DNA of 64,000 nucleotides from Fidelibacterota bacterium (GTDB taxonomy: Bacteria > Fidelibacterota > Marinisomatia > Marinisomatales > TCS55), in the NCBI GenBank assembly GCA_004124385.1, contig SCKN01000003.1:1-64000 (forward strand), written 5' to 3'. The notes below the pieces were generated by a model that saw only the letters and a program-made list of their open reading frames with translations, did no database searches and had not been told where the DNA came from. The translations under genes were made by a program, and so were the position numbers. This document shows positions 1 to 64,000 of this stretch, piece after piece. Numbering within the stretch: position 1 is the stretch's first letter; each line of letters begins with the position of its first letter.

Positions 1-1553
1 TTGGACTATCTCTATTTTCCATGATGGGTTTTATGGGTTGGGTTTTAAAATTAAGTGGTTCAAACAGATTTTTATTCACTTTGGTAAATACGTCTATGCC
101 CATTATTTTGTTGACGATTGCGAATTCTGATGGGGTTCATGTTATGACCAAGTTTTTTAAAGAATTGAGAAATAAAAAGGATGTTAGACTTGCTTTGGCT
201 TCCTCAATGGATTCATTATTGGTCCCAATATTTTTAACCAGCATTACAACAATTGCAGCTTTTTTGACGATGGTTACATCGCCTCTGGAACCGATGATCG
301 GTTATGGAATCACCATGAGCGCAGGCATCACTTGGGCGTGGTTGTTGAGTTCGCTCATGCTCCCGGCTGTTATGAGTCTTAAAAAATGGGATTTGGAATC
401 GAATGCCATCACAAAGCCAAGTATCTTTGAGAAAGGAATTAACAAACTTGGGAAAATTGTGTTAACCCATCCGAAATATGTTTTTTCTACAGGCGCATTT
501 TTTGTGATCATCGGCATTTTTGCATTAACCAATGTAACGGTTGATGTGAATTTATCCAACTTTTTCAAACCTGGATCAGAAATCAGAAACAGTTTAGACT
601 TTATGGATGAGGAAATGACGGGGACTGTTGATATTCGAGTTCGAATAGAAGGAGATATGAAAGATCCTGAAATCTTAAGCAATATGGTGATTCTTCAGGA
701 TTTTATGGAATCAGATGAAAAAGTCTCAATCAGCTATTCAATTGCAAATGTAGTTGAGCAAATGCATCGTACGGTCATGGATGATGATCCGGCATTTGAA
801 ACAATCCCTGATACCCGTGAAAAAGTCAACAATCTGTTTACCATGTATTCTATGTCGGGAGATCAGGATGACTTTTCATCTCTGGTCGATTATGATTATG
901 AAGTCGGATTAATTACTGCATTAAGTAAAGCGATGTCAACGGATGATATATTTGTTTATGTAGAAAATTTGAACAACTTTATTGATGAAAATTTTAATTC
1001 GAATATAAAAACAACAGTAACAGGTATGATTGTTGTGTTTCGAGATCTGGTTATAATGGTTATAAAATCATCCATCTTCAGTATCATCTTTTCACTTATA
1101 GTGATTGGAATTATTGCATCCGTATTTTTTAAGCGAATTTTGTGGGGAGTTTTAGCCGTGATTCCTCTAACATCTGCAGTCATCATTAATTTTGGATTTA
1201 TGGGGTATTTTGGAATTGAATTAAGTCACATAACAGCTATTCTATCTTCAATAATCATTGGTGTTGGCGTCGATTTTGCTATCCATTATATTGCACAATT
1301 TCGTCGTCTTTCCAGGACGATTGATAAAGATAAAGTAAGTAAGGAAGTTATTGATGATGTGGGCTATGCGATTATTCTTGATGCAGGATCTAATATGGGC
1401 TTCGGGGCATTAGTGTTCTCATCATTCATACCTATACAATATATTGGCGGTCTTATGGTTTTTGCTATGGTATCTACATCGCTGGGGACATTGACCGTAC
1501 TATCGGCATTAGCAGAATTATTGAAAAATAAATTGATCGAAAGGAACAAATAG
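1..1553 (+). CDS. RND-superfamily (MMPL/HAE3-type) exporter, 5' end outside window
   Basis: The frame is open from base 3, before the first in-window Met at 21, so the N-terminal part is missing. About 516 residues are visible. They contain a first hydrophobic cluster, including an SDGVHVM segment like the conserved Asp motif of RND TM4. A single membrane helix near residue 150 follows, then a roughly 170-residue periplasmic loop, then a second membrane block with the GVGVDFAIHYIAQF motif. This two-fold repeat is typical of MMPL/HAE3 transporters that move lipids or hydrophobic compounds by proton motive force. The next two genes follow with no gap (stop TAG, then ATG) and encode a LolA-like protein and an outer-membrane barrel, so the three probably form an envelope export or lipid trafficking unit. 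The substrate is unknown. Confidence 0.9.
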   Translation, partial: GLSLFSMMGFMGWVLKLSGSNRFLFTLVNTSMPIILLTIANSDGVHVMTKFFKELRNKKDVRLALASSMDSLLVPIFLTSITTIAAFLTMVTSPLEPMIGYGITMSAGITWAWLLSSLMLPAVMSLKKWDLESNAITKPSIFEKGINKLGKIVLTHPKYVFSTGAFFVIIGIFALTNVTVDVNLSNFFKPGSEIRNSLDFMDEEMTGTVDIRVRIEGDMKDPEILSNMVILQDFMESDEKVSISYSIANVVEQMHRTVMDDDPAFETIPDTREKVNNLFTMYSMSGDQDDFSSLVDYDYEVGLITALSKAMSTDDIFVYVENLNNFIDENFNSNIKTTVTGMIVVFRDLVIMVIKSSIFSIIFSLIVIGIIASVFFKRILWGVLAVIPLTSAVIINFGFMGYFGIELSHITAILSSIIIGVGVDFAIHYIAQFRRLSRTIDKDKVSKEVIDDVGYAIILDAGSNMGFGALVFSSFIPIQYIGGLMVFAMVSTSLGTLTVLSALAELLKNKLIERNK

Positions 1554-2303
1554 ATGAAGAATATTACAGTATTAATTCTTATAGCTGCAATTTCGTTTGG
1601 ACAAACCGGTATTGAAATTGCCAAAATGGTAGATGAAAAGCCGACACCGAAAGATATGTCAAATAAGATAAAAATGGTTTTGACAAATTCAAAAGGGAAA
1701 TCACGAACCAATGTTATGATCTCTAAATCCATAGGAAATAATAAAAAGCAAATAACTTGGTTTATGGAACCGAAAGATGATAGAGGTGTGGCATTTTTGA
1801 AAATAGAACATAATGATAAGGATGATGAAATGCGCATGTGGCTGCCGGCGTTCAAAAAAGTTCGTAGAATTTCATCAAAGAAAAAGGGAGATTCCTTCAT
1901 GGGGTCTGATATGAGCTACGAAGATTTATCTAATCGTGAATTGAATGAAAATGAATACAAACGTCTCGATGATGAAATAGTAAATGGTGTTGAATGTTAC
2001 GTATTGGAAATTATTCCTAAAAAAGAAGTTAAGTCGTCATATTCAAAACATATATCCTGGATTGCGAAAAATGGTTTATACGGTGTAAAAGAAGAATCAT
2101 TTGATAAGAGAGGTATTCTACTCAAGAAAAAAGAATACACATTTAATAAAGTACAAGAATACTATATCATCGAACGAGTATTTGTGGAAAACGTCCAAAA
2201 GCAACATTCAACGGAAGTAACATTTCTTAATGTAAAAGTCGACTCGGGAATTGATGACGGTTTATTTCATGAAAAAAATCTTAAACGCTTACCTCGTAAC
2301 TAA
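1554..2303 (+). CDS. Outer-membrane lipoprotein-sorting (LolA-like) protein
   Basis: 249 residues with a short signal peptide (MKNITVLILIAAISFGQ). The body is beta-rich and contains the MWLPAFKKVRRIS and DMSYEDLSNRE segments typical of the LolA_like family, annotated as outer membrane lipoprotein-sorting protein, which commonly sits beside MMPL/RND transporters. It is probably periplasmic and binds a lipid or lipoprotein in a half-barrel fold. It starts on the base after the exporter stop and ends on the base before the next gene's ATG, which implies translational coupling. Family known; cargo inferred only from context. Confidence 0.82.
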   Translation: MKNITVLILIAAISFGQTGIEIAKMVDEKPTPKDMSNKIKMVLTNSKGKSRTNVMISKSIGNNKKQITWFMEPKDDRGVAFLKIEHNDKDDEMRMWLPAFKKVRRISSKKKGDSFMGSDMSYEDLSNRELNENEYKRLDDEIVNGVECYVLEIIPKKEVKSSYSKHISWIAKNGLYGVKEESFDKRGILLKKKEYTFNKVQEYYIIERVFVENVQKQHSTEVTFLNVKVDSGIDDGLFHEKNLKRLPRN

Positions 2304-3557
2304 ATGAAACGTTATTCACTGTTACTACTTTTGTTTGTAACGACAAATGCCCAGGTATACTACTCCGGTTTAATTAGACCATTAACCATGAATCGATTAT
2401 CGGATAATTCCCAGATTTCATTGCCATTTCGCATTGCAGAACTTGAAGTCGGATTTTCAAAAGGTGACATTGATTTTAAAACAAGTTCCGCCGTTGAATT
2501 TAGATGGACTGGAGGCGATCCAAAGCTTGACTTCCGGGAAGTGTATTTGATTTGGTATCCCAGTTGGGGTGAGGTGAAACTTGGCAAGCAGATTCACGCT
2601 TGGGGCGCTGTGGATGGCAACAATCCCACGGATAATCTCAATCCCTACGATTTTTACTATATGTTCTTACCGGGAGCGGATCGAAAAATTGGGACACTGT
2701 CTGCTGCTGCTAAATATTATTGGAATGACTGGCAATTTGAAGTGGTGGTCATACCGGAACACGAACCCAATCGATATCCGTTTGGCGAAGATGATTTTCC
2801 CATAGCGATGGATGATCCTGGTTATTTCTTGACTGCTGGAGAAACAACGGCGGAATATGGCATGCGTGTGCAAACCACTATGGGCAATAGCGATATCAGC
2901 CTATCCTATTTTTCTGGACGAGACAGGGGATTTTCTTTAATTGGCTACAATTATTACATCGATTGGGTAGCACCTGTACTCACTTACCGAAAAACGGATA
3001 TCATTGGAATTGATATTGTCACATTTTTCGGAGATTTAACAGGGAGAACTGAGGTCGGTTATTTTAATACTAATAATGACCGTACTACGGATATAATAAC
3101 GTTCAATGATGCTGCTTATGTCCAATTTGCTTCCCAATTAGAATACACAACCACGAATGACATAACGTTAATGATTCAACTAATCGGCAATGATGTACTG
3201 GAAGTAAATGGCTCTACTTATACATATGATGAAAATGGCAATCCTACAGAATTGGCAGCTATGAATGAAGATGAACTTCAACAGGGAATGGGCACGCCCT
3301 TTGCCATGTTTACTGATTTGGGTATGTTTGTATCCGCGACAGGAAATTATTTGGATAATGCGCTGGAAATCAGACTCAATTCATTTATGGATTTGAAAGA
3401 CAAACAATCAATGCTGGGCGGAGGATTTTCATATTCGCCTGTTGATAATTTAAAACTCGAGTTATCGATAACTAAATTTATGGGGGAAGAGGGAACTCAA
3501 TTTAATGAAATGGAAGATTTTTCTCATTTGAGCTTGGGTGTGAAATATAGTTTTTAA
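2304..3557 (+). CDS. Outer-membrane beta-barrel protein of the RND operon
   Basis: 417 residues with a signal peptide (MKRYSLLLLLFVTTNAQ) followed by alternating hydrophobic and polar beta strands. It ends in an aromatic C-terminal residue (SLGVKYSF), the usual signature of an outer-membrane barrel. The motif VKLGKQIHAWGAVDG near residue 90 resembles barrels of the DUF1302-like class found with RND lipid or steroid exporters. It is the third gene of the operon, in direct contact with the LolA-like gene. It probably forms or assists the outer-membrane step of the exporter, but no substrate can be assigned. Confidence 0.75.
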   Translation: MKRYSLLLLLFVTTNAQVYYSGLIRPLTMNRLSDNSQISLPFRIAELEVGFSKGDIDFKTSSAVEFRWTGGDPKLDFREVYLIWYPSWGEVKLGKQIHAWGAVDGNNPTDNLNPYDFYYMFLPGADRKIGTLSAAAKYYWNDWQFEVVVIPEHEPNRYPFGEDDFPIAMDDPGYFLTAGETTAEYGMRVQTTMGNSDISLSYFSGRDRGFSLIGYNYYIDWVAPVLTYRKTDIIGIDIVTFFGDLTGRTEVGYFNTNNDRTTDIITFNDAAYVQFASQLEYTTTNDITLMIQLIGNDVLEVNGSTYTYDENGNPTELAAMNEDELQQGMGTPFAMFTDLGMFVSATGNYLDNALEIRLNSFMDLKDKQSMLGGGFSYSPVDNLKLELSITKFMGEEGTQFNEMEDFSHLSLGVKYSF

Positions 3558-3666
3558 AAATTAATACGGATTGTGATTTCCCTTTCAGAATTATAGACAT
3601 TTTTTTAATGCTTTATATTTTGTAGAATTATCAATCACTCATTAATCATTTAAGGAAGATCTATAT

Positions 3667-4884
3667 ATGGCACAATTCACCGGGATACTTGGTATTATTG
3701 TTTTACTTGCCATTGCCTATGCAATGTCTAATAATCGAAAACGTGTGGATAAGCGTTTGATCGCGTGGGGATTAGGATTACAACTATTCTTCGGTATATT
3801 TATTTTAAAAACACCTTTTGGTCAACCATTTTTTTCAACCGTGGATAAAGTAGTAAAAAAATTAATTTCTTTTTCCGATATAGGCGGAGATTTTCTTTTT
3901 AGTTCATTTGTAACAGGACAAATGGACATTCAACTTATTAATATTGCTTTCCGTGTTTTACCGACTATCATTTTCTTTTCATCGCTTATGGCTGTTGCGT
4001 ACCATTTAGGTATTATGCAGTTTATAATAAAATGGATTTCTCTGGCCATGCAAAAAACAATGAAGACAAGCGGTGGTGAAACATTGAGTGTATCGGCCAA
4101 TATTTTTGTGGGACAAACAGAAGCGCCACTGATGATTCGACCGTTCATTTCGAAAATGACTCAATCCGAGCTTATGACAGTTATGGTAGGAGGTTTTGCG
4201 ACAGTTGCAGGGGGTGTAATGGCTATTTATGTTCAAATGTTGTCACATGTCCCCAATATTGCAGGCCATCTCATGGCCGCCTCCATAATGAGTGCCCCAG
4301 CCGCTATCGTTGTTGCAAAAATTATTTACCCCGAAACGGATAAATCCGAAACGCAGGGAACAACAATAATTAATATAGAAAAATTAGATGATAATATTAT
4401 GGAAGCAACAGCTCGCGGAGCATCAGACGGATTAAAGCTTGCAGCAAATGTAGGCGGAATGCTTATTGCTTTTGTTGCTCTTATTGCAATGTTTAATTAT
4501 ATACTTGGCTTGGTTGGATTGTCCATGGAAGGAATTTTAGGTTTTATTTTTAAACCGTTGGCATGGACCATGGGTATCCCTTGGGAAGAATCTGAAACCG
4601 TTGGAGCATTAATGGGCAAAAAAATTGTATTAACAGAACTAATCGCCTATTCAGATTTAAGTACAATGACTGCAGCGGGTGAGATTTCGCATCGGTCTTC
4701 TATTATCGCCAGTTATGCTTTATGCGGATTTGCAAACTTTGCTTCCGTCGGAATTCAACTTGGCGGCATCGGAGGAATTGCTCCAGAAAGAAGAAAAGAT
4801 TTAGCTAAAATGAGCTTAAAGGCAATGTTTGGCGGTGCACTGGCTTCATGGCTGACAGCATGCGTAGCGGGTTTATTGCTTTAA
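3667..4884 (+). CDS. nupC: Concentrative nucleoside transporter (CNT/NupC family)
   Basis: 405 residues, all-membrane, the usual length for bacterial CNT proteins. The family signature is clear near residues 138-160: a GGETLSVSAN stretch followed by FVGQTEAPLMIRPF, which lines the nucleoside site. A second conserved region (SESVGAL-like; here EESETVGALMGKK) and a C-terminal FANFASVGIQLGG segment match the transport core. It imports nucleosides with Na+ or H+ across the inner membrane. A purine-rich AAGGAAG lies about 9 bases before the ATG. It converges on ahcY and lies near the MTA/SAH salvage genes, so uptake of adenosine-type nucleosides is plausible but unproven. Confidence 0.92.
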   Translation: MAQFTGILGIIVLLAIAYAMSNNRKRVDKRLIAWGLGLQLFFGIFILKTPFGQPFFSTVDKVVKKLISFSDIGGDFLFSSFVTGQMDIQLINIAFRVLPTIIFFSSLMAVAYHLGIMQFIIKWISLAMQKTMKTSGGETLSVSANIFVGQTEAPLMIRPFISKMTQSELMTVMVGGFATVAGGVMAIYVQMLSHVPNIAGHLMAASIMSAPAAIVVAKIIYPETDKSETQGTTIINIEKLDDNIMEATARGASDGLKLAANVGGMLIAFVALIAMFNYILGLVGLSMEGILGFIFKPLAWTMGIPWEESETVGALMGKKIVLTELIAYSDLSTMTAAGEISHRSSIIASYALCGFANFASVGIQLGGIGGIAPERRKDLAKMSLKAMFGGALASWLTACVAGLLL

Positions 4885-4896
4885 AATAAAGTGAGC

Positions 4897-6105
4897 TCAC
4901 TCATCAATTTGAATACCCATTCCCCATAGGCGTAATCGGGCAACTTCCTGATCTATTTCTTTGGGTATATGATACACGTCGGGTTTTAGCGTTGAATAAT
5001 TTTTACTCAAATATTCTGCAGATAATGCTTGAAGGGCAAAACTAGTATCCATTACTTCTGCCGGATGTCCATCTCCACACGCTATATTAACCAGGTTCCC
5101 GCCACCAAGTACATTTAGCCAATGTCCATTTTCCAGTTTATATCCCTCAATATTTTCCCGTAGGCATTTATTTTCTATAGCCATTGACTCTAAAGCAGGT
5201 AAATTAATTTCCGTATTAAAATGACCGGCATTTGCCAAAATGACTCCATTCTTCATTAATGGAAAGTGGCTTTTTCCCAAGACATTTTCCTTTCCGGTCA
5301 CAGTAATAAAAATATCGCCCAATGCAGAAGCATCAGCCAAAGGCATAACGCGGCAACCATGCATAGATGCATCAATAGCTTTTATGGGGTCTATCTCACA
5401 AACGATGACATTTGCTCCCAGGCCTTTTGCGCGATCAGCAATCCCTTTTCCGCACCATCCGAACCCGACAATAACAACTGTTTTTCCTGCGATTACCAAG
5501 TTGGTCGTTCGCATGATACCATCCCAAACAGATTGCCCTGTACCATGGTAATTATCAAAAATATATTTACACTCTGCTTCATTTATAAGCATAATAGGGA
5601 ATTTGAGTGTTCCATTATTTGCACGTTCTTTTGCGCGAGCAACGCCTGTTGTTGTCTCTTCACAGGCGCCGAATACGTTCTTCCGTAATTCAGATCTTTG
5701 TTTATGAAGAATTTCAACGATGTCTCCGCCATCATCAATAATAATATTGGGTTGAATATCGAGCGCATGATTCATATTATCGAATAATTCTTCTTCCGAA
5801 ACGCCTTGTTTTGCATATACATGTAATCCATCCGATGCCAGAGCGGCGGCAATATCATCTTTGGTGGAAAGTGGGTTACTTCCTGTAACTGAAACATCTG
5901 CGCCGCCTGCGGCAAAGACTTTGGCAAGGTAAGCTGTTTTCGCTTCTAAATGAATACATACGAGTACGTTTAATCCTTTGAATGGTTTTTCTCTTTCAAA
6001 GTCTGATTCAATCTGACGAAGAATGGGCATATTTCTGCGAACCCAATCAATTTTTCTTTTTCCTTCTAAAGCCAAATCTAGATTAGCAATAATACTCTTT
6101 TTCAT
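4897..6105 (-). CDS. ahcY: Adenosylhomocysteinase (S-adenosylhomocysteine hydrolase)
   Basis: 402 residues. The enzyme cleaves S-adenosylhomocysteine to adenosine and homocysteine with bound NAD. Visible landmarks are NVLVCIHLEAKTAYL near the N-terminus, IIDDGGD near 140, EETTTGVARA near 165, the Rossmann motif VGFGWCGKGIA near 228, and a C-terminal DVYHIPKEID segment. The length fits the shorter archaeal/Thermotoga-like form rather than the roughly 470-residue form with an insertion. A terminator-like hairpin lies just upstream (6124-6160), so it is transcribed separately from the TonB receptor. The nearby deaminase and mtnA point to active recycling of SAM by-products. Confidence 0.95.
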   Translation of the reverse strand: MKKSIIANLDLALEGKRKIDWVRRNMPILRQIESDFEREKPFKGLNVLVCIHLEAKTAYLAKVFAAGGADVSVTGSNPLSTKDDIAAALASDGLHVYAKQGVSEEELFDNMNHALDIQPNIIIDDGGDIVEILHKQRSELRKNVFGACEETTTGVARAKERANNGTLKFPIMLINEAECKYIFDNYHGTGQSVWDGIMRTTNLVIAGKTVVIVGFGWCGKGIADRAKGLGANVIVCEIDPIKAIDASMHGCRVMPLADASALGDIFITVTGKENVLGKSHFPLMKNGVILANAGHFNTEINLPALESMAIENKCLRENIEGYKLENGHWLNVLGGGNLVNIACGDGHPAEVMDTSFALQALSAEYLSKNYSTLKPDVYHIPKEIDQEVARLRLWGMGIQIDE

Positions 6106-6123
6106 AATTCTGTTATATAATTA

Positions 6124-6160
6124 AAAAGGGAAGACCCAACTATTGAATCTTCCCTTTTTG
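6124..6160 (-). terminator. Rho-independent terminator after the Oar-type TonB receptor
   Basis: A perfect 12-bp inverted repeat (AAAAAGGGAAGA at 6124-6135, TCTTCCCTTTTT at 6149-6160) encloses a 13-nt loop. The A/T ends would give a U-tract in either direction. It lies between the receptor stop (6186) and the ahcY start (6105), both on the minus strand, and so ends receptor transcription before ahcY. Confidence 0.8.
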
Positions 6161-6185
6161 TATTTAATCAGTCTTGATATTAAGA

Positions 6186-9100
6186 TTAAAAGATATATCT
6201 TAATCCAATCTGTAATTGCCAACGTGAAAAGGCACTTATATCATCGATGAATGTTTCTTCTACACCGTTGAAGTCTAATATGGGTTCTCCATCATCATCA
6301 AACCCTGTCAAAGATAAAGGAGCTAATGCAGCTTGGTTTGCTATTTTTCTAACACCCCAGCTATCATTAATCAAATTAGCAAAATTCAAAATGTCAAAAC
6401 TCAACTGGAATTTTCCAAACCCTGTATTGAATTCATTTAGTATTTTTACATCTATATTGCTAAACCATGGATTGACTAAACCATTCCGTTCTGCAATTTT
6501 ACCACGATTTTCTTTTAAGTAAGGATCTTGTTCAATAAAAGCATCTAATGCATCCCACTCGCTTGCATCAGCAAGAACAATATCATTTGCATCCTCTGGA
6601 ATGTAAATCAAGTCATTGGTATAGCTATCGCCATTAACGTCTCCTGCATATACATGGGAGTAGCGGTTTCCGCCAAAATAGTTATATCTGTTTCCTTCGG
6701 ACATTTCAAAGAAAACGCCAAAGTTTGTAGACATATTTTCATTCCAGTTCATGCGGTAATTGGCTGTTCCAATAATACGATGACGAATTCCAAATTCAGA
6801 TGGAGCTAATTGTGGATTATTTGGATCGCCTTGGACTGGCTGACCTTGCCATAAAAGTGAAGCAATTTCAGTCGACTTCAAGTTGTTTGTAGCATTGAGA
6901 TATGTATAAGCAGCGCTTACATCTAAACCATTGCTAAAACTTTTACGAAGTTGGGCTGTCAATGTCAGATTTGATCCATTTTGGTCTTCAGTATTATCAA
7001 TGACATATGCACCGGCACCTTCACCTGGCCAAAAAGCATTTAACTCATTGTTACCAAAACCGCCATAATAAGGACGACCATCTTTTAGATATCTAACCGG
7101 TGCCACTAAATCAGCATTACGCATATAGATGGCATTTAGGTCTTTTCCATATACCATTTCAAAAGTCCCAACCATATCTCCGGGCAGAGCCATATCAACA
7201 GCAACATTCGTTGTCCATATTTGAGGCCACTCAAAATCATCAACCATAGCATTCAAATCAAACGATTGCTGTAAAGTTGATTTACCATCTCCAACTTCAC
7301 TTGGGCGACCTTCACCATCATCGGTTACTGTAGGAGTATCACCCGGCAAGTTTGAATTGAAGCCGGGATTAGAAATCACATTGCCAAGCCAAACAAATGG
7401 AAGACGTCCGGTAAAGATACCGCTACCGCCACGAATCTGCATGGAGCGGTCTCCATTTACATCCCAGTTAAAACCAATACGTGGTGAATAAAGTGGTTTT
7501 GCATCAGGAAGTTTTGCCTGATCCACAACTTCAGCATCACCATTTTCATCCAACAGAGCTAAACTCGTGGAGTATGGATTTTCGACTGGTTGAGTGTTAT
7601 ACTGGGGAATATCAACCCTTAAACCATAAATGAGATTTAAGTTATCGCTGAATGCCCATTCGTCCTGTACATAATATGCCATTTGGGAAATATCAATCAA
7701 TTCACCTTTAAAATCTCCTGATCCGATTAAACTGCGAAAGTCTACCCGATTGCTATCCGGTAGTGCAGGATCGGTCGCCGCCATGAAATCATCCACGGAA
7801 TCAAAGGTTGTTACTCCTGTTGTAAATCCCAATCCAAAAAAGAAATGGCGGAAAATATTGAATGAATTGAAAAATTTAAAACTTTCATAATTCACACCTA
7901 CAGTAAATACATGGTCACCCATAAAATAGGATAAATTGTTGGATACCTGCAGAACATCCTGATCAAGGATGTTATGAATTGAAAAAGGTTCATGTCCCAA
8001 TGTTGCATACGCTAATCCATCTTTACCAATTTGAATTGTTGGAAAATCTTCACTTTTTGGACTTCTCCAATCGCGAAATTTATTCTTGCTGAAAAAGAAC
8101 CTGTTTGCGATATTTCCACCAAAAGTACTATTTAATTCACCAGCGTATGAGTCCAAGACATTGTTAATTTTATAACCACTATTTTCAAATGGTAAGCTTG
8201 TGTTATTTGGACCACGTCCCGTATTATTGTAGCTCAATGCAATAAAGTGAGGGGGTAAGTCGCGACTTGCATCCAACTTGCTGTATCGAAAACTGGCATT
8301 ATGATTGGCGCTAATATTTACATCAAGCTTCAACAACATTTTAACATTATTAGTTTCGTGATTGTATCCTTCATATCTGCCTGTATCATAATCATATACA
8401 TCTTTCATCCGTTGTGAAATTGCATCCATATCAGCAGCAGTCACGCGAGATTCACCAAATTCAACATTGCCATCATCATCAGCGACAAAATTTGATGCTG
8501 GATCAGAACGACGTTCCCTTTCATAATTCGCAAAGAAAAAGACTTTATCTTTGATAATTGGACCGCCAACTGAAATACCTGTTTGGTTAAAGGATAATTC
8601 CGGATTGGCAACCACTTCATTTCCTGCAACAGAATTACCAATAAACTTTTCATTTCTATTATACGAATAGACTGTTGCTGTTAACGTGTTTGTTCCGCTT
8701 TTTGTAACAGTATTAATACCTGCACCTGTGAATCCGCCTTCGCGAACATCAAACGGTGCGATAGATACTTGTACCTGATCCACAGCATCGAAAGAAACAG
8801 GTTCAGCATTTGTTTGACCGCCTGGTGCCGGATCGTCCAATCCAAAGGGGTTATTGAAATATGAACCATCCAGTGAAATATTATTATATAGCCAATTCCG
8901 ACCGCCAAAACTAAAGTTGCCATCACTACGTGGATCTAAACGGGTTAAATCCCTTGTACTACGTTTAATGGAAGGCATTTGGGCTACTTGTTCAGAACTT
9001 ATAAACGTTGCTGCGCCTGTACGATCGCCATTCATCACATTATCCATTTCAGCTATGACGTCAATACCGGCCATCTCAAGCGTTTCTTGGGTTAACGTAA

Positions 9101-9428
9101 AGTGCATCCGTTCTGTTACGCCTAAACTAAGAGCAACGTTTTCAACTGTTTGACTTTTGTATCCAATATAAGATACAGTTACAGTATATGGACCACCTAC
9201 TTTCATGTTCAATATAGTATATGCTCCACTCGTTCGAGTCGCAGCACCATATTGTGTACCTGCGGGTGTGTATACTGCAACAACATCAGCGCCCGCTAAA
9301 ACATTTCCATCTGCATCACTTACAGATCCGCTTAATCCAGCGGTTGTAACACCTTGTGCCATCAGGAAGGAAACGCTAAAAAGTGCTATGGATAATATAT
9401 ACCCAATCGATCTTTTAGTATTTTTCAT
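6186..9428 (-). CDS. Oar-type TonB-dependent receptor with CarboxypepD_reg domain
   Basis: I place the start at 9428: an AAGGAA ribosome site lies about 7 bases ahead and a clean signal peptide follows (MKNTKRSIGYILSIALFSVSFLMAQ). An upstream in-frame Met at 9527 would add an unlikely hydrophobic leader. That gives 1080 residues. After the signal come a carboxypeptidase-regulatory-like beta-sandwich (about 25-110, SGSVSDADGNVLAGADVV), a plug domain (about 130-250, GGRNWLYNNISLDG and INTVTKSGTN) and a large barrel ending in an aromatic residue (LQIGLRYIF). This matches the Oar/OmpA-related TonB receptor class of the FCB group. It imports an unknown large substrate or serves in surface adhesion. 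It is monocistronic. Confidence 0.9.
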   Translation of the reverse strand: MKNTKRSIGYILSIALFSVSFLMAQGVTTAGLSGSVSDADGNVLAGADVVAVYTPAGTQYGAATRTSGAYTILNMKVGGPYTVTVSYIGYKSQTVENVALSLGVTERMHFTLTQETLEMAGIDVIAEMDNVMNGDRTGAATFISSEQVAQMPSIKRSTRDLTRLDPRSDGNFSFGGRNWLYNNISLDGSYFNNPFGLDDPAPGGQTNAEPVSFDAVDQVQVSIAPFDVREGGFTGAGINTVTKSGTNTLTATVYSYNRNEKFIGNSVAGNEVVANPELSFNQTGISVGGPIIKDKVFFFANYERERRSDPASNFVADDDGNVEFGESRVTAADMDAISQRMKDVYDYDTGRYEGYNHETNNVKMLLKLDVNISANHNASFRYSKLDASRDLPPHFIALSYNNTGRGPNNTSLPFENSGYKINNVLDSYAGELNSTFGGNIANRFFFSKNKFRDWRSPKSEDFPTIQIGKDGLAYATLGHEPFSIHNILDQDVLQVSNNLSYFMGDHVFTVGVNYESFKFFNSFNIFRHFFFGLGFTTGVTTFDSVDDFMAATDPALPDSNRVDFRSLIGSGDFKGELIDISQMAYYVQDEWAFSDNLNLIYGLRVDIPQYNTQPVENPYSTSLALLDENGDAEVVDQAKLPDAKPLYSPRIGFNWDVNGDRSMQIRGGSGIFTGRLPFVWLGNVISNPGFNSNLPGDTPTVTDDGEGRPSEVGDGKSTLQQSFDLNAMVDDFEWPQIWTTNVAVDMALPGDMVGTFEMVYGKDLNAIYMRNADLVAPVRYLKDGRPYYGGFGNNELNAFWPGEGAGAYVIDNTEDQNGSNLTLTAQLRKSFSNGLDVSAAYTYLNATNNLKSTEIASLLWQGQPVQGDPNNPQLAPSEFGIRHRIIGTANYRMNWNENMSTNFGVFFEMSEGNRYNYFGGNRYSHVYAGDVNGDSYTNDLIYIPEDANDIVLADASEWDALDAFIEQDPYLKENRGKIAERNGLVNPWFSNIDVKILNEFNTGFGKFQLSFDILNFANLINDSWGVRKIANQAALAPLSLTGFDDDGEPILDFNGVEETFIDDISAFSRWQLQIGLRYIF

Positions 9429-9631
9429 TATATAGTTCCTTGATTTGTTTATTAATAAGTGCTTTAAATTGAATACAAGTTTAATAATAAATAGATAAAT
9501 TATAAATAAATATTTTAAAAAGCTCAAGTAAGTAATCTAAAGGGATTTCCGTTTGATAAAAATAGATGAAAAAACCTATGATAAACGTAATTTTATCATC
9601 TTGAAAACATGTTACTGGATACAATACTTAA

Positions 9632-10657
9632 ATGAAGATAAAAGGCAAACTCTACAGAACAATCTGGATGGACGGCAACACCATCCACACGATTGAACAA
9701 AATAAACTACCGGAAGAATTTGAAATAATTAGCATTGATTCTTTGGAAGGTGTGGCAAATTCTATTTCAACCATGATTATTCGTGGGGCTCCTGCCATTG
9801 GTGCTATGGGTGCATTTGGACTAGCACAAGCGATTCAAAAAATGGACAGTCCTACTGCAGAAGATATTCAAAAAGTGTACGATTTTCTTTATGAAACACG
9901 ACCAACCGCCTACGATCTCCAGCACGGCCTTGACTTTGTAATGACAAAAACACTCACAGAAACGGATCCAAGTTCTATGAAACAACTGGCCATGGAATCT
10001 GCCCAAGCATATGTAGATGCATCTGCTGAAGCGTGTCGAAAAATTGGCGAATATGGGAATTCACTTATTAAAAATGGGGATAGTTTATTAACGCATTGTA
10101 ATGCCGGGGCATTGGCTACCGTTGATTATGGCACGGCATTGGCTCCTATGAGAATTGCCCATGAAAATGGGAAAAACATTTTTGTTTATGTAGATGAAAC
10201 ACGACCACGACTGCAAGGTGCAAAATTAACAGCATTTGAATTGCACGAAGAAGGAATACCGCATGCGGTTATTGCAGACAATGCTGCAGGGTATTTTATG
10301 GCACGTGGAGATGTGGATTTAGTCATTACCGGTACGGACCGTGTCGCAGCCAATGGAGATGTGGCTAATAAAATCGGGACCTATGAAAAAGCGGTGGTGG
10401 CTCACGAAAATGGTATTCCTGTTTATATCGCAGCACCCATTTCAACAATCGATTTTACATGTCCAACCGGGAATTATATTCCTATTGAAGAGCGAGATCA
10501 AAATGAAGTTTTGGATATAAATGGATTAAGGGTCGCTTCGAAAGGGAGCCAAGCCTTTAATCCGGCTTTTGATGTGACTCCCGCTAAATACATCACAGGT
10601 ATCATTACAGAACAGGGAATTTTTAAACCAGGAGAATTAGATAAAATAAATCGATGA
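9632..10657 (+). CDS. mtnA: Methylthioribose-1-phosphate isomerase
   Basis: 341 residues, the normal length. The enzyme converts 5-methylthioribose-1-phosphate to 5-methylthioribulose-1-phosphate in methylthioadenosine salvage. Family motifs are clear: IIRGAPAIGAMGAFG near residue 50, LTHCNAGALAT with the catalytic Cys near 157, and TGTDRVAANGD with the catalytic Asp near 237. These separate it from eIF2B-type relatives. It is convergent with the aldolase/deaminase pair on the opposite strand, which supply or consume adjacent intermediates. No mtnK or mtnP is visible in the window. Confidence 0.95.
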   Translation: MKIKGKLYRTIWMDGNTIHTIEQNKLPEEFEIISIDSLEGVANSISTMIIRGAPAIGAMGAFGLAQAIQKMDSPTAEDIQKVYDFLYETRPTAYDLQHGLDFVMTKTLTETDPSSMKQLAMESAQAYVDASAEACRKIGEYGNSLIKNGDSLLTHCNAGALATVDYGTALAPMRIAHENGKNIFVYVDETRPRLQGAKLTAFELHEEGIPHAVIADNAAGYFMARGDVDLVITGTDRVAANGDVANKIGTYEKAVVAHENGIPVYIAAPISTIDFTCPTGNYIPIEERDQNEVLDINGLRVASKGSQAFNPAFDVTPAKYITGIITEQGIFKPGELDKINR

Positions 10658-10676
10658 TAAATTTATATAGGGGTTA

Positions 10677-11321
10677 TTATTTTATTTGACCATAATTTTT
10701 AAATAGATTAACCATTTTTTCCATTTCATTGTCTGATAAAATAACTGGGTCGCCTATAGATCTGGCTCTAACATAAAGTTCTGCTACATACTCTATTTGT
10801 TCAATAATATTAAATGCATTATGAATATCACCCGCCCCGACAATTATTCCATGATTTGCTAAAAGAGCAGCTTTTCTTCCAACCATTGCTTTAAGTACAT
10901 TTTCCGCAAGCTCTTGTGTTCCGTATGTTGCATATTCTGCACATTTAACACTATTTCCACCCGCTACAGCTATCATATAATCAATAGCTGGCAGGTCTTC
11001 TCTTAAGCAGGAAATAGTAGTGGCAAATACAGTATGCCCATGAATAATAGCATTTATATCGTTTCTGTTTTTATATAAAATTTGATGCATCTTTAATTCG
11101 CTGGATGGCATCAACCCATCTATCAAATTCCCATCAAAATCAACAATAGAAATTTTTTCTAGTTTTAATTTATCAAAACTGACACCGGTAGGAGAGATGA
11201 CAAGGAGTTGTTTTTTTCGATTAATAAGACTTACATTTCCTGAAGTACCATTGGTTAAGCCTGTCTCTAACATTTTTTTATAACAACTATATAATTCTTC
11301 CCTTTCTTGTTTTAATATCAT
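10677..11321 (-). CDS. Class II aldolase, candidate 5-methylthioribulose-1-phosphate aldolase
   Basis: 214 residues of the AraD/FucA class II aldolase fold. Visible elements are the phosphate-binding GTSGNVS near residue 26, the substrate loop SPTGV, the acidic residue in MPSSELKMH, the HGHT metal His pair near 94 and a third metal His in LANHG near 157. It begins one base from the deaminase stop, so the two are co-transcribed. Next to mtnA this points to a cleavage of methylthioribulose-1-phosphate to DHAP and a methylthio-aldehyde, as in the Ald2/DHAP shunt, rather than the MtnB dehydratase route. A fuculose-phosphate aldolase role cannot be excluded from sequence alone. Confidence 0.8.
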   Translation of the reverse strand: MILKQEREELYSCYKKMLETGLTNGTSGNVSLINRKKQLLVISPTGVSFDKLKLEKISIVDFDGNLIDGLMPSSELKMHQILYKNRNDINAIIHGHTVFATTISCLREDLPAIDYMIAVAGGNSVKCAEYATYGTQELAENVLKAMVGRKAALLANHGIIVGAGDIHNAFNIIEQIEYVAELYVRARSIGDPVILSDNEMEKMVNLFKNYGQIK

Positions 11322-11322
11322 T

Positions 11323-12576
11323 TTATTCTTTTACTTGTTTTCTTATCACTTTTTGAAAATGGTCAATTACATTCTTTTCATCTTTCACACAGCCATTTTC
11401 CATTAATATTTCCCCTTTTGCAATGGTTGTGTTTATGCAACCACTTTGGGCCGAATAAACTAGATTGGATATTAAATGATGATTAGGAATTAATTGAATA
11501 TTATTTAAATCTATAAGTAGTAGATCTGCGGATTTCCCCACTTCAATCTTTCCCATATTCAATCCAAATAAAGATGCACTTCCTTCTGTTGCTAAATAAA
11601 ATGCTTCATCTGCAGGCATAACGGTGGGATCTTGGTTGAATGATTTTTGCAAAAGTGCAGCCACCTTCATTTCATCTAACATATCTACATTATTATTAGA
11701 AGCAACACTATCTGTGGCAAGACCTATACGAATCCCTGCATCCCTTATGCGTTGGTAGGGAAATACTCCTGAAGCCAATTTCATATTTGATGTGGGACAA
11801 TGAGCGATTCCTACATTATAATCTGCGAGCAGTTTTATTTCATCGTCTGTCACCCAATTCACATGTGCTGCAATAATGTGTGAACCAAGAAAACCAATAC
11901 TTTCCAAATATTCTACAGGCCGTTTACCTGTTTGCTGAACCCACTCATCTACTTCCTTTTTTGTTTCTGAAAGGTGCATATGAATATTTAATGTATGTTC
12001 ATTCGCAAAGTCTCTTAACCAAAATAATCCAGATTCTAAAACAGTATAAAGAGAATGAGCTCCAAGAGAAAATGTAACATTTGGAGAAAATTGGTCTCTA
12101 TTTTCAAATAATTTAACTTGTTCTTCAATTTGCTTTTTTGATGTTTCTTCATCCCCTAAATCAATAAAAGCGCTTGAAAGATGTGCATGAATTCCAGAAT
12201 CAATAACTGCTTGAGCTGTTCCAGGATAATGCCAGTACATATCGTTGAAATATGTGGTACCGGATTTAATCATTTCAATGATGGCGAGGCGTGTTGCCCA
12301 ATAGACATCTTGTTCAGAAATATTTTTTTCAAACGGCCAAATTTTATTTTCTAACCAATCGTGAAGCTCCATATCGTCTGCGTAACTTCTCATTAAGGTC
12401 ATGGCGCTATGTGTATGAGCATTAACAAAGGATGGAATGGCTACCTTATCCGTGCCGTCTAAAACATTTTCTGCTTCACAGTTTAGATTTTGACCAATAG
12501 AATCGATAAGTCCTTTCTGAATAAAAATATCCTGAATAGAATCATGCAATAATACATTTTTTATTAAAAGATTCAT
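11323..12576 (-). CDS. mtaD: 5-methylthioadenosine/S-adenosylhomocysteine deaminase
   Basis: 417 residues of the amidohydrolase superfamily (ATZ/TRZ type). Zinc ligands are visible in NAHTHSAM near residue 54, HMHLSE near 200 and the AHVNW region, with the metal Asp in GLATDSVASNN near 290. The WEN/DMYWH segment also fits MtaD proteins. It hydrolyses MTA, SAH or adenosine to the inosine analogues. The operon with the aldolase and the convergent mtnA suggest that MTA is first deaminated to methylthioinosine, then phosphorolysed by an enzyme outside this window, before MtnA and the aldolase act. Substrate preference is inference. Confidence 0.9.
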   Translation of the reverse strand: MNLLIKNVLLHDSIQDIFIQKGLIDSIGQNLNCEAENVLDGTDKVAIPSFVNAHTHSAMTLMRSYADDMELHDWLENKIWPFEKNISEQDVYWATRLAIIEMIKSGTTYFNDMYWHYPGTAQAVIDSGIHAHLSSAFIDLGDEETSKKQIEEQVKLFENRDQFSPNVTFSLGAHSLYTVLESGLFWLRDFANEHTLNIHMHLSETKKEVDEWVQQTGKRPVEYLESIGFLGSHIIAAHVNWVTDDEIKLLADYNVGIAHCPTSNMKLASGVFPYQRIRDAGIRIGLATDSVASNNNVDMLDEMKVAALLQKSFNQDPTVMPADEAFYLATEGSASLFGLNMGKIEVGKSADLLLIDLNNIQLIPNHHLISNLVYSAQSGCINTTIAKGEILMENGCVKDEKNVIDHFQKVIRKQVKE

Positions 12577-12623
12577 TAGTATTTACTTATGAATATGTTG
12601 TCAATTATATAATGACAGAAAAT

Positions 12624-13298
12624 CTATTCTTTATATCCAATAGCCTCGAATGGATTCACCAGTGTTGTCGTTATATTTTTAAGGTGGGCACCAATGCGTT
12701 TTAAATAACGGGCATAGAGCGCAATGGCAGCCGTTCGAGCTTCACTGCCAAAATGAAGTTCATTTTTAAGAATACCGTTTACGATTTCATCTGATTTACC
12801 GGTCATTTGTTTTTTATATCCCTTCATGAGTGATCGAGCAATTTCAATATCTTGAGATTGAATTGCTTGAATCGTTTTTTCAAAACGACTTTTTACTTCT
12901 TCTTCAACCATTGCCAAATCTTCTGAAATTTCGGAAGAGTTAATGGATTGATCATGGTTAATAGCTAAATCCAGGATATTCTTACAATAATCACCAATCC
13001 GTTCAATATCTACCACCATATTAATGAGAATCAGTCCATCTGCCAGGTCAGTTGTATCTTGTTCCACAGCATAATGGGTTAAGACTTTTCGTCTGACATT
13101 TCGCTGAAATTCATTGATTTCCTTATCACGTTTTTTCAAGGCTTTCAATGTGTCAATATTTTCACCTTTTTTCAAATATATTAACGCTTGCTGAAAAATT
13201 TCGTGGGACAGATTCAGCATTTCATGGGAATCATCCCAAGCTTGAGAAAGCAGATCGTCTGCTTTCCATAAATTGATAACGTCATTGAATAGCGACAT
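12624..13298 (-). CDS. PhoU-domain protein, partner of Na/Pi cotransporter
   Basis: 224 residues, all-helical, with a PhoU-like signature (LINMVVDIERIGDYCKNI near residue 90 and the ARYLKRIGAHLKNI repeat near 195). These E-x-I-G-D/H-x-x-N patterns bind metal clusters in PhoU. The gene starts 4 bases after the stop of the Na/Pi cotransporter gene, so the pair is an operon. PhoU-domain proteins linked to NptA-type transporters are thought to regulate phosphate flux. It lies in the cytoplasm at the membrane. Confidence 0.85.
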   Translation of the reverse strand: MSLFNDVINLWKADDLLSQAWDDSHEMLNLSHEIFQQALIYLKKGENIDTLKALKKRDKEINEFQRNVRRKVLTHYAVEQDTTDLADGLILINMVVDIERIGDYCKNILDLAINHDQSINSSEISEDLAMVEEEVKSRFEKTIQAIQSQDIEIARSLMKGYKKQMTGKSDEIVNGILKNELHFGSEARTAAIALYARYLKRIGAHLKNITTTLVNPFEAIGYKE

Positions 13299-13302
13299 GG
13301 TT

Positions 13303-14454
13303 TTACCTCATAAATAAAATTAAGGATAATGGTATGATGAAGAACACAACCAAAATGTACAATAATGGGAATATTCTATTCTTTATAGCAATTTCTGTAA
13401 ACCAAATAGATAAGTTTATAGGGATCATTCTTATTTTTTCTATTGGCCAAATTAGTGCAATCCCATAAATATTAAACATCAGGTGAGCAAAAGCGACTGA
13501 TAATGGCGCAATAGTTCCAGAAACTAAACTGGCTAATAATGCTGTCACTGTTGTGCCAATATTGGCTCCCAATGTATATGGAAAAATTTGTCGTAAGTGG
13601 AGTATTCCTGCACCTGCTAGTGGAATCACTAGAGATGTTGTGATAGAACTGCTTTGCACGAGAATCGTTATAAATACTCCGAATAACATAGCACGTCCAG
13701 CAGTTTTGAAAATATGAGAATCAAAAAATGCTTCTAACCGCTGCATAACAAGGCTACGTATTAATTTGGTTAAAAAACGCAAAGACAGGAATAATAATAA
13801 AAGTGCCGCGATTAATAACAGCCAGTTATAATTTATAATTTCCTGTTGTTTGAATAGATTCTGTACCCATGAAACAGCAGGATCTGTAATCATTTTTAAA
13901 GGGCTATTAAACGTAAAAGTTTCTGTCCCAACTAAAAGTTCAGCTAACCAGCTAGCGCTTTTGCTAATTATCCCAAAGGACATTTCCAATGGCAATAATA
14001 CTAAAACGGAAATGACGTTAAAAAAATCATGGACGATGGAAGCAGAAAACGCTCGTCGGAATTCGTTTTTATTTACAATATGTCCCAATGATACAATGGT
14101 ATTCGTAATACTTGTTCCAATATTCGCACCCATAATATATGGGGTGGCAGCTGCGACGGCAATGCGTGGGTCATCGCCAAACGTTCCGGCGGCAACCAGC
14201 CCCACAACCAATGATGTTGTGGTAGAGGAACTTTGAATTAAACTGGTGGCAAGAATACCGATGAAAAGGCCAATGAGCGGACCGGCATTGCTTTGGATTA
14301 GTTGTACAGCAAATCCTTTCCCCATCCCTTTAAATGCGCTACCTATCATGCCAATACTTACCAGGAAGAGGTAAAGTATAGCAATTATTGCTAGTGTTTT
14401 GAATATCGTTTCACCTTGCGGTGAGTTATATGTGTCCGCAGCTTTTGATTCCAT
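13303..14454 (-). CDS. Na+/phosphate cotransporter, NptA/PNaS family
   Basis: 383 residues with about 8-10 membrane segments. The two inverted repeats carry the diagnostic QSSSTTTSLVVGL (near residue 72) and QSSSITTSLVIPL (near 263) motifs, each paired with a GANIGTS/GANIGTT motif. It imports phosphate with Na+. Many bacterial members are fused to PhoU; here the PhoU part is a separate downstream gene 4 bases away. Its start lies 73 bp from the end of the fadN-like gene, which is upstream on the same strand. Confidence 0.92.
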   Translation of the reverse strand: MESKAADTYNSPQGETIFKTLAIIAILYLFLVSIGMIGSAFKGMGKGFAVQLIQSNAGPLIGLFIGILATSLIQSSSTTTSLVVGLVAAGTFGDDPRIAVAAATPYIMGANIGTSITNTIVSLGHIVNKNEFRRAFSASIVHDFFNVISVLVLLPLEMSFGIISKSASWLAELLVGTETFTFNSPLKMITDPAVSWVQNLFKQQEIINYNWLLLIAALLLLFLSLRFLTKLIRSLVMQRLEAFFDSHIFKTAGRAMLFGVFITILVQSSSITTSLVIPLAGAGILHLRQIFPYTLGANIGTTVTALLASLVSGTIAPLSVAFAHLMFNIYGIALIWPIEKIRMIPINLSIWFTEIAIKNRIFPLLYILVVFFIIPLSLILFMR

Positions 14455-14526
14455 TTTCCGTTTAATATTTAATTATGGAATTTATGGTTTCAAATCATAT
14501 ACATTATATGAGCAAATTGTAATAAT

Positions 14527-16872
14527 TTAATTCCGAAGAGGTTTCCCTTTTTTCAACATAAAACGGATTCTGTCTTGTGTTAAAGATTCACCTGCAAGAG
14601 AAACGAAGGCTTCACGCTCAATATCCAAGAGGTATTGTTCCTCTACTGATTTAGTAAGCCCTGCTTTATCTCCGCCGGTAATAACATAAGCCAGTTTTTT
14701 TGCAATTAATTCATCATGGTCAGATATTTTTCCTTGTGCTTTGAATCCTTTCAAGGCTATGATCATTGCTGTTCGTCCGCCCATACCCGGCAATTTCAAA
14801 TCATCTCTATATGTTGGCGGTTCATAGTTGTCTGCCAATTCGATAGCTTTTTGTTTAGCAGTCCAGATTCGATGATCATTATTCATCACGATGGTATCTG
14901 TTTTCAGTAAATACCCGATATATTTTGCTTCATCAGCGCTGGTAGCTACTTTTGCAAAACCAATGGTTTCAAAAGCTTTTTGAGCTATTTGGAAAGAATT
15001 CATTCTACCTTTACCACTGTTTTCCATCATGTGTAAAAGTAATCGAAGATTTCCTCCGGCGCCTGGTATGAGGCCTACGCCTACTTCTACTAATCCTACA
15101 TATAGTTCAGCAGATGCCACACGATGAGCGGCAGGTCCGATCAATTCAAACCCCCCACCCAATGTTAAATGAGATGGTGCAGCAATGACCGGCGCTTTAG
15201 AAAAGCGTATTCGCTGTGTCAAATCTTGTAGCTCTTTCACAACTCTTTCTAATTTTTTCCAATCTTTTGCTTCGCATACATCCAGAATACCGGCGAGGTT
15301 CGCACCTGCTGAAAAATTCTTTCCGGAATGACCTATTACCAATGAGTTGAATTTACCAGCATCTAAAAGATCCATTCCTTCATTAATAGTCATGGCAAGC
15401 GAACCATCAATGGGGTTCAGTGTTGGTTGTAAAATTGAATGAAATTCCACGTTCAAAACACCATCTCCTAGATCGATCAGGCTGGCGCTCCAATTCTGTT
15501 TTACCAGATTTCCTGCTGATTTTTGGAGATTGAGATTAATGTTTTTATTTAGTGTGGGAACTGGTTTCGCTGACCCGGTGGCTACATCATAATATGTTTT
15601 TACGCCATTATTGGTTTCGTAGAAACAGGATCGACCGCTGGCTAACATATCCAAAACCCATTGAGGTACTTTTCTGTTTTCGGCAAGCATTTTATCAACA
15701 GATTCTTGTACACCTATAGCATCCCAGCCTTCAAATGGTCCTAAATCCCAGCCAAATCCCCATTTTATAGCGTTATCAATATTGATAATATCATCACTGA
15801 TTTCTGGAATTCGGTTTGCGCTATAAATGAGACCTCTGGCCATCGTTTCCCAGAAAAATTTCCCTGCTTTATCGTCACTGTATGCCAATGCTTTAATTTT
15901 TCCGCTAGTGGATGTGTGATCCTTGGCTAATCGAAAACCGTCGAAGCGTACTTTTTTTTGCGGACCATATTCACCTGTTTTTAAATTTACAGATAAAATA
16001 CCTTCATCAGTTTTTTTATAAAAACCTGCTTTTGTTTTTTGTCCCAATCTGCCGTCTTTTACAAGGATTTTAAGAATTTCAGGGCTTTTAAATACGTCTC
16101 GTTCTTCATCATCTTCCACATTCTCATATGTAGTATTTGTTACATGAGCCATGGTGTCTAAACCAACCACATCCGCTGTGCGAAACGTGGCGCTTTTTGC
16201 CCGACCAACGATTGTACCAGTTAATTTATCTACTTCTTCTACTGTTAGTCCTTGTTGGATTGCCGTATGGATGGTTACGCTCATACTGAAGACTCCAATT
16301 CGGTTGCCGATAAAGTTTGGTGTATCTTTTGCATGGACAATTCCTTTCCCGAGAAATTTTTCACCAAATTCAGCCATAGAATTATATACTTCATCAGATG
16401 TGAATTCGCTTTTGACTAATTCCAAGAGATGCATATAGCGCGGTGGATTGAAAAAATGAGTAATCATAAACCGGGATATTACATCCTTTGGAAAAACGGT
16501 AATTAAATCAGATAGGGGTATTCCGGACGTATTGGAAGAAATAATAGCTGTTGGTTTTAAATGGGGTATTATATTTTTGTAGACAATATGTTTAATGTCT
16601 AATCGTTCTGCGACAGCCTCAACCACCCAATCTGCTTCACTTATTTTTTCCACATGATCGTCATAATTACAGGGCGTAATTAATTCAGCATTCTTCGGTT
16701 TGAAAAGAGGTGCGGGTTTCAGTTTTGTTAATACAGCAACTCCTTTTTCTGCTAATCCCTGGTTAATATCAAATAGGAGGGAGGGAATACCGGCATTGGC
16801 TAAATGGCCTGCAATTTGTGCTCCCATTACTCCAGCTCCCAATACAGCAACTTTTTCTATAGATTGTGACAT
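14527..16872 (-). CDS. fadN: 3-hydroxyacyl-CoA dehydrogenase/enoyl-CoA hydratase, FadN type
   Basis: 781 residues. The N-terminal Rossmann domain (VAVLGAGVMGAQIAGHLANAG, residues 8-28) and the 3HCDH C-domains occupy about 1-430. The crotonase domain lies in the C-terminal half, with oxyanion-hole segments HSGKNFSAGANL and HLTLGGGFEL and the catalytic Glu region VGLVEVGVGLIPGAGG. This dehydrogenase-then-hydratase order is that of Bacillus FadN, the reverse of FadB/FadJ. It performs hydration and NAD-dependent oxidation in fatty-acid beta-oxidation. It is the last gene of tetR-fadE-fadA-hlyIII-fadN. Confidence 0.93.
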   Translation of the reverse strand: MSQSIEKVAVLGAGVMGAQIAGHLANAGIPSLLFDINQGLAEKGVAVLTKLKPAPLFKPKNAELITPCNYDDHVEKISEADWVVEAVAERLDIKHIVYKNIIPHLKPTAIISSNTSGIPLSDLITVFPKDVISRFMITHFFNPPRYMHLLELVKSEFTSDEVYNSMAEFGEKFLGKGIVHAKDTPNFIGNRIGVFSMSVTIHTAIQQGLTVEEVDKLTGTIVGRAKSATFRTADVVGLDTMAHVTNTTYENVEDDEERDVFKSPEILKILVKDGRLGQKTKAGFYKKTDEGILSVNLKTGEYGPQKKVRFDGFRLAKDHTSTSGKIKALAYSDDKAGKFFWETMARGLIYSANRIPEISDDIINIDNAIKWGFGWDLGPFEGWDAIGVQESVDKMLAENRKVPQWVLDMLASGRSCFYETNNGVKTYYDVATGSAKPVPTLNKNINLNLQKSAGNLVKQNWSASLIDLGDGVLNVEFHSILQPTLNPIDGSLAMTINEGMDLLDAGKFNSLVIGHSGKNFSAGANLAGILDVCEAKDWKKLERVVKELQDLTQRIRFSKAPVIAAPSHLTLGGGFELIGPAAHRVASAELYVGLVEVGVGLIPGAGGNLRLLLHMMENSGKGRMNSFQIAQKAFETIGFAKVATSADEAKYIGYLLKTDTIVMNNDHRIWTAKQKAIELADNYEPPTYRDDLKLPGMGGRTAMIIALKGFKAQGKISDHDELIAKKLAYVITGGDKAGLTKSVEEQYLLDIEREAFVSLAGESLTQDRIRFMLKKGKPLRN

Positions 16873-16887
16873 GAAATCCTCTTTTTG

Positions 16888-17535
16888 TTAGTCAAATAGT
16901 GTAATGTAATTGTACATGCACATAAAGTGGGCAAAACTTCCCAACATGACACATACATGAAATATTTCGTGAGCACCAAATATTTTTGGTATTGGATTGG
17001 GCTTATTCAACCCGTGAATAATGGCACCGACTGTATAGAAAAATCCTCCTATAAAAATCCAGACCAATGCACCTAATTGCAGTGTTTGAATCATCGGCCA
17101 AATAGCAATCACCGACAGCCAACCCATAAAAATATAAAATGTGAGTGAAAACCAATCAGGTATATTTTTCCAAAATATTCTTAACAAGATACCAAAAAGC
17201 GTTAATCCCCAAATAAGGCCAAATAAACTCCAGCCCCAAACGCCCCGCAAAGGAATCAGACATACCGGTGTATAGGTTGCGGCGATAAGGACGTGAATCA
17301 TTGCGTGATCAAGTGTCTGTAGTTTTTTCACAAGTTTTGGCGAAACTGGAAACCAATGGTAAATGGCACTGGCAGTGTACAGAAGAAACATGCCTGTTCC
17401 AAATACTGAAAATGCAGCAATATGCCAGGGTTTTATAGGATCAATTGATTCTCGAATTAACAAGATTAAAGCCAGAACAGCTAAAATAGCTCCAATGGCA
17501 TGGGAAATAGCGCTAAATGGTTCTTTAATTTTCAC
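16888..17535 (-). CDS. Hemolysin III/PAQR-family membrane protein
   Basis: 215 residues with seven predicted membrane helices. PAQR/YqfA metal-site elements are present: SAIYHWF near residue 60, LDHAMIHVLIAATYTP near 75, and HEIFHVCVMLGSFAHF near 190, supplying the Asp/His zinc ligands. Bacterial members influence membrane fluidity or lipid composition and are related to adiponectin-receptor ceramidases. It is embedded in the beta-oxidation operon (8 and 15 bp spacers), so a link to fatty-acid or ceramide turnover is likely. The precise reaction is unknown. Confidence 0.88.
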   Translation of the reverse strand: MKIKEPFSAISHAIGAILAVLALILLIRESIDPIKPWHIAAFSVFGTGMFLLYTASAIYHWFPVSPKLVKKLQTLDHAMIHVLIAATYTPVCLIPLRGVWGWSLFGLIWGLTLFGILLRIFWKNIPDWFSLTFYIFMGWLSVIAIWPMIQTLQLGALVWIFIGGFFYTVGAIIHGLNKPNPIPKIFGAHEIFHVCVMLGSFAHFMCMYNYITLFD

Positions 17536-17543
17536 AATATCTC

Positions 17544-18674
17544 TTATCTCTTAATAATAGTCGCAATACCCTGACCGCTGCCAATACACATGGTTGCCAA
17601 TCCGAGATGAGTGTTTTGCTGTTCCATCACATTAATTAATGTACCAATAATGCGCGTTCCGGAACACCCCAATGGATGGCCCAATGCGATTGCTCCGCCA
17701 TTCAAGTTAATTTTATCCATATCCCAACCACCTTCGCGGATAACAAATAGAGATTGTGCTGCAAAGGCTTCGTTTAATTCAATTGTTTCAATATCGTCCA
17801 TAGTTAAACTAGCTTTTTTTAATGCTTTTTCTGTGGCAGGTAAAGGTCCGGCACCCATGCGAGTCCAGTCTACACCGGCAATGGCACGACTGACAATTTC
17901 TGCGCGTATAGTCAGACCATGTTTTTCTGCATATTCGGCGCTGGTGATAAGTACCGCTGAAGCACCTATTGAAAACGGACTACTGCTGGCTGCCGTTACT
18001 GTTCCACCTTCGATAAATGCAGGATTAAGGGTTTTAATTTTTTCAACATTTGGTTCTCTAGGTCCTTCATCTTTTTCAACTGTTGCTTCACCATATACAT
18101 CGATTGAAATTAATTCATTATCAAATTTTCCATCTGCATAAGCTTTTAAGGCTTTTGTATGAGAATTGATTGAAAATTCATCTTGATCTTCTCTTGAAAT
18201 ATTTCCGTCATTCGCGAGATTTTCTGCTGTTTCTCCCATGCCGATGTAATATTCATGTTCAGCCAGTTCCGGATGAAAATCAGGAGCAAATCCTCCTGGT
18301 GGGATTGAAAACATATCTTCTACACCGGCTGCAATACCTACATCAATATCACCACATTCAATTGCTGTGCTCAATTGATGTAGACCATCCATGGCAGAGC
18401 CACAAAAACGATTTACTACTTTTCCGCCTGCTTCCTTTGGAATACCAGCCAAGATGGCAGCAGATCGTCCGATAATCATTCCTTGGGGGCCTTCTGGGAA
18501 AGCACAACCGACAACAACATCTTCAATATCTTTCGGTTTGACTTTTTCATTACGAGCAAGTAATCCTTTAATAACTTGGGCAGTAAGATCGTCAGGGCGT
18601 ATGCCAACCAATTGACCGTTTTTGGTTCCGATGGGTGATCTGACAGCATCAATAATGACTGATTTTGTACTCAT
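17544..18674 (-). CDS. fadA: Acetyl-CoA acyltransferase (3-ketoacyl-CoA thiolase)
   Basis: 376 residues. Thiolase landmarks are all present: the nucleophile Cys in NRFCGSAMDGL near residue 86, NEAFAAQ near 297, GGAIALGHPLGCSG near 327 and the second catalytic Cys in MCIGSGQG near 363. It cleaves 3-ketoacyl-CoA with CoA to acetyl-CoA and a shortened acyl-CoA. It lies 9 bp after fadE and 8 bp before hlyIII. The operon context supports a degradative rather than biosynthetic thiolase. Confidence 0.95.
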   Translation of the reverse strand: MSTKSVIIDAVRSPIGTKNGQLVGIRPDDLTAQVIKGLLARNEKVKPKDIEDVVVGCAFPEGPQGMIIGRSAAILAGIPKEAGGKVVNRFCGSAMDGLHQLSTAIECGDIDVGIAAGVEDMFSIPPGGFAPDFHPELAEHEYYIGMGETAENLANDGNISREDQDEFSINSHTKALKAYADGKFDNELISIDVYGEATVEKDEGPREPNVEKIKTLNPAFIEGGTVTAASSSPFSIGASAVLITSAEYAEKHGLTIRAEIVSRAIAGVDWTRMGAGPLPATEKALKKASLTMDDIETIELNEAFAAQSLFVIREGGWDMDKINLNGGAIALGHPLGCSGTRIIGTLINVMEQQNTHLGLATMCIGSGQGIATIIKR

Positions 18675-18683
18675 ATTAAACTC

Positions 18684-20465
18684 CTAAAATGGGTATTCTG
18701 TTTGACTGTAAATACGTTGTGCTACTTCACGTTTTAAATTTATAATATCTGTTGTTAACAACATCCGCCCTTGGAAATGGCGTAATTGATCGATGACTGG
18801 CGCAGTCATTTGACCACCATAAATTCCATTCAATGCAGTTAGAGACTTATTCAGCAAACGCAACACCATTTCTGCCGTAAAAATTTTAGCAATACTTGTC
18901 ACAGTACGATCATGATTGTCATCCTTCATTATTTTTTGTACGCGAACGACTGTACTTTCAGCTGTGTATAAATCGGTAAAAATATCAGCCAGCATTTCTG
19001 TAATCTGCTGCTCGTGCTTCAAATCCTGACCAAATTTATTCAGCGCTTCATTGAAAATATAAAGAGCAAGTCGCTTGCCGGTTTCAATCGCTTCACATTC
19101 GATTGCCAGAGGACCGTCATTTTCTTTCAATTTACCATTTGACATAAACTGTTCGATGGAACTGATGGCATCACGTATGGGCAACTCTTCCATTAATGCT
19201 TTTTTCATCATATAGCCGGTAATGATTTGGCGATTTATTTCATTGGTTCCTTCCCAGATTTGATTGATTCTGTTATCGCGATATGCCGATGCCATGGGAT
19301 ATTCTTCCAAAAAACCGTAACCACCAAAAATCTGTAAACCTTCATTGACAACAAATTGACTTGTTTCACTTCCAAATACTTTTGTCATAGATGTTTCGAT
19401 GGCAAATTTTTCCATGGCTTCTCCGACATGGATATAATAATCTGGGTCTGACTTATCCAAATCATCAATTTCTTTCTGCAATAGTCCGATAGTTCGATAA
19501 ACCATACTGTCAGCTGCAAAAGTGCAGACTGTCATATCAGCAATTTTTTTGACTATGGCATCAAACTGTGCAATGGGTTTCCCGAAAGCGCGTCTTTCCA
19601 GGGCATACTTGGCTGCAGCTTCGATGGCATTTTTGGATCCGCCTACACTGGAAGCACCCAATTTAAATCTACCAATATTAAGAACATTAAATGCAATGGT
19701 GGCTCCGGCACCCACTTTATAGAGAAGATTTTTAACGGGTACTTTAGCATTTTGAAAAATGAGTGACGTTGTGGATGATCCTTTCATACCCATTTTCTTT
19801 TCTTCGGCGCCGGTAGAAAATCCTTCCGTATCGCGATCAACGATAAATGCGCTGAACTTATTACCATCGACTTGTGCGAAAACAATAAATACATCTGCCC
19901 ATCCGCCATTGGTAATGAATATTTTTTCACCGTTTAAAATATAATGTTTTCCGTCATCTGAAAGAACAGCAGTTGTTTTTCCTGCAAGAGCGTCAGAACC
20001 GGCTGTTGGTTCTGACAAACCGTAAGCACTAATGATTTCACCAGTAGCAATTTTTGGTAAATATTTTTCTTTTTGTTCTGGTGTACCAAACCAAACGATT
20101 GGTAGTAAACCGATCCCTGTATGAACTGACCACGTAACTGCAAAAGAGGGGCTGTAAGTAAGTGCTTCAGCTACGATTGCAGATGTTACCTTATCAAGTT
20201 CCATTCCTCCGTACTCTTCGGGTATATCGATACCAAGGAGTCCCAATTCTCCCATTTCCTTGATTAAAGAAAGAGAAAGCTCTTTATCGAATTTTTCTAT
20301 ATCTTCTTTTTTCTCTAGAATGGTTTCTTTATCGAATTCTTTCACCATAGCATAGATTTCACGATGTTCATCTGTAAAATCTTCCCTTGAATAGACAACT
20401 GCTTCGTTTATAGGTTCAACGAGGAAACTGCCGCCCGTACGATATTTAGTTTGTGTATTTTCCAT
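18684..20465 (-). CDS. fadE: Acyl-CoA dehydrogenase
   Basis: 593 residues, the long FadE form of Bacillus type, with a C-terminal extension beyond the roughly 380-residue core. Core motifs are YGLSEPTAGSDA near residue 160 (FAD/substrate loop), FITNGGWAD, and QIWEGTNEINR near 408, which contains the usual catalytic Glu. It oxidises acyl-CoA to trans-2-enoyl-CoA, passing electrons to ETF. It is the first catabolic gene after the TetR regulator, 10 bp downstream. The combination fadE-fadA-fadN with TetR parallels the Bacillus FadR regulon. Confidence 0.94.
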   Translation of the reverse strand: MENTQTKYRTGGSFLVEPINEAVVYSREDFTDEHREIYAMVKEFDKETILEKKEDIEKFDKELSLSLIKEMGELGLLGIDIPEEYGGMELDKVTSAIVAEALTYSPSFAVTWSVHTGIGLLPIVWFGTPEQKEKYLPKIATGEIISAYGLSEPTAGSDALAGKTTAVLSDDGKHYILNGEKIFITNGGWADVFIVFAQVDGNKFSAFIVDRDTEGFSTGAEEKKMGMKGSSTTSLIFQNAKVPVKNLLYKVGAGATIAFNVLNIGRFKLGASSVGGSKNAIEAAAKYALERRAFGKPIAQFDAIVKKIADMTVCTFAADSMVYRTIGLLQKEIDDLDKSDPDYYIHVGEAMEKFAIETSMTKVFGSETSQFVVNEGLQIFGGYGFLEEYPMASAYRDNRINQIWEGTNEINRQIITGYMMKKALMEELPIRDAISSIEQFMSNGKLKENDGPLAIECEAIETGKRLALYIFNEALNKFGQDLKHEQQITEMLADIFTDLYTAESTVVRVQKIMKDDNHDRTVTSIAKIFTAEMVLRLLNKSLTALNGIYGGQMTAPVIDQLRHFQGRMLLTTDIINLKREVAQRIYSQTEYPF

Positions 20466-20475
20466 GTAACGACTC

Positions 20476-21072
20476 CTAATGTTTTTTCAAAATTCCTGCA
20501 AGTATGAAATCGGTGATTGTTTGCATATATTCCTTTACACTGACTCCATGTGTATCAAATAATGTAAACCAGTTTATGGATTCAATATTGACCATGATGG
20601 ATAAAGCAGTCATACGTATATCCAATTTTTTGAACTCTCCGGATTGAACGCCCCGTTGTATAATATCTTCAATTAATTCCAAGAAATGAGTATAGACTTT
20701 TTGGAGTTTTGTATTGAATTCATCATCTTTTTGGGCCATTGACCAAAATTCGGTAAGCGCTGCAAAGGGCTGGGGATCTGTTTCATACTGGTCTATGAAA
20801 AATTGAAATAAATCTTTTAACTGACGAGAAGGAGAGGCCTCTTCTTCCACAATATGGTTTAAAATAACACTATAGCGCTTGACCCAAAAATTGACTAGAT
20901 CAAGATACATTTCCTTTTTGGATTTGTAATACCAATAGATGGCTCCTTTGCTCAAATTAGACGATTGGACCACGTCATCCATACGGGCCTGCTCGTACCC
21001 ATTTTGAACGAGGACGTGTAGTGCCGCATCTAAAATTTGTTCTTTGCGTTGAGTTTGCAAGGATTCGTTCAT
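20476..21072 (-). CDS. TetR-family regulator of the fad operon (FadR-like)
   Basis: 198 residues. The N-terminal helix-turn-helix spans about 8-55 (QILDAALHVLVQNGYEQARMDDVVQ, then SNLSKGAIYWYYKSKKEMY). The helical ligand-binding C-terminal part fits the YsiA/FadR-type TetR group. It is the promoter-proximal gene of the beta-oxidation operon. A palindromic operator candidate lies 9 bp upstream (21081-21096), so autoregulated repression relieved by acyl-CoA is likely. The ligand is inferred from context, not from the sequence. Confidence 0.9.
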   Translation of the reverse strand: MNESLQTQRKEQILDAALHVLVQNGYEQARMDDVVQSSNLSKGAIYWYYKSKKEMYLDLVNFWVKRYSVILNHIVEEEASPSRQLKDLFQFFIDQYETDPQPFAALTEFWSMAQKDDEFNTKLQKVYTHFLELIEDIIQRGVQSGEFKKLDIRMTALSIMVNIESINWFTLFDTHGVSVKEYMQTITDFILAGILKKH

Positions 21073-21080
21073 AATCTAAA

Positions 21081-21096
21081 CCGACTGGTCGGTCGA
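21081..21096. promoter_or_regulatory. Putative TetR operator of the fad operon
   Basis: CGAC (21082-21085) and GTCG (21092-21095) are exact inverted half-sites around TGGTCG. An overlapping CCGAC/GTCGG repeat is also present. The site sits 9 bp ahead of the tetR start and shares its layout with the operator before the second tetR gene (23406-23423). Confidence 0.65.
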
Positions 21097-21232
21097 GTTT
21101 ACGATTGTTATATCCATACTCCAAATAATTTTCTGGAAATTGTTGCAAAGTATAAGTATAGTCTGTTAATTTGTTATTGAGACTAAATCTCATTAACAAT
21201 AACAAACTAATAAAAAGAGGAAAATATGAAAT

Positions 21233-22312
21233 ATGAGTAAAATAATAATTGGAGTTTTATGTATCGCTGGACTTATAGCGCAGGATGATTTTTTTGTGCC
21301 GGGAAGTTCCATCGGTGGATATGGAGAACTCCATTATAATAAAAGTCAATCCGGTGAAAATGCTGCAACAACTAAGTTGGATTTCCACCGTTTCATCATT
21401 TACTATGGCTTTTCATTTTCAGAGGAATGGTCATTTAAATCAGAAGTAGAATTAGAACATAATTTTGTAAAAGATGGTGAAGGTGAGTTGGAGTTGGAAC
21501 AAGCATTTGTAAACTATCACACAAACAAGTTTGGATTTCAAGCAGGTGTCATTTTGCTATCGGTTGGTCTTTTAAATGAATTTCATGAACCGCCCTTATT
21601 CTTGAGTGTAGAACGTCCGGATTACAGTAAATATGTTATTCCAACAACCTGGTTTGGGAATGGTGCTGCTGTTTACGGATCATTTGGTGACGTTAACTGG
21701 CGTTTTGCTCTTCTTGAAGATATGGATGGTGACGCAATCGGAAAAGGAATTCGCAGCAGCCGTGGTAAAGGGTATAAAACAACTGCTTATAATATGGTAA
21801 AAAATATGAGTATGAATTACACCGGTATCTCTGGTTTGCGCGTAGGCGGTTCTTATACGATGCATAATGCTCCTACATCTGCTTATTTCACCACGGATTC
21901 TGAAGGAAATTCAATTGTTAATGATGCTGATTCAGCTAGTGTCGGTTTTTCATTGATGGAAATTAATGTAAAATATAATGCAAATAATTTGTATGCTGTA
22001 TTAGAATATGGTTCAATTGCATATGAAAACAATCCTTTGGGTTATGAAACAAGTGGTGGTTATTATGTGGATTTGGGTTATAACGTTGGTTCAATCGTTG
22101 GATTAAAGGGGACATTAATGCCTTGGGTTCGTATGTCTGACTACAACCGTGGAAACGATGATGAGGATCAATATTATACCATAAATAGATTTGGTATAAC
22201 GTATTGGCCAATTTCAAATGTTGCATTTAAATTTGATTATGGAACCCATAAAAAAGAATCTGATGAAGATGCAAAAACTCAGATAAATATTGGTGTTGGC
22301 TATAATTTCTAA
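21233..22312 (+). CDS. Outer-membrane porin-like beta-barrel
   Basis: 359 residues. A short signal (MSKIIIGVLCIAGLIAQ) precedes the mature segment DDFFVPGSSIGGYGELHYN. The barrel has alternating strands, and the chain ends GVGYNF with a terminal Phe, as outer-membrane proteins do. The sequence LDFHRFIIYYGFSFSEEWSFKSEVELEH resembles the phosphate-selective-porin-like or DUF3570-like barrels found with metal or heme uptake systems. An AGAGGAAAA Shine-Dalgarno region precedes the start. Two exported/membrane redox-type genes follow immediately. The solute is unknown. Confidence 0.75.
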   Translation: MSKIIIGVLCIAGLIAQDDFFVPGSSIGGYGELHYNKSQSGENAATTKLDFHRFIIYYGFSFSEEWSFKSEVELEHNFVKDGEGELELEQAFVNYHTNKFGFQAGVILLSVGLLNEFHEPPLFLSVERPDYSKYVIPTTWFGNGAAVYGSFGDVNWRFALLEDMDGDAIGKGIRSSRGKGYKTTAYNMVKNMSMNYTGISGLRVGGSYTMHNAPTSAYFTTDSEGNSIVNDADSASVGFSLMEINVKYNANNLYAVLEYGSIAYENNPLGYETSGGYYVDLGYNVGSIVGLKGTLMPWVRMSDYNRGNDDEDQYYTINRFGITYWPISNVAFKFDYGTHKKESDEDAKTQINIGVGYNF

Positions 22313-22325
22313 TCTCCGAAGTCAG

Positions 22326-22874
22326 TTGTTAAAAAGAAGGCTGTGGTTTCGCACTGCAGTCTTCGCTTCTCTGATGATTTCGTCAATAATGGGCGGAATT
22401 AAGGAAGATGCAGAAAATATGATTATAAGTGAGTTCGGCAATGAATCAACACTTTCATTTACTAAATATATCCTTCCAAGTACAATTAAATCTCCCATCG
22501 AACGAAAGGTTAAACAGCATTTTAATTTGCCATTTGTATATATATGGGTCGTTTCACAAAATGATACTGTCTCCGGGTTTGCAATCTTGGATAATGTAAA
22601 AGGTAAATCGATGCCCATTACATTTATTGGAATGTATAATAACAAAGGGGCTATTATTAAAACGGCTGTAGTAAAGTATCGTGAGGCCATTGGCGGGGAA
22701 GTGGGTCAACCATCTTGGCAAAAACAATTTATTGGTAAATCAAAATCATCGGCTTTTACGGATGTGGATGCTATAAGCGGTGCAACCATTTCTGTGCACG
22801 CGGTAACTAAAGGAATTCATAAATTAACGATATTATTGGACATCATTAAAAGCGACTTAACAACAAATGAATGA
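22326..22874 (+). CDS. Exported FMN-binding-domain protein
   Basis: No ATG precedes the domain except one at 22374 that would remove the export signal. I chose TTG at 22326, just after the porin stop, because it gives a basic N-terminus and a hydrophobic signal (LLKRRLWFRTAVF then ASLMISSIMGG). The start remains uncertain; a TTG at 22290 is also open. The C-terminal half is an FMN_bind domain, with the flavinylation-type motif DAISGAT near residue 150 whose Thr is the expected covalent FMN site (ApbE-dependent in this family). It probably carries electrons in the periplasm. It overlaps the following membrane gene by 8 bp. Confidence 0.75.
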   Translation: MLKRRLWFRTAVFASLMISSIMGGIKEDAENMIISEFGNESTLSFTKYILPSTIKSPIERKVKQHFNLPFVYIWVVSQNDTVSGFAILDNVKGKSMPITFIGMYNNKGAIIKTAVVKYREAIGGEVGQPSWQKQFIGKSKSSAFTDVDAISGATISVHAVTKGIHKLTILLDIIKSDLTTNE

Positions 22875-23355
22875 ATTTAAACTTAATCAATTAGATGTTG
22901 GACTGCGCTGGTTTCTGGCAATATTTCTATTTGTTTTAGCCATGGGCGTAACTGTAGGATTGGTGTATGTAAGTACAACAACGGACATTAATCCCCAAGG
23001 GACCGTAGAGCATTATGTAGGTTCAGAAGTAGACGACTTCGATATTCCGGAAAAGTATCCCAAATCAGTGGATGCAATGCTCTTGACGACCCATACACAT
23101 ATTATTGCTTTTGCGCTCATCTTTGTTTTGCTTGGCGGGTTGTTTTATTATAATTCCATTATAAGCGCAACGTGGAAAAATGTGTTGATGATTGAACCAT
23201 TACTGGCTACACTGGTTACCTTTGGGTCAATTTGGGGCATACGTTTTATTCATCCTGCATTCAGCTATTTAACCATTCTTTCCGGCTCTCTTATGTATCT
23301 GTCGTTTTATACTATGACAACCATCCTGCTTTACGATCTGATCTTTAAGAAATAA
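22867..23355 (+). CDS. Small four-helix membrane protein, partner of FMN-binding protein
   Basis: 162 residues with about four membrane helices (roughly 15-35, 75-98, 105-125, 130-155) and a loop on the outer side after helix 1. Histidines sit at helix ends (TTHTHIIAFALI near 76 and RFIHPAFSYL near 126). They could ligate haem b, but no cytochrome motif is diagnostic. The gene overlaps the FMN-binding protein gene, so the two almost certainly work together, perhaps passing electrons from the membrane to the flavin. I do not recognise the family; this role is inference. Confidence 0.7.
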   Translation: MNEFKLNQLDVGLRWFLAIFLFVLAMGVTVGLVYVSTTTDINPQGTVEHYVGSEVDDFDIPEKYPKSVDAMLLTTHTHIIAFALIFVLLGGLFYYNSIISATWKNVLMIEPLLATLVTFGSIWGIRFIHPAFSYLTILSGSLMYLSFYTMTTILLYDLIFKK

Positions 23356-23405
23356 TCAATTTTCATTAGGTAATACTTGTAAATATTTACAAGGAGGTTT
23401 TAAAT

Positions 23406-23423
23406 TTCGACTAGTCAGTCGAA
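23406..23423. promoter_or_regulatory. Putative TetR operator ahead of the second tetR gene
   Basis: A perfect inverted repeat, TTCGACT (23406-23412) and AGTCGAA (23417-23423) around a 4-base centre, 22 bp before the tetR start. It is very similar to the operator before the fad-operon tetR. Confidence 0.72.
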
Positions 23424-23445
23424 TAATAAAACAGAGTTATAATAT

Positions 23446-24045
23446 ATGTCTATTTCAGATCGTCAAAAAGAAGAGCGGGAATTGCGCAAGGAACGCATTT
23501 TCTCCGGAGCCTTAAGTGTATTCAAATCTAAAGGAATCGATGGTGCTACCATGGATGAGATCGCCTCTGCGTCGGGTTTTGGTAAAGCAACGCTTTACTA
23601 TTATTTCCCCTCAAAGGAAGATGTGTTCTGTGGAATCCTGGAAAAAGGATGGTCGAAATTATTGGAAAGTTTGGAAGAGGAAATTCATTCTGACCAAACT
23701 CCCCGGAAAACATTTATCAATATTCTCATTAAGCTTACTCGCAATGCCCAGAAAAACCGGAACGAGTATGAATTTTTATTTAATGCCCCTAAAGCGATCA
23801 CGCATATTGAAATGAAAGACCAGTCCTGGAAATTGTATCAACATCGGCTCTATGCAACTCTGAAAGGACTGTTGGACGAAGGTATTGCCAAAGGGGAATT
23901 CCCCAATTTGGACCCCGACTTAATGTTCAAAGCTATTGGCGGCCTCTTTGTGGGGCTCATTTTCATGGGTGAAGACAATAAAGATATCACCGCCGACGAT
24001 ATTGAAAAACTGCTTAATAATCTAATCACAGCGCCAAAAAAGTGA
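23446..24045 (+). CDS. TetR-family transcriptional regulator
   Basis: 199 residues. The helix-turn-helix spans about 15-62 (IFSGALSVFKSKGIDGATMDEIA, then SASGFGKATLYYYFPSKEDVF), followed by a helical ligand-binding domain. The GTG start of the TonB receptor overlaps its stop codon, so regulator, receptor and lipoproteins form one operon. A palindromic operator lies just upstream, which suggests autoregulation and control of the receptor genes. The ligand is unknown; a haem, metal or lipid signal would fit the neighbours. Confidence 0.9.
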   Translation: MSISDRQKEERELRKERIFSGALSVFKSKGIDGATMDEIASASGFGKATLYYYFPSKEDVFCGILEKGWSKLLESLEEEIHSDQTPRKTFINILIKLTRNAQKNRNEYEFLFNAPKAITHIEMKDQSWKLYQHRLYATLKGLLDEGIAKGEFPNLDPDLMFKAIGGLFVGLIFMGEDNKDITADDIEKLLNNLITAPKK

Positions 24046-26174
24046 TCAACAGTATCCTATATATTATGCTGTTATTAACCATACCGGCTTTGGGGGAGGC
24101 GTCTCAAATTGTCAGCGGGCGCGTGGTGGATACCGCAACCAAAGCAGGAATTCCGGATGTAAATCTTTTCATACCATCCCAAAAGATTGGCGTGGCTACG
24201 GATAAAGCAGGCGCATTTCACTTTACTATGCTTAAGGATGAAAAAGCAAAACTGCACGTATCGCACATCGGGTATACTTCATCCACAATCCGGCTCAACG
24301 GCAGTACGGAAGATATGATTATTGCGCTGGATGAAACATTTTTCGAATTAGAGGATGTGGTGGTGACCAGTACAAGAACAGAAAAACTGCACCGCAACGT
24401 GCCGGTTGCTACAGAAGTCATCTCCAAAAAGGACATTATCGATTCCGGCGCGCTGAATGTGGCTGAACTGCTGTCATCAAGGTCTGGCGTCAGTTTGCAG
24501 ACATCTGTAGACGGCGGTTCCATGCTCAATATCCTGGGCATGGATTCACGGTACATTCTCATATTGGTGGATGGACAGCCCGTAACTGGAAAATTCAACA
24601 ATCGTGTTCAATTGGATCATATATCCACTAGCGACGTGCAGAAAGTAGAAATCATAAAAGGACCTAATTCATCGCTCTACGGAAGCGAGGCCATGGCCGG
24701 TGTGGTAAATATTATTACATCTACAAGTACATCAGATCAATCGTTGAATATTTCTGCTCGCTATGGTGGAACAGAAAATAAACTGACTAACGATGGGCTC
24801 AACCACGGTTCCAGCAGTTACAGGTTGGGCTGGACCCATACTTTTGGCACTCTTAAAGCATCTTTGAATGCTGATATGGAAAAGATGGAAACGGACAAAG
24901 AGATCCAGCAGATCGAAATTGATGATATTCATAAACAGTCCTTGCGGGGAAGGCTATTATGGTTAATGAATGCTGACCATACATTGACGGTTAACGGCAC
25001 AGTGTATAACCACGATGAAACCGGCGCATCGCAGCTGATGAATACGGAAACATTCATAGATCGCACAACCCTAATACTCACCCACGATTGGCAAATGCGA
25101 AATGGTTGGTTATGGAATCATGCCCTTCAAAACCACAATTACAGCAGAAATTATGTACAAACACGGCCTTGGGGTGATGTGGAAAGGGATGATATTACCC
25201 AAGAAGAAAATATCGAATACGAAGGCATGCTGAAAAAGAAATTTGGCTTGAATGAATTCAATGTAGGCCTGGAATTTTCCCAGGCAGCATACGTCTCTGA
25301 CCGTGTTGATAATGGGCGGCAGACAGTTTCATCTAAAAGTATTTTTGGCCAATTCGATGTCCATTTTTGGGGCAATATCAACGCAGTCATCGGTACACGA
25401 TTTGACATGTATAATGAAGACGAGCCGGTGATGAGCCCGCGGATCGGAATTATGTACACTTTTAATGACCGTTGGAAATTCAGGTCTACCTGGGGCAAGG
25501 GTTTCCGGACGCCATCTTTTATGGAGCGCTTCATTGACTGGGACCACGTCCAGTTCGGTTATCGGGTGCAGGGGAACCCTGACCTGAAGCCGGAAATATC
25601 AAATGGCTATACGGCAGGAGTGGAATATTATCACCCAACGGTGTATCAGGTCAGCCTCATGATGTATTACACCACATTCAAAAACCTCATTGAGGACTTC
25701 GCAATCGAGCCGGCGCTGTTGAGCTATCACAACATTGAAAAAGCCGTGTATAAGGGATTGGAAATTCAGGGCCGCTGGCGTGCATCCAGTTCTTTGGTAG
25801 CATCGTGGGGGTTAAATATAATCGATAATCGTGACGGAGATGGCAATATAATACCTAATACACAACCTTTATCAGCCTATTGCCGAGGCAGTTACCAAGC
25901 GCCTAGGCATGGATGGGGGTTTTCCACACGGGTCAAGTGGGTAGGCGCTTATACACCGGAAGAATACGATCCTGATAGTGGTACATATATTCATGCTACA
26001 GAGACATTAGCCGATTATGTTATAATTGACATTAGTACAAGCTTGAAGATTTGGAACCCCTTGATTATGAATTTTGGCATAAAAAATGCTGGGGATTACA
26101 CGCACGACCGTTACGGACCTTTCATCGGCCGGGCGGTGTACATTGAATTATCAATAACGTTAAAAGGAGATTAA
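24042..26174 (+). CDS. TonB-dependent receptor, HmuR/haem-siderophore type
   Basis: 710 residues from a GTG that overlaps the tetR stop. A signal peptide (about 1-20) leads into a CarboxypepD_reg-like domain (about 22-95, SGRVVDTATKAGIPDVNLFIP). A plug with classical motifs follows (EVIKGPNSSLYGSEAMAGVVNIIT near 205) and then a 22-strand-type barrel. RGNPDLKPEISNGYTAGVEY-like receptor signatures (here QGNPDLKPEIS) sit near 505. It imports an iron complex, haem or cobalamin across the outer membrane. The HmuY-like lipoprotein 2 bp downstream favours haem. Confidence 0.92.
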   Translation: MINSILYIMLLLTIPALGEASQIVSGRVVDTATKAGIPDVNLFIPSQKIGVATDKAGAFHFTMLKDEKAKLHVSHIGYTSSTIRLNGSTEDMIIALDETFFELEDVVVTSTRTEKLHRNVPVATEVISKKDIIDSGALNVAELLSSRSGVSLQTSVDGGSMLNILGMDSRYILILVDGQPVTGKFNNRVQLDHISTSDVQKVEIIKGPNSSLYGSEAMAGVVNIITSTSTSDQSLNISARYGGTENKLTNDGLNHGSSSYRLGWTHTFGTLKASLNADMEKMETDKEIQQIEIDDIHKQSLRGRLLWLMNADHTLTVNGTVYNHDETGASQLMNTETFIDRTTLILTHDWQMRNGWLWNHALQNHNYSRNYVQTRPWGDVERDDITQEENIEYEGMLKKKFGLNEFNVGLEFSQAAYVSDRVDNGRQTVSSKSIFGQFDVHFWGNINAVIGTRFDMYNEDEPVMSPRIGIMYTFNDRWKFRSTWGKGFRTPSFMERFIDWDHVQFGYRVQGNPDLKPEISNGYTAGVEYYHPTVYQVSLMMYYTTFKNLIEDFAIEPALLSYHNIEKAVYKGLEIQGRWRASSSLVASWGLNIIDNRDGDGNIIPNTQPLSAYCRGSYQAPRHGWGFSTRVKWVGAYTPEEYDPDSGTYIHATETLADYVIIDISTSLKIWNPLIMNFGIKNAGDYTHDRYGPFIGRAVYIELSITLKGD

Positions 26175-26176
26175 AA

Positions 26177-26689
26177 ATGAAACGAATAATTATATTGGGT
26201 TTGTCCCTGTTGATGACCCTGTTTATTGCTTGCGAAGATAAAAAAGATGATGCTGCTGTGGAAGAATCCACAGTCATCACCGTAACAACCGAAAATGTGA
26301 ATGATAGATCATTTTACTATAACCTAACTATTGAGGCGGAAGATACCAACACCTGGCATGTGTCATTGCAAAACATTGATGCGGGTGGAGGTTATTATAT
26401 GCCAAGTATTGTGCTAAATAATAGTGTCATGGTTACCATTGACAATTCAGTAAACTTTGATGAACTTGAAGAAATTCCCAGTAATGATCAATGGTCTACT
26501 GACATTAGTATAGTTGCTTATGGCGGTGACAACGAAGTATTAAACTATGATCAAACGAACCATACTATTAGTGTGTCAAATGATAATATTCTTATTTATA
26601 TCCCAACTACTCATCAAGTTTTTAAACTCCATTTTGATGAATATAGTGATGGTATTTTACTTTTCCAGTTTGATGAAATGACACAGTAA
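26177..26689 (+). CDS. HmuY-like haem-binding lipoprotein
   Basis: 170 residues with a lipoprotein signal (MKRIIILGLSLLMTLFIAC, lipobox LFIAC). The mature part is an all-beta domain with the HmuY pattern: a YYNLTIE strand, the TWHVSLQN (W-D-L-like) segment, and a C-terminal ILIYIPTTHQVFKLHFDEY followed by GILLFQFDEM. In Porphyromonas HmuY two His residues ligate haem; here His occurs in the TTHQVFKLHF segment. It sits 2 bp after the TonB receptor, the same order as hmuR-hmuY (inverted). It is likely surface-exposed and delivers haem to the receptor. Sequence identity to HmuY appears low, so this is a fold-level call. Confidence 0.65.
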   Translation: MKRIIILGLSLLMTLFIACEDKKDDAAVEESTVITVTTENVNDRSFYYNLTIEAEDTNTWHVSLQNIDAGGGYYMPSIVLNNSVMVTIDNSVNFDELEEIPSNDQWSTDISIVAYGGDNEVLNYDQTNHTISVSNDNILIYIPTTHQVFKLHFDEYSDGILLFQFDEMTQ

Positions 26690-26763
26690 CAATTTTACAG
26701 AGAAATAAAAATATCTATTGAGGGTGGTATTTGGTTGTAGCTTTTGAGAAATATGAGAATAAT

Positions 26764-27084
26764 ATGATAAAGTTAATTACATTTTTGGCATTATTACTTA
26801 TCCTTGGTTGTGAAGATAAAAAGGAAGATAAAATACTGGAAGCAGATGCTCTGCTGCGCTGGGATGGTGATTATTCTTACGATGGTTGCGGATTTTTTAT
26901 AGTCATATCAGAGAACGAATATAAACCTGAAGATGAAGTGGCTATTGACGATAGTTTTAAAGTTTATGGTGGTGTAGATGTTTTTATTAAATATGAATTA
27001 TTAAATGAAACGATTGAATATTATTGTGGTATGATGCCTTCGGAATTGGACGGCATTAAACTTCATTCTATAGAAAACAGATAA
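26764..27084 (+). CDS. Small lipoprotein of unknown function
   Basis: I start at ATG 26764 (106 residues) because it gives a proper lipoprotein signal (MIKLITFLALLLILGC, lipobox LILGC). A longer TTG-initiated reading from 26731 would bury it. After the Cys comes an acidic EDKKEDK stretch, very like the start of the preceding lipoprotein (CEDKKDD), which hints at a shared outer-membrane export signal. The remainder has two Cys (DGCGFF, YYCGMM) that could form a disulfide. I do not recognise a family. It is probably the last gene of the receptor operon. Confidence 0.65.
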   Translation: MIKLITFLALLLILGCEDKKEDKILEADALLRWDGDYSYDGCGFFIVISENEYKPEDEVAIDDSFKVYGGVDVFIKYELLNETIEYYCGMMPSELDGIKLHSIENR

Positions 27085-27086
27085 AT

Positions 27087-27896
27087 CTAAAAATTCTTGC
27101 CCTGCAGATGTGCTTTGACAATTTCTTTGGTCAAATAATTGTATGCATCATCAATTGTATCTGCAAAATAGAATAGATCCATATCTTCTTCAGATATCGT
27201 TCCAGCTTTTATCAAATGATCGAAGTTGATAACCTTTTTCCAAAAAGCGCCATCATAAATTACAATAGGAACTTTTTTACGAATTTTTTGAGTCTGAATT
27301 AAGGTTAACAATTCCATAAGTTCATCAAGAGTTCCAAAACCACCAGGAAATACAACCAGCGCTTTTGCCAGATAAAGAAACCAAAATTTTCGCATGAAAA
27401 AATAATGGAAATAAAGACTCAAATCTTTTGAAATCCACTTATTCCCAGACTGTTCAAAAGGAAGAGTAATATTCAGTCCAATAGCCAAACCATTTGCTTC
27501 AGCTGCTCCACGATTAGCCGCTTCCATTATCCCGGGCCCACCCCCAGACGTAATAATAAATCGTCGTCGTTTTTCCTTTAATCTCATGCTCCATTTGGTG
27601 AGTTTATTCGCAAGCATTCTTGCATCTTCATAATAACGACTCATATCCAAATCTCTTTTTAACTGTGCTTTATTTTCCTTGGAAATATTTTTTGGAGCAT
27701 CCTTGAGTGTTCTTTGGGCATCTTCCTGTGATTTTATTCGAGCTGAACCAAAGAACACAATTGTATCTGCAATCTTATTTCGGCGGAATCGCTGAAGTGG
27801 CCCAAAATATTCAGCCAGTATTCTTAATACACGGCCATCTGGACTGCCAATAAGTTTGGAGTCGTAATAAAAGCGATCTTTCTTTTTGTTTGACAT
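27087..27896 (-). CDS. LOG-family protein (cytokinin-type nucleoside 5'-monophosphate phosphoribohydrolase)
   Basis: 269 residues. The LOG nucleotide fold shows GGGPGIMEAANRGA near residue 118 and the signature VVFPGGFGTLDEL near 182 (PGGxGTxxE), previously misnamed lysine decarboxylase. Family members hydrolyse (N6-substituted) AMP to base and ribose-5-phosphate. The N-terminal extension of about 80 basic residues is seen in the long TIGR00730 subgroup. It converges on the small lipoprotein gene and is divergent from the tryptophan operon. Confidence 0.88.
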   Translation of the reverse strand: MSNKKKDRFYYDSKLIGSPDGRVLRILAEYFGPLQRFRRNKIADTIVFFGSARIKSQEDAQRTLKDAPKNISKENKAQLKRDLDMSRYYEDARMLANKLTKWSMRLKEKRRRFIITSGGGPGIMEAANRGAAEANGLAIGLNITLPFEQSGNKWISKDLSLYFHYFFMRKFWFLYLAKALVVFPGGFGTLDELMELLTLIQTQKIRKKVPIVIYDGAFWKKVINFDHLIKAGTISEEDMDLFYFADTIDDAYNYLTKEIVKAHLQGKNF

Positions 27897-27943
27897 TGAT
27901 TATCCTTAAAAAATAAGCTGGAAGTTAATACATTTTGTCAAAG

Positions 27944-28002
27944 GTGAGTGGGAGATGGATTCTGAATGATTTGTAACTAGTCATTCACCAGTTACAACTC
28001 AC
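27944..28002. repeat. Interlocked inverted repeats in the LOG/TDO divergent spacer
   Basis: TTGTAACT (27971-27978) is exactly inverted at 27990-27997. TGAATGA (27963-27969) is inverted at 27981-27987. GTGAGT (27944-27949) is inverted at 27997-28002. The cluster ends 25 bp before the TDO start. It may be an operator for the tryptophan operon or a member of the spacer hairpin family seen elsewhere in the window. Confidence 0.55.
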
Positions 28003-28027
28003 TAATAACTTTTTTAACTTCAACGCT

Positions 28028-29131
28028 ATGAAAAAGCATAACTCACCCCAATATTATCACGATTACTTGAAATTAGACAGAATTCTGGATAGTCAGCATC
28101 TTTTGAGTAAAGAACTAGGCGAGGAAGCTCACGATGAAATGTTGTTTATTATTATTCATCAAGTATATGAGCTTTGGTTCAAACAGATTCTTCATGAACT
28201 TGATTCAGTTATTAAGGCCTTTGATCGGGATACAGTTCATGAATCTCATATTGGAATTGCCATTAGCCGGTTGGATAGAATTATCGAGATTCAGAAAATT
28301 TTGATCAATCAAATTCATGTATTGGAAACTATGACGCCCATGGATTTTTTGGATTTTCGTGATTTACTCATTCCCGCTTCAGGTTTTCAAAGCGTACAAT
28401 TCCGTGTTTTGGAGAATAAGCTTGGCTTAAAGGAAGACAGGCGTTTTGTATATGGAAAAGGAGGTTATAAATCCTACGTTACCGAAGAACATAAAAGCCA
28501 TATTGAAGAAGCGGAGCAGTCACCTTCTCTTTTTAATTTATTGGAAAAATGGTTGGAGCGTACACCTTTTTTAGAATTTGAAAATTTCAATTTTTGGGAG
28601 CAATATCGTTCAGCTGTGGATGATATGTTGGCTAGTGACCGTCATCATATTGAGGTAAATGAGCAATTGTCTGAAGCTGAAAAGCAGAATCAACTGAAGG
28701 AATATACTGGAACAGAGAAAAAATTTGATGCTCTCTTCGATAATGAAAAACATAATGAACTAATTGAAAAAAAGGAACACAGGCTATCATACAAAGCCAC
28801 TCAGGCAGCATTGTTAATTTTATTATATAGAGATCAACCTATTCTACACAATCCTTATAAATTATTAAATAAACTCGTAGATGTGGATGAATTACTGACA
28901 ACGTGGCGTTACCGCCATGCTTTGATGGTTATGCGCATGATCGGCCGCAAGATCGGAACCGGTGGCTCTACGGGGTCTTCCTATTTGAAGGAAACGGCAG
29001 AACGACATCGGGTATTTGAAGATTTAGCGAATTTAACTACATTTCTCATTCCCCGTTCTGCACTTCCAAATCTCCCTGATCATATTGTACGTAATCTTGG
29101 TTTTTATTATGACACTGGAGAAGATAAATGA
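28028..29131 (+). CDS. kynA: Tryptophan 2,3-dioxygenase
   Basis: 367 residues. The haem enzyme oxidises L-tryptophan to N-formylkynurenine. The start YYHDYLKLDRILDSQ, the active-site helix HDEMLFIIIHQVYELWFKQILHEL near residue 40, and the C-terminal RHALMVMRMIGRKIGTGGSTGSSYL block (about 298-320, with the haem-ligand His region) are diagnostic. It is longer than typical proteobacterial TDO (about 280-300) and closer to the eukaryote-sized form, owing to an acidic helical insert at about 200-260. It heads the kynurenine operon and overlaps the SDR gene by 4 bp. Confidence 0.96.
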   Translation: MKKHNSPQYYHDYLKLDRILDSQHLLSKELGEEAHDEMLFIIIHQVYELWFKQILHELDSVIKAFDRDTVHESHIGIAISRLDRIIEIQKILINQIHVLETMTPMDFLDFRDLLIPASGFQSVQFRVLENKLGLKEDRRFVYGKGGYKSYVTEEHKSHIEEAEQSPSLFNLLEKWLERTPFLEFENFNFWEQYRSAVDDMLASDRHHIEVNEQLSEAEKQNQLKEYTGTEKKFDALFDNEKHNELIEKKEHRLSYKATQAALLILLYRDQPILHNPYKLLNKLVDVDELLTTWRYRHALMVMRMIGRKIGTGGSTGSSYLKETAERHRVFEDLANLTTFLIPRSALPNLPDHIVRNLGFYYDTGEDK

Positions 29132-29904
29132 ATTTAAATCTGGAAGGAAAACGAGCTCTTTTGTGTGGTAGTACGGATGGAATCGGCAAAGCGTGTGCAT
29201 ATCTTATGGCAGAACGAGGAGCGGGAATAATATTGGCTGCCCGTAATGAAACAAAGATTAAATCAGTGTTGAGAAATCTGGCGGGTGATGGTCACAGTTA
29301 TATATGTGCAGATTTTGACAATCCGGATGATTTGAAACAAAAAACAAACGATTATCTAGCGGAAATGGGTCCCGTTCATATATTGATGAATAATACTGGT
29401 GGACCCCAAGGTGGTCCGCTCATTGAAGCCAGCGCTGAAGAATTTGAAATTGCTTTTCGCCGACATGTTATTGCAAATCAATATTTAGCCCAAGCTGTCG
29501 TTCCTGGAATGAAGAAATTGGGCTACGGACGGATCATTAATATTATTTCTACTTCTGTACGACAGGTTATTCCGGGATTGGGTGTTTCCAACACAATTCG
29601 TGGTGCCGTTGCGCAATGGGCAAAAACACTGGCGTTAGAACTGGGCCCGGATAGTATCACTGTCAATAATGTTCTTCCTGGTTATACCAACACAGAACGA
29701 TTAAAAGATTTGTTGGGAAAATGGGCTGAAAATACTGGTATCAGCTATGAAGAAATGGTAGAAGCAACTTCCCAGAAAACATCTTTACGACGGATTGGTG
29801 AGCCGGAAGAAATCGCATCAGCTGTCGCATTTTTAGCATCGGCTGCAGCCGGTTATATTAGTGGAACAGATTTTCCTATAGATGGTGGTCGTTTCGGAGT
29901 TTGA
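29128..29904 (+). CDS. SDR-fold protein with degenerate active site, in kynurenine operon
   Basis: 258 residues with the SDR Rossmann motif (CGSTDGIGKA near residue 14) and NNTGGPQGG near 90. The usual catalytic Tyr-x3-Lys is replaced: where YSASK is expected the sequence reads SNTIR (LGVSNTIRGAVAQWAKTLA near 165-183). Such Ser/Arg variants occur in a BKR_3-like SDR group. It overlaps kynA and the aldehyde dehydrogenase by 4 bp each, so it is tied to tryptophan breakdown. Its reaction is unknown, and it is not an obvious formamidase replacement. Confidence 0.85.
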   Translation: MNLNLEGKRALLCGSTDGIGKACAYLMAERGAGIILAARNETKIKSVLRNLAGDGHSYICADFDNPDDLKQKTNDYLAEMGPVHILMNNTGGPQGGPLIEASAEEFEIAFRRHVIANQYLAQAVVPGMKKLGYGRIINIISTSVRQVIPGLGVSNTIRGAVAQWAKTLALELGPDSITVNNVLPGYTNTERLKDLLGKWAENTGISYEEMVEATSQKTSLRRIGEPEEIASAVAFLASAAAGYISGTDFPIDGGRFGV

Positions 29905-31349
29905 TGGAGACTCTGGCCAATTATATCAATGGTGAATTTATCCCACCGAAATCGGGTAACTACATGGACGTATATGAACCTGCCACAGGTCAGGTTTACG
30001 CCAAAACTCCAGATTCTAACAGCGCTGATATCGACGATGCGGTTCAATCTGCAACTGCAGCTTTTGAAACATGGTCAAATATATCAAGGAATGAACGTTC
30101 AAAGATATTACACGAAATAGCAAATGGAATTGAAAGTCGGATGGATGAATTTGCTGAATACGAATCCCGTGATACAGGGAAACCACTTGAACTGGCCAAG
30201 TCTGTAGATATTCCACGGGCAGTTACCAACTTTCGATTTTTTGCGGATCATGCACTTGAATTCGAAACAGAATCAATCCTAGACGGAAATGGATCCATTA
30301 ATAAAGTAGTTCGAAAACCATTAGGTGTTGTTGGGTGTATTTCGCCATGGAATTTGCCATTATATTTATTCAGCTGGAAGATTGCTCCGGCATTAGCTTC
30401 TGGTAATTGTGTTGTGGGCAAGCCCTCTGAATTAACTCCCTATACTGCATTCAAATTAGGCGAGATATGCCAGGAAGCCGGTCTTCCAAAAGGTGTATTG
30501 AACATTGTGCATGGTTCTGGACAAAATACAGGGTCAGCTATCACTTCACATCCGGAAATCAAAGCAATATCATTCACAGGTGGGACGAAAACAGGCGAAA
30601 CCATCAGCCGTACAGCTGCACCGCAATTCAAAAAACTGTCATTGGAATTAGGCGGAAAGAATCCCAATATCATTTTTGCGGATTGTGATTTCGACACCAT
30701 GTTAACATCAACAATTAAATCATCTTTTTCCAATCAAGGTGAAATCTGTTTGTGCGGTTCCAGAATATTGGTGGAAGATGCGATATATGAAAAATTTAGA
30801 GATGCGTTTGTTGAAAAAACGAATGCATTGATTGTGGGCGATCCCAATGATGATACTTCAAAACTTGGAGCACTAATTTCCAAAGAGCATTTGGAAAAGG
30901 TGTTAACCTACGTTGCCTTGGCAAAAGAAGAAGGTGGAACCGTTTTAGCGGGCGGAAAGAAAACTTCAATCAATGACCGCTGTGAAAATGGATATTTTAT
31001 GGAACCGACCATTATTGATGGATTATCAGCTGACTGCCGTACGAACCAGGAAGAAATATTTGGTCCTGTGGTTACGCTCATCCCATTTTCAACAGAAGCA
31101 GAAGCAGTCGCCATCGCCAATTCAACAGATTATGGCTTGGCAGCCACAATTTGGAGTGGCAATCCAGATAAAGCAAATCGTGTTGCTGACCAAATTGATG
31201 CGGGAATTGTGTGGATCAACTGCTGGATGGTTCGGGATCTGCGGACACCTTTTGGCGGTATGAAAAGCTCCGGAGTCGGCAGGGAAGGCGGCGATGAAGC
31301 ATTGCGATTTTTTACTGAACCAAAAAATATTTGTATGAGAGAAGTATGA
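29901..31349 (+). CDS. 2-aminomuconate 6-semialdehyde dehydrogenase
   Basis: 482 residues of the aldehyde dehydrogenase superfamily. GCISPWNLPLYLFSWKIAPALA (oxyanion Asn) lies near 147, FTGGTKTG near 223, the general-base Glu in LELGGKNPN near 250 and the nucleophile Cys in NQGEICLCGSRI near 283. It resembles the 2-hydroxymuconic/2-aminomuconic semialdehyde group. Position between ACMSD-pathway genes supports NAD-dependent oxidation of 2-aminomuconate semialdehyde to 2-aminomuconate. It overlaps its neighbours by 4 bp on both sides. Confidence 0.92.
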   Translation: MMETLANYINGEFIPPKSGNYMDVYEPATGQVYAKTPDSNSADIDDAVQSATAAFETWSNISRNERSKILHEIANGIESRMDEFAEYESRDTGKPLELAKSVDIPRAVTNFRFFADHALEFETESILDGNGSINKVVRKPLGVVGCISPWNLPLYLFSWKIAPALASGNCVVGKPSELTPYTAFKLGEICQEAGLPKGVLNIVHGSGQNTGSAITSHPEIKAISFTGGTKTGETISRTAAPQFKKLSLELGGKNPNIIFADCDFDTMLTSTIKSSFSNQGEICLCGSRILVEDAIYEKFRDAFVEKTNALIVGDPNDDTSKLGALISKEHLEKVLTYVALAKEEGGTVLAGGKKTSINDRCENGYFMEPTIIDGLSADCRTNQEEIFGPVVTLIPFSTEAEAVAIANSTDYGLAATIWSGNPDKANRVADQIDAGIVWINCWMVRDLRTPFGGMKSSGVGREGGDEALRFFTEPKNICMREV

Positions 31350-31705
31350 AACCTAGATATGAAAAACATATATTTGTCTGCCTAAAAGAGCGGTCGGCAA
31401 ACCATCCAAGAGGATGCTGTTTGGAAAAAGGCAGTATGGATATTAGAAACAAATTTGTGCAACTTATCAATCAACATGGTCTTAAAGGGAAAGTCAGGGC
31501 CAATAAAAGCGGCTGCCTGGATGTATGTGAAATGGGCGTAAATCTTGTGATATATCCAGATAATATTTGGTATACTGGTGTAACGGAAAAAGATGTTGAC
31601 GAAATTTTTGAAACATCTATTTTGCATGATAAAATTGTGGAAAGATTGGCTGCGACCGAAACAACCTGGAAAACGTGCGAAAAAATAAGGAAGGGTGAAC
31701 TATGA
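31346..31705 (+). CDS. Thioredoxin-like [2Fe-2S] ferredoxin-domain protein
   Basis: 119 residues from ATG 31346, which overlaps the dehydrogenase stop by 4 bp; an upstream alternative start adds only five residues. The pattern FVCLKERSANHPRGCC then NKSGCLDVCEMG gives the C-x11-C and C-x3-C arrangement of thioredoxin-fold [2Fe-2S] ferredoxins (TRX_Fd, NuoE-like). It is a small cytoplasmic electron carrier or sensor. Its place inside the tryptophan operon is notable because none of the known pathway steps needs a ferredoxin. Confidence 0.85.
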   Translation: MKPRYEKHIFVCLKERSANHPRGCCLEKGSMDIRNKFVQLINQHGLKGKVRANKSGCLDVCEMGVNLVIYPDNIWYTGVTEKDVDEIFETSILHDKIVERLAATETTWKTCEKIRKGEL

Positions 31706-32124
31706 GTGAATCCTATACATCAGATAAAGCACCCGAGCCTGTTGGATTGTATCCCCATGCCAAACGCGTAGGAAACATGCTATTCCTCTCCGGTGTGGGT
31801 CCGCGCAAGCCAAATTCAAAAGACATTCCCGGAGTTACATTAAATAGTAATGGTGAAATTGCTGCGTATGATATAGTAGCTCAATGCCAATCCGTATTTG
31901 AAAATGTCCGCATCATTTTGGAAGAAGCTGGAAGCAGCTGGGATCAACTGGTGGATGTGACCGTGTTCCTCACCGACATGAAGAACGATTTTGAAACGTA
32001 TAACCGTATTTATGCTGAATATTTCAAGGATAACCAGCCCTGCCGGACGACAGTTGAAGTTTCGTCCCTACCCACACCCATTTCCATTGAACTGAAATGT
32101 ATTGCGACAATTATCAAGGAGTAA
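31702..32124 (+). CDS. RidA-family protein, likely 2-aminomuconate deaminase
   Basis: 140 residues of the YjgF/RidA trimer family. LFLSGVGPR near 32 and the active-site Arg in PCRTTVEVSSLP near 115 are visible. Characterised 2-aminomuconate deaminases belong to this family and are encoded beside aminomuconate semialdehyde dehydrogenase, as here. It would release ammonia from 2-aminomuconate to give 4-oxalocrotonate. A general enamine/imine deaminase role is the alternative. It overlaps the ferredoxin gene by 4 bp. Confidence 0.88.
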   Translation: MSESYTSDKAPEPVGLYPHAKRVGNMLFLSGVGPRKPNSKDIPGVTLNSNGEIAAYDIVAQCQSVFENVRIILEEAGSSWDQLVDVTVFLTDMKNDFETYNRIYAEYFKDNQPCRTTVEVSSLPTPISIELKCIATIIKE

Positions 32125-32127
32125 AGT

Positions 32128-32640
32128 ATGCCCATAACTTCACCGATTAATTTCAAAAATTGGATCGAAGAACATCGACATCTCTTAAAACCACCTGTAG
32201 GTAATCGTGTTGTTTATGATGAAGGTGATTTTATGATTATGGTGGTGGGTGGACCTAATTCCCGGAAGGATTATCATGTAGATACGGTGGAGGAATTCTT
32301 TTATCAACTGGAAGGGGACATGCTGTTAAAAATAATGGAAGATGGTAAAAGAGTAAATATACAAATCAAAGAAGGTGAAATTTTTTTACTTCCAAAAAAT
32401 GTTCCCCATTCGCCCCAACGCTTTGAAAACACCGTGGGTCTTGTAGTAGAATACCAGCGGGAAGAAGGTGCCCTGGATGCGTTTCAATGGTATTGTGATG
32501 AATGTGATAAAATGATTCATGAGGTCACTTTGGATTTGGAAAATATCGTCACCCAATTACCACCTTTATTTGAAGCATACTGGAATAGTTTGGACGCTCG
32601 AACCTGTGAATCGTGCGGTGCGGTGCAGGAAAAACCTTAA
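32128..32640 (+). CDS. 3-hydroxyanthranilate 3,4-dioxygenase
   Basis: 170 residues, a cupin. The Fe ligands sit in YHVDTVEEFFYQLEGD near residue 50 (His, Glu) and NVPHSPQR near 92 (His). The prokaryotic C-terminal rubredoxin-like site is present as YCDECDK near 117 and CESCGAV near 160. It opens the ring of 3-hydroxyanthranilate to 2-amino-3-carboxymuconate semialdehyde. Start ATG follows an AAGGAG site 8 bases upstream. Three bases separate it from the RidA gene. Confidence 0.96.
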   Translation: MPITSPINFKNWIEEHRHLLKPPVGNRVVYDEGDFMIMVVGGPNSRKDYHVDTVEEFFYQLEGDMLLKIMEDGKRVNIQIKEGEIFLLPKNVPHSPQRFENTVGLVVEYQREEGALDAFQWYCDECDKMIHEVTLDLENIVTQLPPLFEAYWNSLDARTCESCGAVQEKP

Positions 32641-32641
32641 T

Positions 32642-32714
32642 AAAGTGTAAAGGTGCTTAAGTGCTCATGAGTTAATGGCTTGAACACTTGAATACGATAA
32701 CACAAAAACACTTT
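32642..32714. repeat. Intergenic imperfect hairpin
   Basis: The outer arms AAAGTGT (32642-32648) and ACACTTT (32708-32714) are exact inverted copies. The inner arms CTTAAGTGCTCA (32656-32667) and the stretch at 32681-32692 pair 9 of 12. The element fills the only sizeable gap in the kynurenine operon and could modulate expression of the downstream four genes. Confidence 0.6.
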
Positions 32715-32722
32715 TTTAAATA

Positions 32723-33733
32723 ATGAAGATTGATATACACACCCATATTTTGCCTAAAGAATGGCCGGACTTAAAAGAAAAATACGGTTACGGCGGCTGG
32801 ATCCATTTGGACCATCATCAAACCGGTTGTACCAGGATGATGAAAGATGATCATTTCTTTCGGGAAGTGGAAGCGAACCTGTGGGATCCCGGTGTGCGCA
32901 TGGATGAATGCAGCAGCCAAAACGTGGATGTACAGGTGCTCTCCACTGTGCCGGTCATGTTCAGTTACTGGGCGAAAGCAGATGATGCCCTGGATATTTC
33001 CAAATTACTCAATGATCATATTGCAGCCGTTGCAGCAGAATTTCCCAAACGATTTATTGGACTGGGAACGATTCCCCTGCAAGATTCGGATATGGCGATT
33101 AGTGAATTGGAACGTTGTATAAAAGAACTGGGTTTGGTTGGAGTACAAATCGGTTCTAATGTAAATGGTGTGAACCTGGATGATGATTCGTTATATACAG
33201 TGTTCGAAGCAGCGGCAGAATTGGGTGCGGTGATTTTTGTTCATCCTTGGGAAATGATGGGCGAAAATGATATGAAAAAATATTGGTTGCCTTGGTTGGT
33301 GGGCATGCCTGCAGAAACATCACGAGCCATTTGTTCTATGATTTTTGGGGGAATTTTTGAACGTTTACCGAATCTTCGAGTTGCCTTTGCGCATGGAGGT
33401 GGTTCCTTCCCTGCAACGATTGGAAGAGTACAGCACGGATTTGATGTGCGACCGGATTTATGTGCAGTTGACAGTACAATAAACCCCAAAGATTATCTGG
33501 GGAAATTCTGGGTGGATTCACTCGTACACGATCCAGATGCCCTGGATTTTCTCATGAAAAAAGTGGGAGAAGACAAAATTGCTTTGGGCACCGATTATCC
33601 CTTTCCTTTAGGAGAATTACAACCGGGAAAATTGATTGAAGATTCCTATTATTCTGATGAAATAAAAAACAAGTTCCTTTTCCAAAATGCCCTTAATTGG
33701 CTAGGACTTAATCAGGAAAATTTTATCTTATGA
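32723..33733 (+). CDS. 2-amino-3-carboxymuconate-6-semialdehyde decarboxylase (ACMSD)
   Basis: 336 residues of the amidohydrolase_2 family. Zinc ligands are DIHTHILP at residues 3-10, VHPWEM near 174, AHGGGSFP near 224 and the Asp in LGTDYPFPLGE near 291. Together with the HAO and dehydrogenase genes it diverts the unstable ring-opened product away from quinolinate (NAD synthesis) into the 2-aminomuconate branch, meaning tryptophan is used as carbon and nitrogen source. It overlaps kynU by 4 bp. Confidence 0.95.
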   Translation: MKIDIHTHILPKEWPDLKEKYGYGGWIHLDHHQTGCTRMMKDDHFFREVEANLWDPGVRMDECSSQNVDVQVLSTVPVMFSYWAKADDALDISKLLNDHIAAVAAEFPKRFIGLGTIPLQDSDMAISELERCIKELGLVGVQIGSNVNGVNLDDDSLYTVFEAAAELGAVIFVHPWEMMGENDMKKYWLPWLVGMPAETSRAICSMIFGGIFERLPNLRVAFAHGGGSFPATIGRVQHGFDVRPDLCAVDSTINPKDYLGKFWVDSLVHDPDALDFLMKKVGEDKIALGTDYPFPLGELQPGKLIEDSYYSDEIKNKFLFQNALNWLGLNQENFIL

Positions 33734-34977
33734 ACTACAAAAATACGATTGTTTTTGCCCAGGGAATGGATCTGCGGGATCCGCTGAAAGATTACCGGAG
33801 TCAGTTTCATTTTCCCCAGAAAAGTGGAAAGGATGTATTATACTTTTGTGGGAATTCATTGGGATTAATGCCCAAAACGACTGCCGCCGCAGTCAATAAA
33901 GAATTAAATGTTTGGGAAAAAGAGGGCGTTTTGGGCCAACATTCACGATGGGAAGCTTATCATGAGCATCTCACAGATTCTACAGCTCGACTTGTCGGTG
34001 CAAATCCATCGGAAGTGGTCGTTATGAATGCTCTAACAGTAAATCTCCATCTGCTATTGGTTTCATTCTACCAACCCACACCCCAGCGAAATAAAATCGT
34101 CATTGAGCAGGGAGCTTTTCCTTCCGATCAATATGCAGTGGAATCTCAAATCAGATTTCATGGTTTTAATCCAAAAGAAGCACTTATAGAATTAATACCT
34201 CGAGAAGGTGAAAAATATCTCCGGACTGATGATATTTTAAATACGTTAAAAGAAAACAGTAATTCCATTGCTACGATTTTAATCGGGGGTGTTAATTATT
34301 ATTCAGGCCAAGCATTTGACATGGAAAAAATTACGAAAGTGGGACATGAAATTGGTGCTTATGTTGGGTTTGATCTGGCTCATGGCGCCGGCAACTTGCT
34401 CTTAAATTTGCATGATTGGAATGTGGATTTTGCCGCCTGGTGCAGTTATAAATATATCTGTGCAGGTCCCGGTAGTCCCGGAGGAGTTTTTATTCATGAG
34501 CGTCATGGCAATTGGGAGGGGCCAAGGTTTGCGGGATGGTGGGGTCATGATAAAGGAACACGATTTAACATGGGTCCGGATTTTGTTCCCATAATAGGAG
34601 CAGAAGGCTGGCAGATAAGTAATTCTCCTGTTTTATCCATGGCGTGCTTGCGAGAATCCATGTCTATTTTTGATGAAGCCGGGATGAAAGAGATAAGAAC
34701 GAAAAGTGAATTACTTACAGGATATCTTGAATATTTGGTTAAAACTATCAGTGATAATGTTGAAATCATAACTCCTTTCGTTCCGAGTGAGCGTGGTAAT
34801 CAGTTGTCGCTGGTCATGAAGGAAAATGGTAAAGTTGTGTTCAACGAACTAGGAGAAAAGGGAATCGTATGCGACTGGCGTGAACCGGATGTGATACGCA
34901 TTGCTCCATCGCCATTATACAATTCATATGCTGACATTTATTTCTTTTTTGAAATTCTGAAATCATTGGTAGTATAA
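33730..34977 (+). CDS. kynU: Kynureninase
   Basis: 415 residues, a fold-type I PLP enzyme. CGNSLGLMP near 40, the phosphate-binding NALTVNLHLL near 97, the Asp in GFDLAHGAGNLLL near 214 and the PLP Lys in WCSYKYICAGPG near 237 match kynureninase exactly. It hydrolyses (3-hydroxy)kynurenine to (3-hydroxy)anthranilate and alanine. It overlaps the ACMSD gene by 4 bp and precedes the monooxygenase by 5 bp. Confidence 0.97.
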   Translation: MNYKNTIVFAQGMDLRDPLKDYRSQFHFPQKSGKDVLYFCGNSLGLMPKTTAAAVNKELNVWEKEGVLGQHSRWEAYHEHLTDSTARLVGANPSEVVVMNALTVNLHLLLVSFYQPTPQRNKIVIEQGAFPSDQYAVESQIRFHGFNPKEALIELIPREGEKYLRTDDILNTLKENSNSIATILIGGVNYYSGQAFDMEKITKVGHEIGAYVGFDLAHGAGNLLLNLHDWNVDFAAWCSYKYICAGPGSPGGVFIHERHGNWEGPRFAGWWGHDKGTRFNMGPDFVPIIGAEGWQISNSPVLSMACLRESMSIFDEAGMKEIRTKSELLTGYLEYLVKTISDNVEIITPFVPSERGNQLSLVMKENGKVVFNELGEKGIVCDWREPDVIRIAPSPLYNSYADIYFFFEILKSLVV

Positions 34978-34982
34978 TCTCC

Positions 34983-36311
34983 ATGATAAAAAAAATTACG
35001 CTGATCGGCGCCGGACTTACCGGTCCACTGCTCGCAACCTATCTTGCTAATCGAGGCTATGAAGTAGATATTTATGAACGGCGCCCAGATATGCGGAAGG
35101 AATCTATCAGCGCCGGACGTTCCATCAACTTAGCCATGTCCATTCGCGGAATCCATGCTTTGAAAGAGGTCGGACTATTTGAAAAAATCGATCCGTTGAC
35201 CATTTCCATGAAAGGACGTATGATTCATGAACTTGACGGATCGACACATTTACAACCCTATGGTCAAAAACCTGAAGAAGTTATTCATTCAGTATCAAGG
35301 GCAAAGCTGAATATGGAATTAATGACGTTGGCAGAAGACACTGGAAAAGTGAACATTCACTTTAACCAAATCTGTACAGGGATGGATCTGGATGAAAAGA
35401 CTTTGTCTATATTAGATAAAAATTCAGAAAGTAAAAAAATAATACCTTTTGAGCTGGTTATGGGTGTGGATGGGTCCGCATCGGAAGTACGAGATGCTAT
35501 GATTTCAAAAGGGAATTTTGATTATGAGTTCAAACCTTTAGGCCATGGGTATAAAGAATTAACCATACCGCCGGGAGAAAACGGCGAATTTCAGATGGAG
35601 CCAAATGCACTCCACATCTGGCCCAGGGGACAATTCATGCTTATCGCATTGCCGAACTTGGATCGATCATTCACCTGCACATTATTTTTTCCCATGGAAG
35701 GTTCCACGAGCTTCGCAACTGTAAATTCTGCGGATGATATTTTACAGCTGTTTAACGAACATTTTTCTGATGCAATCCCTTTAATCTCAAACGTAGTCAA
35801 TGATTACCAATCCAACCCAACGGGACGCTTGGGTTCGGTGTATTGTGACCCGTGGCATGTAGAAGATAAAGCTGTATTGTTAGGTGACGCTGCTCATGCT
35901 GTTGTACCCTTTTTTGGACAAGGAATGAATGCGTCATTCCAAGATTGTACTGTCCTTAACCAAATAATGGGCGTCCATAATAATAATTGGAATGCAATTT
36001 TATCCGAATTTTCAAATCAGCACGTTCGGAATGGTTATGCTATTGCAGATATGGCAGTAGAAAATTATCTTGAAATGCGGGATTATGTAACAGATCCTTA
36101 TTATATAAAACGTCGTGAACTGGAATTAAAAATGGAGCGTATATTTCCTGATGAATTCCTGCCCCGTTATTCTATGGTTTCTTTTCACCGGATTCCCTAT
36201 GCGAAAGTGTATGCAAAGGGAGAATACCAAAATAAGTTAATGGATAGAATTTTAGATAAATATGAACCTGATGACGTAGATGAATCATTGGTAAAGAGAT
36301 TTATGGAATGA
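34983..36311 (+). CDS. kmo: Kynurenine 3-monooxygenase
   Basis: 442 residues. FAD-binding GxGxxG (LIGAGLTGPLLATYLANRGYE, split over residues 6-26), the RSINLAMSIRGIHAL substrate-loop motif near 45, and the second FAD motif LLGDAAHAVVPFFGQGMN near 300 are all clear. The C-terminal part has the membrane-associated extension usual for KMO. It hydroxylates L-kynurenine with NADPH and O2, so this branch needs oxygen. It overlaps the acyltransferase gene by 4 bp. Confidence 0.96.
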   Translation: MIKKITLIGAGLTGPLLATYLANRGYEVDIYERRPDMRKESISAGRSINLAMSIRGIHALKEVGLFEKIDPLTISMKGRMIHELDGSTHLQPYGQKPEEVIHSVSRAKLNMELMTLAEDTGKVNIHFNQICTGMDLDEKTLSILDKNSESKKIIPFELVMGVDGSASEVRDAMISKGNFDYEFKPLGHGYKELTIPPGENGEFQMEPNALHIWPRGQFMLIALPNLDRSFTCTLFFPMEGSTSFATVNSADDILQLFNEHFSDAIPLISNVVNDYQSNPTGRLGSVYCDPWHVEDKAVLLGDAAHAVVPFFGQGMNASFQDCTVLNQIMGVHNNNWNAILSEFSNQHVRNGYAIADMAVENYLEMRDYVTDPYYIKRRELELKMERIFPDEFLPRYSMVSFHRIPYAKVYAKGEYQNKLMDRILDKYEPDDVDESLVKRFME

Positions 36312-36955
36312 GTTTAATTAAATATAGGATAAAGAATATTCCACTTTGGTTCAAACCCTACTATTATTTTCATTCATATGTAGGAGCAATTATAATCTAT
36401 TGTTATAAATGGCTAGTTCTTAAAACGTGTAAGATCAAAATTGAAGGGCAGGAGTACATTGACCAAAATCCTGCTAGAATCGAATCAGTATGGCATTATA
36501 TAGGAGCATTGTACTGGCTGGGTTTGCAGGATTCAACACCATATGTCCAATTCAGCCATCCCTTGTGGTATATGTATAAAATTATAATCGTTTTACGCTG
36601 GCTTGGGTGTAAAGTAGTTATTGGTTCTACGGGTTATGGCGGCCGTGAAGCGGCAGATAAAATTGTGCAAGAAATCAAGAAAGGGTTTTGTAGCTGTATT
36701 ACTCCAGATGGGCCAGCTGGACCATTCAAAGAGATTAAAAAAGGTGTACTCCATATGTCGCTACAATCAGGTGTTCCAGTTATTCCTGTGCAGTGCGAAA
36801 GTAATTTGTCTTTTCCTATATTCTGGAATTGGGATAAAAAGCGAATTCCCTTTTTCTTTTCAACAATAACAATTCGCTATCAAAAACCCATATTTGTTAC
36901 AGAAGAAAATTTTGATGAAATTCACAAAGAATTAGCCATCGCAATGGGAGATTAA
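36308..36955 (+). CDS. DUF374/LPLAT-like acyltransferase
   Basis: 215 residues with an N-terminal hydrophobic segment (about 20-40). The DUF374 lysophospholipid-acyltransferase-like pattern is present: RWLGCKVVIGSTGYGGREAADKI near 98, then ITPDGPAGPFKEIKKGVLHMS near 136. In these proteins the usual HX4D is reduced; here WHYIGALYW replaces it. It probably acylates a lipid precursor at the inner membrane. It overlaps kmo by 4 bp, so it is co-transcribed, but a functional link is not evident. Confidence 0.82.
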   Translation: MSLIKYRIKNIPLWFKPYYYFHSYVGAIIIYCYKWLVLKTCKIKIEGQEYIDQNPARIESVWHYIGALYWLGLQDSTPYVQFSHPLWYMYKIIIVLRWLGCKVVIGSTGYGGREAADKIVQEIKKGFCSCITPDGPAGPFKEIKKGVLHMSLQSGVPVIPVQCESNLSFPIFWNWDKKRIPFFFSTITIRYQKPIFVTEENFDEIHKELAIAMGD

Positions 36956-36956
36956 T

Positions 36957-37280
36957 TTGAAATTCGAGTTGAGTAATCATATAGCACTTCAACACCCTGA
37001 TTGGAAAAATTCACAATCATTTTATAATGATGTTCTTGGGCTTGATACAACATTAAATGAAAACCATCTACATGTACATAGCAAAGACCAAAATTTATAC
37101 ATAATGGACAATGATGAATTGCGAGGTGTGGTTATAGAATTCAATGTGGAAAATGTTGAAGAAGCAAGACACCATTTAGAAAAACATGGATGTTCAGTGG
37201 TTAAATGGGAAGGGAAAGGAAATGACTGTTATATGCGTGACCCTTTTGGTCTGGTTTTTAATCTGTGGGAAAAGAAGTAA
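36957..37280 (+). CDS. VOC (glyoxalase/bleomycin-resistance fold) protein
   Basis: 107 residues from a TTG start one base after the acyltransferase stop. A single VOC module is visible: IALQHPDWKNSQSFYNDVLGLDTT near residue 9 and YMRDPFGLVFNLWEKK at the end. The metal-ligand Glu positions appear retained (VVIEFNVENVEE). Its substrate is unknown; family members include dioxygenases, glyoxalases and resistance proteins. It overlaps the dipeptidase start at the stop codon. Confidence 0.8.
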   Translation: MKFELSNHIALQHPDWKNSQSFYNDVLGLDTTLNENHLHVHSKDQNLYIMDNDELRGVVIEFNVENVEEARHHLEKHGCSVVKWEGKGNDCYMRDPFGLVFNLWEKK

Positions 37281-38479
37281 TGAAAACCTCATCTTTAGCA
37301 ATTGGCCAATTATTTAAATATACTGCTATTATTATGTGTATCAATTTAGCCTGTAATAATGGTACTAAAAATTTCCACATGGAGTCATTTGTTGTTGATA
37401 CACATAACGATATTTTGCTGCGTTCAATGCTTGGCAGGGATATATTGACTGATCTCCCCGAAAGTCACTCCGACCTGATTAAGTTTAAAAAAGGAGGAAT
37501 GGATTTACAGGTTTTTTCTATATGGGTGAGCCCATATTTATTTGCCAAAGATGAGTCATTTGAAGAAGCCAATAATATGATTGATGAACTTGAAGCTCAA
37601 TGTTTACGCGTTCCAGATCAGTGGTCAATACCAATGAATTATCAAGATATTATATATAATGAACAACATAATATTCTATCATGCATGATTGGCGTTGAAG
37701 GTGGCCATGCAATCGAAAATGATTTGTCGAAACTGAATACGTTATTTGAGCGAGGAATGCGTTATCTTGGTATTACGTGGAATAATTCAACCGATTGGGC
37801 AACATCTGCAAAAGATGAAACGGAACGAGGAGATTCATTAGCGTTCAAAGGCTTGACAGATTTTGGAAAAGAGGTCATAAGACGATGTAACGATTTGGGC
37901 GTTATGGTGGATGTTTCACATTCTGGGGAAAAAACATTTTGGGATATTATTGATGTTACAGAAAAACCGATAATTGCTTCCCATTCATCTGTCTACGAAA
38001 TATGTCCCCATTTCCGTAATTTGAAAGATGAACAATTATTAGCAATAAAGGAAAATGGCGGTGTCGTATTTGTGAATTTTTATCCAACATATTTGGATAG
38101 TACTTTTGAGGAGAAAGCAGAAATAATAAGAGATTCATTTCAATTACAGTTGGATTCTTTAGCCAGTGTCTTCAATCCGGATGGTAATGAATATTGGTAT
38201 GCAGAAAATCAATTACTAAATCCTTCATTGCAAATAATTTCACCACCCATGGATATAATTATTGATCACATTTCCTATATTGTAAATTTGATAGGTGTTG
38301 ATCATGTGGGCTTGGGAGCAGACTGGGATGGTGTTGGAATTTTACCCATTGGAATGGAAAATGTAACTAAACTACCTAGTTTAACTAATCAACTTTTGCA
38401 GAATGGTTATAGTAAAAAAGATGTGCAAAAAATTCTTGGTGGAAATTTTAAACGCGTGTTCAAAGAGGTATCAAAATGA
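37280..38479 (+). CDS. Membrane (renal-type, M19) dipeptidase, lipoprotein
   Basis: 399 residues from ATG 37280 (TAATG overlap with the VOC stop). The signal contains a lipobox (IIMCINLAC). Zinc-site motifs of peptidase family M19 follow: VVDTHNDIL near 37, the bridging Glu in GVEGGHAI near 142, VDVSHSG near 213, IIASHSSV near 233 and GLGADWDGV near 346. It hydrolyses dipeptides at the cell envelope. It overlaps the OsmC gene by 4 bp. Confidence 0.92.
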   Translation: MKTSSLAIGQLFKYTAIIMCINLACNNGTKNFHMESFVVDTHNDILLRSMLGRDILTDLPESHSDLIKFKKGGMDLQVFSIWVSPYLFAKDESFEEANNMIDELEAQCLRVPDQWSIPMNYQDIIYNEQHNILSCMIGVEGGHAIENDLSKLNTLFERGMRYLGITWNNSTDWATSAKDETERGDSLAFKGLTDFGKEVIRRCNDLGVMVDVSHSGEKTFWDIIDVTEKPIIASHSSVYEICPHFRNLKDEQLLAIKENGGVVFVNFYPTYLDSTFEEKAEIIRDSFQLQLDSLASVFNPDGNEYWYAENQLLNPSLQIISPPMDIIIDHISYIVNLIGVDHVGLGADWDGVGILPIGMENVTKLPSLTNQLLQNGYSKKDVQKILGGNFKRVFKEVSK

Positions 38480-38871
38480 CATCCCACGTTTTATATTTAG
38501 GCGATTTAAGAACGGAAGCAACCCATTTACAATCTGGTCAAAAGATTATAACAGATGCTCCCGTAGACAATGAAGGTCGGGGAGACGCTTTTTCTCCGAC
38601 AGATTTAGCCGCCACATCGTTGGCATCCTGTATGATCACTATTATGGGTATTGCTGCCAAAAAACGAAATATTGATATGACCGGGACATCGGCTGATATT
38701 GTCAAGGTCATGTCACCAGATCCACGGCGAATAAGTGAAATTCAAATCAATATTAAATTTCCATATCACTTGAATGATAAAGAACGGACGATATTGCAAC
38801 GGGCTGGAGAAAAATGCCCAGTAAGTTATAGTTTAAGTTCAAATCTAAAACAAATTGTTACATATTTGTAA
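38476..38871 (+). CDS. OsmC-family peroxiredoxin
   Basis: 131 residues, the standard OsmC length. Both redox Cys are visible: LASCMITIMG near residue 53 and GEKCPVSYSL near 116, with the FSPTDLAATSLASC signature. It reduces organic hydroperoxides in the cytoplasm. It is the last gene of the run starting at kynA, coupled to the dipeptidase by a 4-bp overlap. Confidence 0.9.
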   Translation: MTSHVLYLGDLRTEATHLQSGQKIITDAPVDNEGRGDAFSPTDLAATSLASCMITIMGIAAKKRNIDMTGTSADIVKVMSPDPRRISEIQINIKFPYHLNDKERTILQRAGEKCPVSYSLSSNLKQIVTYL

Positions 38872-38928
38872 AAAAGACTATTCATTATTGTACAGATATT
38901 TTTCACCGTTTAAGTTTCAAGCTTTATT

Positions 38929-39591
38929 ATGGCAACTGAATTCAAATTAGCCCCCTCAATATTATCTGCAGATTTTTCTAATCTGGGGTATGCATTGCAA
39001 TTATGTGATGATGGCGGTGCCCATTGGATTCATATTGATGTAATGGATAATCAATTTGTGCCTAATCTTACAATTGGTCCACCAGTTGTGAAATCACTCC
39101 GGTCAAAAACGAATAAATTTATGGATGTTCATATGATGGTCATCGAACCGGAAAAACTTGTGAATCCATTTGCACGTGCCGGCGCTGATCTTATTACGTT
39201 TCATATTGAAGCTACAGATGATCCCCAGTCGGTGATTGACCTCATAAAATCCACTGGCATACAAGTGGGTATTTCGCTTAAACCATCTACGCCACTTTCG
39301 GATATTGAACCCTATTATGACCAGGTCGATCTCATTTTAGTCATGAGCGTTGAGCCGGGATTTGGGGGGCAGGGATATATGGAAGGATCCACGGCAAGAA
39401 GACGGGAAATTAAAGACAAATTAAATGAACAATGCTTGCAAGACAGGGTATTGATCGAGGTGGATGGAGGCATCAAGCTCCACAATGCAAAAGAAGTAAT
39501 CGATGCCGGTGCGGATGTATTGGTAGCGGGATCAGCCATTTTTGGTTCGGAAAATCCGGCCAAAACAATTCAAGATTTTTACAATTTATAA
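38929..39591 (+). CDS. rpe: Ribulose-phosphate 3-epimerase
   Basis: 220 residues of TIM-barrel Rpe. LAPSILSADFSNLG at residues 7-20, HIDVMDNQFVPNLTIGPPVV near 34, VHMMV near 67 and MSVEPGFGGQGYM near 140 carry the metal His/Asp residues. It interconverts ribulose-5-P and xylulose-5-P. It precedes transketolase by 12 bp, making a non-oxidative pentose phosphate operon with rpiB. Confidence 0.97.
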   Translation: MATEFKLAPSILSADFSNLGYALQLCDDGGAHWIHIDVMDNQFVPNLTIGPPVVKSLRSKTNKFMDVHMMVIEPEKLVNPFARAGADLITFHIEATDDPQSVIDLIKSTGIQVGISLKPSTPLSDIEPYYDQVDLILVMSVEPGFGGQGYMEGSTARRREIKDKLNEQCLQDRVLIEVDGGIKLHNAKEVIDAGADVLVAGSAIFGSENPAKTIQDFYNL

Positions 39592-39603
39592 CAACAAAGA
39601 AAA

Positions 39604-41628
39604 ATGAGAACCTACCAAGATATAGATACATTTTCAGAATGGACTGCCGAGGAACAAAACCAATTTGTATTGGCCGTGACCAAGGGATTAATAATGGATA
39701 TGGTGCGAAAGGCCAATTCCGGTCATAGTGGTGGTCCCATGTCGTCTGCAGATTATACGCAGATACTTTTTACAGAATATTTGAATTTTAATCCGAATGA
39801 TTCGGAGTGGTTCAACCGGGATCGGTTCGTCCTATCAGCCGGACATGAATCGCCATTGCTTTACGCCATGCTGACCCAGATTGGTTGGCTCAATATAGAT
39901 GATATCCAGAATTTTCGCCAACTCCACAGCCGGACACCAGGACATCCGGAAGTGGAAATTCCCGGGGTAGAAGCCACCACCGGTCCATTGGGCCAGGGAT
40001 TCGGTATGGCCGTGGGAATGGCTACTGCTGAATCCATGCTTCGTTCGCGTTTTGGTGAATTGTCTGAAAATGCTGATGAGCTGGTGGGGCATTATACCTA
40101 TGTAATTGCAAGTGATGGTGATTTCCAGGAACCGATCACGCTGGGCGCAGGATCCATGGCCGGTCATTGGGGCCTTTCGCGTTTGATCGTATATTATGAT
40201 TCCAACAATGCCCAGATTTCCGGAAAGGTTGATCGCGCTGATTCTACCAATTATGCCCAGGTTTTCGAAGGGTTTGGTTGGCACGTTCAGAAGATTGATG
40301 GCCATGATCATGAACAGATTCGGGAAGCCATTGAAAAAGCCCAGGTCGTAGATCGCCCAAGTTTGATCATTGGTACAACTACAATGGCCCATGGTTCAGC
40401 CAATATGGAAGGGGACCACGAAACCCATGGTGCGCCCCTGCCCCAGGATGAAATTGATGCAACGAAAGAAAAGCTCGGACTTCCAAGTGAACCATTTTAT
40501 TTGCCAGAAGAAGTGGTTACTTATTTCCAATCCCGTTTTGATAGTTTAAAAGAAAAGGTTTCTAATTGGAATTCTGATCTTGTTACTGCATGTGAAAATG
40601 CAGATTTCAAAAAACTTTGGGATACAACAGTCCTTGGGGAATTGGGTGAAATTGATTTCCCCGAATTTGATAATGGCACATCCATTGCAACTCGAAAAGC
40701 ATTTGGAACCACTTTGGATACATTTGCTGAACAGGTGCCATCCATCGTGGGTGGATCAGCCGATTTGGAACCATCCAATTATACGGGAAATTTCGCAAAA
40801 ACTTATGGCGATTTCTCAAAAGAAAACCGATCCGGGCGAAATTTAGCATTTGGTGTTCGAGAATTCCCCATGGCCGCGGCCATGAATGGTATGGCACTCC
40901 ATGGTGGCGTCATCCCGTTTGGTGGAACATTCTTAGTATTTGCAGATTATGAACGACCCGCCTTGCGGTTAGCAGCCATCCAAGGGTGTGGCGTTATTCA
41001 CGAATTTACCCATGATTCTTTTTGGTTGGGCGAAGATGGTCCAACACACCAGCCTATCGAGCATGCCATGGCCTTACGTGCCATTCCCAATTTCAATGTA
41101 TTCCGTCCAGCAGATGCCAAAGAAACTGCAGCTTGTTTTCGATTGGCTATAGACCAAAGGGAAACGCCGAGTGCATTGCTCCTTACGCGTCAAGGCGTAG
41201 CTGTCTTACCGCAAGAAATGGAAGTTATAATTGGTGGTGTGTCTAAAGGTGCTTATGCGGTGGTCGAATGTGACAATCCTGAATTAATTTTTATTGCCAC
41301 AGGATCAGAAGTGGGCCTCGCCATGGAAGTGGCCAATGCCATGGATGATAAACAGATTCGCGTTGTGAGTATGCCTTGTTGGGAATTATTCGAGCAACAG
41401 TCCGATGAATATAAAAATGCATTAATTCCAAGCCGCGGCGCTATGAAAATTTCTATGGAAGCAGGCATTACCATGGGATGGGATAAATATATTGGTCCCA
41501 ATGGATTGGCCATTGGCATGGACCATTTTGGGGCATCGGCACCGGGGAAAGATTTGGCACAGGAATTTGGTTTTACTGCAGATCAAGTTGAGAAAAAAAT
41601 CAGAAATCATTTAGCAAATCTTTTATGA
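39604..41628 (+). CDS. tkt: Transketolase
   Basis: 674 residues, full length. NSGHSGGPMSSADY near 39, the thiamine-diphosphate motif ASDGDFQEPITLGAGSMAGH near 165 (Asp/Glu with the later Asn in DSNNAQISG), HGSANMEGDHETHG near 260, and the C-terminal region with FTHDSFWLGEDGPTHQP near 470 are all conserved. It transfers two-carbon units in the pentose phosphate pathway. It overlaps rpiB by 4 bp. GC content is visibly higher than in the cassette region just downstream. Confidence 0.97.
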   Translation: MRTYQDIDTFSEWTAEEQNQFVLAVTKGLIMDMVRKANSGHSGGPMSSADYTQILFTEYLNFNPNDSEWFNRDRFVLSAGHESPLLYAMLTQIGWLNIDDIQNFRQLHSRTPGHPEVEIPGVEATTGPLGQGFGMAVGMATAESMLRSRFGELSENADELVGHYTYVIASDGDFQEPITLGAGSMAGHWGLSRLIVYYDSNNAQISGKVDRADSTNYAQVFEGFGWHVQKIDGHDHEQIREAIEKAQVVDRPSLIIGTTTMAHGSANMEGDHETHGAPLPQDEIDATKEKLGLPSEPFYLPEEVVTYFQSRFDSLKEKVSNWNSDLVTACENADFKKLWDTTVLGELGEIDFPEFDNGTSIATRKAFGTTLDTFAEQVPSIVGGSADLEPSNYTGNFAKTYGDFSKENRSGRNLAFGVREFPMAAAMNGMALHGGVIPFGGTFLVFADYERPALRLAAIQGCGVIHEFTHDSFWLGEDGPTHQPIEHAMALRAIPNFNVFRPADAKETAACFRLAIDQRETPSALLLTRQGVAVLPQEMEVIIGGVSKGAYAVVECDNPELIFIATGSEVGLAMEVANAMDDKQIRVVSMPCWELFEQQSDEYKNALIPSRGAMKISMEAGITMGWDKYIGPNGLAIGMDHFGASAPGKDLAQEFGFTADQVEKKIRNHLANLL

Positions 41629-42062
41629 AGATTCACATTGCCACTGATCATGCCGGATTAGAACTCAAAAATATCATCCGGGATTATTTAATTGAAAAAG
41701 GCCACGATGTGACCGATCATGGCGCCCATGAATACGACGCCTTGGACGATTATCCCGATTTCATTTTTCCCTGCGCTAGAGCCGTAGCTGCGGATACAGA
41801 AAGTAGGGGAATTATTTTAGGCGGCTCCGGACAGGGAGAAGCCATGGCAGCCAATCGGATAAAAGGTGTACGAGCTGCCGTATTTTATAATGGTCCCGCA
41901 GAAATAGTAAAATTATCCCGAGAACACAACAATGCCAATATTCTGTCTTTGGGCGCGCGTTTTATGACAGAAAATGAAATATATGATGTGATTGAAATGT
42001 GGCTGAATGAACCTTTTGAAGGTGGGCGACATCAAAGAAGGATTGAAAAATTAGATAATTAA
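41625..42062 (+). CDS. rpiB: Ribose-5-phosphate isomerase B, Glu-type active site
   Basis: 145 residues. HAGLELKN at 9-16 and GGSGQGEAMAANRIKGVRAA near 66 identify RpiB. E. coli RpiB uses a Cys in CGTG; here the position is Gly and a Glu follows (GSGQGE), the arrangement of the Mycobacterium-type enzyme in which Glu is the base. Its TAA stop (42060-42062) ends exactly at the inferred recombination point of the cassette array, so the array sits against but does not interrupt the gene. Confidence 0.93.
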   Translation: MKIHIATDHAGLELKNIIRDYLIEKGHDVTDHGAHEYDALDDYPDFIFPCARAVAADTESRGIILGGSGQGEAMAANRIKGVRAAVFYNGPAEIVKLSREHNNANILSLGARFMTENEIYDVIEMWLNEPFEGGRHQRRIEKLDN

Positions 42063-42154
42063 CGTTTCAGTATATGCGATGTTTTGCGGAACGTGGTGGA
42101 GCAAAATATGGGAGAGCGTAGTGCAACGAGCGAACCGCATATGCTGAGTTAGGC
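42057..42154 (-). repeat. attC site 1 (after the nuclease/phosphatase cassette gene)
   Basis: Read on the minus strand: R'' GCCTAAC (42148-42154), then a stem arm TCAGCATATGCG (42136-42147) pairing 11 of 12 with 42067-42078, then R' GTTAATT (42057-42063). R' overlaps the rpiB stop codon. R'' matches the RYYYAAC consensus fully. Confidence 0.85.
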
Positions 42155-42218
42155 GAGGGTGATTTTCTGTAGCTAATCGGAGGAAAATCAAGTGCAACGA
42201 CCCCTAGCCCAAAACACC

Positions 42219-43079
42219 TTATTGTAAAATTAATTCAGTTTGGATTCCAAAATGATCTGATAGGTGGATTTTATTGTCATTCAATTCAAAAACCGATTCT
42301 GTGAATATTATTTCAGAAGATAAAATTTTTACTTTTTTTAATAAAGTATTTTGCAAAAATATATGGTCAATTCTTTGAGAATTCGAATTCGAATGAGTAC
42401 CTATCTTATTAAGATAAATTGTATTATCCCATGTATAATTATCTAATCCACTTCTTGAGTAGGAGTCTACAAAACCATTATTTATTAGATTCTGATAGTT
42501 AGAAGTTGCGATGTGTGGACCTGTATTAAAATCTCCTAAAATTACACTAGGCGAGTTATTTTTTAATAAAGTCTCGTGGATTTGTGTAATCTGGGAGTTT
42601 CTAATTTTTATTATCTTTTTAGAATCCTGTTCGTGTAAAGTACCACCTGAAGTAAGATGTGTATTTATAAAATGGATTTTCCCAAAGTTTTTTATAAAAA
42701 TATCACAACTTAAAAAACCTTTATTAACAAATATTTTCTCATCAAAGCAGTTTTCGTTGAATGGATGAAACGCACCATCCGCAATAGGATATTTCGATAA
42801 AAACATCAACCCACTATCAAATTTAAAACCCGCCCCTTTTTTTAAGAAGTGGTAAGGATATTTGCTTTTTAATTCATTAATAACATATTCTTGGTGTTTT
42901 TTATTATAAATCTCTTGTAAGGCAACAATGTCAGAACAGGCTTTAATAATCTCTTTTGGTATATATTTCAATCTTTTGCTTATGTGTTTTGTCGGCTTAA
43001 AAAAGGATATTCCACAAATTTGAAAATTAAATAATCCCAGGTTAAGAGATAATATTTTGAGATTTTTTTTATCTTTCAT
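42219..43079 (-). CDS. Endonuclease/exonuclease/phosphatase-family protein (cassette gene)
   Basis: 286 residues of the DNase I/sphingomyelinase fold. Catalytic motifs are VALQEIYN near 57 (metal Glu), NTHLTSGG near 140, GDFNTGP near 182, RIDHIFL near 238 and LSDHFGIQTEL near 275 (metal Asp/His). No signal peptide is seen. Substrate (DNA, phospholipid or sugar phosphate) cannot be told from sequence. It is the distal cassette of the integron array; attC site 1 begins about 65 bp past its stop. AT-rich codon use contrasts with tkt and rpiB. Confidence 0.85.
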   Translation of the reverse strand: MKDKKNLKILSLNLGLFNFQICGISFFKPTKHISKRLKYIPKEIIKACSDIVALQEIYNKKHQEYVINELKSKYPYHFLKKGAGFKFDSGLMFLSKYPIADGAFHPFNENCFDEKIFVNKGFLSCDIFIKNFGKIHFINTHLTSGGTLHEQDSKKIIKIRNSQITQIHETLLKNNSPSVILGDFNTGPHIATSNYQNLINNGFVDSYSRSGLDNYTWDNTIYLNKIGTHSNSNSQRIDHIFLQNTLLKKVKILSSEIIFTESVFELNDNKIHLSDHFGIQTELILQ

Positions 43080-43221
43080 TTGGTTTTTTCAAGATGTGAA
43101 GTTTTATAAATAGATTGTTTTCGTAGCGACAGCGGAGAAAACACCTAACTTTCCCCTTATTTAAAATTTGAATTTTTTTTTCATTCGTTTCTTATTCCAA
43201 AAAGAGACTTGGAAATATGTC

Positions 43222-43351
43222 GCCTAACTGTGAGTATATGAATAGTAGCCGATTGCGGCTTCCATCCCTGTTAATATGCAAGAAATTTGAAGCGGGCAAC
43301 AACTTTTGGATTCACCGCTGTTTCGGCTATTATTTTTATACATTGTTAGCA
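43222..43351 (-). repeat. attC site 2 (after the PD40 cassette gene)
   Basis: Read on the minus strand: R'' TGCTAAC (43345-43351), six bases past the gene stop. The long stem pairs GTATA (43234-43238) with TATAC (43337-43341), and TAGTAGCCG (43243-43251) with CGGCTATTA (43324-43332). R' GTTAGGC (43222-43228) fits the GTTRRRY consensus fully. The variable loop is about 70 nt. Confidence 0.85.
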
Positions 43352-43356
43352 ATTGT

Positions 43357-44304
43357 TTATTTTCTTTTAAGATTAAAAATACCACTAGCATTTACCCAAT
43401 ACACTTCTCCTTTGGTTACCCCTTTCCACCCACTCTCTGGAGGATTACTGTATCTTCTTGAAAAGAAAAAAAACTTACCATCTGGTGATATATAAGGGCA
43501 GAAATAAATCCAATCTTTAATTAACGGTTCTCCAAGATCAAAATAAATTGGTGTTTGCCATTTGTTATTTTCTTTAAAAGATACGGCAAACCCCTTTTCT
43601 TCAGTATAAGTGTTTGCAGTAATCAAATAACTTTCATCTGGTGAAACATAAGTACTACGTTCATTTTTTTCTGAATTTACTTCTAAACCAATATTTACTG
43701 GTGTATCAAATTTTCCATCTCCTAAATATTGAGCTCTATAAATATCTCGTTTACCAAAACTATCTGGACGGTCGGATGTAAAGTATATGCTTCCATCAGC
43801 AACAACTACTGGATATGATTCAGCATACTTTTCTGTTGATATTGGATACTCCACCTTTGAAGCTATTTGCCATTTACCTTCTATTTTTTGACTTTTATAA
43901 ATGTCTGGTTTAGAGTTGTTAGAACGATCTTCCGGACTAATCCCGAGAAAATACATTGTATTACCATCTTGAGTAATTGATGGGTCAATAGCCACGGATT
44001 TAGCATCTTGGTCAGAATACATTTGTATTGGTTGTGGTTCAGTCCAATTACTATCAATTAATTCAGAATGATGTATAACAAAGCTTCCATCAATAATTCT
44101 CGTAAAAAACAATTCAGTAAAAGAAGAGTTAAACACCGTATTTATTTCTATATCATTTGTATTAACTATTGATGGGGCAAATAATTCAGGTGTGATACCC
44201 GGTAGTTTTTGACCTAAATAGGGATTGTATGAGTTAATGGGTTTACAGCTTTGCAAAACGAAAACTAGTCCTATTATTGATAAGAAATAATACCTTCTGT
44301 TCAT
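43357..44304 (-). CDS. PD40 beta-propeller lipoprotein (cassette gene)
   Basis: 315 residues with a lipoprotein signal (MNRRYYFLSIIGLVFVLQSC). Repeated WD40-like PD40 strands follow: DPSITQDGNTMYFLG near 100, YPVVVADGSIYFTSDRPDSFGKRDIY near 165, TYVSPDESYLITA near 218 and CPYISPDGKFFFFSRRY near 268. PD40 proteins of the TolB/OmpA-linked type act at the outer membrane or surface. Function is unknown. It is the middle cassette of the integron array, 6 bp from attC site 2. Confidence 0.85.
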   Translation of the reverse strand: MNRRYYFLSIIGLVFVLQSCKPINSYNPYLGQKLPGITPELFAPSIVNTNDIEINTVFNSSFTELFFTRIIDGSFVIHHSELIDSNWTEPQPIQMYSDQDAKSVAIDPSITQDGNTMYFLGISPEDRSNNSKPDIYKSQKIEGKWQIASKVEYPISTEKYAESYPVVVADGSIYFTSDRPDSFGKRDIYRAQYLGDGKFDTPVNIGLEVNSEKNERSTYVSPDESYLITANTYTEEKGFAVSFKENNKWQTPIYFDLGEPLIKDWIYFCPYISPDGKFFFFSRRYSNPPESGWKGVTKGEVYWVNASGIFNLKRK

Positions 44305-44323
44305 ATTGTTTTATTTAAATAAT

Positions 44324-44453
44324 TGCTAACGTTTCGCAGGTATGGTTAGTTGCTGATGCATATTTTTTACTTTGTCCATAACCATAAATTTACAAATTTT
44401 TATATATTATAAATAAACTAGCCCCGGCAATTAACTATGACCTGCTGTTATAT
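44324..44453 (-). repeat. attC site 3 (after the zinc-ribbon cassette gene)
   Basis: Read on the minus strand: R'' ATATAAC (44447-44453), then a stem formed by 44427-44445 and 44336-44353. It pairs 16 of 18 with one extrahelical base, a typical attC feature. R' GTTAGCA lies at 44324-44330. The spacer between arms is about 70 nt. Confidence 0.85.
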
Positions 44454-44519
44454 ACTGTTCTGGACTTTTTTACCAAAAAGTCTTTTTCTTATCAAAATTA
44501 TAGAAAAGAAGTAAAAAGC

Positions 44520-45119
44520 TCACACCTTTTTTTTTTTGGCTTTTCTGACCACCACTTTCTTTTTAGTCTTTTTTTCCGGTTTTGGCTTTTCTGTTTCTTT
44601 TTCTGTTTCTTCTTCTAATTCCTCTGGATAATTTTTTACAGAGAGAACAGGTGTTAAAATTTCTAAAATTTTATCAAGTTTTTTGTTTAATATTCCAAAT
44701 TCTTTTGTTAATTGATCAGTGTCCTTTTTTTTATTATTTCCAAAACATTTATCACAATAAATCGGTTTCCCTTTTGTAGGTCTAAACGGGACTTCACATT
44801 CTTTTCCGCAGTTATCACACAACGCATTATGCATTACAGAATCTCTATCACCAAAACTCCTTTTTCTTGAATCTCCGCTCTTAAACTTTCTATCGCCTCT
44901 TTCTTTACCGAATTTTTTTGGATATTCATTTTGATTTCTCTCAAAACAGCTGCTGCAAAAAATAGGCTTGCCACTAGTAGGTTTAAAGGGGACTTCACAT
45001 TCTTTGCCACAATTACTACAGGTAGCTTGGTGCATCGAAGATTTTCCCGAATCGTTACCTCTTCTTTTACTGAAACCTATTGCTCTTTCAGATCTATTAT
45101 TCCCAGTATAATTTTTCAT
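44520..45119 (-). CDS. Double CxxC-x17-CxxC zinc-ribbon protein with charged tail (cassette gene)
   Basis: 199 residues. Two near-identical modules occur at about 34-60 and 97-123: ATCSNCGKECEVPFKPTSGKP then IFCSSC, and CDNCGKECEVPFRPTKGKP then IYCDKC. Each has two CxxC pairs, the layout of the TIGR04272 (CxxC_CxxC) family. The linkers are Arg/Lys/Ser-rich, a helical segment follows (about 135-160), and the C-terminus is a Lys/Glu tail ending in a basic run. This suggests nucleic-acid binding, but the function is not known. It is the first cassette of the array. Confidence 0.8.
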   Translation of the reverse strand: MKNYTGNNRSERAIGFSKRRGNDSGKSSMHQATCSNCGKECEVPFKPTSGKPIFCSSCFERNQNEYPKKFGKERGDRKFKSGDSRKRSFGDRDSVMHNALCDNCGKECEVPFRPTKGKPIYCDKCFGNNKKKDTDQLTKEFGILNKKLDKILEILTPVLSVKNYPEELEEETEKETEKPKPEKKTKKKVVVRKAKKKKV

Positions 45120-45474
45120 GATTATCCTCTCCTATAAGGTCTAATTGAATTTAAAGCTTGTTATAAATATTCTATCAAATATATGCATAGAGTAATAAAT
45201 TTAATATTTTTTTCTCATTTATTATGCCTACTTCTTTATTATTTATTTTTCTAAATCTATATTTTTCTGAGCAAGAATTTTTCTTTATTTAAAACTCCAG
45301 CCCAGAATTGAATATAACGTCTTGCTAAACCCAATAATTGCGTTTAGCGGGTTAAGTTCTCACTGTGTTTTAACCGGTGTATTGTGGGCAAAACCCATAA
45401 ATCAGTCCTTTTCATCTGAACACTTCCACTTCATGTTTTTATCGTTAAATTCAATTTCAATGTAGGTACATAAT
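45120..45474. other. Gene-free AT-rich spacer holding attC site 4
   Basis: 355 bp between the zinc-ribbon gene start and the mobA stop. It contains attC site 4 at 45312-45357, AT-rich leader sequence of the first cassette (45120-45311), and about 117 bp after mobA with no ORF or motif that I recognise. No attI-like site or promoter could be defined with confidence. Confidence 0.7.
45312..45357 (-). repeat. attC site 4 (orphan, downstream of mobA)
   Basis: Read on the minus strand: R'' ACTTAAC (45351-45357), stem GTTTAGC (plus 45342-45348) paired exactly with GCTAAAC (45324-45330), R' GTTATAT (45312-45318). At 46 bp it is shorter than the other three. Its R'' partner (GTTAAGT on the minus strand) was not found upstream of it, so its own cassette start is lost or mobA is not a true cassette. 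Confidence 0.7.
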
Positions 45475-46053
45475 TCAAGAAATAAAAAGGTCAGAAATTG
45501 CTTCATGATCTTCTGGGGTATTCATATTTAAAAAACGATCATCCTCCCCAAGTTTTACATAAGCAGTATTTAATTTTTCAAGTAATTTGAATAAACTGAA
45601 GTTTTCTCTTTGAATTTCAGAATCCAAAGTAGGTAAAATCCGTTTATGGTAAAAACCACATGTAACCTGCATTTTGTCATTGGCTATGGGAATTACAGCG
45701 TCACAATTTTCATTTCTTAATTCCCAAAGTTTTTTAAATACTTTCGAATCAATTAAAGGTAAATCACAGGATAGAAGTAGTATCCAATCTGTCTTTGCAT
45801 TATTGAATGCAGTATAAAGTCCATTGATGGGGGCTTGAATATCCAATTCGTCCTTTATGAAAGGATAGGAAATTGAGTCTGGTTTTTCCTTTCCGATCAC
45901 ATATCTATTTTCAAATCCATTACATGTACCCCATATTCGGTCAAGAATAGATCGTCCATTAATGGTGGCTTGCCATTTTGGGGATCCAAATCGTTTACTT
46001 TCTCCGCCGATCAAAATAGTTGCTGTTGCCGGAATTTTTGTGGGCTGATTCAT
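45475..46053 (-). CDS. mobA: Molybdenum cofactor guanylyltransferase
   Basis: 192 residues. The nucleotide-binding signature LIGGESKRFGSPKW (residues 14-27; usual LAGGxSxRMGxxK) and the metal-binding LLSCDLPLID near 97 identify MobA. It attaches GMP to molybdopterin to make the bis-MGD cofactor, which the molybdopterin oxidoreductase encoded nearby needs. It is divergent from the FeS/NrfD gene with 53 bp between starts. An orphan attC follows its stop, but its role ties it to the molybdenum island. Confidence 0.9.
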   Translation of the reverse strand: MNQPTKIPATATILIGGESKRFGSPKWQATINGRSILDRIWGTCNGFENRYVIGKEKPDSISYPFIKDELDIQAPINGLYTAFNNAKTDWILLLSCDLPLIDSKVFKKLWELRNENCDAVIPIANDKMQVTCGFYHKRILPTLDSEIQRENFSLFKLLEKLNTAYVKLGEDDRFLNMNTPEDHEAISDLFIS

Positions 46054-46106
46054 GTGAAGTTTTGGTTAATATTGTCCTACCCAAATATACGGGTTAAGCG
46101 CACTAA

Positions 46107-47714
46107 ATGAATTACGGATTTGTCATAGATAACAGAAAGTGTATCGGGTGTCATGCCTGTACGGTGGCGTGTAAAAGCGAATTTGATGTTCCTATCGGTG
46201 TAAACCGTACCCATGTGAAATATATTGAAAAAGGTGAATTCCCAAATTCCACCCGCGAATTTTCCGTCCATAGATGTAACCATTGCGCCGATGCACCCTG
46301 TGTGGAAATATGTCCAACCACCGCGCTTCACACCCGTGCCGACGGCATTGTTGATTTTGATAGTGATCGTTGCATTGGATGTAAATCTTGCATGCAAGCA
46401 TGTCCCTATGACGCACTTTATATTGATCCGGAAACCAATACAGCAGCGAAATGTAATTATTGTGCCCATAAGATTGATGGTGGTTACGAACCGGCTTGTG
46501 TGATTGTCTGTCCTGTAGAAGCGATAATATCAGGGGATTTGGATGATCCTGAATCGAACATTGCTTTACTGGTGGCCAATGAAGATACCATGACGCGGAA
46601 ACCGGAAAAAATGACCGATCCCAATTTGTATTATATTAAGGGTTCGAATGAAATGCTGAACCCAAATGCAACAGAAAGAGATGGTGATTATGTATGGGCC
46701 GAACAGGCAACCGGCGTCGGGCATTTTGCCAAGTATGCAGAACAGCGAGTGGCCGATTCGAATACTGAAAATTTATTGGTGCAATTGGCCATGGAAAATT
46801 CAGCCAGAACAGGGAAGTCATTTGATCAACGCGCCATTGATAATGTGGCCAAAGAAATTCAACAAGATGTGGATACAAGCGCCGCCCGCCGAGTTTATGA
46901 TACGCCCAGCAAAGGAGTGCTTTGGGGATGGGAAGTACCGGCCTATGTGTGGACAAAAGCAATAGCAACAGGCACATTTCTCATGATGGCCGTGTGGCAT
47001 TATTTCAATGGTGGCTTGGACGCTTCATCCGAAATGGCTGGACTTATAATAACACTTATATTTATGGGATTAACGGGAGCGTTGTTGGTCAAAGATATTA
47101 ACCGCCCAGATCGTTTCCTGTATGTATTACTTCGCCCACAATGGAAATCCTGGCTGGTTCGTGGCGCTTATATCATTACGGTTTTTGGCGGATTGGTTTC
47201 CTTGAAATTGTTGGACAATTATTTACAACTGGGATTCGACTGGTTGTGGATTCCGGGAATAGTCTTCGCAGGGTTAGGGGCGGTCTATACGGCATTTTTG
47301 TTTAATCAGGCTCGCGCTCGGGATTTATGGCAAACGCCCATTCAATCTGCCATACATATGTTGGTGCATGCTGTTATGGCTGGTTCGGTGGTCATGATGA
47401 TTATTGCACCGGACTCATCCCAGTGGATGGTGAATATACTCTTTTGGGGAATCGTGGCTAATATGATTATTATAGCGAAAGAAATATTATTGCCACATGA
47501 TACTCCTGACACAAAGAAAGCAATTGAGCTTATGACAAAAGGATATTATTCTAAATATTTCTGGGTGGGAATTGTTATGGGTAGTCTATTACCTATCGCT
47601 ATCCTAAATACGGTTCCAGACTTGTCGATTATTGCCGGTGGATTGGCGTTGGTCGGGATTTATTTAACAGAATTTGTGCGTATTCGTGTACCGCAAATGA
47701 TACCATTAAGTTGA
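46107..47714 (+). CDS. Fused FeS (PsrB/NrfC-like) and NrfD/PsrC-like membrane subunit
   Basis: 535 residues. The N-terminal domain (1-about 150) has four Cys clusters: CIGCHACTVAC, CNHCADAPCVEIC, CIGCKSCMQAC and CNYC...CVIVC, for four [4Fe-4S] centres. A soluble linker (about 150-265) leads to about eight membrane helices (275-530) of the NrfD/PsrC family. In most complex iron-sulfur molybdoenzymes these are two genes. It would exchange electrons between the quinone pool and the molybdopterin subunit encoded next. No signal peptide is seen, so the FeS domain faces the cytoplasm unless targeted otherwise. Polysulfide, thiosulfate or another small oxyanion is the likely partner substrate class. 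Confidence 0.9.
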   Translation: MNYGFVIDNRKCIGCHACTVACKSEFDVPIGVNRTHVKYIEKGEFPNSTREFSVHRCNHCADAPCVEICPTTALHTRADGIVDFDSDRCIGCKSCMQACPYDALYIDPETNTAAKCNYCAHKIDGGYEPACVIVCPVEAIISGDLDDPESNIALLVANEDTMTRKPEKMTDPNLYYIKGSNEMLNPNATERDGDYVWAEQATGVGHFAKYAEQRVADSNTENLLVQLAMENSARTGKSFDQRAIDNVAKEIQQDVDTSAARRVYDTPSKGVLWGWEVPAYVWTKAIATGTFLMMAVWHYFNGGLDASSEMAGLIITLIFMGLTGALLVKDINRPDRFLYVLLRPQWKSWLVRGAYIITVFGGLVSLKLLDNYLQLGFDWLWIPGIVFAGLGAVYTAFLFNQARARDLWQTPIQSAIHMLVHAVMAGSVVMMIIAPDSSQWMVNILFWGIVANMIIIAKEILLPHDTPDTKKAIELMTKGYYSKYFWVGIVMGSLLPIAILNTVPDLSIIAGGLALVGIYLTEFVRIRVPQMIPLS

Positions 47715-47725
47715 TGAAAGAATTA

Positions 47726-47792
47726 GCCACAGAGACGCAGAGCACGCAAAGTAATTTTAATATTTTTTCTGTGGACTTTGCGGCTTTGCGGC
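47726..47792. repeat. Imperfect hairpin between the two oxidoreductase genes
   Basis: The arm at 47726-47751 (GCCACAGAGACGCAGAG...) pairs imperfectly with 47769-47792 (CTGTGGACTTTGCGGC...). It belongs to a family of CTTTGCGG-type spacer palindromes with copies near 52808 and 53599. It ends 10 bp before the catalytic-subunit ATG, where no good Shine-Dalgarno is visible. Confidence 0.65.
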
Positions 47793-47802
47793 AGTAAAAA
47801 TT

Positions 47803-50658
47803 ATGAAACGCAGTTGGATAGAAACATTTTCAGAATCATTAGGGGTAATCCCAAAGATATCTGATCGACCCGATTGGTCCGAAGAATTCGTAATGGAAGG
47901 TCCCAGGGAGTTGTATAAATATCCCGACCCCAGCGAATGGGATGATTTCACAGAATTAGATGCATTGGCTTGGCCAGAGAAAAAGGAACGCCATTATTCC
48001 ATCGTTCCCACAACATGTTTTAATTGTGAATCGGCTTGTGGTTTATTGGCTTATATCGATAAAGAATCCAATGAAATTCGAAAGTTTGAAGGGAATCCCC
48101 ACCATCCCGGAAGTCGCGGACGAAATTGCGCCAAAGGTCCCGCCACTATAAATCAAATCAATGATACGGAACGGATTTTATATCCATTAAAACGAGTGGG
48201 CGAGCGTGGCGAAGGGAAGTGGGAGCGCATCACTTGGGATCAAGCATTAGATGAAATTTCAGAAAAGATTGCCACATCCTTGCGAAAAAGTAAAGTAAAA
48301 GTGGTCTACCATGTGGGGCGTCCCGGACACGAAGGCTATGCGGAGCGTGTCCTGAAAGCATGGGGAGTGGATGGCCATAATTCTCACACAAATATTTGTT
48401 CTGCCGGTGCCCGTACCGGATACGCCTTATGGCATAAATACGATCGTCCAAGCCCGGATCATACCAATGCAGAAGTGATTTTATTGGCGTCGTCTCATTT
48501 GGAAACGGGACATTATTTTAATCCACACGCCCAGCGAATTATGGAAGGTATGATGAAGGGCGCAAAGTTGATAGTCATGGATCCGCGTTTATCCAATACA
48601 GCATCCATGGCGGACGAGTGGATGCCTACTTATCCAGGCAGTGAATCAGCGGTTTATTTGGCAATGGCGAAAATCATTTTGGATGAAGGAATGTACGATC
48701 GTCATTATATGGAAAACTGGGTAAACTGGGATGAGTATCTTAAGAATTTGCATCCGAATGACCCTGTTGAGTTTGACCAATTCATTAAACGATTGAGCGA
48801 AGAATGGGAAGAATACACACCGGAATATGCAGCGCAAGAAGCCCAAATTGATGCCGATCAAATTATCCGTGTGGCACGCATGGTTGGAAAAGCAGGTAGC
48901 AAATTATCCACACATGTATGGCGGGGTGCTTCCATCGGAAATTTAGGCGGATGGCAAGTTTCGAGAACGTTACATTTATTAAATGTATTAACCGGTTCCG
49001 TTGGAACTGAAGGGGGAACATCCCCCAGTGAATGGAATAAATTTCATCCTGAATTTTTTGATTCGCCACCGGGGCCCGATGCATGGAATGAATTGGCATG
49101 GCCGAAAGAATACACATTGAATCATTATGAAATGAGTCAGATATTGCCCCATTTAATCAAGGATGGGCGCGGTTCTATGGACGTGTATTTCACCCGTGTG
49201 TTTAATCCTGTTTGGACATATCCTGACGGATTCAGTTGGATAGAAATGTTATCCGATGCAGAAAAAGTTGGCTGTCATATAGCCTTGACACCGACTTGGA
49301 ATGAGACGGCATTTTTCGCAGATTATGTATTACCCATGGGTCACGCATCCGAACGCCATGATATCAATTCTTACGAAACGCAATCCGGTGTTTGGATCGC
49401 TTTTCGTCAACCGGTGTTGCGAGAGAAAGCCCGCCGCGATGGTAAAGAAGTGGAATTCACGTATGAAGTAAACCCCGGCGAAGTCTGGGAAGAAGATGAA
49501 TTCTGGATTGAGCTTTCCTGGCGGATAGATAAAGACGGCGATTTGGGAATTCGGAAACATTTTATGAGTCCCTATCGCGATGGCAAAAAAATTAATATTG
49601 ACGAATATTATCAATACATTTTTGAGCATACAAACGGCTTACCTGAAACAGCAGAAAAAGAAGGATTAACACCTTTGGAATACATGCGAAAGTTTGGCGC
49701 TTTTATGGTGGATACTGAAGTGTATGTAAAAAATGAAGATGCTGTAAATGAAAAAACCATGAATGGTGCCACAGTTAAAGAAAATGGGCAAATTGAAAAA
49801 GATGGCAATATGATCGGAATCCAAGTAGATGGAAAGAATTATGGCGGCTTTCCCACACCATCCAAACGGCAGGAAATTTATTCTCAAACTATGGTGGATT
49901 TCGGTTATCCGGAACATGCGACGCCGGGGTATCGAATTAAAAGCCATGTCCATCCCGACGAAATGGATACGAGTAAAAATGAATGTGTTTTATTACCCAA
50001 TTTCAGATTACCCACCCATATTCATTCCCGCTCTGCCAATGCGAAATGGCTCACAGAAATTGCCCATAAAAATCCTATTTGGATTCATACCAAAGATGCG
50101 AAACGACTTGGCGTTAATAATGGTGAATTACTCAAAATCACCACACCCATTGGTTGGTTCGTGGACAAAGTTTGGGTAACAGAAGCCATCAAACCCGGCG
50201 TGGTGGCTTGTTCTCATCATATCGGTCGATGGCGCCGTCAACAGGATGCGGGAAATCGATTCATGTCCAATACGGTTGATATTCAAAATCTGGGTGATGG
50301 AAAATGGAAAATGCGCACGGTGAGTGGAGTCGAACCGTGGGAATCGAAGGACCCGGATACGAATCGTGTTTGGTGGCGCGATGGTGGCGTTCATCAAAAT
50401 ATTACCCATGCGACAAATCCTGATCCCATATCCGGCGCACATTGCTGGTTGCAGAAAGTGAGTATTTCTAAACCAAATGCAGATGAGAAATACGGCGATG
50501 TTTTCGTGGATACGAATAAATCATTTGAGCATTTTAAGAAATGGAATGGTTGGGCGAAAGAACGAGAAACACATCCGGGTGGCCTACGCAGACCACTATG
50601 GATGGGACGTCCTTTGACACCGCAAAAAAACCAATTTTATATTAATAAAGAAGAATAA
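47803..50658 (+). CDS. Molybdopterin oxidoreductase catalytic subunit (PsrA/PhsA-like)
   Basis: 951 residues. The N-terminal [4Fe-4S] motif TTCFNCESACGLL near 69-81, with a fourth Cys in GRNCAKGP near 107, opens a DMSO-reductase-family fold. The Cys in HTNICSAGARTGYA near 202 is at the position of the Mo ligand in the Cys-type members. The C-terminal molydop-binding domain spans about 730-900. There is no twin-arginine signal at the N-terminus, unlike periplasmic PsrA/PhsA. With the upstream fused FeS/NrfD subunit it forms a quinone-linked reductase or oxidase; a sulfur compound is the favoured substrate by family and the sulfur-linked TauE gene nearby. Confidence 0.88.
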   Translation: MKRSWIETFSESLGVIPKISDRPDWSEEFVMEGPRELYKYPDPSEWDDFTELDALAWPEKKERHYSIVPTTCFNCESACGLLAYIDKESNEIRKFEGNPHHPGSRGRNCAKGPATINQINDTERILYPLKRVGERGEGKWERITWDQALDEISEKIATSLRKSKVKVVYHVGRPGHEGYAERVLKAWGVDGHNSHTNICSAGARTGYALWHKYDRPSPDHTNAEVILLASSHLETGHYFNPHAQRIMEGMMKGAKLIVMDPRLSNTASMADEWMPTYPGSESAVYLAMAKIILDEGMYDRHYMENWVNWDEYLKNLHPNDPVEFDQFIKRLSEEWEEYTPEYAAQEAQIDADQIIRVARMVGKAGSKLSTHVWRGASIGNLGGWQVSRTLHLLNVLTGSVGTEGGTSPSEWNKFHPEFFDSPPGPDAWNELAWPKEYTLNHYEMSQILPHLIKDGRGSMDVYFTRVFNPVWTYPDGFSWIEMLSDAEKVGCHIALTPTWNETAFFADYVLPMGHASERHDINSYETQSGVWIAFRQPVLREKARRDGKEVEFTYEVNPGEVWEEDEFWIELSWRIDKDGDLGIRKHFMSPYRDGKKINIDEYYQYIFEHTNGLPETAEKEGLTPLEYMRKFGAFMVDTEVYVKNEDAVNEKTMNGATVKENGQIEKDGNMIGIQVDGKNYGGFPTPSKRQEIYSQTMVDFGYPEHATPGYRIKSHVHPDEMDTSKNECVLLPNFRLPTHIHSRSANAKWLTEIAHKNPIWIHTKDAKRLGVNNGELLKITTPIGWFVDKVWVTEAIKPGVVACSHHIGRWRRQQDAGNRFMSNTVDIQNLGDGKWKMRTVSGVEPWESKDPDTNRVWWRDGGVHQNITHATNPDPISGAHCWLQKVSISKPNADEKYGDVFVDTNKSFEHFKKWNGWAKERETHPGGLRRPLWMGRPLTPQKNQFYINKEE

Positions 50659-50797
50659 ATTGTCTTAATTCTTTTAGCCGAATTACCTACGTCACCCAGC
50701 TGGCTGATATGGTAATAGGCCGGTACGGTGATGTTGGAAACGACAGCATTTGCTCCCGATTCCCGATATAATAATGTCGGGATGACTTGGAATAAGA

Positions 50798-51838
50798 ATG
50801 ATAGAAAATATAATTACACCCACCCCAATTAATGGTGTGCTGGATCATTCTACGCCACCCATTATTGACCGCTTCGGTCGATCCTTCAACTATTTACGTT
50901 TAGCTCTTAATGAACAATGCAATCTTCGCTGTATCTACTGCATGCCGGAAGAAGGGATTGATTTTCGTAGCGAAGACAAGCTCCTTACTACAGAAGAAAT
51001 TTTCCGACTCATCAAAATAGGGTCCCAAATGGGTGTGTCCAAAATTCGCTTTACCGGTGGGGAACCCTTATTACGAAAAGATTTGTCTGAATTGGTTCAG
51101 TTTGCACACCAGTGCGAAGGAATAGAATCTACGCATTTAACCACAAATGGACTTTTACTTTCTAAACAAATAGATAATTTAGAAAAATCAGGATTATCCG
51201 GGATCAATATTAGTCTGGATACACTCAACCCTGAAAAATTCAAAATAATCACCAGAAGAAATGGTTTAGATCTCGTTTTAAATAGTCTCCATAAAGCCAT
51301 GGAATCCACCATTCAATCCATCAAACTGAATGTAGTCGCCCTGCGTGGTTTTAATGATGATGAACTCATGGATTTTGTAGACTTAACCGAAGAAAATGAT
51401 ATCACTGTTCGGTTCATTGAACTCATGCCATTTGATTCTCACCAGATTTGGAAGACGGGAAAATTTTATGGGGCTGATCATATTGTTGCAGATATAAAAA
51501 ACCAGGTTGATGAGTTGAATCCCATTGATGGGTCACGAACCGAACATCATATTTTTCGAGTTAACGATTATAAAGGAAAAGTGGCCGTTATCCCAGCCTA
51601 TTCACGGAGTTTGTGTGGGGCATGTAATCGAATCAGAATTACAGCGGATGGGAAATTATTGAACTGCCTATATAGCCAAGATGAAACCAATCTTCGAGAT
51701 GCAATGCGGTCCGGAAAAACAGATGAACACATTGAAAAAATGATTCGTGGGTCAATGATGAAGAAATTTAAAGACGGTTGGGAAGCGCAAAATGAGGGAA
51801 ATAATAAGCGAGAATCCATGACCCAAATAGGGGGATAA
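50798..51838 (+). CDS. moaA: GTP 3',8-cyclase
   Basis: 346 residues. The radical-SAM motif NEQCNLRCIYCMPEEG (C-x3-C-x2-C) lies near 38, FTGGEPLLRKD near 88, and the second cluster Cys in CGACNRIRITADGKLLNCLY near 270. The chain ends in the conserved Gly-Gly needed for MoaA activity. It makes the first molybdopterin intermediate with MoaC. It precedes moaCB by one base. Confidence 0.96.
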   Translation: MIENIITPTPINGVLDHSTPPIIDRFGRSFNYLRLALNEQCNLRCIYCMPEEGIDFRSEDKLLTTEEIFRLIKIGSQMGVSKIRFTGGEPLLRKDLSELVQFAHQCEGIESTHLTTNGLLLSKQIDNLEKSGLSGINISLDTLNPEKFKIITRRNGLDLVLNSLHKAMESTIQSIKLNVVALRGFNDDELMDFVDLTEENDITVRFIELMPFDSHQIWKTGKFYGADHIVADIKNQVDELNPIDGSRTEHHIFRVNDYKGKVAVIPAYSRSLCGACNRIRITADGKLLNCLYSQDETNLRDAMRSGKTDEHIEKMIRGSMMKKFKDGWEAQNEGNNKRESMTQIGG

Positions 51839-51839
51839 T

Positions 51840-52781
51840 TTGAGTGAATTTTCACATTTAGATAAACATGGAAATGTCAAAATGGTGGATGTGACCGACA
51901 AAATGACCACGGCACGGATGGCAAAGGCAGAAGGAAAAATATCCATACTTCCGGAAACTATTTTAGCGATTCAGGATGTTACACTTCCCAAAGGGAATGT
52001 GCTCACCACCGCTAAAATAGCCGGTATTCAAGCGGCGAAGAAAACAGCTGAAATGATTCCCATGTGCCACCAGTTGAATTTATCATTCGTGGATATTGAA
52101 TTTGAAATTGAAGGTGATGCTATTTTGATAAAATCCACGGTTAAGACAAAAGAAGCTACCGGCGTAGAAATGGAAGCTTTATCAGCTGTTTCTGGAGCGG
52201 CTTTAACTATTTATGATATGTGCAAAGCAGTGGATAAAACCATGGTTATTGGTGAAATCCAGTTGGTGGAAAAAGTGGGTGGTAAGTCGGATCATGCAGT
52301 TGAATATCGACCCAAAGTAGGGGTTATTACTTTAAGCGATAGTATTTCATCAGGAAAAGGTGTAGATAAATCCGGGCCGATTTTAATTAATGGTTTTGCT
52401 GATTCTGGATGTTCAGTGAACCATAAAAAAGTATTATCTGATGGTTCAGACAAATTGGTTTTGAACATTCAAAGTTGGGTAGAAGATGGTGTGGAATTAA
52501 TTTTAACAACCGGTGGCACAGGTTTAGGCCCAAGAGATTTGACCATCCAAACTATGGAAAAAATATTCGATTCAAGATTGCCCGGGATTGAACAGGCGCT
52601 CCACGCTTATGGTCGGGGTAAAGTCAAAACGGCCATGTTATCTCGACTCACAGCCGGTGTAGTGAATGGGGCTATTGTTATTTGTTTACCCGGGAGTACC
52701 GGTGCGGCGAAGGATGCGCTGACGGTGTTGATTCCCACGATATTTCATTCGTTTCATATGATGAGTGGAGAAAAACATTGA
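51840..52781 (+). CDS. moaCB: Bifunctional MoaC-MoaB/MogA fusion
   Basis: 313 residues from a TTG start directly after moaA. Residues 1-about 152 are MoaC (MVDVTDKMTTARMAKAEG, IPMCHQLNLSFVDI, VEMEALSAVSGAALTIYDMCKAVDK). Residues about 158-310 are the MoaB/MogA domain (KVGVITLSDSISSGKGVDKSGP, LTTGGTGLGPRDLT, CLPGSTGAAKDAL). The first makes cyclic pyranopterin monophosphate; the second adenylylates molybdopterin for Mo insertion. Such fusions are known in several phyla. Confidence 0.95.
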   Translation: MSEFSHLDKHGNVKMVDVTDKMTTARMAKAEGKISILPETILAIQDVTLPKGNVLTTAKIAGIQAAKKTAEMIPMCHQLNLSFVDIEFEIEGDAILIKSTVKTKEATGVEMEALSAVSGAALTIYDMCKAVDKTMVIGEIQLVEKVGGKSDHAVEYRPKVGVITLSDSISSGKGVDKSGPILINGFADSGCSVNHKKVLSDGSDKLVLNIQSWVEDGVELILTTGGTGLGPRDLTIQTMEKIFDSRLPGIEQALHAYGRGKVKTAMLSRLTAGVVNGAIVICLPGSTGAAKDALTVLIPTIFHSFHMMSGEKH

Positions 52782-52807
52782 ATGATGGAACATTGGATAT
52801 ATGGAAT

Positions 52808-52836
52808 CTTTGCGGAAGTTTGAAACTTCCGCAAAG
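52808..52836. repeat. Perfect 14-bp hairpin upstream of the TauE/SafE gene
   Basis: CTTTGCGGAAGTTT (52808-52821) is followed after one base by its exact inverse (52823-52836). There is no T-tract, so it is not a standard terminator. Its CTTTGCGG word recurs in the hairpin at 47726-47792. Confidence 0.7.
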
Positions 52837-52850
52837 TTATAGGAATTGAA

Positions 52851-53591
52851 TTGACTGAATATTTATTACCCATCTTATTTTTCTTCGTAGCACTGATTTA
52901 CTCATCCGTGGGGCTTGGTGGTGGATCATCATACACGGCACTCATGGCAATTTTCGGGATTTCTTATCAAATGATCCCCACTACATCATTGTCATTAAAT
53001 CTGATTGTGACATTTATCGGGATGGTCAATTTTTGGCGTAAAGGATACGGTCGTTTAAACTTGGTTGGTCCATTTCTCATTACATCTATTCCCATGGCAT
53101 ATCTCGCAGGATCATTAGAAATGCCTGAATTCATTTTTCAGATTATCCTGATAAGCACATTACTATTGGTGGCGGTACGGATTTATATCATCAATAGATT
53201 GACCCTTTCATTTAAACTGTCCGAGATACAAAAATGGATTATGGTAATTTTGTTGGGGGGGATTCTTGGATTTATCGCCGGTTCGGTTGGGATTGGCGGC
53301 GGTATTTATTTGGTGCCATTGATTATTATGTTTGGACTTGGCACAGAAAAAGAAGCGGCAGCAGCAGGCGCCATGTTTATTTGGGTGAATTCACTGGTTG
53401 GCGTCATTGCCCGAGCTCAATTAGGCACATTCGATCCACAGTTTATCATTCCATTGGCGATAGCTACTTTTATCGGTGGATTTGGCGGGTCCTATTTTGG
53501 CGCAGTGAAATTTGAAACGCGAACGATTCAAAGAATCATGGGCGGCATTGTTATCATCGCCATTCTGTTTTTATTAAAAGGAATGATTTAA
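52851..53591 (+). CDS. TauE/SafE-family membrane transporter
   Basis: 246 residues, TTG start with AGGAA 4 bases upstream. Two repeats of four membrane helices each carry the family pattern SSVGLGGGSSYTALM near residue 20 and GSVGIGGGIYLVPLIIMFG near 143. TauE/SafE proteins export sulfite, sulfoacetate or related organosulfonates. Placement within the molybdenum cofactor cluster next to a sulfur-type oxidoreductase supports sulfur-anion export, but substrate is inferred. Confidence 0.88.
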   Translation: MTEYLLPILFFFVALIYSSVGLGGGSSYTALMAIFGISYQMIPTTSLSLNLIVTFIGMVNFWRKGYGRLNLVGPFLITSIPMAYLAGSLEMPEFIFQIILISTLLLVAVRIYIINRLTLSFKLSEIQKWIMVILLGGILGFIAGSVGIGGGIYLVPLIIMFGLGTEKEAAAAGAMFIWVNSLVGVIARAQLGTFDPQFIIPLAIATFIGGFGGSYFGAVKFETRTIQRIMGGIVIIAILFLLKGMI

Positions 53592-53598
53592 AAAAATG

Positions 53599-53672
53599 AG
53601 CCGCAAAGAACACCAAGTAACACGAATAATTTTAAAAGTTTTCCTTGGCGAATCTTCGTGAACTTCGTGGCT
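53599..53672. repeat. Imperfect hairpin between TauE/SafE and moeA
   Basis: The arm at 53599-53617 (AGCCGCAAAGAACACCAAG) pairs with 53654-53672 (CTTCGTGAACTTCGTGGCT) in most positions. It is the same style of element as those at 47726 and 52808. Confidence 0.6.
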
Positions 53673-53685
53673 AAAAGGAATTAGA

Positions 53686-54909
53686 ATGATACCACTTGAA
53701 AAAGCAAAATCAATTATTCAAAAGCATATATTTATATTAGAAACGGAATCCGTTTCATTGTCCGATGCGGGAAATCGTGTATTAGCTGAAGATATAATCG
53801 CCACATTTCCATCGCCACAATTTGATAATTCTGCCATGGATGGATTTGCCGTTCGATCTGTAGACACTGAAGGCGCCAGTCCTGATAATCCTATCACCTT
53901 ACAAGTGGTGAGTATCAGTTCTGCGGGATCGCCCAGTGATGTCGATTTGCAATCGGGTGAATGTAGTCAATGTATGACGGGCGCAAAAATCCCGGTTGGG
54001 GCAGATGCCATTATAATGGTGGAAGATTCCAGTGGTTTTTCCGATTCGGATTCTGTCCAAGTAATGATTGAAGCATCTGCAGGGAAACATATCCGGAGAA
54101 TGGGAGAAGAAATTGCAGAAGATGAATTACTCATTCAGAAAGGAACACGAATTACGCCTGGTGAGATCGGTACTTGTGCCACATTTGGATATGGCAAATT
54201 GTCCGTCGCAAAAAAACCGAAAATTGCTATTTTTGGGACAGGGGACGAACTCATTGAACCGGGGAATGAACTGAAGCCCGGAGAGATTTACAATTCAAAT
54301 TTATATGTGTTTGCGGAATTGGTAGTAAAAGCCGGCGGTGAAGTGGTCATGCGAAATGTAATAAAAGATAATAAAGATTCTTTGAGAGCATTTTTATCTG
54401 AAGCATTGGAAACATGTGATGTGATTATTTCATCCGGGGGCGTTTCCATGGGGCGCTATGATTATGTTCGGGCTGTTTTTATGGAATTAGGTGTAACCGA
54501 ACATTTTTGGAAAGTGGCGCAAAAGCCCGGGAAGCCGTTCTTTTTTGGTACGGGAAATTCCACCTTGATTTTTGGATTGCCGGGGAATCCAGTTTCGGCG
54601 TTTATTGGGTTTATGGAATGGGTTTGGCCCGTGCTGGAAACAATGACGGGCAAAAAGGAATCAAAAAAAGTAACGGGTATTTTAAAAAAAACATTCCCAA
54701 GAGAAAAAGTGAAATACCGTTTTTTATTCGGGAATGCCTGGATCGAAGATGGAGAATTGGTATGCCAAGCATCCACAAAAGTTGGATCACACATGTTGTC
54801 GTCTTCGCTGGAAGCAAACTGCATATTATCATCGGAACCCGGGAAATCGATATTGACAGTTGGTGAAAATATCAATGTGAATTTGCTGCCATGGAAAACG
54901 ATTGAATGA
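53686..54909 (+). CDS. moeA: Molybdopterin molybdenumtransferase
   Basis: 407 residues. PSPQFDNSAMDGFAVR near residue 44, CMTGAKIPVGADAIIMVED near 97, ISSGGVSMGRYDYV near 248 and GLPGNPVSAFIGF near 292 are MoeA signatures. It inserts molybdate into adenylylated molybdopterin made by the MoaB domain. It overlaps the next gene by 4 bp. Confidence 0.96.
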   Translation: MIPLEKAKSIIQKHIFILETESVSLSDAGNRVLAEDIIATFPSPQFDNSAMDGFAVRSVDTEGASPDNPITLQVVSISSAGSPSDVDLQSGECSQCMTGAKIPVGADAIIMVEDSSGFSDSDSVQVMIEASAGKHIRRMGEEIAEDELLIQKGTRITPGEIGTCATFGYGKLSVAKKPKIAIFGTGDELIEPGNELKPGEIYNSNLYVFAELVVKAGGEVVMRNVIKDNKDSLRAFLSEALETCDVIISSGGVSMGRYDYVRAVFMELGVTEHFWKVAQKPGKPFFFGTGNSTLIFGLPGNPVSAFIGFMEWVWPVLETMTGKKESKKVTGILKKTFPREKVKYRFLFGNAWIEDGELVCQASTKVGSHMLSSSLEANCILSSEPGKSILTVGENINVNLLPWKTIE

Positions 54910-55871
54910 TCATTACACCCAAAGAACTTCGTGATCGAATAGACGAATTCACCGTGTTAGATGTCCGCCCTGAAACACAGAGAAATGAATTTCCCATGGA
55001 TGGATTAGAAACGATTATTTCCAAAGATGGATCCACTCCAAATCTTGAAGGAAAAAAGGTATTGGTCTGTCAGTTTGGAATTGTGACGGAAGGCATGATA
55101 ATCGAAAATGAATTAGACGATATATTTAGTTTATTAGGCGGCGCCCAGGCGTGGATTCAATTTCAATCTGAAAATGAAGATTTGAGCAGATGGTCCCGAC
55201 AAACAATTCTACCCGAAATAGGAATGGACGGCCAGAAAAAACTTATGAATGCAACGGTAGCCGTCGTTGGTTTGGGTGGATTGGGTTGTCCCGTTTCACA
55301 ATCACTGGTGACTGCCGGAATAGGAAAACTGGTCTTGATGGATGGGGATATTGTGGAATTGTCCAATCTTCATCGCCAGCCCCTACATGGTCCTGATGAT
55401 TTGGAAAAAAAGAAAGTCAAATCAGCTGAAGAAAGTTTGAGCAAAATAAATTCGGTGACGACAATTAAAATTGTGGACGATTATTTGGATGAACAAAATG
55501 GATTGGATATCATTCGAAATTGTGATGTTGTCATCGATGCCACGGACAATATTGAAACACGGCAATTGATTGACCGATTTTCCAAAGAAACAAATGTACC
55601 CATGGTTTATGGCGGATTGTATCGCTGGGAAGGACAAGTGGCTGTTTTGAATATGGATGGAAGTCCGGGGTATAAAGAATTATTCCCGGAACCGCCATCG
55701 GGTGGAGACACCTGTGCAGATGCGGGTGTTTTGGGGATGCTCCCAAATATTATTGGCAATATCCAAGCAATGGAAGTAGTGAAATTGATTATAGGAATAG
55801 AGCCCAATCTTGTAGGGAAATTGCTCATCTATGATGGAATGAATCATTCAACACAAATAATACAATTATGA
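54906..55871 (+). CDS. Rhodanese-like plus MoeB/ThiF adenylyltransferase fusion
   Basis: 321 residues. An N-terminal rhodanese-like domain (1-about 82, FTVLDVRPETQRNEFPMDG, with a candidate Cys in LVCQFGIVTEGM near 58) precedes a MoeB/ThiF domain (about 90-321). The latter has the ATP site VVGLGGLGCPVS near 121 and the adenylylation region DGDIVELSNLHRQ near 146. The Cys in TCADAGVLGM near 273 aligns with the catalytic Cys of MoeB. In most fusions the rhodanese is C-terminal. The CxxC zinc pairs of E. coli MoeB are not visible. It should activate MoaD for sulfur loading. It overlaps moaD by 4 bp. Confidence 0.88.
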   Translation: MIITPKELRDRIDEFTVLDVRPETQRNEFPMDGLETIISKDGSTPNLEGKKVLVCQFGIVTEGMIIENELDDIFSLLGGAQAWIQFQSENEDLSRWSRQTILPEIGMDGQKKLMNATVAVVGLGGLGCPVSQSLVTAGIGKLVLMDGDIVELSNLHRQPLHGPDDLEKKKVKSAEESLSKINSVTTIKIVDDYLDEQNGLDIIRNCDVVIDATDNIETRQLIDRFSKETNVPMVYGGLYRWEGQVAVLNMDGSPGYKELFPEPPSGGDTCADAGVLGMLPNIIGNIQAMEVVKLIIGIEPNLVGKLLIYDGMNHSTQIIQL

Positions 55872-56113
55872 TAAAAGTTACAATTAAATGTTTTTCTCAA
55901 GTGAAATATGCTTTGGGGACGAACGAATTGATTTTAGAATTAGATTCTGGAACCACCACATCTAAATTGGAGCAATTGGTCAGAGAAATGGCTGAAGGGA
56001 AATTAGATGACATCTCCTTGAGAGTGGCTGTGAATCAGAAATATGTGCCTAATGAAGTTGAATTACAGGACGGTGATGAAGTGGCATTTATTCCACCCGT
56101 TCAAGGAGGCTAA
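55868..56113 (+). CDS. moaD: Molybdopterin synthase sulfur-carrier subunit
   Basis: 81 residues of ubiquitin-like fold ending in Gly-Gly (FIPPVQGG), the residue that is adenylylated and thiocarboxylated. The DGDEVAFIPP stretch near residue 68 is typical. It directly abuts moaE and overlaps the MoeB-like gene, so activator, carrier and partner are made together. Confidence 0.94.
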   Translation: MIKVTIKCFSQVKYALGTNELILELDSGTTTSKLEQLVREMAEGKLDDISLRVAVNQKYVPNEVELQDGDEVAFIPPVQGG

Positions 56114-56530
56114 ATGGTAACTGTTGAAATCGTCAATGGACCTATATCCTTTTTTTCGAATGATGATTCACGTGAACAAAATGGAGCAGAACTCATTTTT
56201 AATGGACGAGTTCGTGCCACGGAACATGGCAAAAATATTACTGCATTGGAATATGAGCAATACGAGGGTATGGCTGAAGTAGAACTGACTCAATTAGCCA
56301 AAGCCACATGTGAAAAATTCCCCATTCATGATTTATACTGTAAACATCGAATAGGCAGAGTGGTTGTAGGAGAGACCAGTCTTCATGTTGTGATTTGGTC
56401 TAAACATCGGAAAGAAGGATTAGACGCTATGACATGGTTCATAACCGAGCTCAAAAAACGCATCCCCATTTGGAAATGGGCGATTTTAGAAGATGGATCA
56501 AAAATTCCCAGCGAATGTTCTCACGAATAA
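56114..56530 (+). CDS. moaE: Molybdopterin synthase catalytic subunit
   Basis: 138 residues. FNGRVRATEHGKNITALEYEQYEGMAE near residue 30, HRIGRVVVGETSLHVVIWSKHRKEG near 77 and the catalytic Lys region IPIWKWAILEDGS near 117 identify MoaE. With MoaD it adds the dithiolene sulfurs to cyclic pyranopterin monophosphate. It starts on the base after the moaD stop. Confidence 0.95.
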   Translation: MVTVEIVNGPISFFSNDDSREQNGAELIFNGRVRATEHGKNITALEYEQYEGMAEVELTQLAKATCEKFPIHDLYCKHRIGRVVVGETSLHVVIWSKHRKEGLDAMTWFITELKKRIPIWKWAILEDGSKIPSECSHE

Positions 56531-56557
56531 ATATTCCATCTTAAATTCACAGTCTTC

Positions 56558-57970
56558 ATGCTTGGATTTTCAAACCGATCGCTAACCAATTTCCTTTTCT
56601 GGGCAACCCAGAAGAAATGGTTCCTTATCACAATGCTGGTGGGAGCTATACTTTATCTTTTACCTACACCTTCAGGTCTTACATTAGAAGGTTATCGAAT
56701 TATAATAATTGTCATAACTGCGTTTATGATGATTATAACAGAGCCAATTCCTCTTCCGGGAGTCGCAATTTATATATTAGTCATGGAAGTCGTCTTGGGT
56801 ATTGGTAGCCCAGAAGAGATATCCAAATCGTTTATGAATGATGCTGTCTTTTTTATTATGGGGTCATTAATGCTGGCGGTAGCGATTGTACAACAAGGGT
56901 GGGATAAACGAATTGCATTGGGCATTATTCGATTAACAGGCAATAAAACCAAAAACATTGTTTTTGGGTTCACAGCTATTTCTGCTATAATGTCATCTTT
57001 TATCGGTGAACATACAGTTGCGGCCATCATGCTTCCCATCGCCATGACATTAATAAAATTCACGTCTGAAGATGGGGAGAAAGTGCATGGATTAAGTGCT
57101 GTCCTGTTATTCTCAATTGCATATGGATGTTTAATTGGATCTATTGGTACACCCTCTGGAGGCGGGAGAAATGTTATTATTATGTCCTATTTACAGGATA
57201 TTAATATTTCTATTTCATATCTGAATTGGATGATCTTGGTATATCCATTGGTTTTGATTTTGATTCCGATAGTGTCATGGATACTTGTTAAAAGTTTTTC
57301 TCCTGAATATGATCGATTAGATACAGGAGTCAGAAAATTAGTAGTGCAAGTTGCAAAATCTCCAGAATTAACAGGGCGAAATACATTAGCCGTTTTCATT
57401 TTCTTTCTGGTATTTTTAGGTTGGGTGTTTTTAAGTGAAACGCTTGGATTAGGGATTATAGCTCTTGCCGGTGTTCTGATGTATTTGATTGCCGGATTTG
57501 TAAAATGGGAAGATATAAGCCGAAATACGCATTGGGGAGTTATTATTCTATTTGGTTCAACTATTTCTCTGGGTGCAAATATTAAAGGAACTGGAGCCGC
57601 TTTTTGGCTGGCAAATAAGGTTATATATGTTTTTGGATCATTGATGGAAATGTTTCCGTTTTTTACCGATACGATTATTGTTATTATGACTACGACAATG
57701 GCGAATGTTTTATCCAGTTCTGCTACTGTGGCTGTTCTGGGTCCGATTACAATGAATATGGGAACGGATTCTTTACATTTGGGAATGGTAACTGCTTTGG
57801 CATCGGCTTTCGGGTTTTTCACAGTTGTGGCAGCTCCAGCGTGTACCATCATCTATTCAAGCGGATTGGTAACTGCAAAAGAATTTCTGAAGGCAGGCTG
57901 GAGAGTAGGAATAACCTGCATCGTTTTATTAATTACCTATACCAACACTTATTGGATGGTTTTTAAATAA
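56558..57970 (+). CDS. DASS/SLC13-family anion:Na+ symporter
   Basis: 470 residues with about 11-12 helices. The two substrate-site hairpins are visible as SIGTPSGGGRNVIIMSY near 190 and NVLSSSATVAVLGPITMNMG near 385, in place of the SNT motifs of carboxylate carriers. AFMMIITEPIPLPG near 52 is another family marker. It imports sulfate, dicarboxylates or similar anions. It follows moaE by 27 bp, so an oxyanion (sulfate or molybdate) is an attractive but unproven substrate. Confidence 0.88.
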   Translation: MLGFSNRSLTNFLFWATQKKWFLITMLVGAILYLLPTPSGLTLEGYRIIIIVITAFMMIITEPIPLPGVAIYILVMEVVLGIGSPEEISKSFMNDAVFFIMGSLMLAVAIVQQGWDKRIALGIIRLTGNKTKNIVFGFTAISAIMSSFIGEHTVAAIMLPIAMTLIKFTSEDGEKVHGLSAVLLFSIAYGCLIGSIGTPSGGGRNVIIMSYLQDINISISYLNWMILVYPLVLILIPIVSWILVKSFSPEYDRLDTGVRKLVVQVAKSPELTGRNTLAVFIFFLVFLGWVFLSETLGLGIIALAGVLMYLIAGFVKWEDISRNTHWGVIILFGSTISLGANIKGTGAAFWLANKVIYVFGSLMEMFPFFTDTIIVIMTTTMANVLSSSATVAVLGPITMNMGTDSLHLGMVTALASAFGFFTVVAAPACTIIYSSGLVTAKEFLKAGWRVGITCIVLLITYTNTYWMVFK

Positions 57971-57994
57971 AATGGGACTAATATAGGTAATACC

Positions 57995-58879
57995 GTGAAA
58001 ATATTAATTGCTATAGGAAGTAAAGAATTTTCAAAACCCACACTTCGAACGGGTTTGAAAGTTGCCAAAGCATTTCGTGCATCAACGACTATTGTTGATG
58101 TTGGCGAAAAAATTGGCAAATTTAATGCAAAGATTATTGGGCTAGCTCACGAACGGATGGAATCATGGGAATTCGACAGGCCAGGTGTAGATGTTTTGGA
58201 ATGGGCGTTTCAATATTTAGCGGATAATAAATTTATAGAACCAAATACAATTGAAGCAGGTTTCCCAAAAAACACATTGGTAGAAACAGGTTCGAATAGA
58301 GCAGAAGTATATTTAAAAGGAACCGTGTGCAAAGATGTAAATCTTATTTTAAGAAATGGTGATATTATTTCTGAATTGCGAGATGAAGTGCACACAGGTA
58401 GGTATGATGTAACTATTATAGGTGGGAGTCAAAAACGCAGAATGGCTCATGATTTAATCCAATATATTGACAGCTCAATTTTTATTGTGAATCAATTAAT
58501 AAGTGCTCAAACATATAGAATTTTATTGGCCGTAGACGATTCATCAGGAACTAAAAAAGCTATTAAATATGGAGCAAGGGTTGCTCAAGCATTTGATATC
58601 GGCGTAGACATACTTACAGTAAGTAAAAATGAAACATTCCGTGATGGCTATCGGAATGCCGCTGAACGAGCTGCAAAATTTATGAGGCGTGCGGGAATTG
58701 ATTGTAAAAATATGTATAAAGTGGGTGATCCTGCAACTGTGATTAAGGAAGAATCCGGTAATGACCATATAATTGTTATGGGAGCTTCAACTAGAAATCC
58801 ATTGGCTAAATTTTTTAAAGGGAGCAAACCTTTAAAAGTCATGGAAGAGTGTAAATGTCCAATTTTAATTGTTAAATAA
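57995..58879 (+). CDS. Tandem universal stress protein (UspA x2)
   Basis: 294 residues from GTG. Two Usp domains occupy about 1-155 and 170-294. The second has the ATP-loop type motif VMGASTRNPLAKFFKGS near 262 and begins RILLAVDDSSGTKKAI; the first is more divergent. It lies between an anion transporter and a glutamate-synthase-like enzyme, an arrangement seen for Usp proteins that modulate transporters. The role is regulatory in a general sense only. Confidence 0.85.
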   Translation: MKILIAIGSKEFSKPTLRTGLKVAKAFRASTTIVDVGEKIGKFNAKIIGLAHERMESWEFDRPGVDVLEWAFQYLADNKFIEPNTIEAGFPKNTLVETGSNRAEVYLKGTVCKDVNLILRNGDIISELRDEVHTGRYDVTIIGGSQKRRMAHDLIQYIDSSIFIVNQLISAQTYRILLAVDDSSGTKKAIKYGARVAQAFDIGVDILTVSKNETFRDGYRNAAERAAKFMRRAGIDCKNMYKVGDPATVIKEESGNDHIIVMGASTRNPLAKFFKGSKPLKVMEECKCPILIVK

Positions 58880-58900
58880 TTATTTAATCGAGGTTTCCCC

Positions 58901-60478
58901 ATGTTCCAAAATATAGCACTGAACATTCTACTCGTCGTTTTTATTGTCGTTATTACCATCCCACCTCTCTTATTCGTTTATTTATACTTTAAAGATAAAC
59001 GTCAGAGCCAGCATTCAATTCTCCGCAATTTCCCATTATTGGGAAGAATCCGATATGTATTTGAAATGATGGGCCCAGAATTACGCCAGTATATGTTTGA
59101 TTCAGATTATGAGGGAAAACCATTTAGCCGAACTGATTTTGCAAATATTGTCGTAGCTGGGAAATATATGAAAACGCTTATTGCGTTTGGATCAAAGCGT
59201 GACTTTGAAAAGCCAGGTTGGTTTCTACGGAACTCTATGTTCCCAAAATTAGCAGAAGAAATGCGAGTAGTCTGCACTCCAAAAATAAAAACCAAACGAT
59301 ATGTGGGCACTGAAGGATTGTTCTCTAGAAAAGAAAGTTTAGAAGAAATTGATGTTCAGCCTTGGCTTCTTACCGAAGAAGATGCCATAGTTATAGGACC
59401 CAATTGTAAAACTCCGTGGAAAACATACGGCACAGTTGGTATGAGTGCAATGAGTTACGGAGCTTTGGGTGAAAATGCAATCAGTTCTATGAGTTTAGGG
59501 TTGGGAAAAGCTCAAGGGTCATGGGTTCACACTGGAGAAGGAGGATTAGCTAGTTACCATTTGTTAGGTGGTGGGGATGTCATTATGCAATTAGGTCCCG
59601 GTCTATTCGGTGTCAGAACGAAAGAGGGTGAATTTTGCCCAGATACATTCAAAGAAAAAGCGGCAAATCCCCAAGTGCGAATGTTCGAAATAAAACTCGC
59701 ACAAGGTGCAAAGATTCGAGGTGGTCACGTTGAAGGTAGCAAAGTGAATGAAGAAATTGCAGCTATCCGTGGAGTCACACCTTGGAAGAATGTGGATTCA
59801 CCAAATCGTCATCGTCAATTTCATGATACATTATCTTTATTTGATTTTATTGATCAATTAAGAGATATTGGAGGTAAACCAATTGGGATAAAAATTGTTA
59901 TGGGTGGTCCAGATTCTGCAAATGATTTATGCAAAACGATGGCGGAAACAGGTCGCGGCCCGGATACAATTACAATAGATGGCGGTGAAGGTGGTTCTGG
60001 AGCTACCTATCAGGAAATGGCTGATACAATGGGATTACCTCTTAAATCAGGATTATTATATTTGGATAATGCACTTCGAAAGTATGGTGTTCGTGATCGT
60101 GTAAAAGTATTTGCAAGTGGAAAACTATTCAGTCCGGATAAAATTGCAATCGCCATGGGTATGGGAGCTGATTTAGTAAATATTGCCCGAGGAATGATGA
60201 TTTCTGTTGGGTGCATCGGAGCTCAAAAATGTCATACGAATAAATGTCCGGTGGGTGTTGCTACAACCGATCCAGGTCATCAAAAAGCTTTAGTCGTCGA
60301 TGAAAAACAATGGCGTGTTCTGAATTATATAATAACGTTACGCAATGGATTGAATTCTCTTGCTGCTGCTTCAGGATTGAACAACTATACAGAGTTTAAC
60401 AGAAGTCATGTCGTATATAAAGATCAACAGGGTCATGTGCAAACATTGGAAGATATATTTCCATATCCTGAAAATTAA
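58901..60478 (+). CDS. FMN-binding glutamate-synthase-like protein (GltB2 domain)
   Basis: 525 residues. An N-terminal membrane helix (about 5-30) is followed by the glutamate synthase FMN/Fe-S barrel: GMSAMSYGALGENAISSMSLG near 180, TIDGGEGGSGATYQEMADTMG near 358, and the cluster Cys in GCIGAQKCHTNKCPVGVAT near 440. There is no glutaminase domain, so it is not a complete GOGAT. Membrane-anchored members of this family have no settled function. It follows the Usp gene by 21 bp. Confidence 0.88.
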   Translation: MFQNIALNILLVVFIVVITIPPLLFVYLYFKDKRQSQHSILRNFPLLGRIRYVFEMMGPELRQYMFDSDYEGKPFSRTDFANIVVAGKYMKTLIAFGSKRDFEKPGWFLRNSMFPKLAEEMRVVCTPKIKTKRYVGTEGLFSRKESLEEIDVQPWLLTEEDAIVIGPNCKTPWKTYGTVGMSAMSYGALGENAISSMSLGLGKAQGSWVHTGEGGLASYHLLGGGDVIMQLGPGLFGVRTKEGEFCPDTFKEKAANPQVRMFEIKLAQGAKIRGGHVEGSKVNEEIAAIRGVTPWKNVDSPNRHRQFHDTLSLFDFIDQLRDIGGKPIGIKIVMGGPDSANDLCKTMAETGRGPDTITIDGGEGGSGATYQEMADTMGLPLKSGLLYLDNALRKYGVRDRVKVFASGKLFSPDKIAIAMGMGADLVNIARGMMISVGCIGAQKCHTNKCPVGVATTDPGHQKALVVDEKQWRVLNYIITLRNGLNSLAAASGLNNYTEFNRSHVVYKDQQGHVQTLEDIFPYPEN

Positions 60479-60579
60479 CTCAATTACTAAATAATCCAAT
60501 TAGTTGAATGATGATTATAAAGCGTGTAATTTTATGACTTGGTTTTATAGGAAACAAATATCATTAAAGGAGAATCTCA

Positions 60580-61359
60580 ATGGAATTCATAACTCCCATT
60601 TTTAAATGGTTACACATTATTGCAGGCGTTCTTTGGATCGGGTTGCTTTATTTTTTCAATTGGATTAACGGTCATGTAGTTGCAACCATGGACGGCTCAA
60701 CAAAACAAAAGGTTATTCCAGAACTCATGCCGCGTGCTCTCTACTTTTTTCGCTGGGGTGCAGCTTGGACTTGGATTACAGGTATTGTTTTATTGCTGAT
60801 CGTATACTGGATGGGCATGAATGATTCAATGTTTAAAGAACTTGGCATTGACGATGAGCCTAGTAAGTTCAAACATCTTGCATATCTTTTACCTTTTGTA
60901 ATGGTTTTTGTATATGATGTATTTTACAAAAGTTCTATTAGTAAAAATACTCGAGTAGCAACAATAATAAGTTTTCTCGGTATTGTAGGTGTTTTATGTC
61001 TATTGATTTGCGTTTCTGAAATGGAGTCATATCGTGCATATAATATTCATATTGGAACAATGTTTGGCTCTATGATGGCTTTTAACGTGTGGTATAGAAT
61101 TTGGCCGGCACAGCAGCGTATTATTACCGCTATCAAAAATGGTGACGCACCGGATCCTGCAGATGCAGGTATGGCGGGTCTACGATCCAAACATAATACA
61201 TATATGTCCGTTCCATTGATTTGGACCATGATAAATGAACATACAGTTGGCGTATCGCATTATTTAGGCGGATATGGAGTATTATTAGTGATGATAGTTG
61301 TAGGTTGGCACTTGGTTTTTCAGATTTATAAAAAATCTGCCAAAGTCCAAGGGTTCTGA
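60580..61359 (+). CDS. PuuD-like (urate hydroxylase N-domain) membrane protein
   Basis: 259 residues with about seven membrane helices. KWLHIIAGVLWIGLLYFFNWING at the N-terminus, PRALYFFRWGAAWTWITGIVLLL near 50 and MFGSMMAFNVWYRIWPAQQRI near 165 match the PuuD/DUF989 domain. Characterised PuuD oxidises urate and carries a C-terminal cytochrome c that is absent here; the protein ends after the last helix. Conserved His in WLHI and EHTVGVSHY may bind haem. Without purine genes nearby, function is uncertain. A clear AAAGGAG Shine-Dalgarno precedes it. Confidence 0.8.
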   Translation: MEFITPIFKWLHIIAGVLWIGLLYFFNWINGHVVATMDGSTKQKVIPELMPRALYFFRWGAAWTWITGIVLLLIVYWMGMNDSMFKELGIDDEPSKFKHLAYLLPFVMVFVYDVFYKSSISKNTRVATIISFLGIVGVLCLLICVSEMESYRAYNIHIGTMFGSMMAFNVWYRIWPAQQRIITAIKNGDAPDPADAGMAGLRSKHNTYMSVPLIWTMINEHTVGVSHYLGGYGVLLVMIVVGWHLVFQIYKKSAKVQGF

Positions 61360-61393
61360 TTAAATAATAACACCACAAAAAAAGACTGAAAAC

Positions 61394-61421
61394 AAAAAAC
61401 CCTGCCGAAGCAGGGTTTTTT
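61394..61421 (+). terminator. Rho-independent terminator
   Basis: CCCTGC (61400-61405), CGAA loop, GCAGGG (61410-61415), T6 tract, flanked by an A-run. It lies 35 bp after the PuuD-like gene and is a strong textbook hairpin. Confidence 0.93.
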
Positions 61422-61561
61422 ATTGGAGGGTGTTTTTATAGGGCAAATCTAATTTTTGAAAACTTTTCTTATATACACCTTTACAAATATTTGTGCGTTT
61501 AATATTTATTTAACTTCCGTACCTGAAATTAATAATAAATAAACAAATAACACTATCTTTC

Positions 61562-61747
61562 ATGCAAAATAAATTAAAAAAAATAATTTGGCTATACATA
61601 TCATCATTCGGCATCATGTTTGCTTTATTGTCGTGGTTTCAGGAAATGGGTGTACTTTCTAATTCTTTAGGGTGGTGGAAAGGTGGATTTGCTGCAATAT
61701 GCGGTTTAGTCCTATATTTGATTTTACCAGCAAAAATTGATCATTAA
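61562..61747 (+). CDS. Small two-helix membrane protein
   Basis: 61 residues with two hydrophobic segments (about 7-26 and 40-56) separated by a WWKGG turn. No clear Shine-Dalgarno lies before the ATG. Its end is 4 bp before the DMT transporter ATG, which suggests co-expression. I do not recognise a family, and the short length keeps confidence moderate. Confidence 0.5.
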   Translation: MQNKLKKIIWLYISSFGIMFALLSWFQEMGVLSNSLGWWKGGFAAICGLVLYLILPAKIDH

Positions 61748-61751
61748 TTCG

Positions 61752-62576
61752 ATGAAACACAGCACAGCTGTATTTTATTTAGTGCTTGCCGGCCTTTTGT
61801 GGAGTTTGGCTGGTGTATTGATTAAAAGTATTCCATGGCCACCTTTGGCTATTGCAGGGTTGCGTAGTGGATTAGCAGCAATTACAATAATGATATATCT
61901 TAAAAGACCACGATTTACATGGTCAAAATATCAAATTGGCGCTGCCATTGCCTATGCTGCAACAGTGACATTGTTTGTCCTTGCGAATAAATTGACGACA
62001 GCCGGAAATGCAATATTACTTCAATATACTGCTCCGGTTTATGTCGCATTGATGAGCTATTCCATTTTAGGTGAACGGTCTACAAAAGTAGATTGGCTGT
62101 CAATTCTCATTATGTTAACTGGACTAGCATTGTTCTTTTTAGATGATTTGACGACAGCTGGATATTTAGGAAATATTTATGCAATTATAGCTGGAATTGC
62201 TTTTGCTTTTTTTATTGTATTTCTTCGTAAACAAAAAAACGCATCTCTTGGGGAATCTATTTTATTAGGGAATTTACTTACTCTTTTAATTGGGCTCCCT
62301 GCAATTACTACATCTGTATCGTGGGATATTCAACCATGGATTTTCACATTTATTTTGGGAATTTTTCAATTGGGTATTCCTTATATTCTTTTTTCGATTG
62401 CTATTAAACACGTTACGGCACTTGATGCAATTATTTATCCTATAATCGAGCCCATTATTAATCCTGTGTTAGTTTATTTACTTATAGGAGAGGCTCTGGG
62501 GCCCTGGGCTGTGTGGGGCGGTCTACTTGTATTAGGGGGAGTTATCTTCCGGGGAGTTGTCCAAAAGATAAAATAA
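61752..62576 (+). CDS. DMT-superfamily (EamA) transporter
   Basis: 274 residues from ATG 61752 (a TTG at 61737 would overlap the previous gene). Ten membrane helices form two EamA repeats: AGLLWSLAGVLIKS near residue 13 with the EamA end GERSTKVDWLSILIMLTG near 100, and a second unit to about 268 with EPIINPVLVYLLIGEALGPWAVWGGLLVLGG. It exports or imports small metabolites such as amino acids or nucleotide sugars. Substrate is unknown. Confidence 0.9.
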   Translation: MKHSTAVFYLVLAGLLWSLAGVLIKSIPWPPLAIAGLRSGLAAITIMIYLKRPRFTWSKYQIGAAIAYAATVTLFVLANKLTTAGNAILLQYTAPVYVALMSYSILGERSTKVDWLSILIMLTGLALFFLDDLTTAGYLGNIYAIIAGIAFAFFIVFLRKQKNASLGESILLGNLLTLLIGLPAITTSVSWDIQPWIFTFILGIFQLGIPYILFSIAIKHVTALDAIIYPIIEPIINPVLVYLLIGEALGPWAVWGGLLVLGGVIFRGVVQKIK

Positions 62577-62602
62577 AAAACCCCGCAAAAACGAGGTTTT
62601 TT
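62574..62602. terminator. Bidirectional terminator between DMT transporter and zinc-ribbon gene
   Basis: An A-run plus CCCCG pairs with CGAGG plus a T-run around a CAAAAA loop, with one mismatch. It sits at the end of two convergent genes, so it can serve both. Confidence 0.8.
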
Positions 62603-62619
62603 ATTTATGAAAAATTCAG

Positions 62620-62832
62620 TTATTCACTTGCTGAATCTGATGTACTACAGGACATATCATTTCCACAGCACATTGGTGATTTAATCATACCACAGCCATT
62701 AGGACATTTTGCCACGCCCACTTGTGTGCCGTCGTCTTTTGTAATATGATCATGTACCAGTTCAGCGCTGCATTTGGCGCAGGTTAATCCTGTAACGCCC
62801 ATACCGCAATGTTCACATGTAAAATCTAACAT
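62620..62832 (-). CDS. Small Cys-rich zinc-ribbon protein
   Basis: 70 residues from ATG 62832, preceded by GAGG about 10 bases upstream; a longer start at 62865 is less likely. Pairs CEHCG (residues 6-10) and CAKC (near 19) form a zinc ribbon. A second Cys set follows: CPNGCG near 43 and CCGNDMSC near 54. The protein is cytoplasmic and of unknown function, perhaps metal binding. It is divergent from the Fur-family gene, so metal-responsive shared control is possible. Confidence 0.75.
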   Translation of the reverse strand: MLDFTCEHCGMGVTGLTCAKCSAELVHDHITKDDGTQVGVAKCPNGCGMIKSPMCCGNDMSCSTSDSASE

Positions 62833-62910
62833 TTCTTTATCCTCATTTATTGGGTTAAATAACATGAAAAATTAATATCCTTTATAGATATAAAATGAAA
62901 ATAATAAATT

Positions 62911-62939
62911 ATATAAGTAGGAACAATTCCTACTTATAT
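62911..62939. promoter_or_regulatory. Perfect palindrome upstream of the Fur/PerR gene, likely its operator
   Basis: The 13-bp arms ATATAAGTAGGAA (62911-62923) and TTCCTACTTATAT (62927-62939) are exact inverted copies separated by CAA. The palindrome sits 12 bp before the regulator start and between it and the divergent zinc-ribbon gene. Length and position fit a PerR/Fur-type operator that may also govern katG. Confidence 0.75.
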
Positions 62940-62951
62940 TTAATTTTACTT

Positions 62952-64000
<1,049 letters not shown>

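What the first reader, a model, noticed from the sequence alone, without database searches (positions are those of the whole stretch)
21233..23355. Porin, flavinylated protein and four-helix membrane protein: a possible envelope electron-transfer module
An FMN_bind protein with an intact DAISGAT attachment motif overlaps the gene of an unrecognised small membrane protein bearing membrane-border histidines, and both follow an outer-membrane porin. Covalently flavinylated proteins paired with new membrane partners are used for extracytosolic redox reactions. Here the haem/iron receptor operon next door suggests reductive release of iron or haem.
Basis: partly seen in the sequence, partly recalled or inferred. 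Interest (0 to 1): 0.6.

Follow-up and report, generated by a model that had tools for sequence, protein, structure and literature searches.

The report
Fur-box porin–flavoprotein–membrane iron module
Three adjacent genes (an outer-membrane porin, a periplasmic flavin protein and an unknown small membrane protein) stay together across three bacterial groups and carry the same iron-regulator DNA site as the ferrous-iron importer FeoAB, so they are probably an undescribed way of reducing ferric iron outside the cell membrane so that it can be imported.

Summary
Window 21233-23355 holds a porin-fold protein (P1), an FMN_bind protein with an intact ApbE site (P2), and an unrecognised 4-TM protein (P3) overlapping P2 by 8 bp. 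The trio is collinear in 74/74 loci that hold all three genes (Marinimicrobia, Ignavibacteria, Flavobacteriaceae). The SGAT site is kept in 74/74 P2 and an H-x-H motif at the outer end of TM2 in 79/79 P3.

The main new evidence is regulatory. A 7-1-7 Fur-like box, TGAGAnTnAnTCTCA, lies at 21178-21192. It has only two exact copies in the 2.09-Mb genome: this one, and one 13 bp upstream of a fur-feoA-feoB operon. In 27 further genomes 36 of 44 exact sites lie at the trio or feo promoter. Three Flavobacteriaceae show the same pairing with a variant box. In other lineages the trio sits next to FTR1-P19 or FeoB.

Best reading: a Fur-controlled envelope ferric reductase that feeds FeoB or FTR1. P3 is the presumed electron donor from the membrane, but that role is inference. 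Haem release is not supported: only one helix carries invariant His. P3 matches no Pfam family, solved structure or published flavinylation-linked membrane class.

The parts
21178..21192 (.). Fur-like 7-1-7 operator TGAGACTAAATCTCA, 40 bp upstream of the P1 start codon
   Evidence: One of only two exact TGAGANTNANTCTCA sites in the 2.09-Mb genome; the other precedes fur-feoA-feoB. 33/41 Marinimicrobia trio promoters hold it with <=1 mismatch, 0.05 expected.
21233..22312 (+). P1: porin (16-strand class, OmpF/OmpM1/OprP-like), with signal-peptide-like N-terminus
   Evidence: AF2 pLDDT 88.9; Foldseek E to 2.8e-14; a homologue in L149 passes the Porin_O_P cut-off.
22290..22874 (+). P2: FMN_bind protein, probably exported, with ApbE site DAISGATIS; real start probably 22290-22326, not ATG 22374
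   Evidence: PF04205 34.9 bits vs cut-off 22; [ST]GA[ST] in 74/74 homologues.
22776..22790 (+). Flavinylation core SGATI of P2; the Thr codon 22785-22787 is the expected FMN anchor
   Evidence: Sequence; invariant among homologues.
22867..23355 (+). P3: four-TM inner-membrane protein, family unknown; invariant H76-x-H78 at the outer end of TM2; W103 K104 in the TM2-TM3 turn and E110 P111 early in TM3
   Evidence: AF2 pLDDT 91; no Pfam, no PDB sequence match, no PDB fold match with E<0.5; invariants in the 42-member alignment.

Best explanation
The trio is a Fur-regulated reductive iron-uptake module. P1 lets small ferric complexes through the outer membrane. P2, with FMN attached covalently by ApbE, reduces Fe(III) to Fe(II) in the periplasm. 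P3 sits in the inner membrane and passes electrons, probably from quinol, to P2. The resulting Fe(II) is imported by FeoB (as in this genome) or by FTR1-P19 (in other lineages). Shown here: gene set, conservation, flavinylation motif, box shared with fur-feoAB, neighbourhood with Fe(II) importers. Inferred: Fur binding, the direction of electron flow, P3 as donor, quinol as source, and ferric iron rather than haem or another species as substrate.
For: (1) Box TGAGAnTnAnTCTCA: two exact sites in the whole genome, one before P1 and one 13 bp before fur (PF01475)-feoA-feoB. 27 other genomes: 44 exact sites, 23 at the trio, 13 at feo or fur-feoA, 8 elsewhere or unassigned; the reversed control pattern gave 1 site in all (with gene positions). 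(2) Trio promoters: 33/41 Marinimicrobia loci with <=1 mismatch against 0.05 expected. (3) Another phylum: in three Flavobacteriaceae the variant box TTAWAWTNANTCTAA has 3-7 sites per genome and hits both the trio promoter and feoA-feoB. (4) Adjacency: all 8 trio genomes that have FTR1 carry it within 3.5 kb, most with P19, in differing orientations; FeoB is divergent from the trio in 4 loci, with HmuY-TonB on the other side in 3 of them. (5) In family f1, 13/14 trio genomes have FeoB against 8/26 without the trio, Fisher p 2e-4, not corrected for kinship. (6) Ferritin near the trio in five Flavobacteriaceae loci, typed by Pfam in two. (7) ApbE in the genome and NusG_II-ApbE directly after the trio in Ignavibacteria-type loci.
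Against: No biochemical data. P3 shows no known cofactor motif, so its role as electron donor is by position and analogy only. The box resembles canonical Fur sites (TGATAATnATTATCA) but Fur binding was not tested. In family f1 the trio also lies divergent from a TetR and beta-oxidation operon, so a second regulatory link is possible. Three trio genomes (G116, G167, G190) showed no FeoB or FTR1 hit; all are incomplete assemblies. FTR1 presence across the phylum is not correlated with the trio.
Confidence: 0.6

Rival explanations
1. P3 is not an electron carrier but a metal-handling membrane protein: its outward H-x-H binds Fe(II) made by P2 and hands it to FeoB/FTR1 or moves it itself, while P2 takes electrons from another source such as the Na+-NQR.
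For: The only invariant ligand-type residues on the presumed outer face are H76 and H78, a usual metal-binding spacing; no bis-His haem pattern; the only other FMN_bind protein in the genome lies with apbE in the nqr neighbourhood.
Against: Nearly all trio genomes already own FeoB or FTR1 (43/47), so a second permease would be redundant; W103 K104 E110 P111 near the inner side are equally conserved, which hints at a site on that side too.
Confidence: 0.2
2. Reductive release of haem iron or haem, the first reader's idea: the trio serves the TonB/HmuY receptor operon.
For: TonB receptor genes lie beside the trio in several genomes, with true HmuY in L130 and L132; an exact box precedes HmuY in L191.
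Against: Most trio loci lack a TonB neighbour; the recurrent partners across lineages are Fe(II) importers and ferritin; the window's HmuY-like gene is not significant.
Confidence: 0.07
3. Outward electron transfer for respiration: P1 is a conduit or anchor for P2 so that electrons reach extracellular acceptors.
For: Porin and flavoprotein are never separated except by one extra gene in two loci; porin-plus-redox-protein conduits are known from MtrAB-type systems (own knowledge).
Against: The Fur-like box points to assimilation under iron starvation, not respiration; P1 has an ordinary porin fold, too narrow to hold an FMN_bind domain (the size argument is inference).
Confidence: 0.08
4. The trio belongs with the divergent TetR-controlled fatty-acid beta-oxidation operon.
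For: That arrangement is kept in nearly all family-f1 loci.
Against: It is rare outside that family, where the trio and its box persist.
Confidence: 0.03

Closest known systems
P19/FTR1-associated FMN_bind iron assimilation clusters (Meheust et al. 2021, PMC8238504)
   Same: FMN_bind protein linked with the Fe(II) importer pair FTR1-P19; proposed periplasmic iron reduction
   Different: Those clusters are mostly Gram-positive and described without a core transmembrane electron-transfer component; here a porin and P3 are constant, and in this genome the importer is FeoB, not FTR1
Flavinylation-associated membrane electron carriers: NapH-, MsrQ-, PepSY-, DsbD- and NQR/RNF-like, and DUF4405/FezC (PMC8238504, PMC11334425)
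   Same: A membrane protein encoded beside an ApbE-modified extracytosolic protein
   Different: P3 matches none by Pfam and lacks the cross-helix His sets of MsrQ, PepSY and DUF4405
PepSY ferric/siderophore reductases (VciB, FoxB)
   Same: Inner-membrane proteins implicated in assimilatory iron reduction, some Fur-repressed (PMC8238504)
   Different: PepSY family with haem ligands; no sequence or fold link to P3
OmpF/OprP-type porins
   Same: P1 fold
   Different: P1 is low in identity (12-16%) and has its own conserved motif HEPPLFLSVERPxYxKYIIPTTW

Membership tests
ApbE-flavinylated FMN_bind proteins | PF04205 domain above cut-off | tested here: met
   34.9 bits vs 22
ApbE-flavinylated FMN_bind proteins | [S/T]GA[S/T] attachment motif, conserved | tested here: met
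   74/74 homologues
ApbE-flavinylated FMN_bind proteins | ApbE in the same genome | tested here: met
   G000:C8, E 5.1e-88, next to nqrF
ApbE-flavinylated FMN_bind proteins | Export to the periplasm and covalent FMN | not testable with these tools
   Signal-peptide-like N-terminus seen by eye only; no biochemistry
NapH/MsrQ/PepSY/DsbD/NQR-RNF/DUF4405 membrane carriers | Pfam domain of one of these in the membrane protein | tested here: not met
   P3: none at E 1; among the 25 families listed for 42 homologues none is one of these
Bis-His membrane cytochromes | Conserved His on two helices | tested here: not met
   Only H76 and H78, same helix, are invariant
DUF2871 (PF11070) | Sequence relation to P3 | tested here: inconclusive
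   4/42 members hit, best E 0.13; hhalign score ranks among the top of 41 control membrane proteins but below an unrelated one, so not significant
P19/FTR1-FMN_bind clusters | FTR1 and P19 beside the FMN_bind gene | tested here: not met
   No FTR1 in this genome; met in several f16-family relatives
Fur regulon | Fur-type box in the promoter, shared with known iron genes | tested here: met
Fur regulon | Fur binding and iron-dependent repression | not testable with these tools
   Needs EMSA and transcription data
General porins (16-strand class) | Porin barrel fold | tested here: met
   AF2 pLDDT 88.9, Foldseek E to 2.8e-14

The most novel reading that the evidence does not exclude
P3 founds a new class of membrane electron carrier that reduces a covalently flavinylated periplasmic protein without the bis-His haem arrangement of known carriers, and with its porin forms a complete three-part ferric reductase serving both membranes, controlled by Fur together with FeoAB, in Marinimicrobia, Ignavibacteria and Flavobacteriaceae.
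Probability: 0.45. Interest if true: 0.75.

Novelty: new variant of a known kind. Interest (0 to 1): 0.63.

Why it matters
FeoB imports only Fe(II), yet in most Gram-negative bacteria it is not settled what reduces ferric iron for it (own knowledge). A conserved module with a Fur-like box that travels with FeoB and FTR1 is a concrete candidate, and it occurs in cultured marine flavobacteria, so it can be tested directly. It also adds an undescribed membrane protein family to the set of flavinylation partners.

Tried and rejected
Haem-copper oxidase helix II / DUF2871 origin of P3: an attractive motif (HTH) but not significant against 41 control membrane proteins. Foldseek of P3 against PDB: nothing with E<0.5. 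PDB sequence search with the P3 profile: nothing. PHROGs: nothing useful. Canonical Fur core TGATAATnATTATCA alone as a scoring model was too weak in AT-rich DNA (mean 10.2 observed, 9.6 expected), but it exposed the TGAGAnTnAnTCTCA consensus, which then proved highly specific. FTR1 presence or absence across the phylum does not track the trio; only its position does. Literature searches for the trio found nothing in the held library.

Full report
What is there. Window 21233-22312 encodes a porin (P1), 22290-22874 a probably exported FMN_bind protein (P2) and 22867-23355 a small four-helix membrane protein (P3); P2 and P3 overlap by 8 bp. P2 passes the Pfam FMN_bind cut-off and carries DAISGATIS. 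P1 is modelled as a porin barrel at pLDDT 88.9 and matches OmpM1, OmpF and OprP structures at E down to 2.8e-14; a distant homologue passes the Porin_O_P cut-off. P3 has no Pfam match, no PDB sequence match and no PDB fold match with E<0.5 although its model is good (pLDDT 91). The genome has one apbE, next to nqrF, and only two FMN_bind domains: P2 and one in the nqr neighbourhood, presumably NqrC.

Conservation. A profile of P3 found relatives in 47 of 245 genomes of the window's phylum and 48 loci in named genomes, from Candidatus Marinimicrobia, Melioribacteraceae and other Ignavibacteria, and Flavobacteriaceae. In all 74 loci holding the three genes they are collinear P1-P2-P3, P2 and P3 nearly always overlapping or abutting. 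A few of these loci are the same genome reached by two routes. The flavinylation motif is kept in 74/74 P2 and H-x-H in 79/79 P3. Across 42 diverse P3 sequences the invariant positions are G31 G52 L72 H76 H78 W103 K104 E110 P111 F119. By positive-inside reasoning the N-terminus is cytoplasmic, so H76/H78 lie at the outer end of TM2 after a long outer loop, and W103-K104 lie at the cytoplasmic side; this topology is inference.

Regulation: the deciding evidence. Upstream of P1 lies TGAGACTAAATCTCA (21178-21192). The consensus TGAGAnTnAnTCTCA, a 7-1-7 palindrome like Fur-family sites, has exactly two matches in the 2.09-Mb genome. The second is 13 bp upstream of a three-gene operon encoding a Fur-family regulator, FeoA and FeoB. 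Most of the five one-mismatch sites lie inside genes. In 27 further genomes there are 44 exact sites; by comparison with the positions of P3 and FeoB, and by reading the loci, 23 lie at the trio promoter, 13 at feo or fur-feoA, and 8 elsewhere, of which one precedes an HmuY gene. The reversed control pattern occurs once in all of them. Two genomes without a detected trio (G002, G009) keep the site at feo only. Counted over promoters, 33 of 41 Marinimicrobia loci have the box with at most one mismatch, against 0.05 expected; Ignavibacteria have the sister form TTAGATTnAnTCTAA. In three Flavobacteriaceae the variant TTAWAWTNANTCTAA occurs 3-7 times per genome. It marks the trio promoter (twice, 72-74 bp apart, in two of them) and the feoA-feoB promoter in all three. 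The variant form was read from trio promoters before it was searched, so its presence there is by construction, but its presence at feoAB is not. The same holds for the first form: it was read from trio promoters, and its recurrence at fur-feoAB is the independent result.

Neighbourhood. In family f16 all eight trio genomes with FTR1 have it within 3.5 kb of the trio, most with P19, on either side and in either orientation. Four loci have FeoB divergent from the trio, and in L130, L132 and L133 a TonB receptor and an HmuY gene lie on the other side (HmuY typed by Pfam in L130 and L132). Ferritin lies nearby in five flavobacterial loci, and a haem-binding-domain protein precedes the trio in many of them. 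In three Ignavibacteria-type loci a NusG_II protein and ApbE follow the trio directly. In the window's own family the trio is divergent from a TetR and beta-oxidation operon and is found almost only in FeoB-positive genomes (13/14 against 8/26, p 2e-4, kinship not corrected).

Mechanism. The simplest reading is reductive iron uptake: porin entry, reduction by covalent FMN, import of Fe(II) by FeoB or FTR1-P19. Iron acquisition as the purpose I hold at about 0.9; the full scheme with P3 as electron donor at about 0.6. P3 cannot be a standard bis-His b-type cytochrome as a monomer, since both invariant His are on one helix. It could bind haem as a dimer, bind quinone, or bind iron.

Relation to the known. 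Meheust et al. [quoted passage not shown] Huang et al. (PMC11334425) added DUF4405 and FezC. P3 belongs to none of these by the tests made here. The terms porin, FeoB, Marinimicrobia, Ignavibacteri and Flavobacteri do not occur in the main text of the first paper. I found no paper describing the trio in the held library, which is not complete. The system is therefore filed as a new variant of flavinylation-based assimilatory iron reduction, with a membrane component of unknown family.

Noticed in passing
window 21080-21093 and 23406-23423: Two further palindromes, ACCGACTGGTCGGT beside the divergent TetR gene and TTCGACTAGTCAGTCGAA before the second TetR gene; both look like TetR-family operators.
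   Followed up: no
window 28028-36311: Apparent complete tryptophan-kynurenine degradation cluster: tryptophan dioxygenase, aldehyde dehydrogenase, RidA-type deaminase, hydroxyanthranilate dioxygenase, ACMSD-like, kynureninase and kynurenine monooxygenase (read by eye).
   Followed up: no
L149:3752-4291 and L151:3501-4112: A gene of about 180-200 residues without Pfam match (tested in L149) is inserted between P1 and P2 in two of the most distant trio loci of the phylum.
   Followed up: partly
L042:8480-10094, L043:2310-4033, L058:599-2092: NusG_II-domain protein and ApbE directly downstream of the trio in Ignavibacteria-type genomes; the NusG_II protein may be a further part.
   Followed up: partly
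L111:1480-1932 and relatives (alignment A3): A DUF2871-like four-helix family with AHTHVLLMGG motif, in L111 directly after a gene that reads like a cytochrome c nitrite reductase; helix II resembles CcoN.
   Followed up: partly
L188:1501, L191:845: Exact box also before a MerC-like gene (L188, read by eye) and before HmuY (L191), extending the putative iron regulon.
   Followed up: partly
L140:2606-3166, L141:5735-7370, L135:4990-5568: Other divalent-metal transporters (MntP, cation efflux, a GDT1-like fragment) lie near the trio in family f30.
   Followed up: partly
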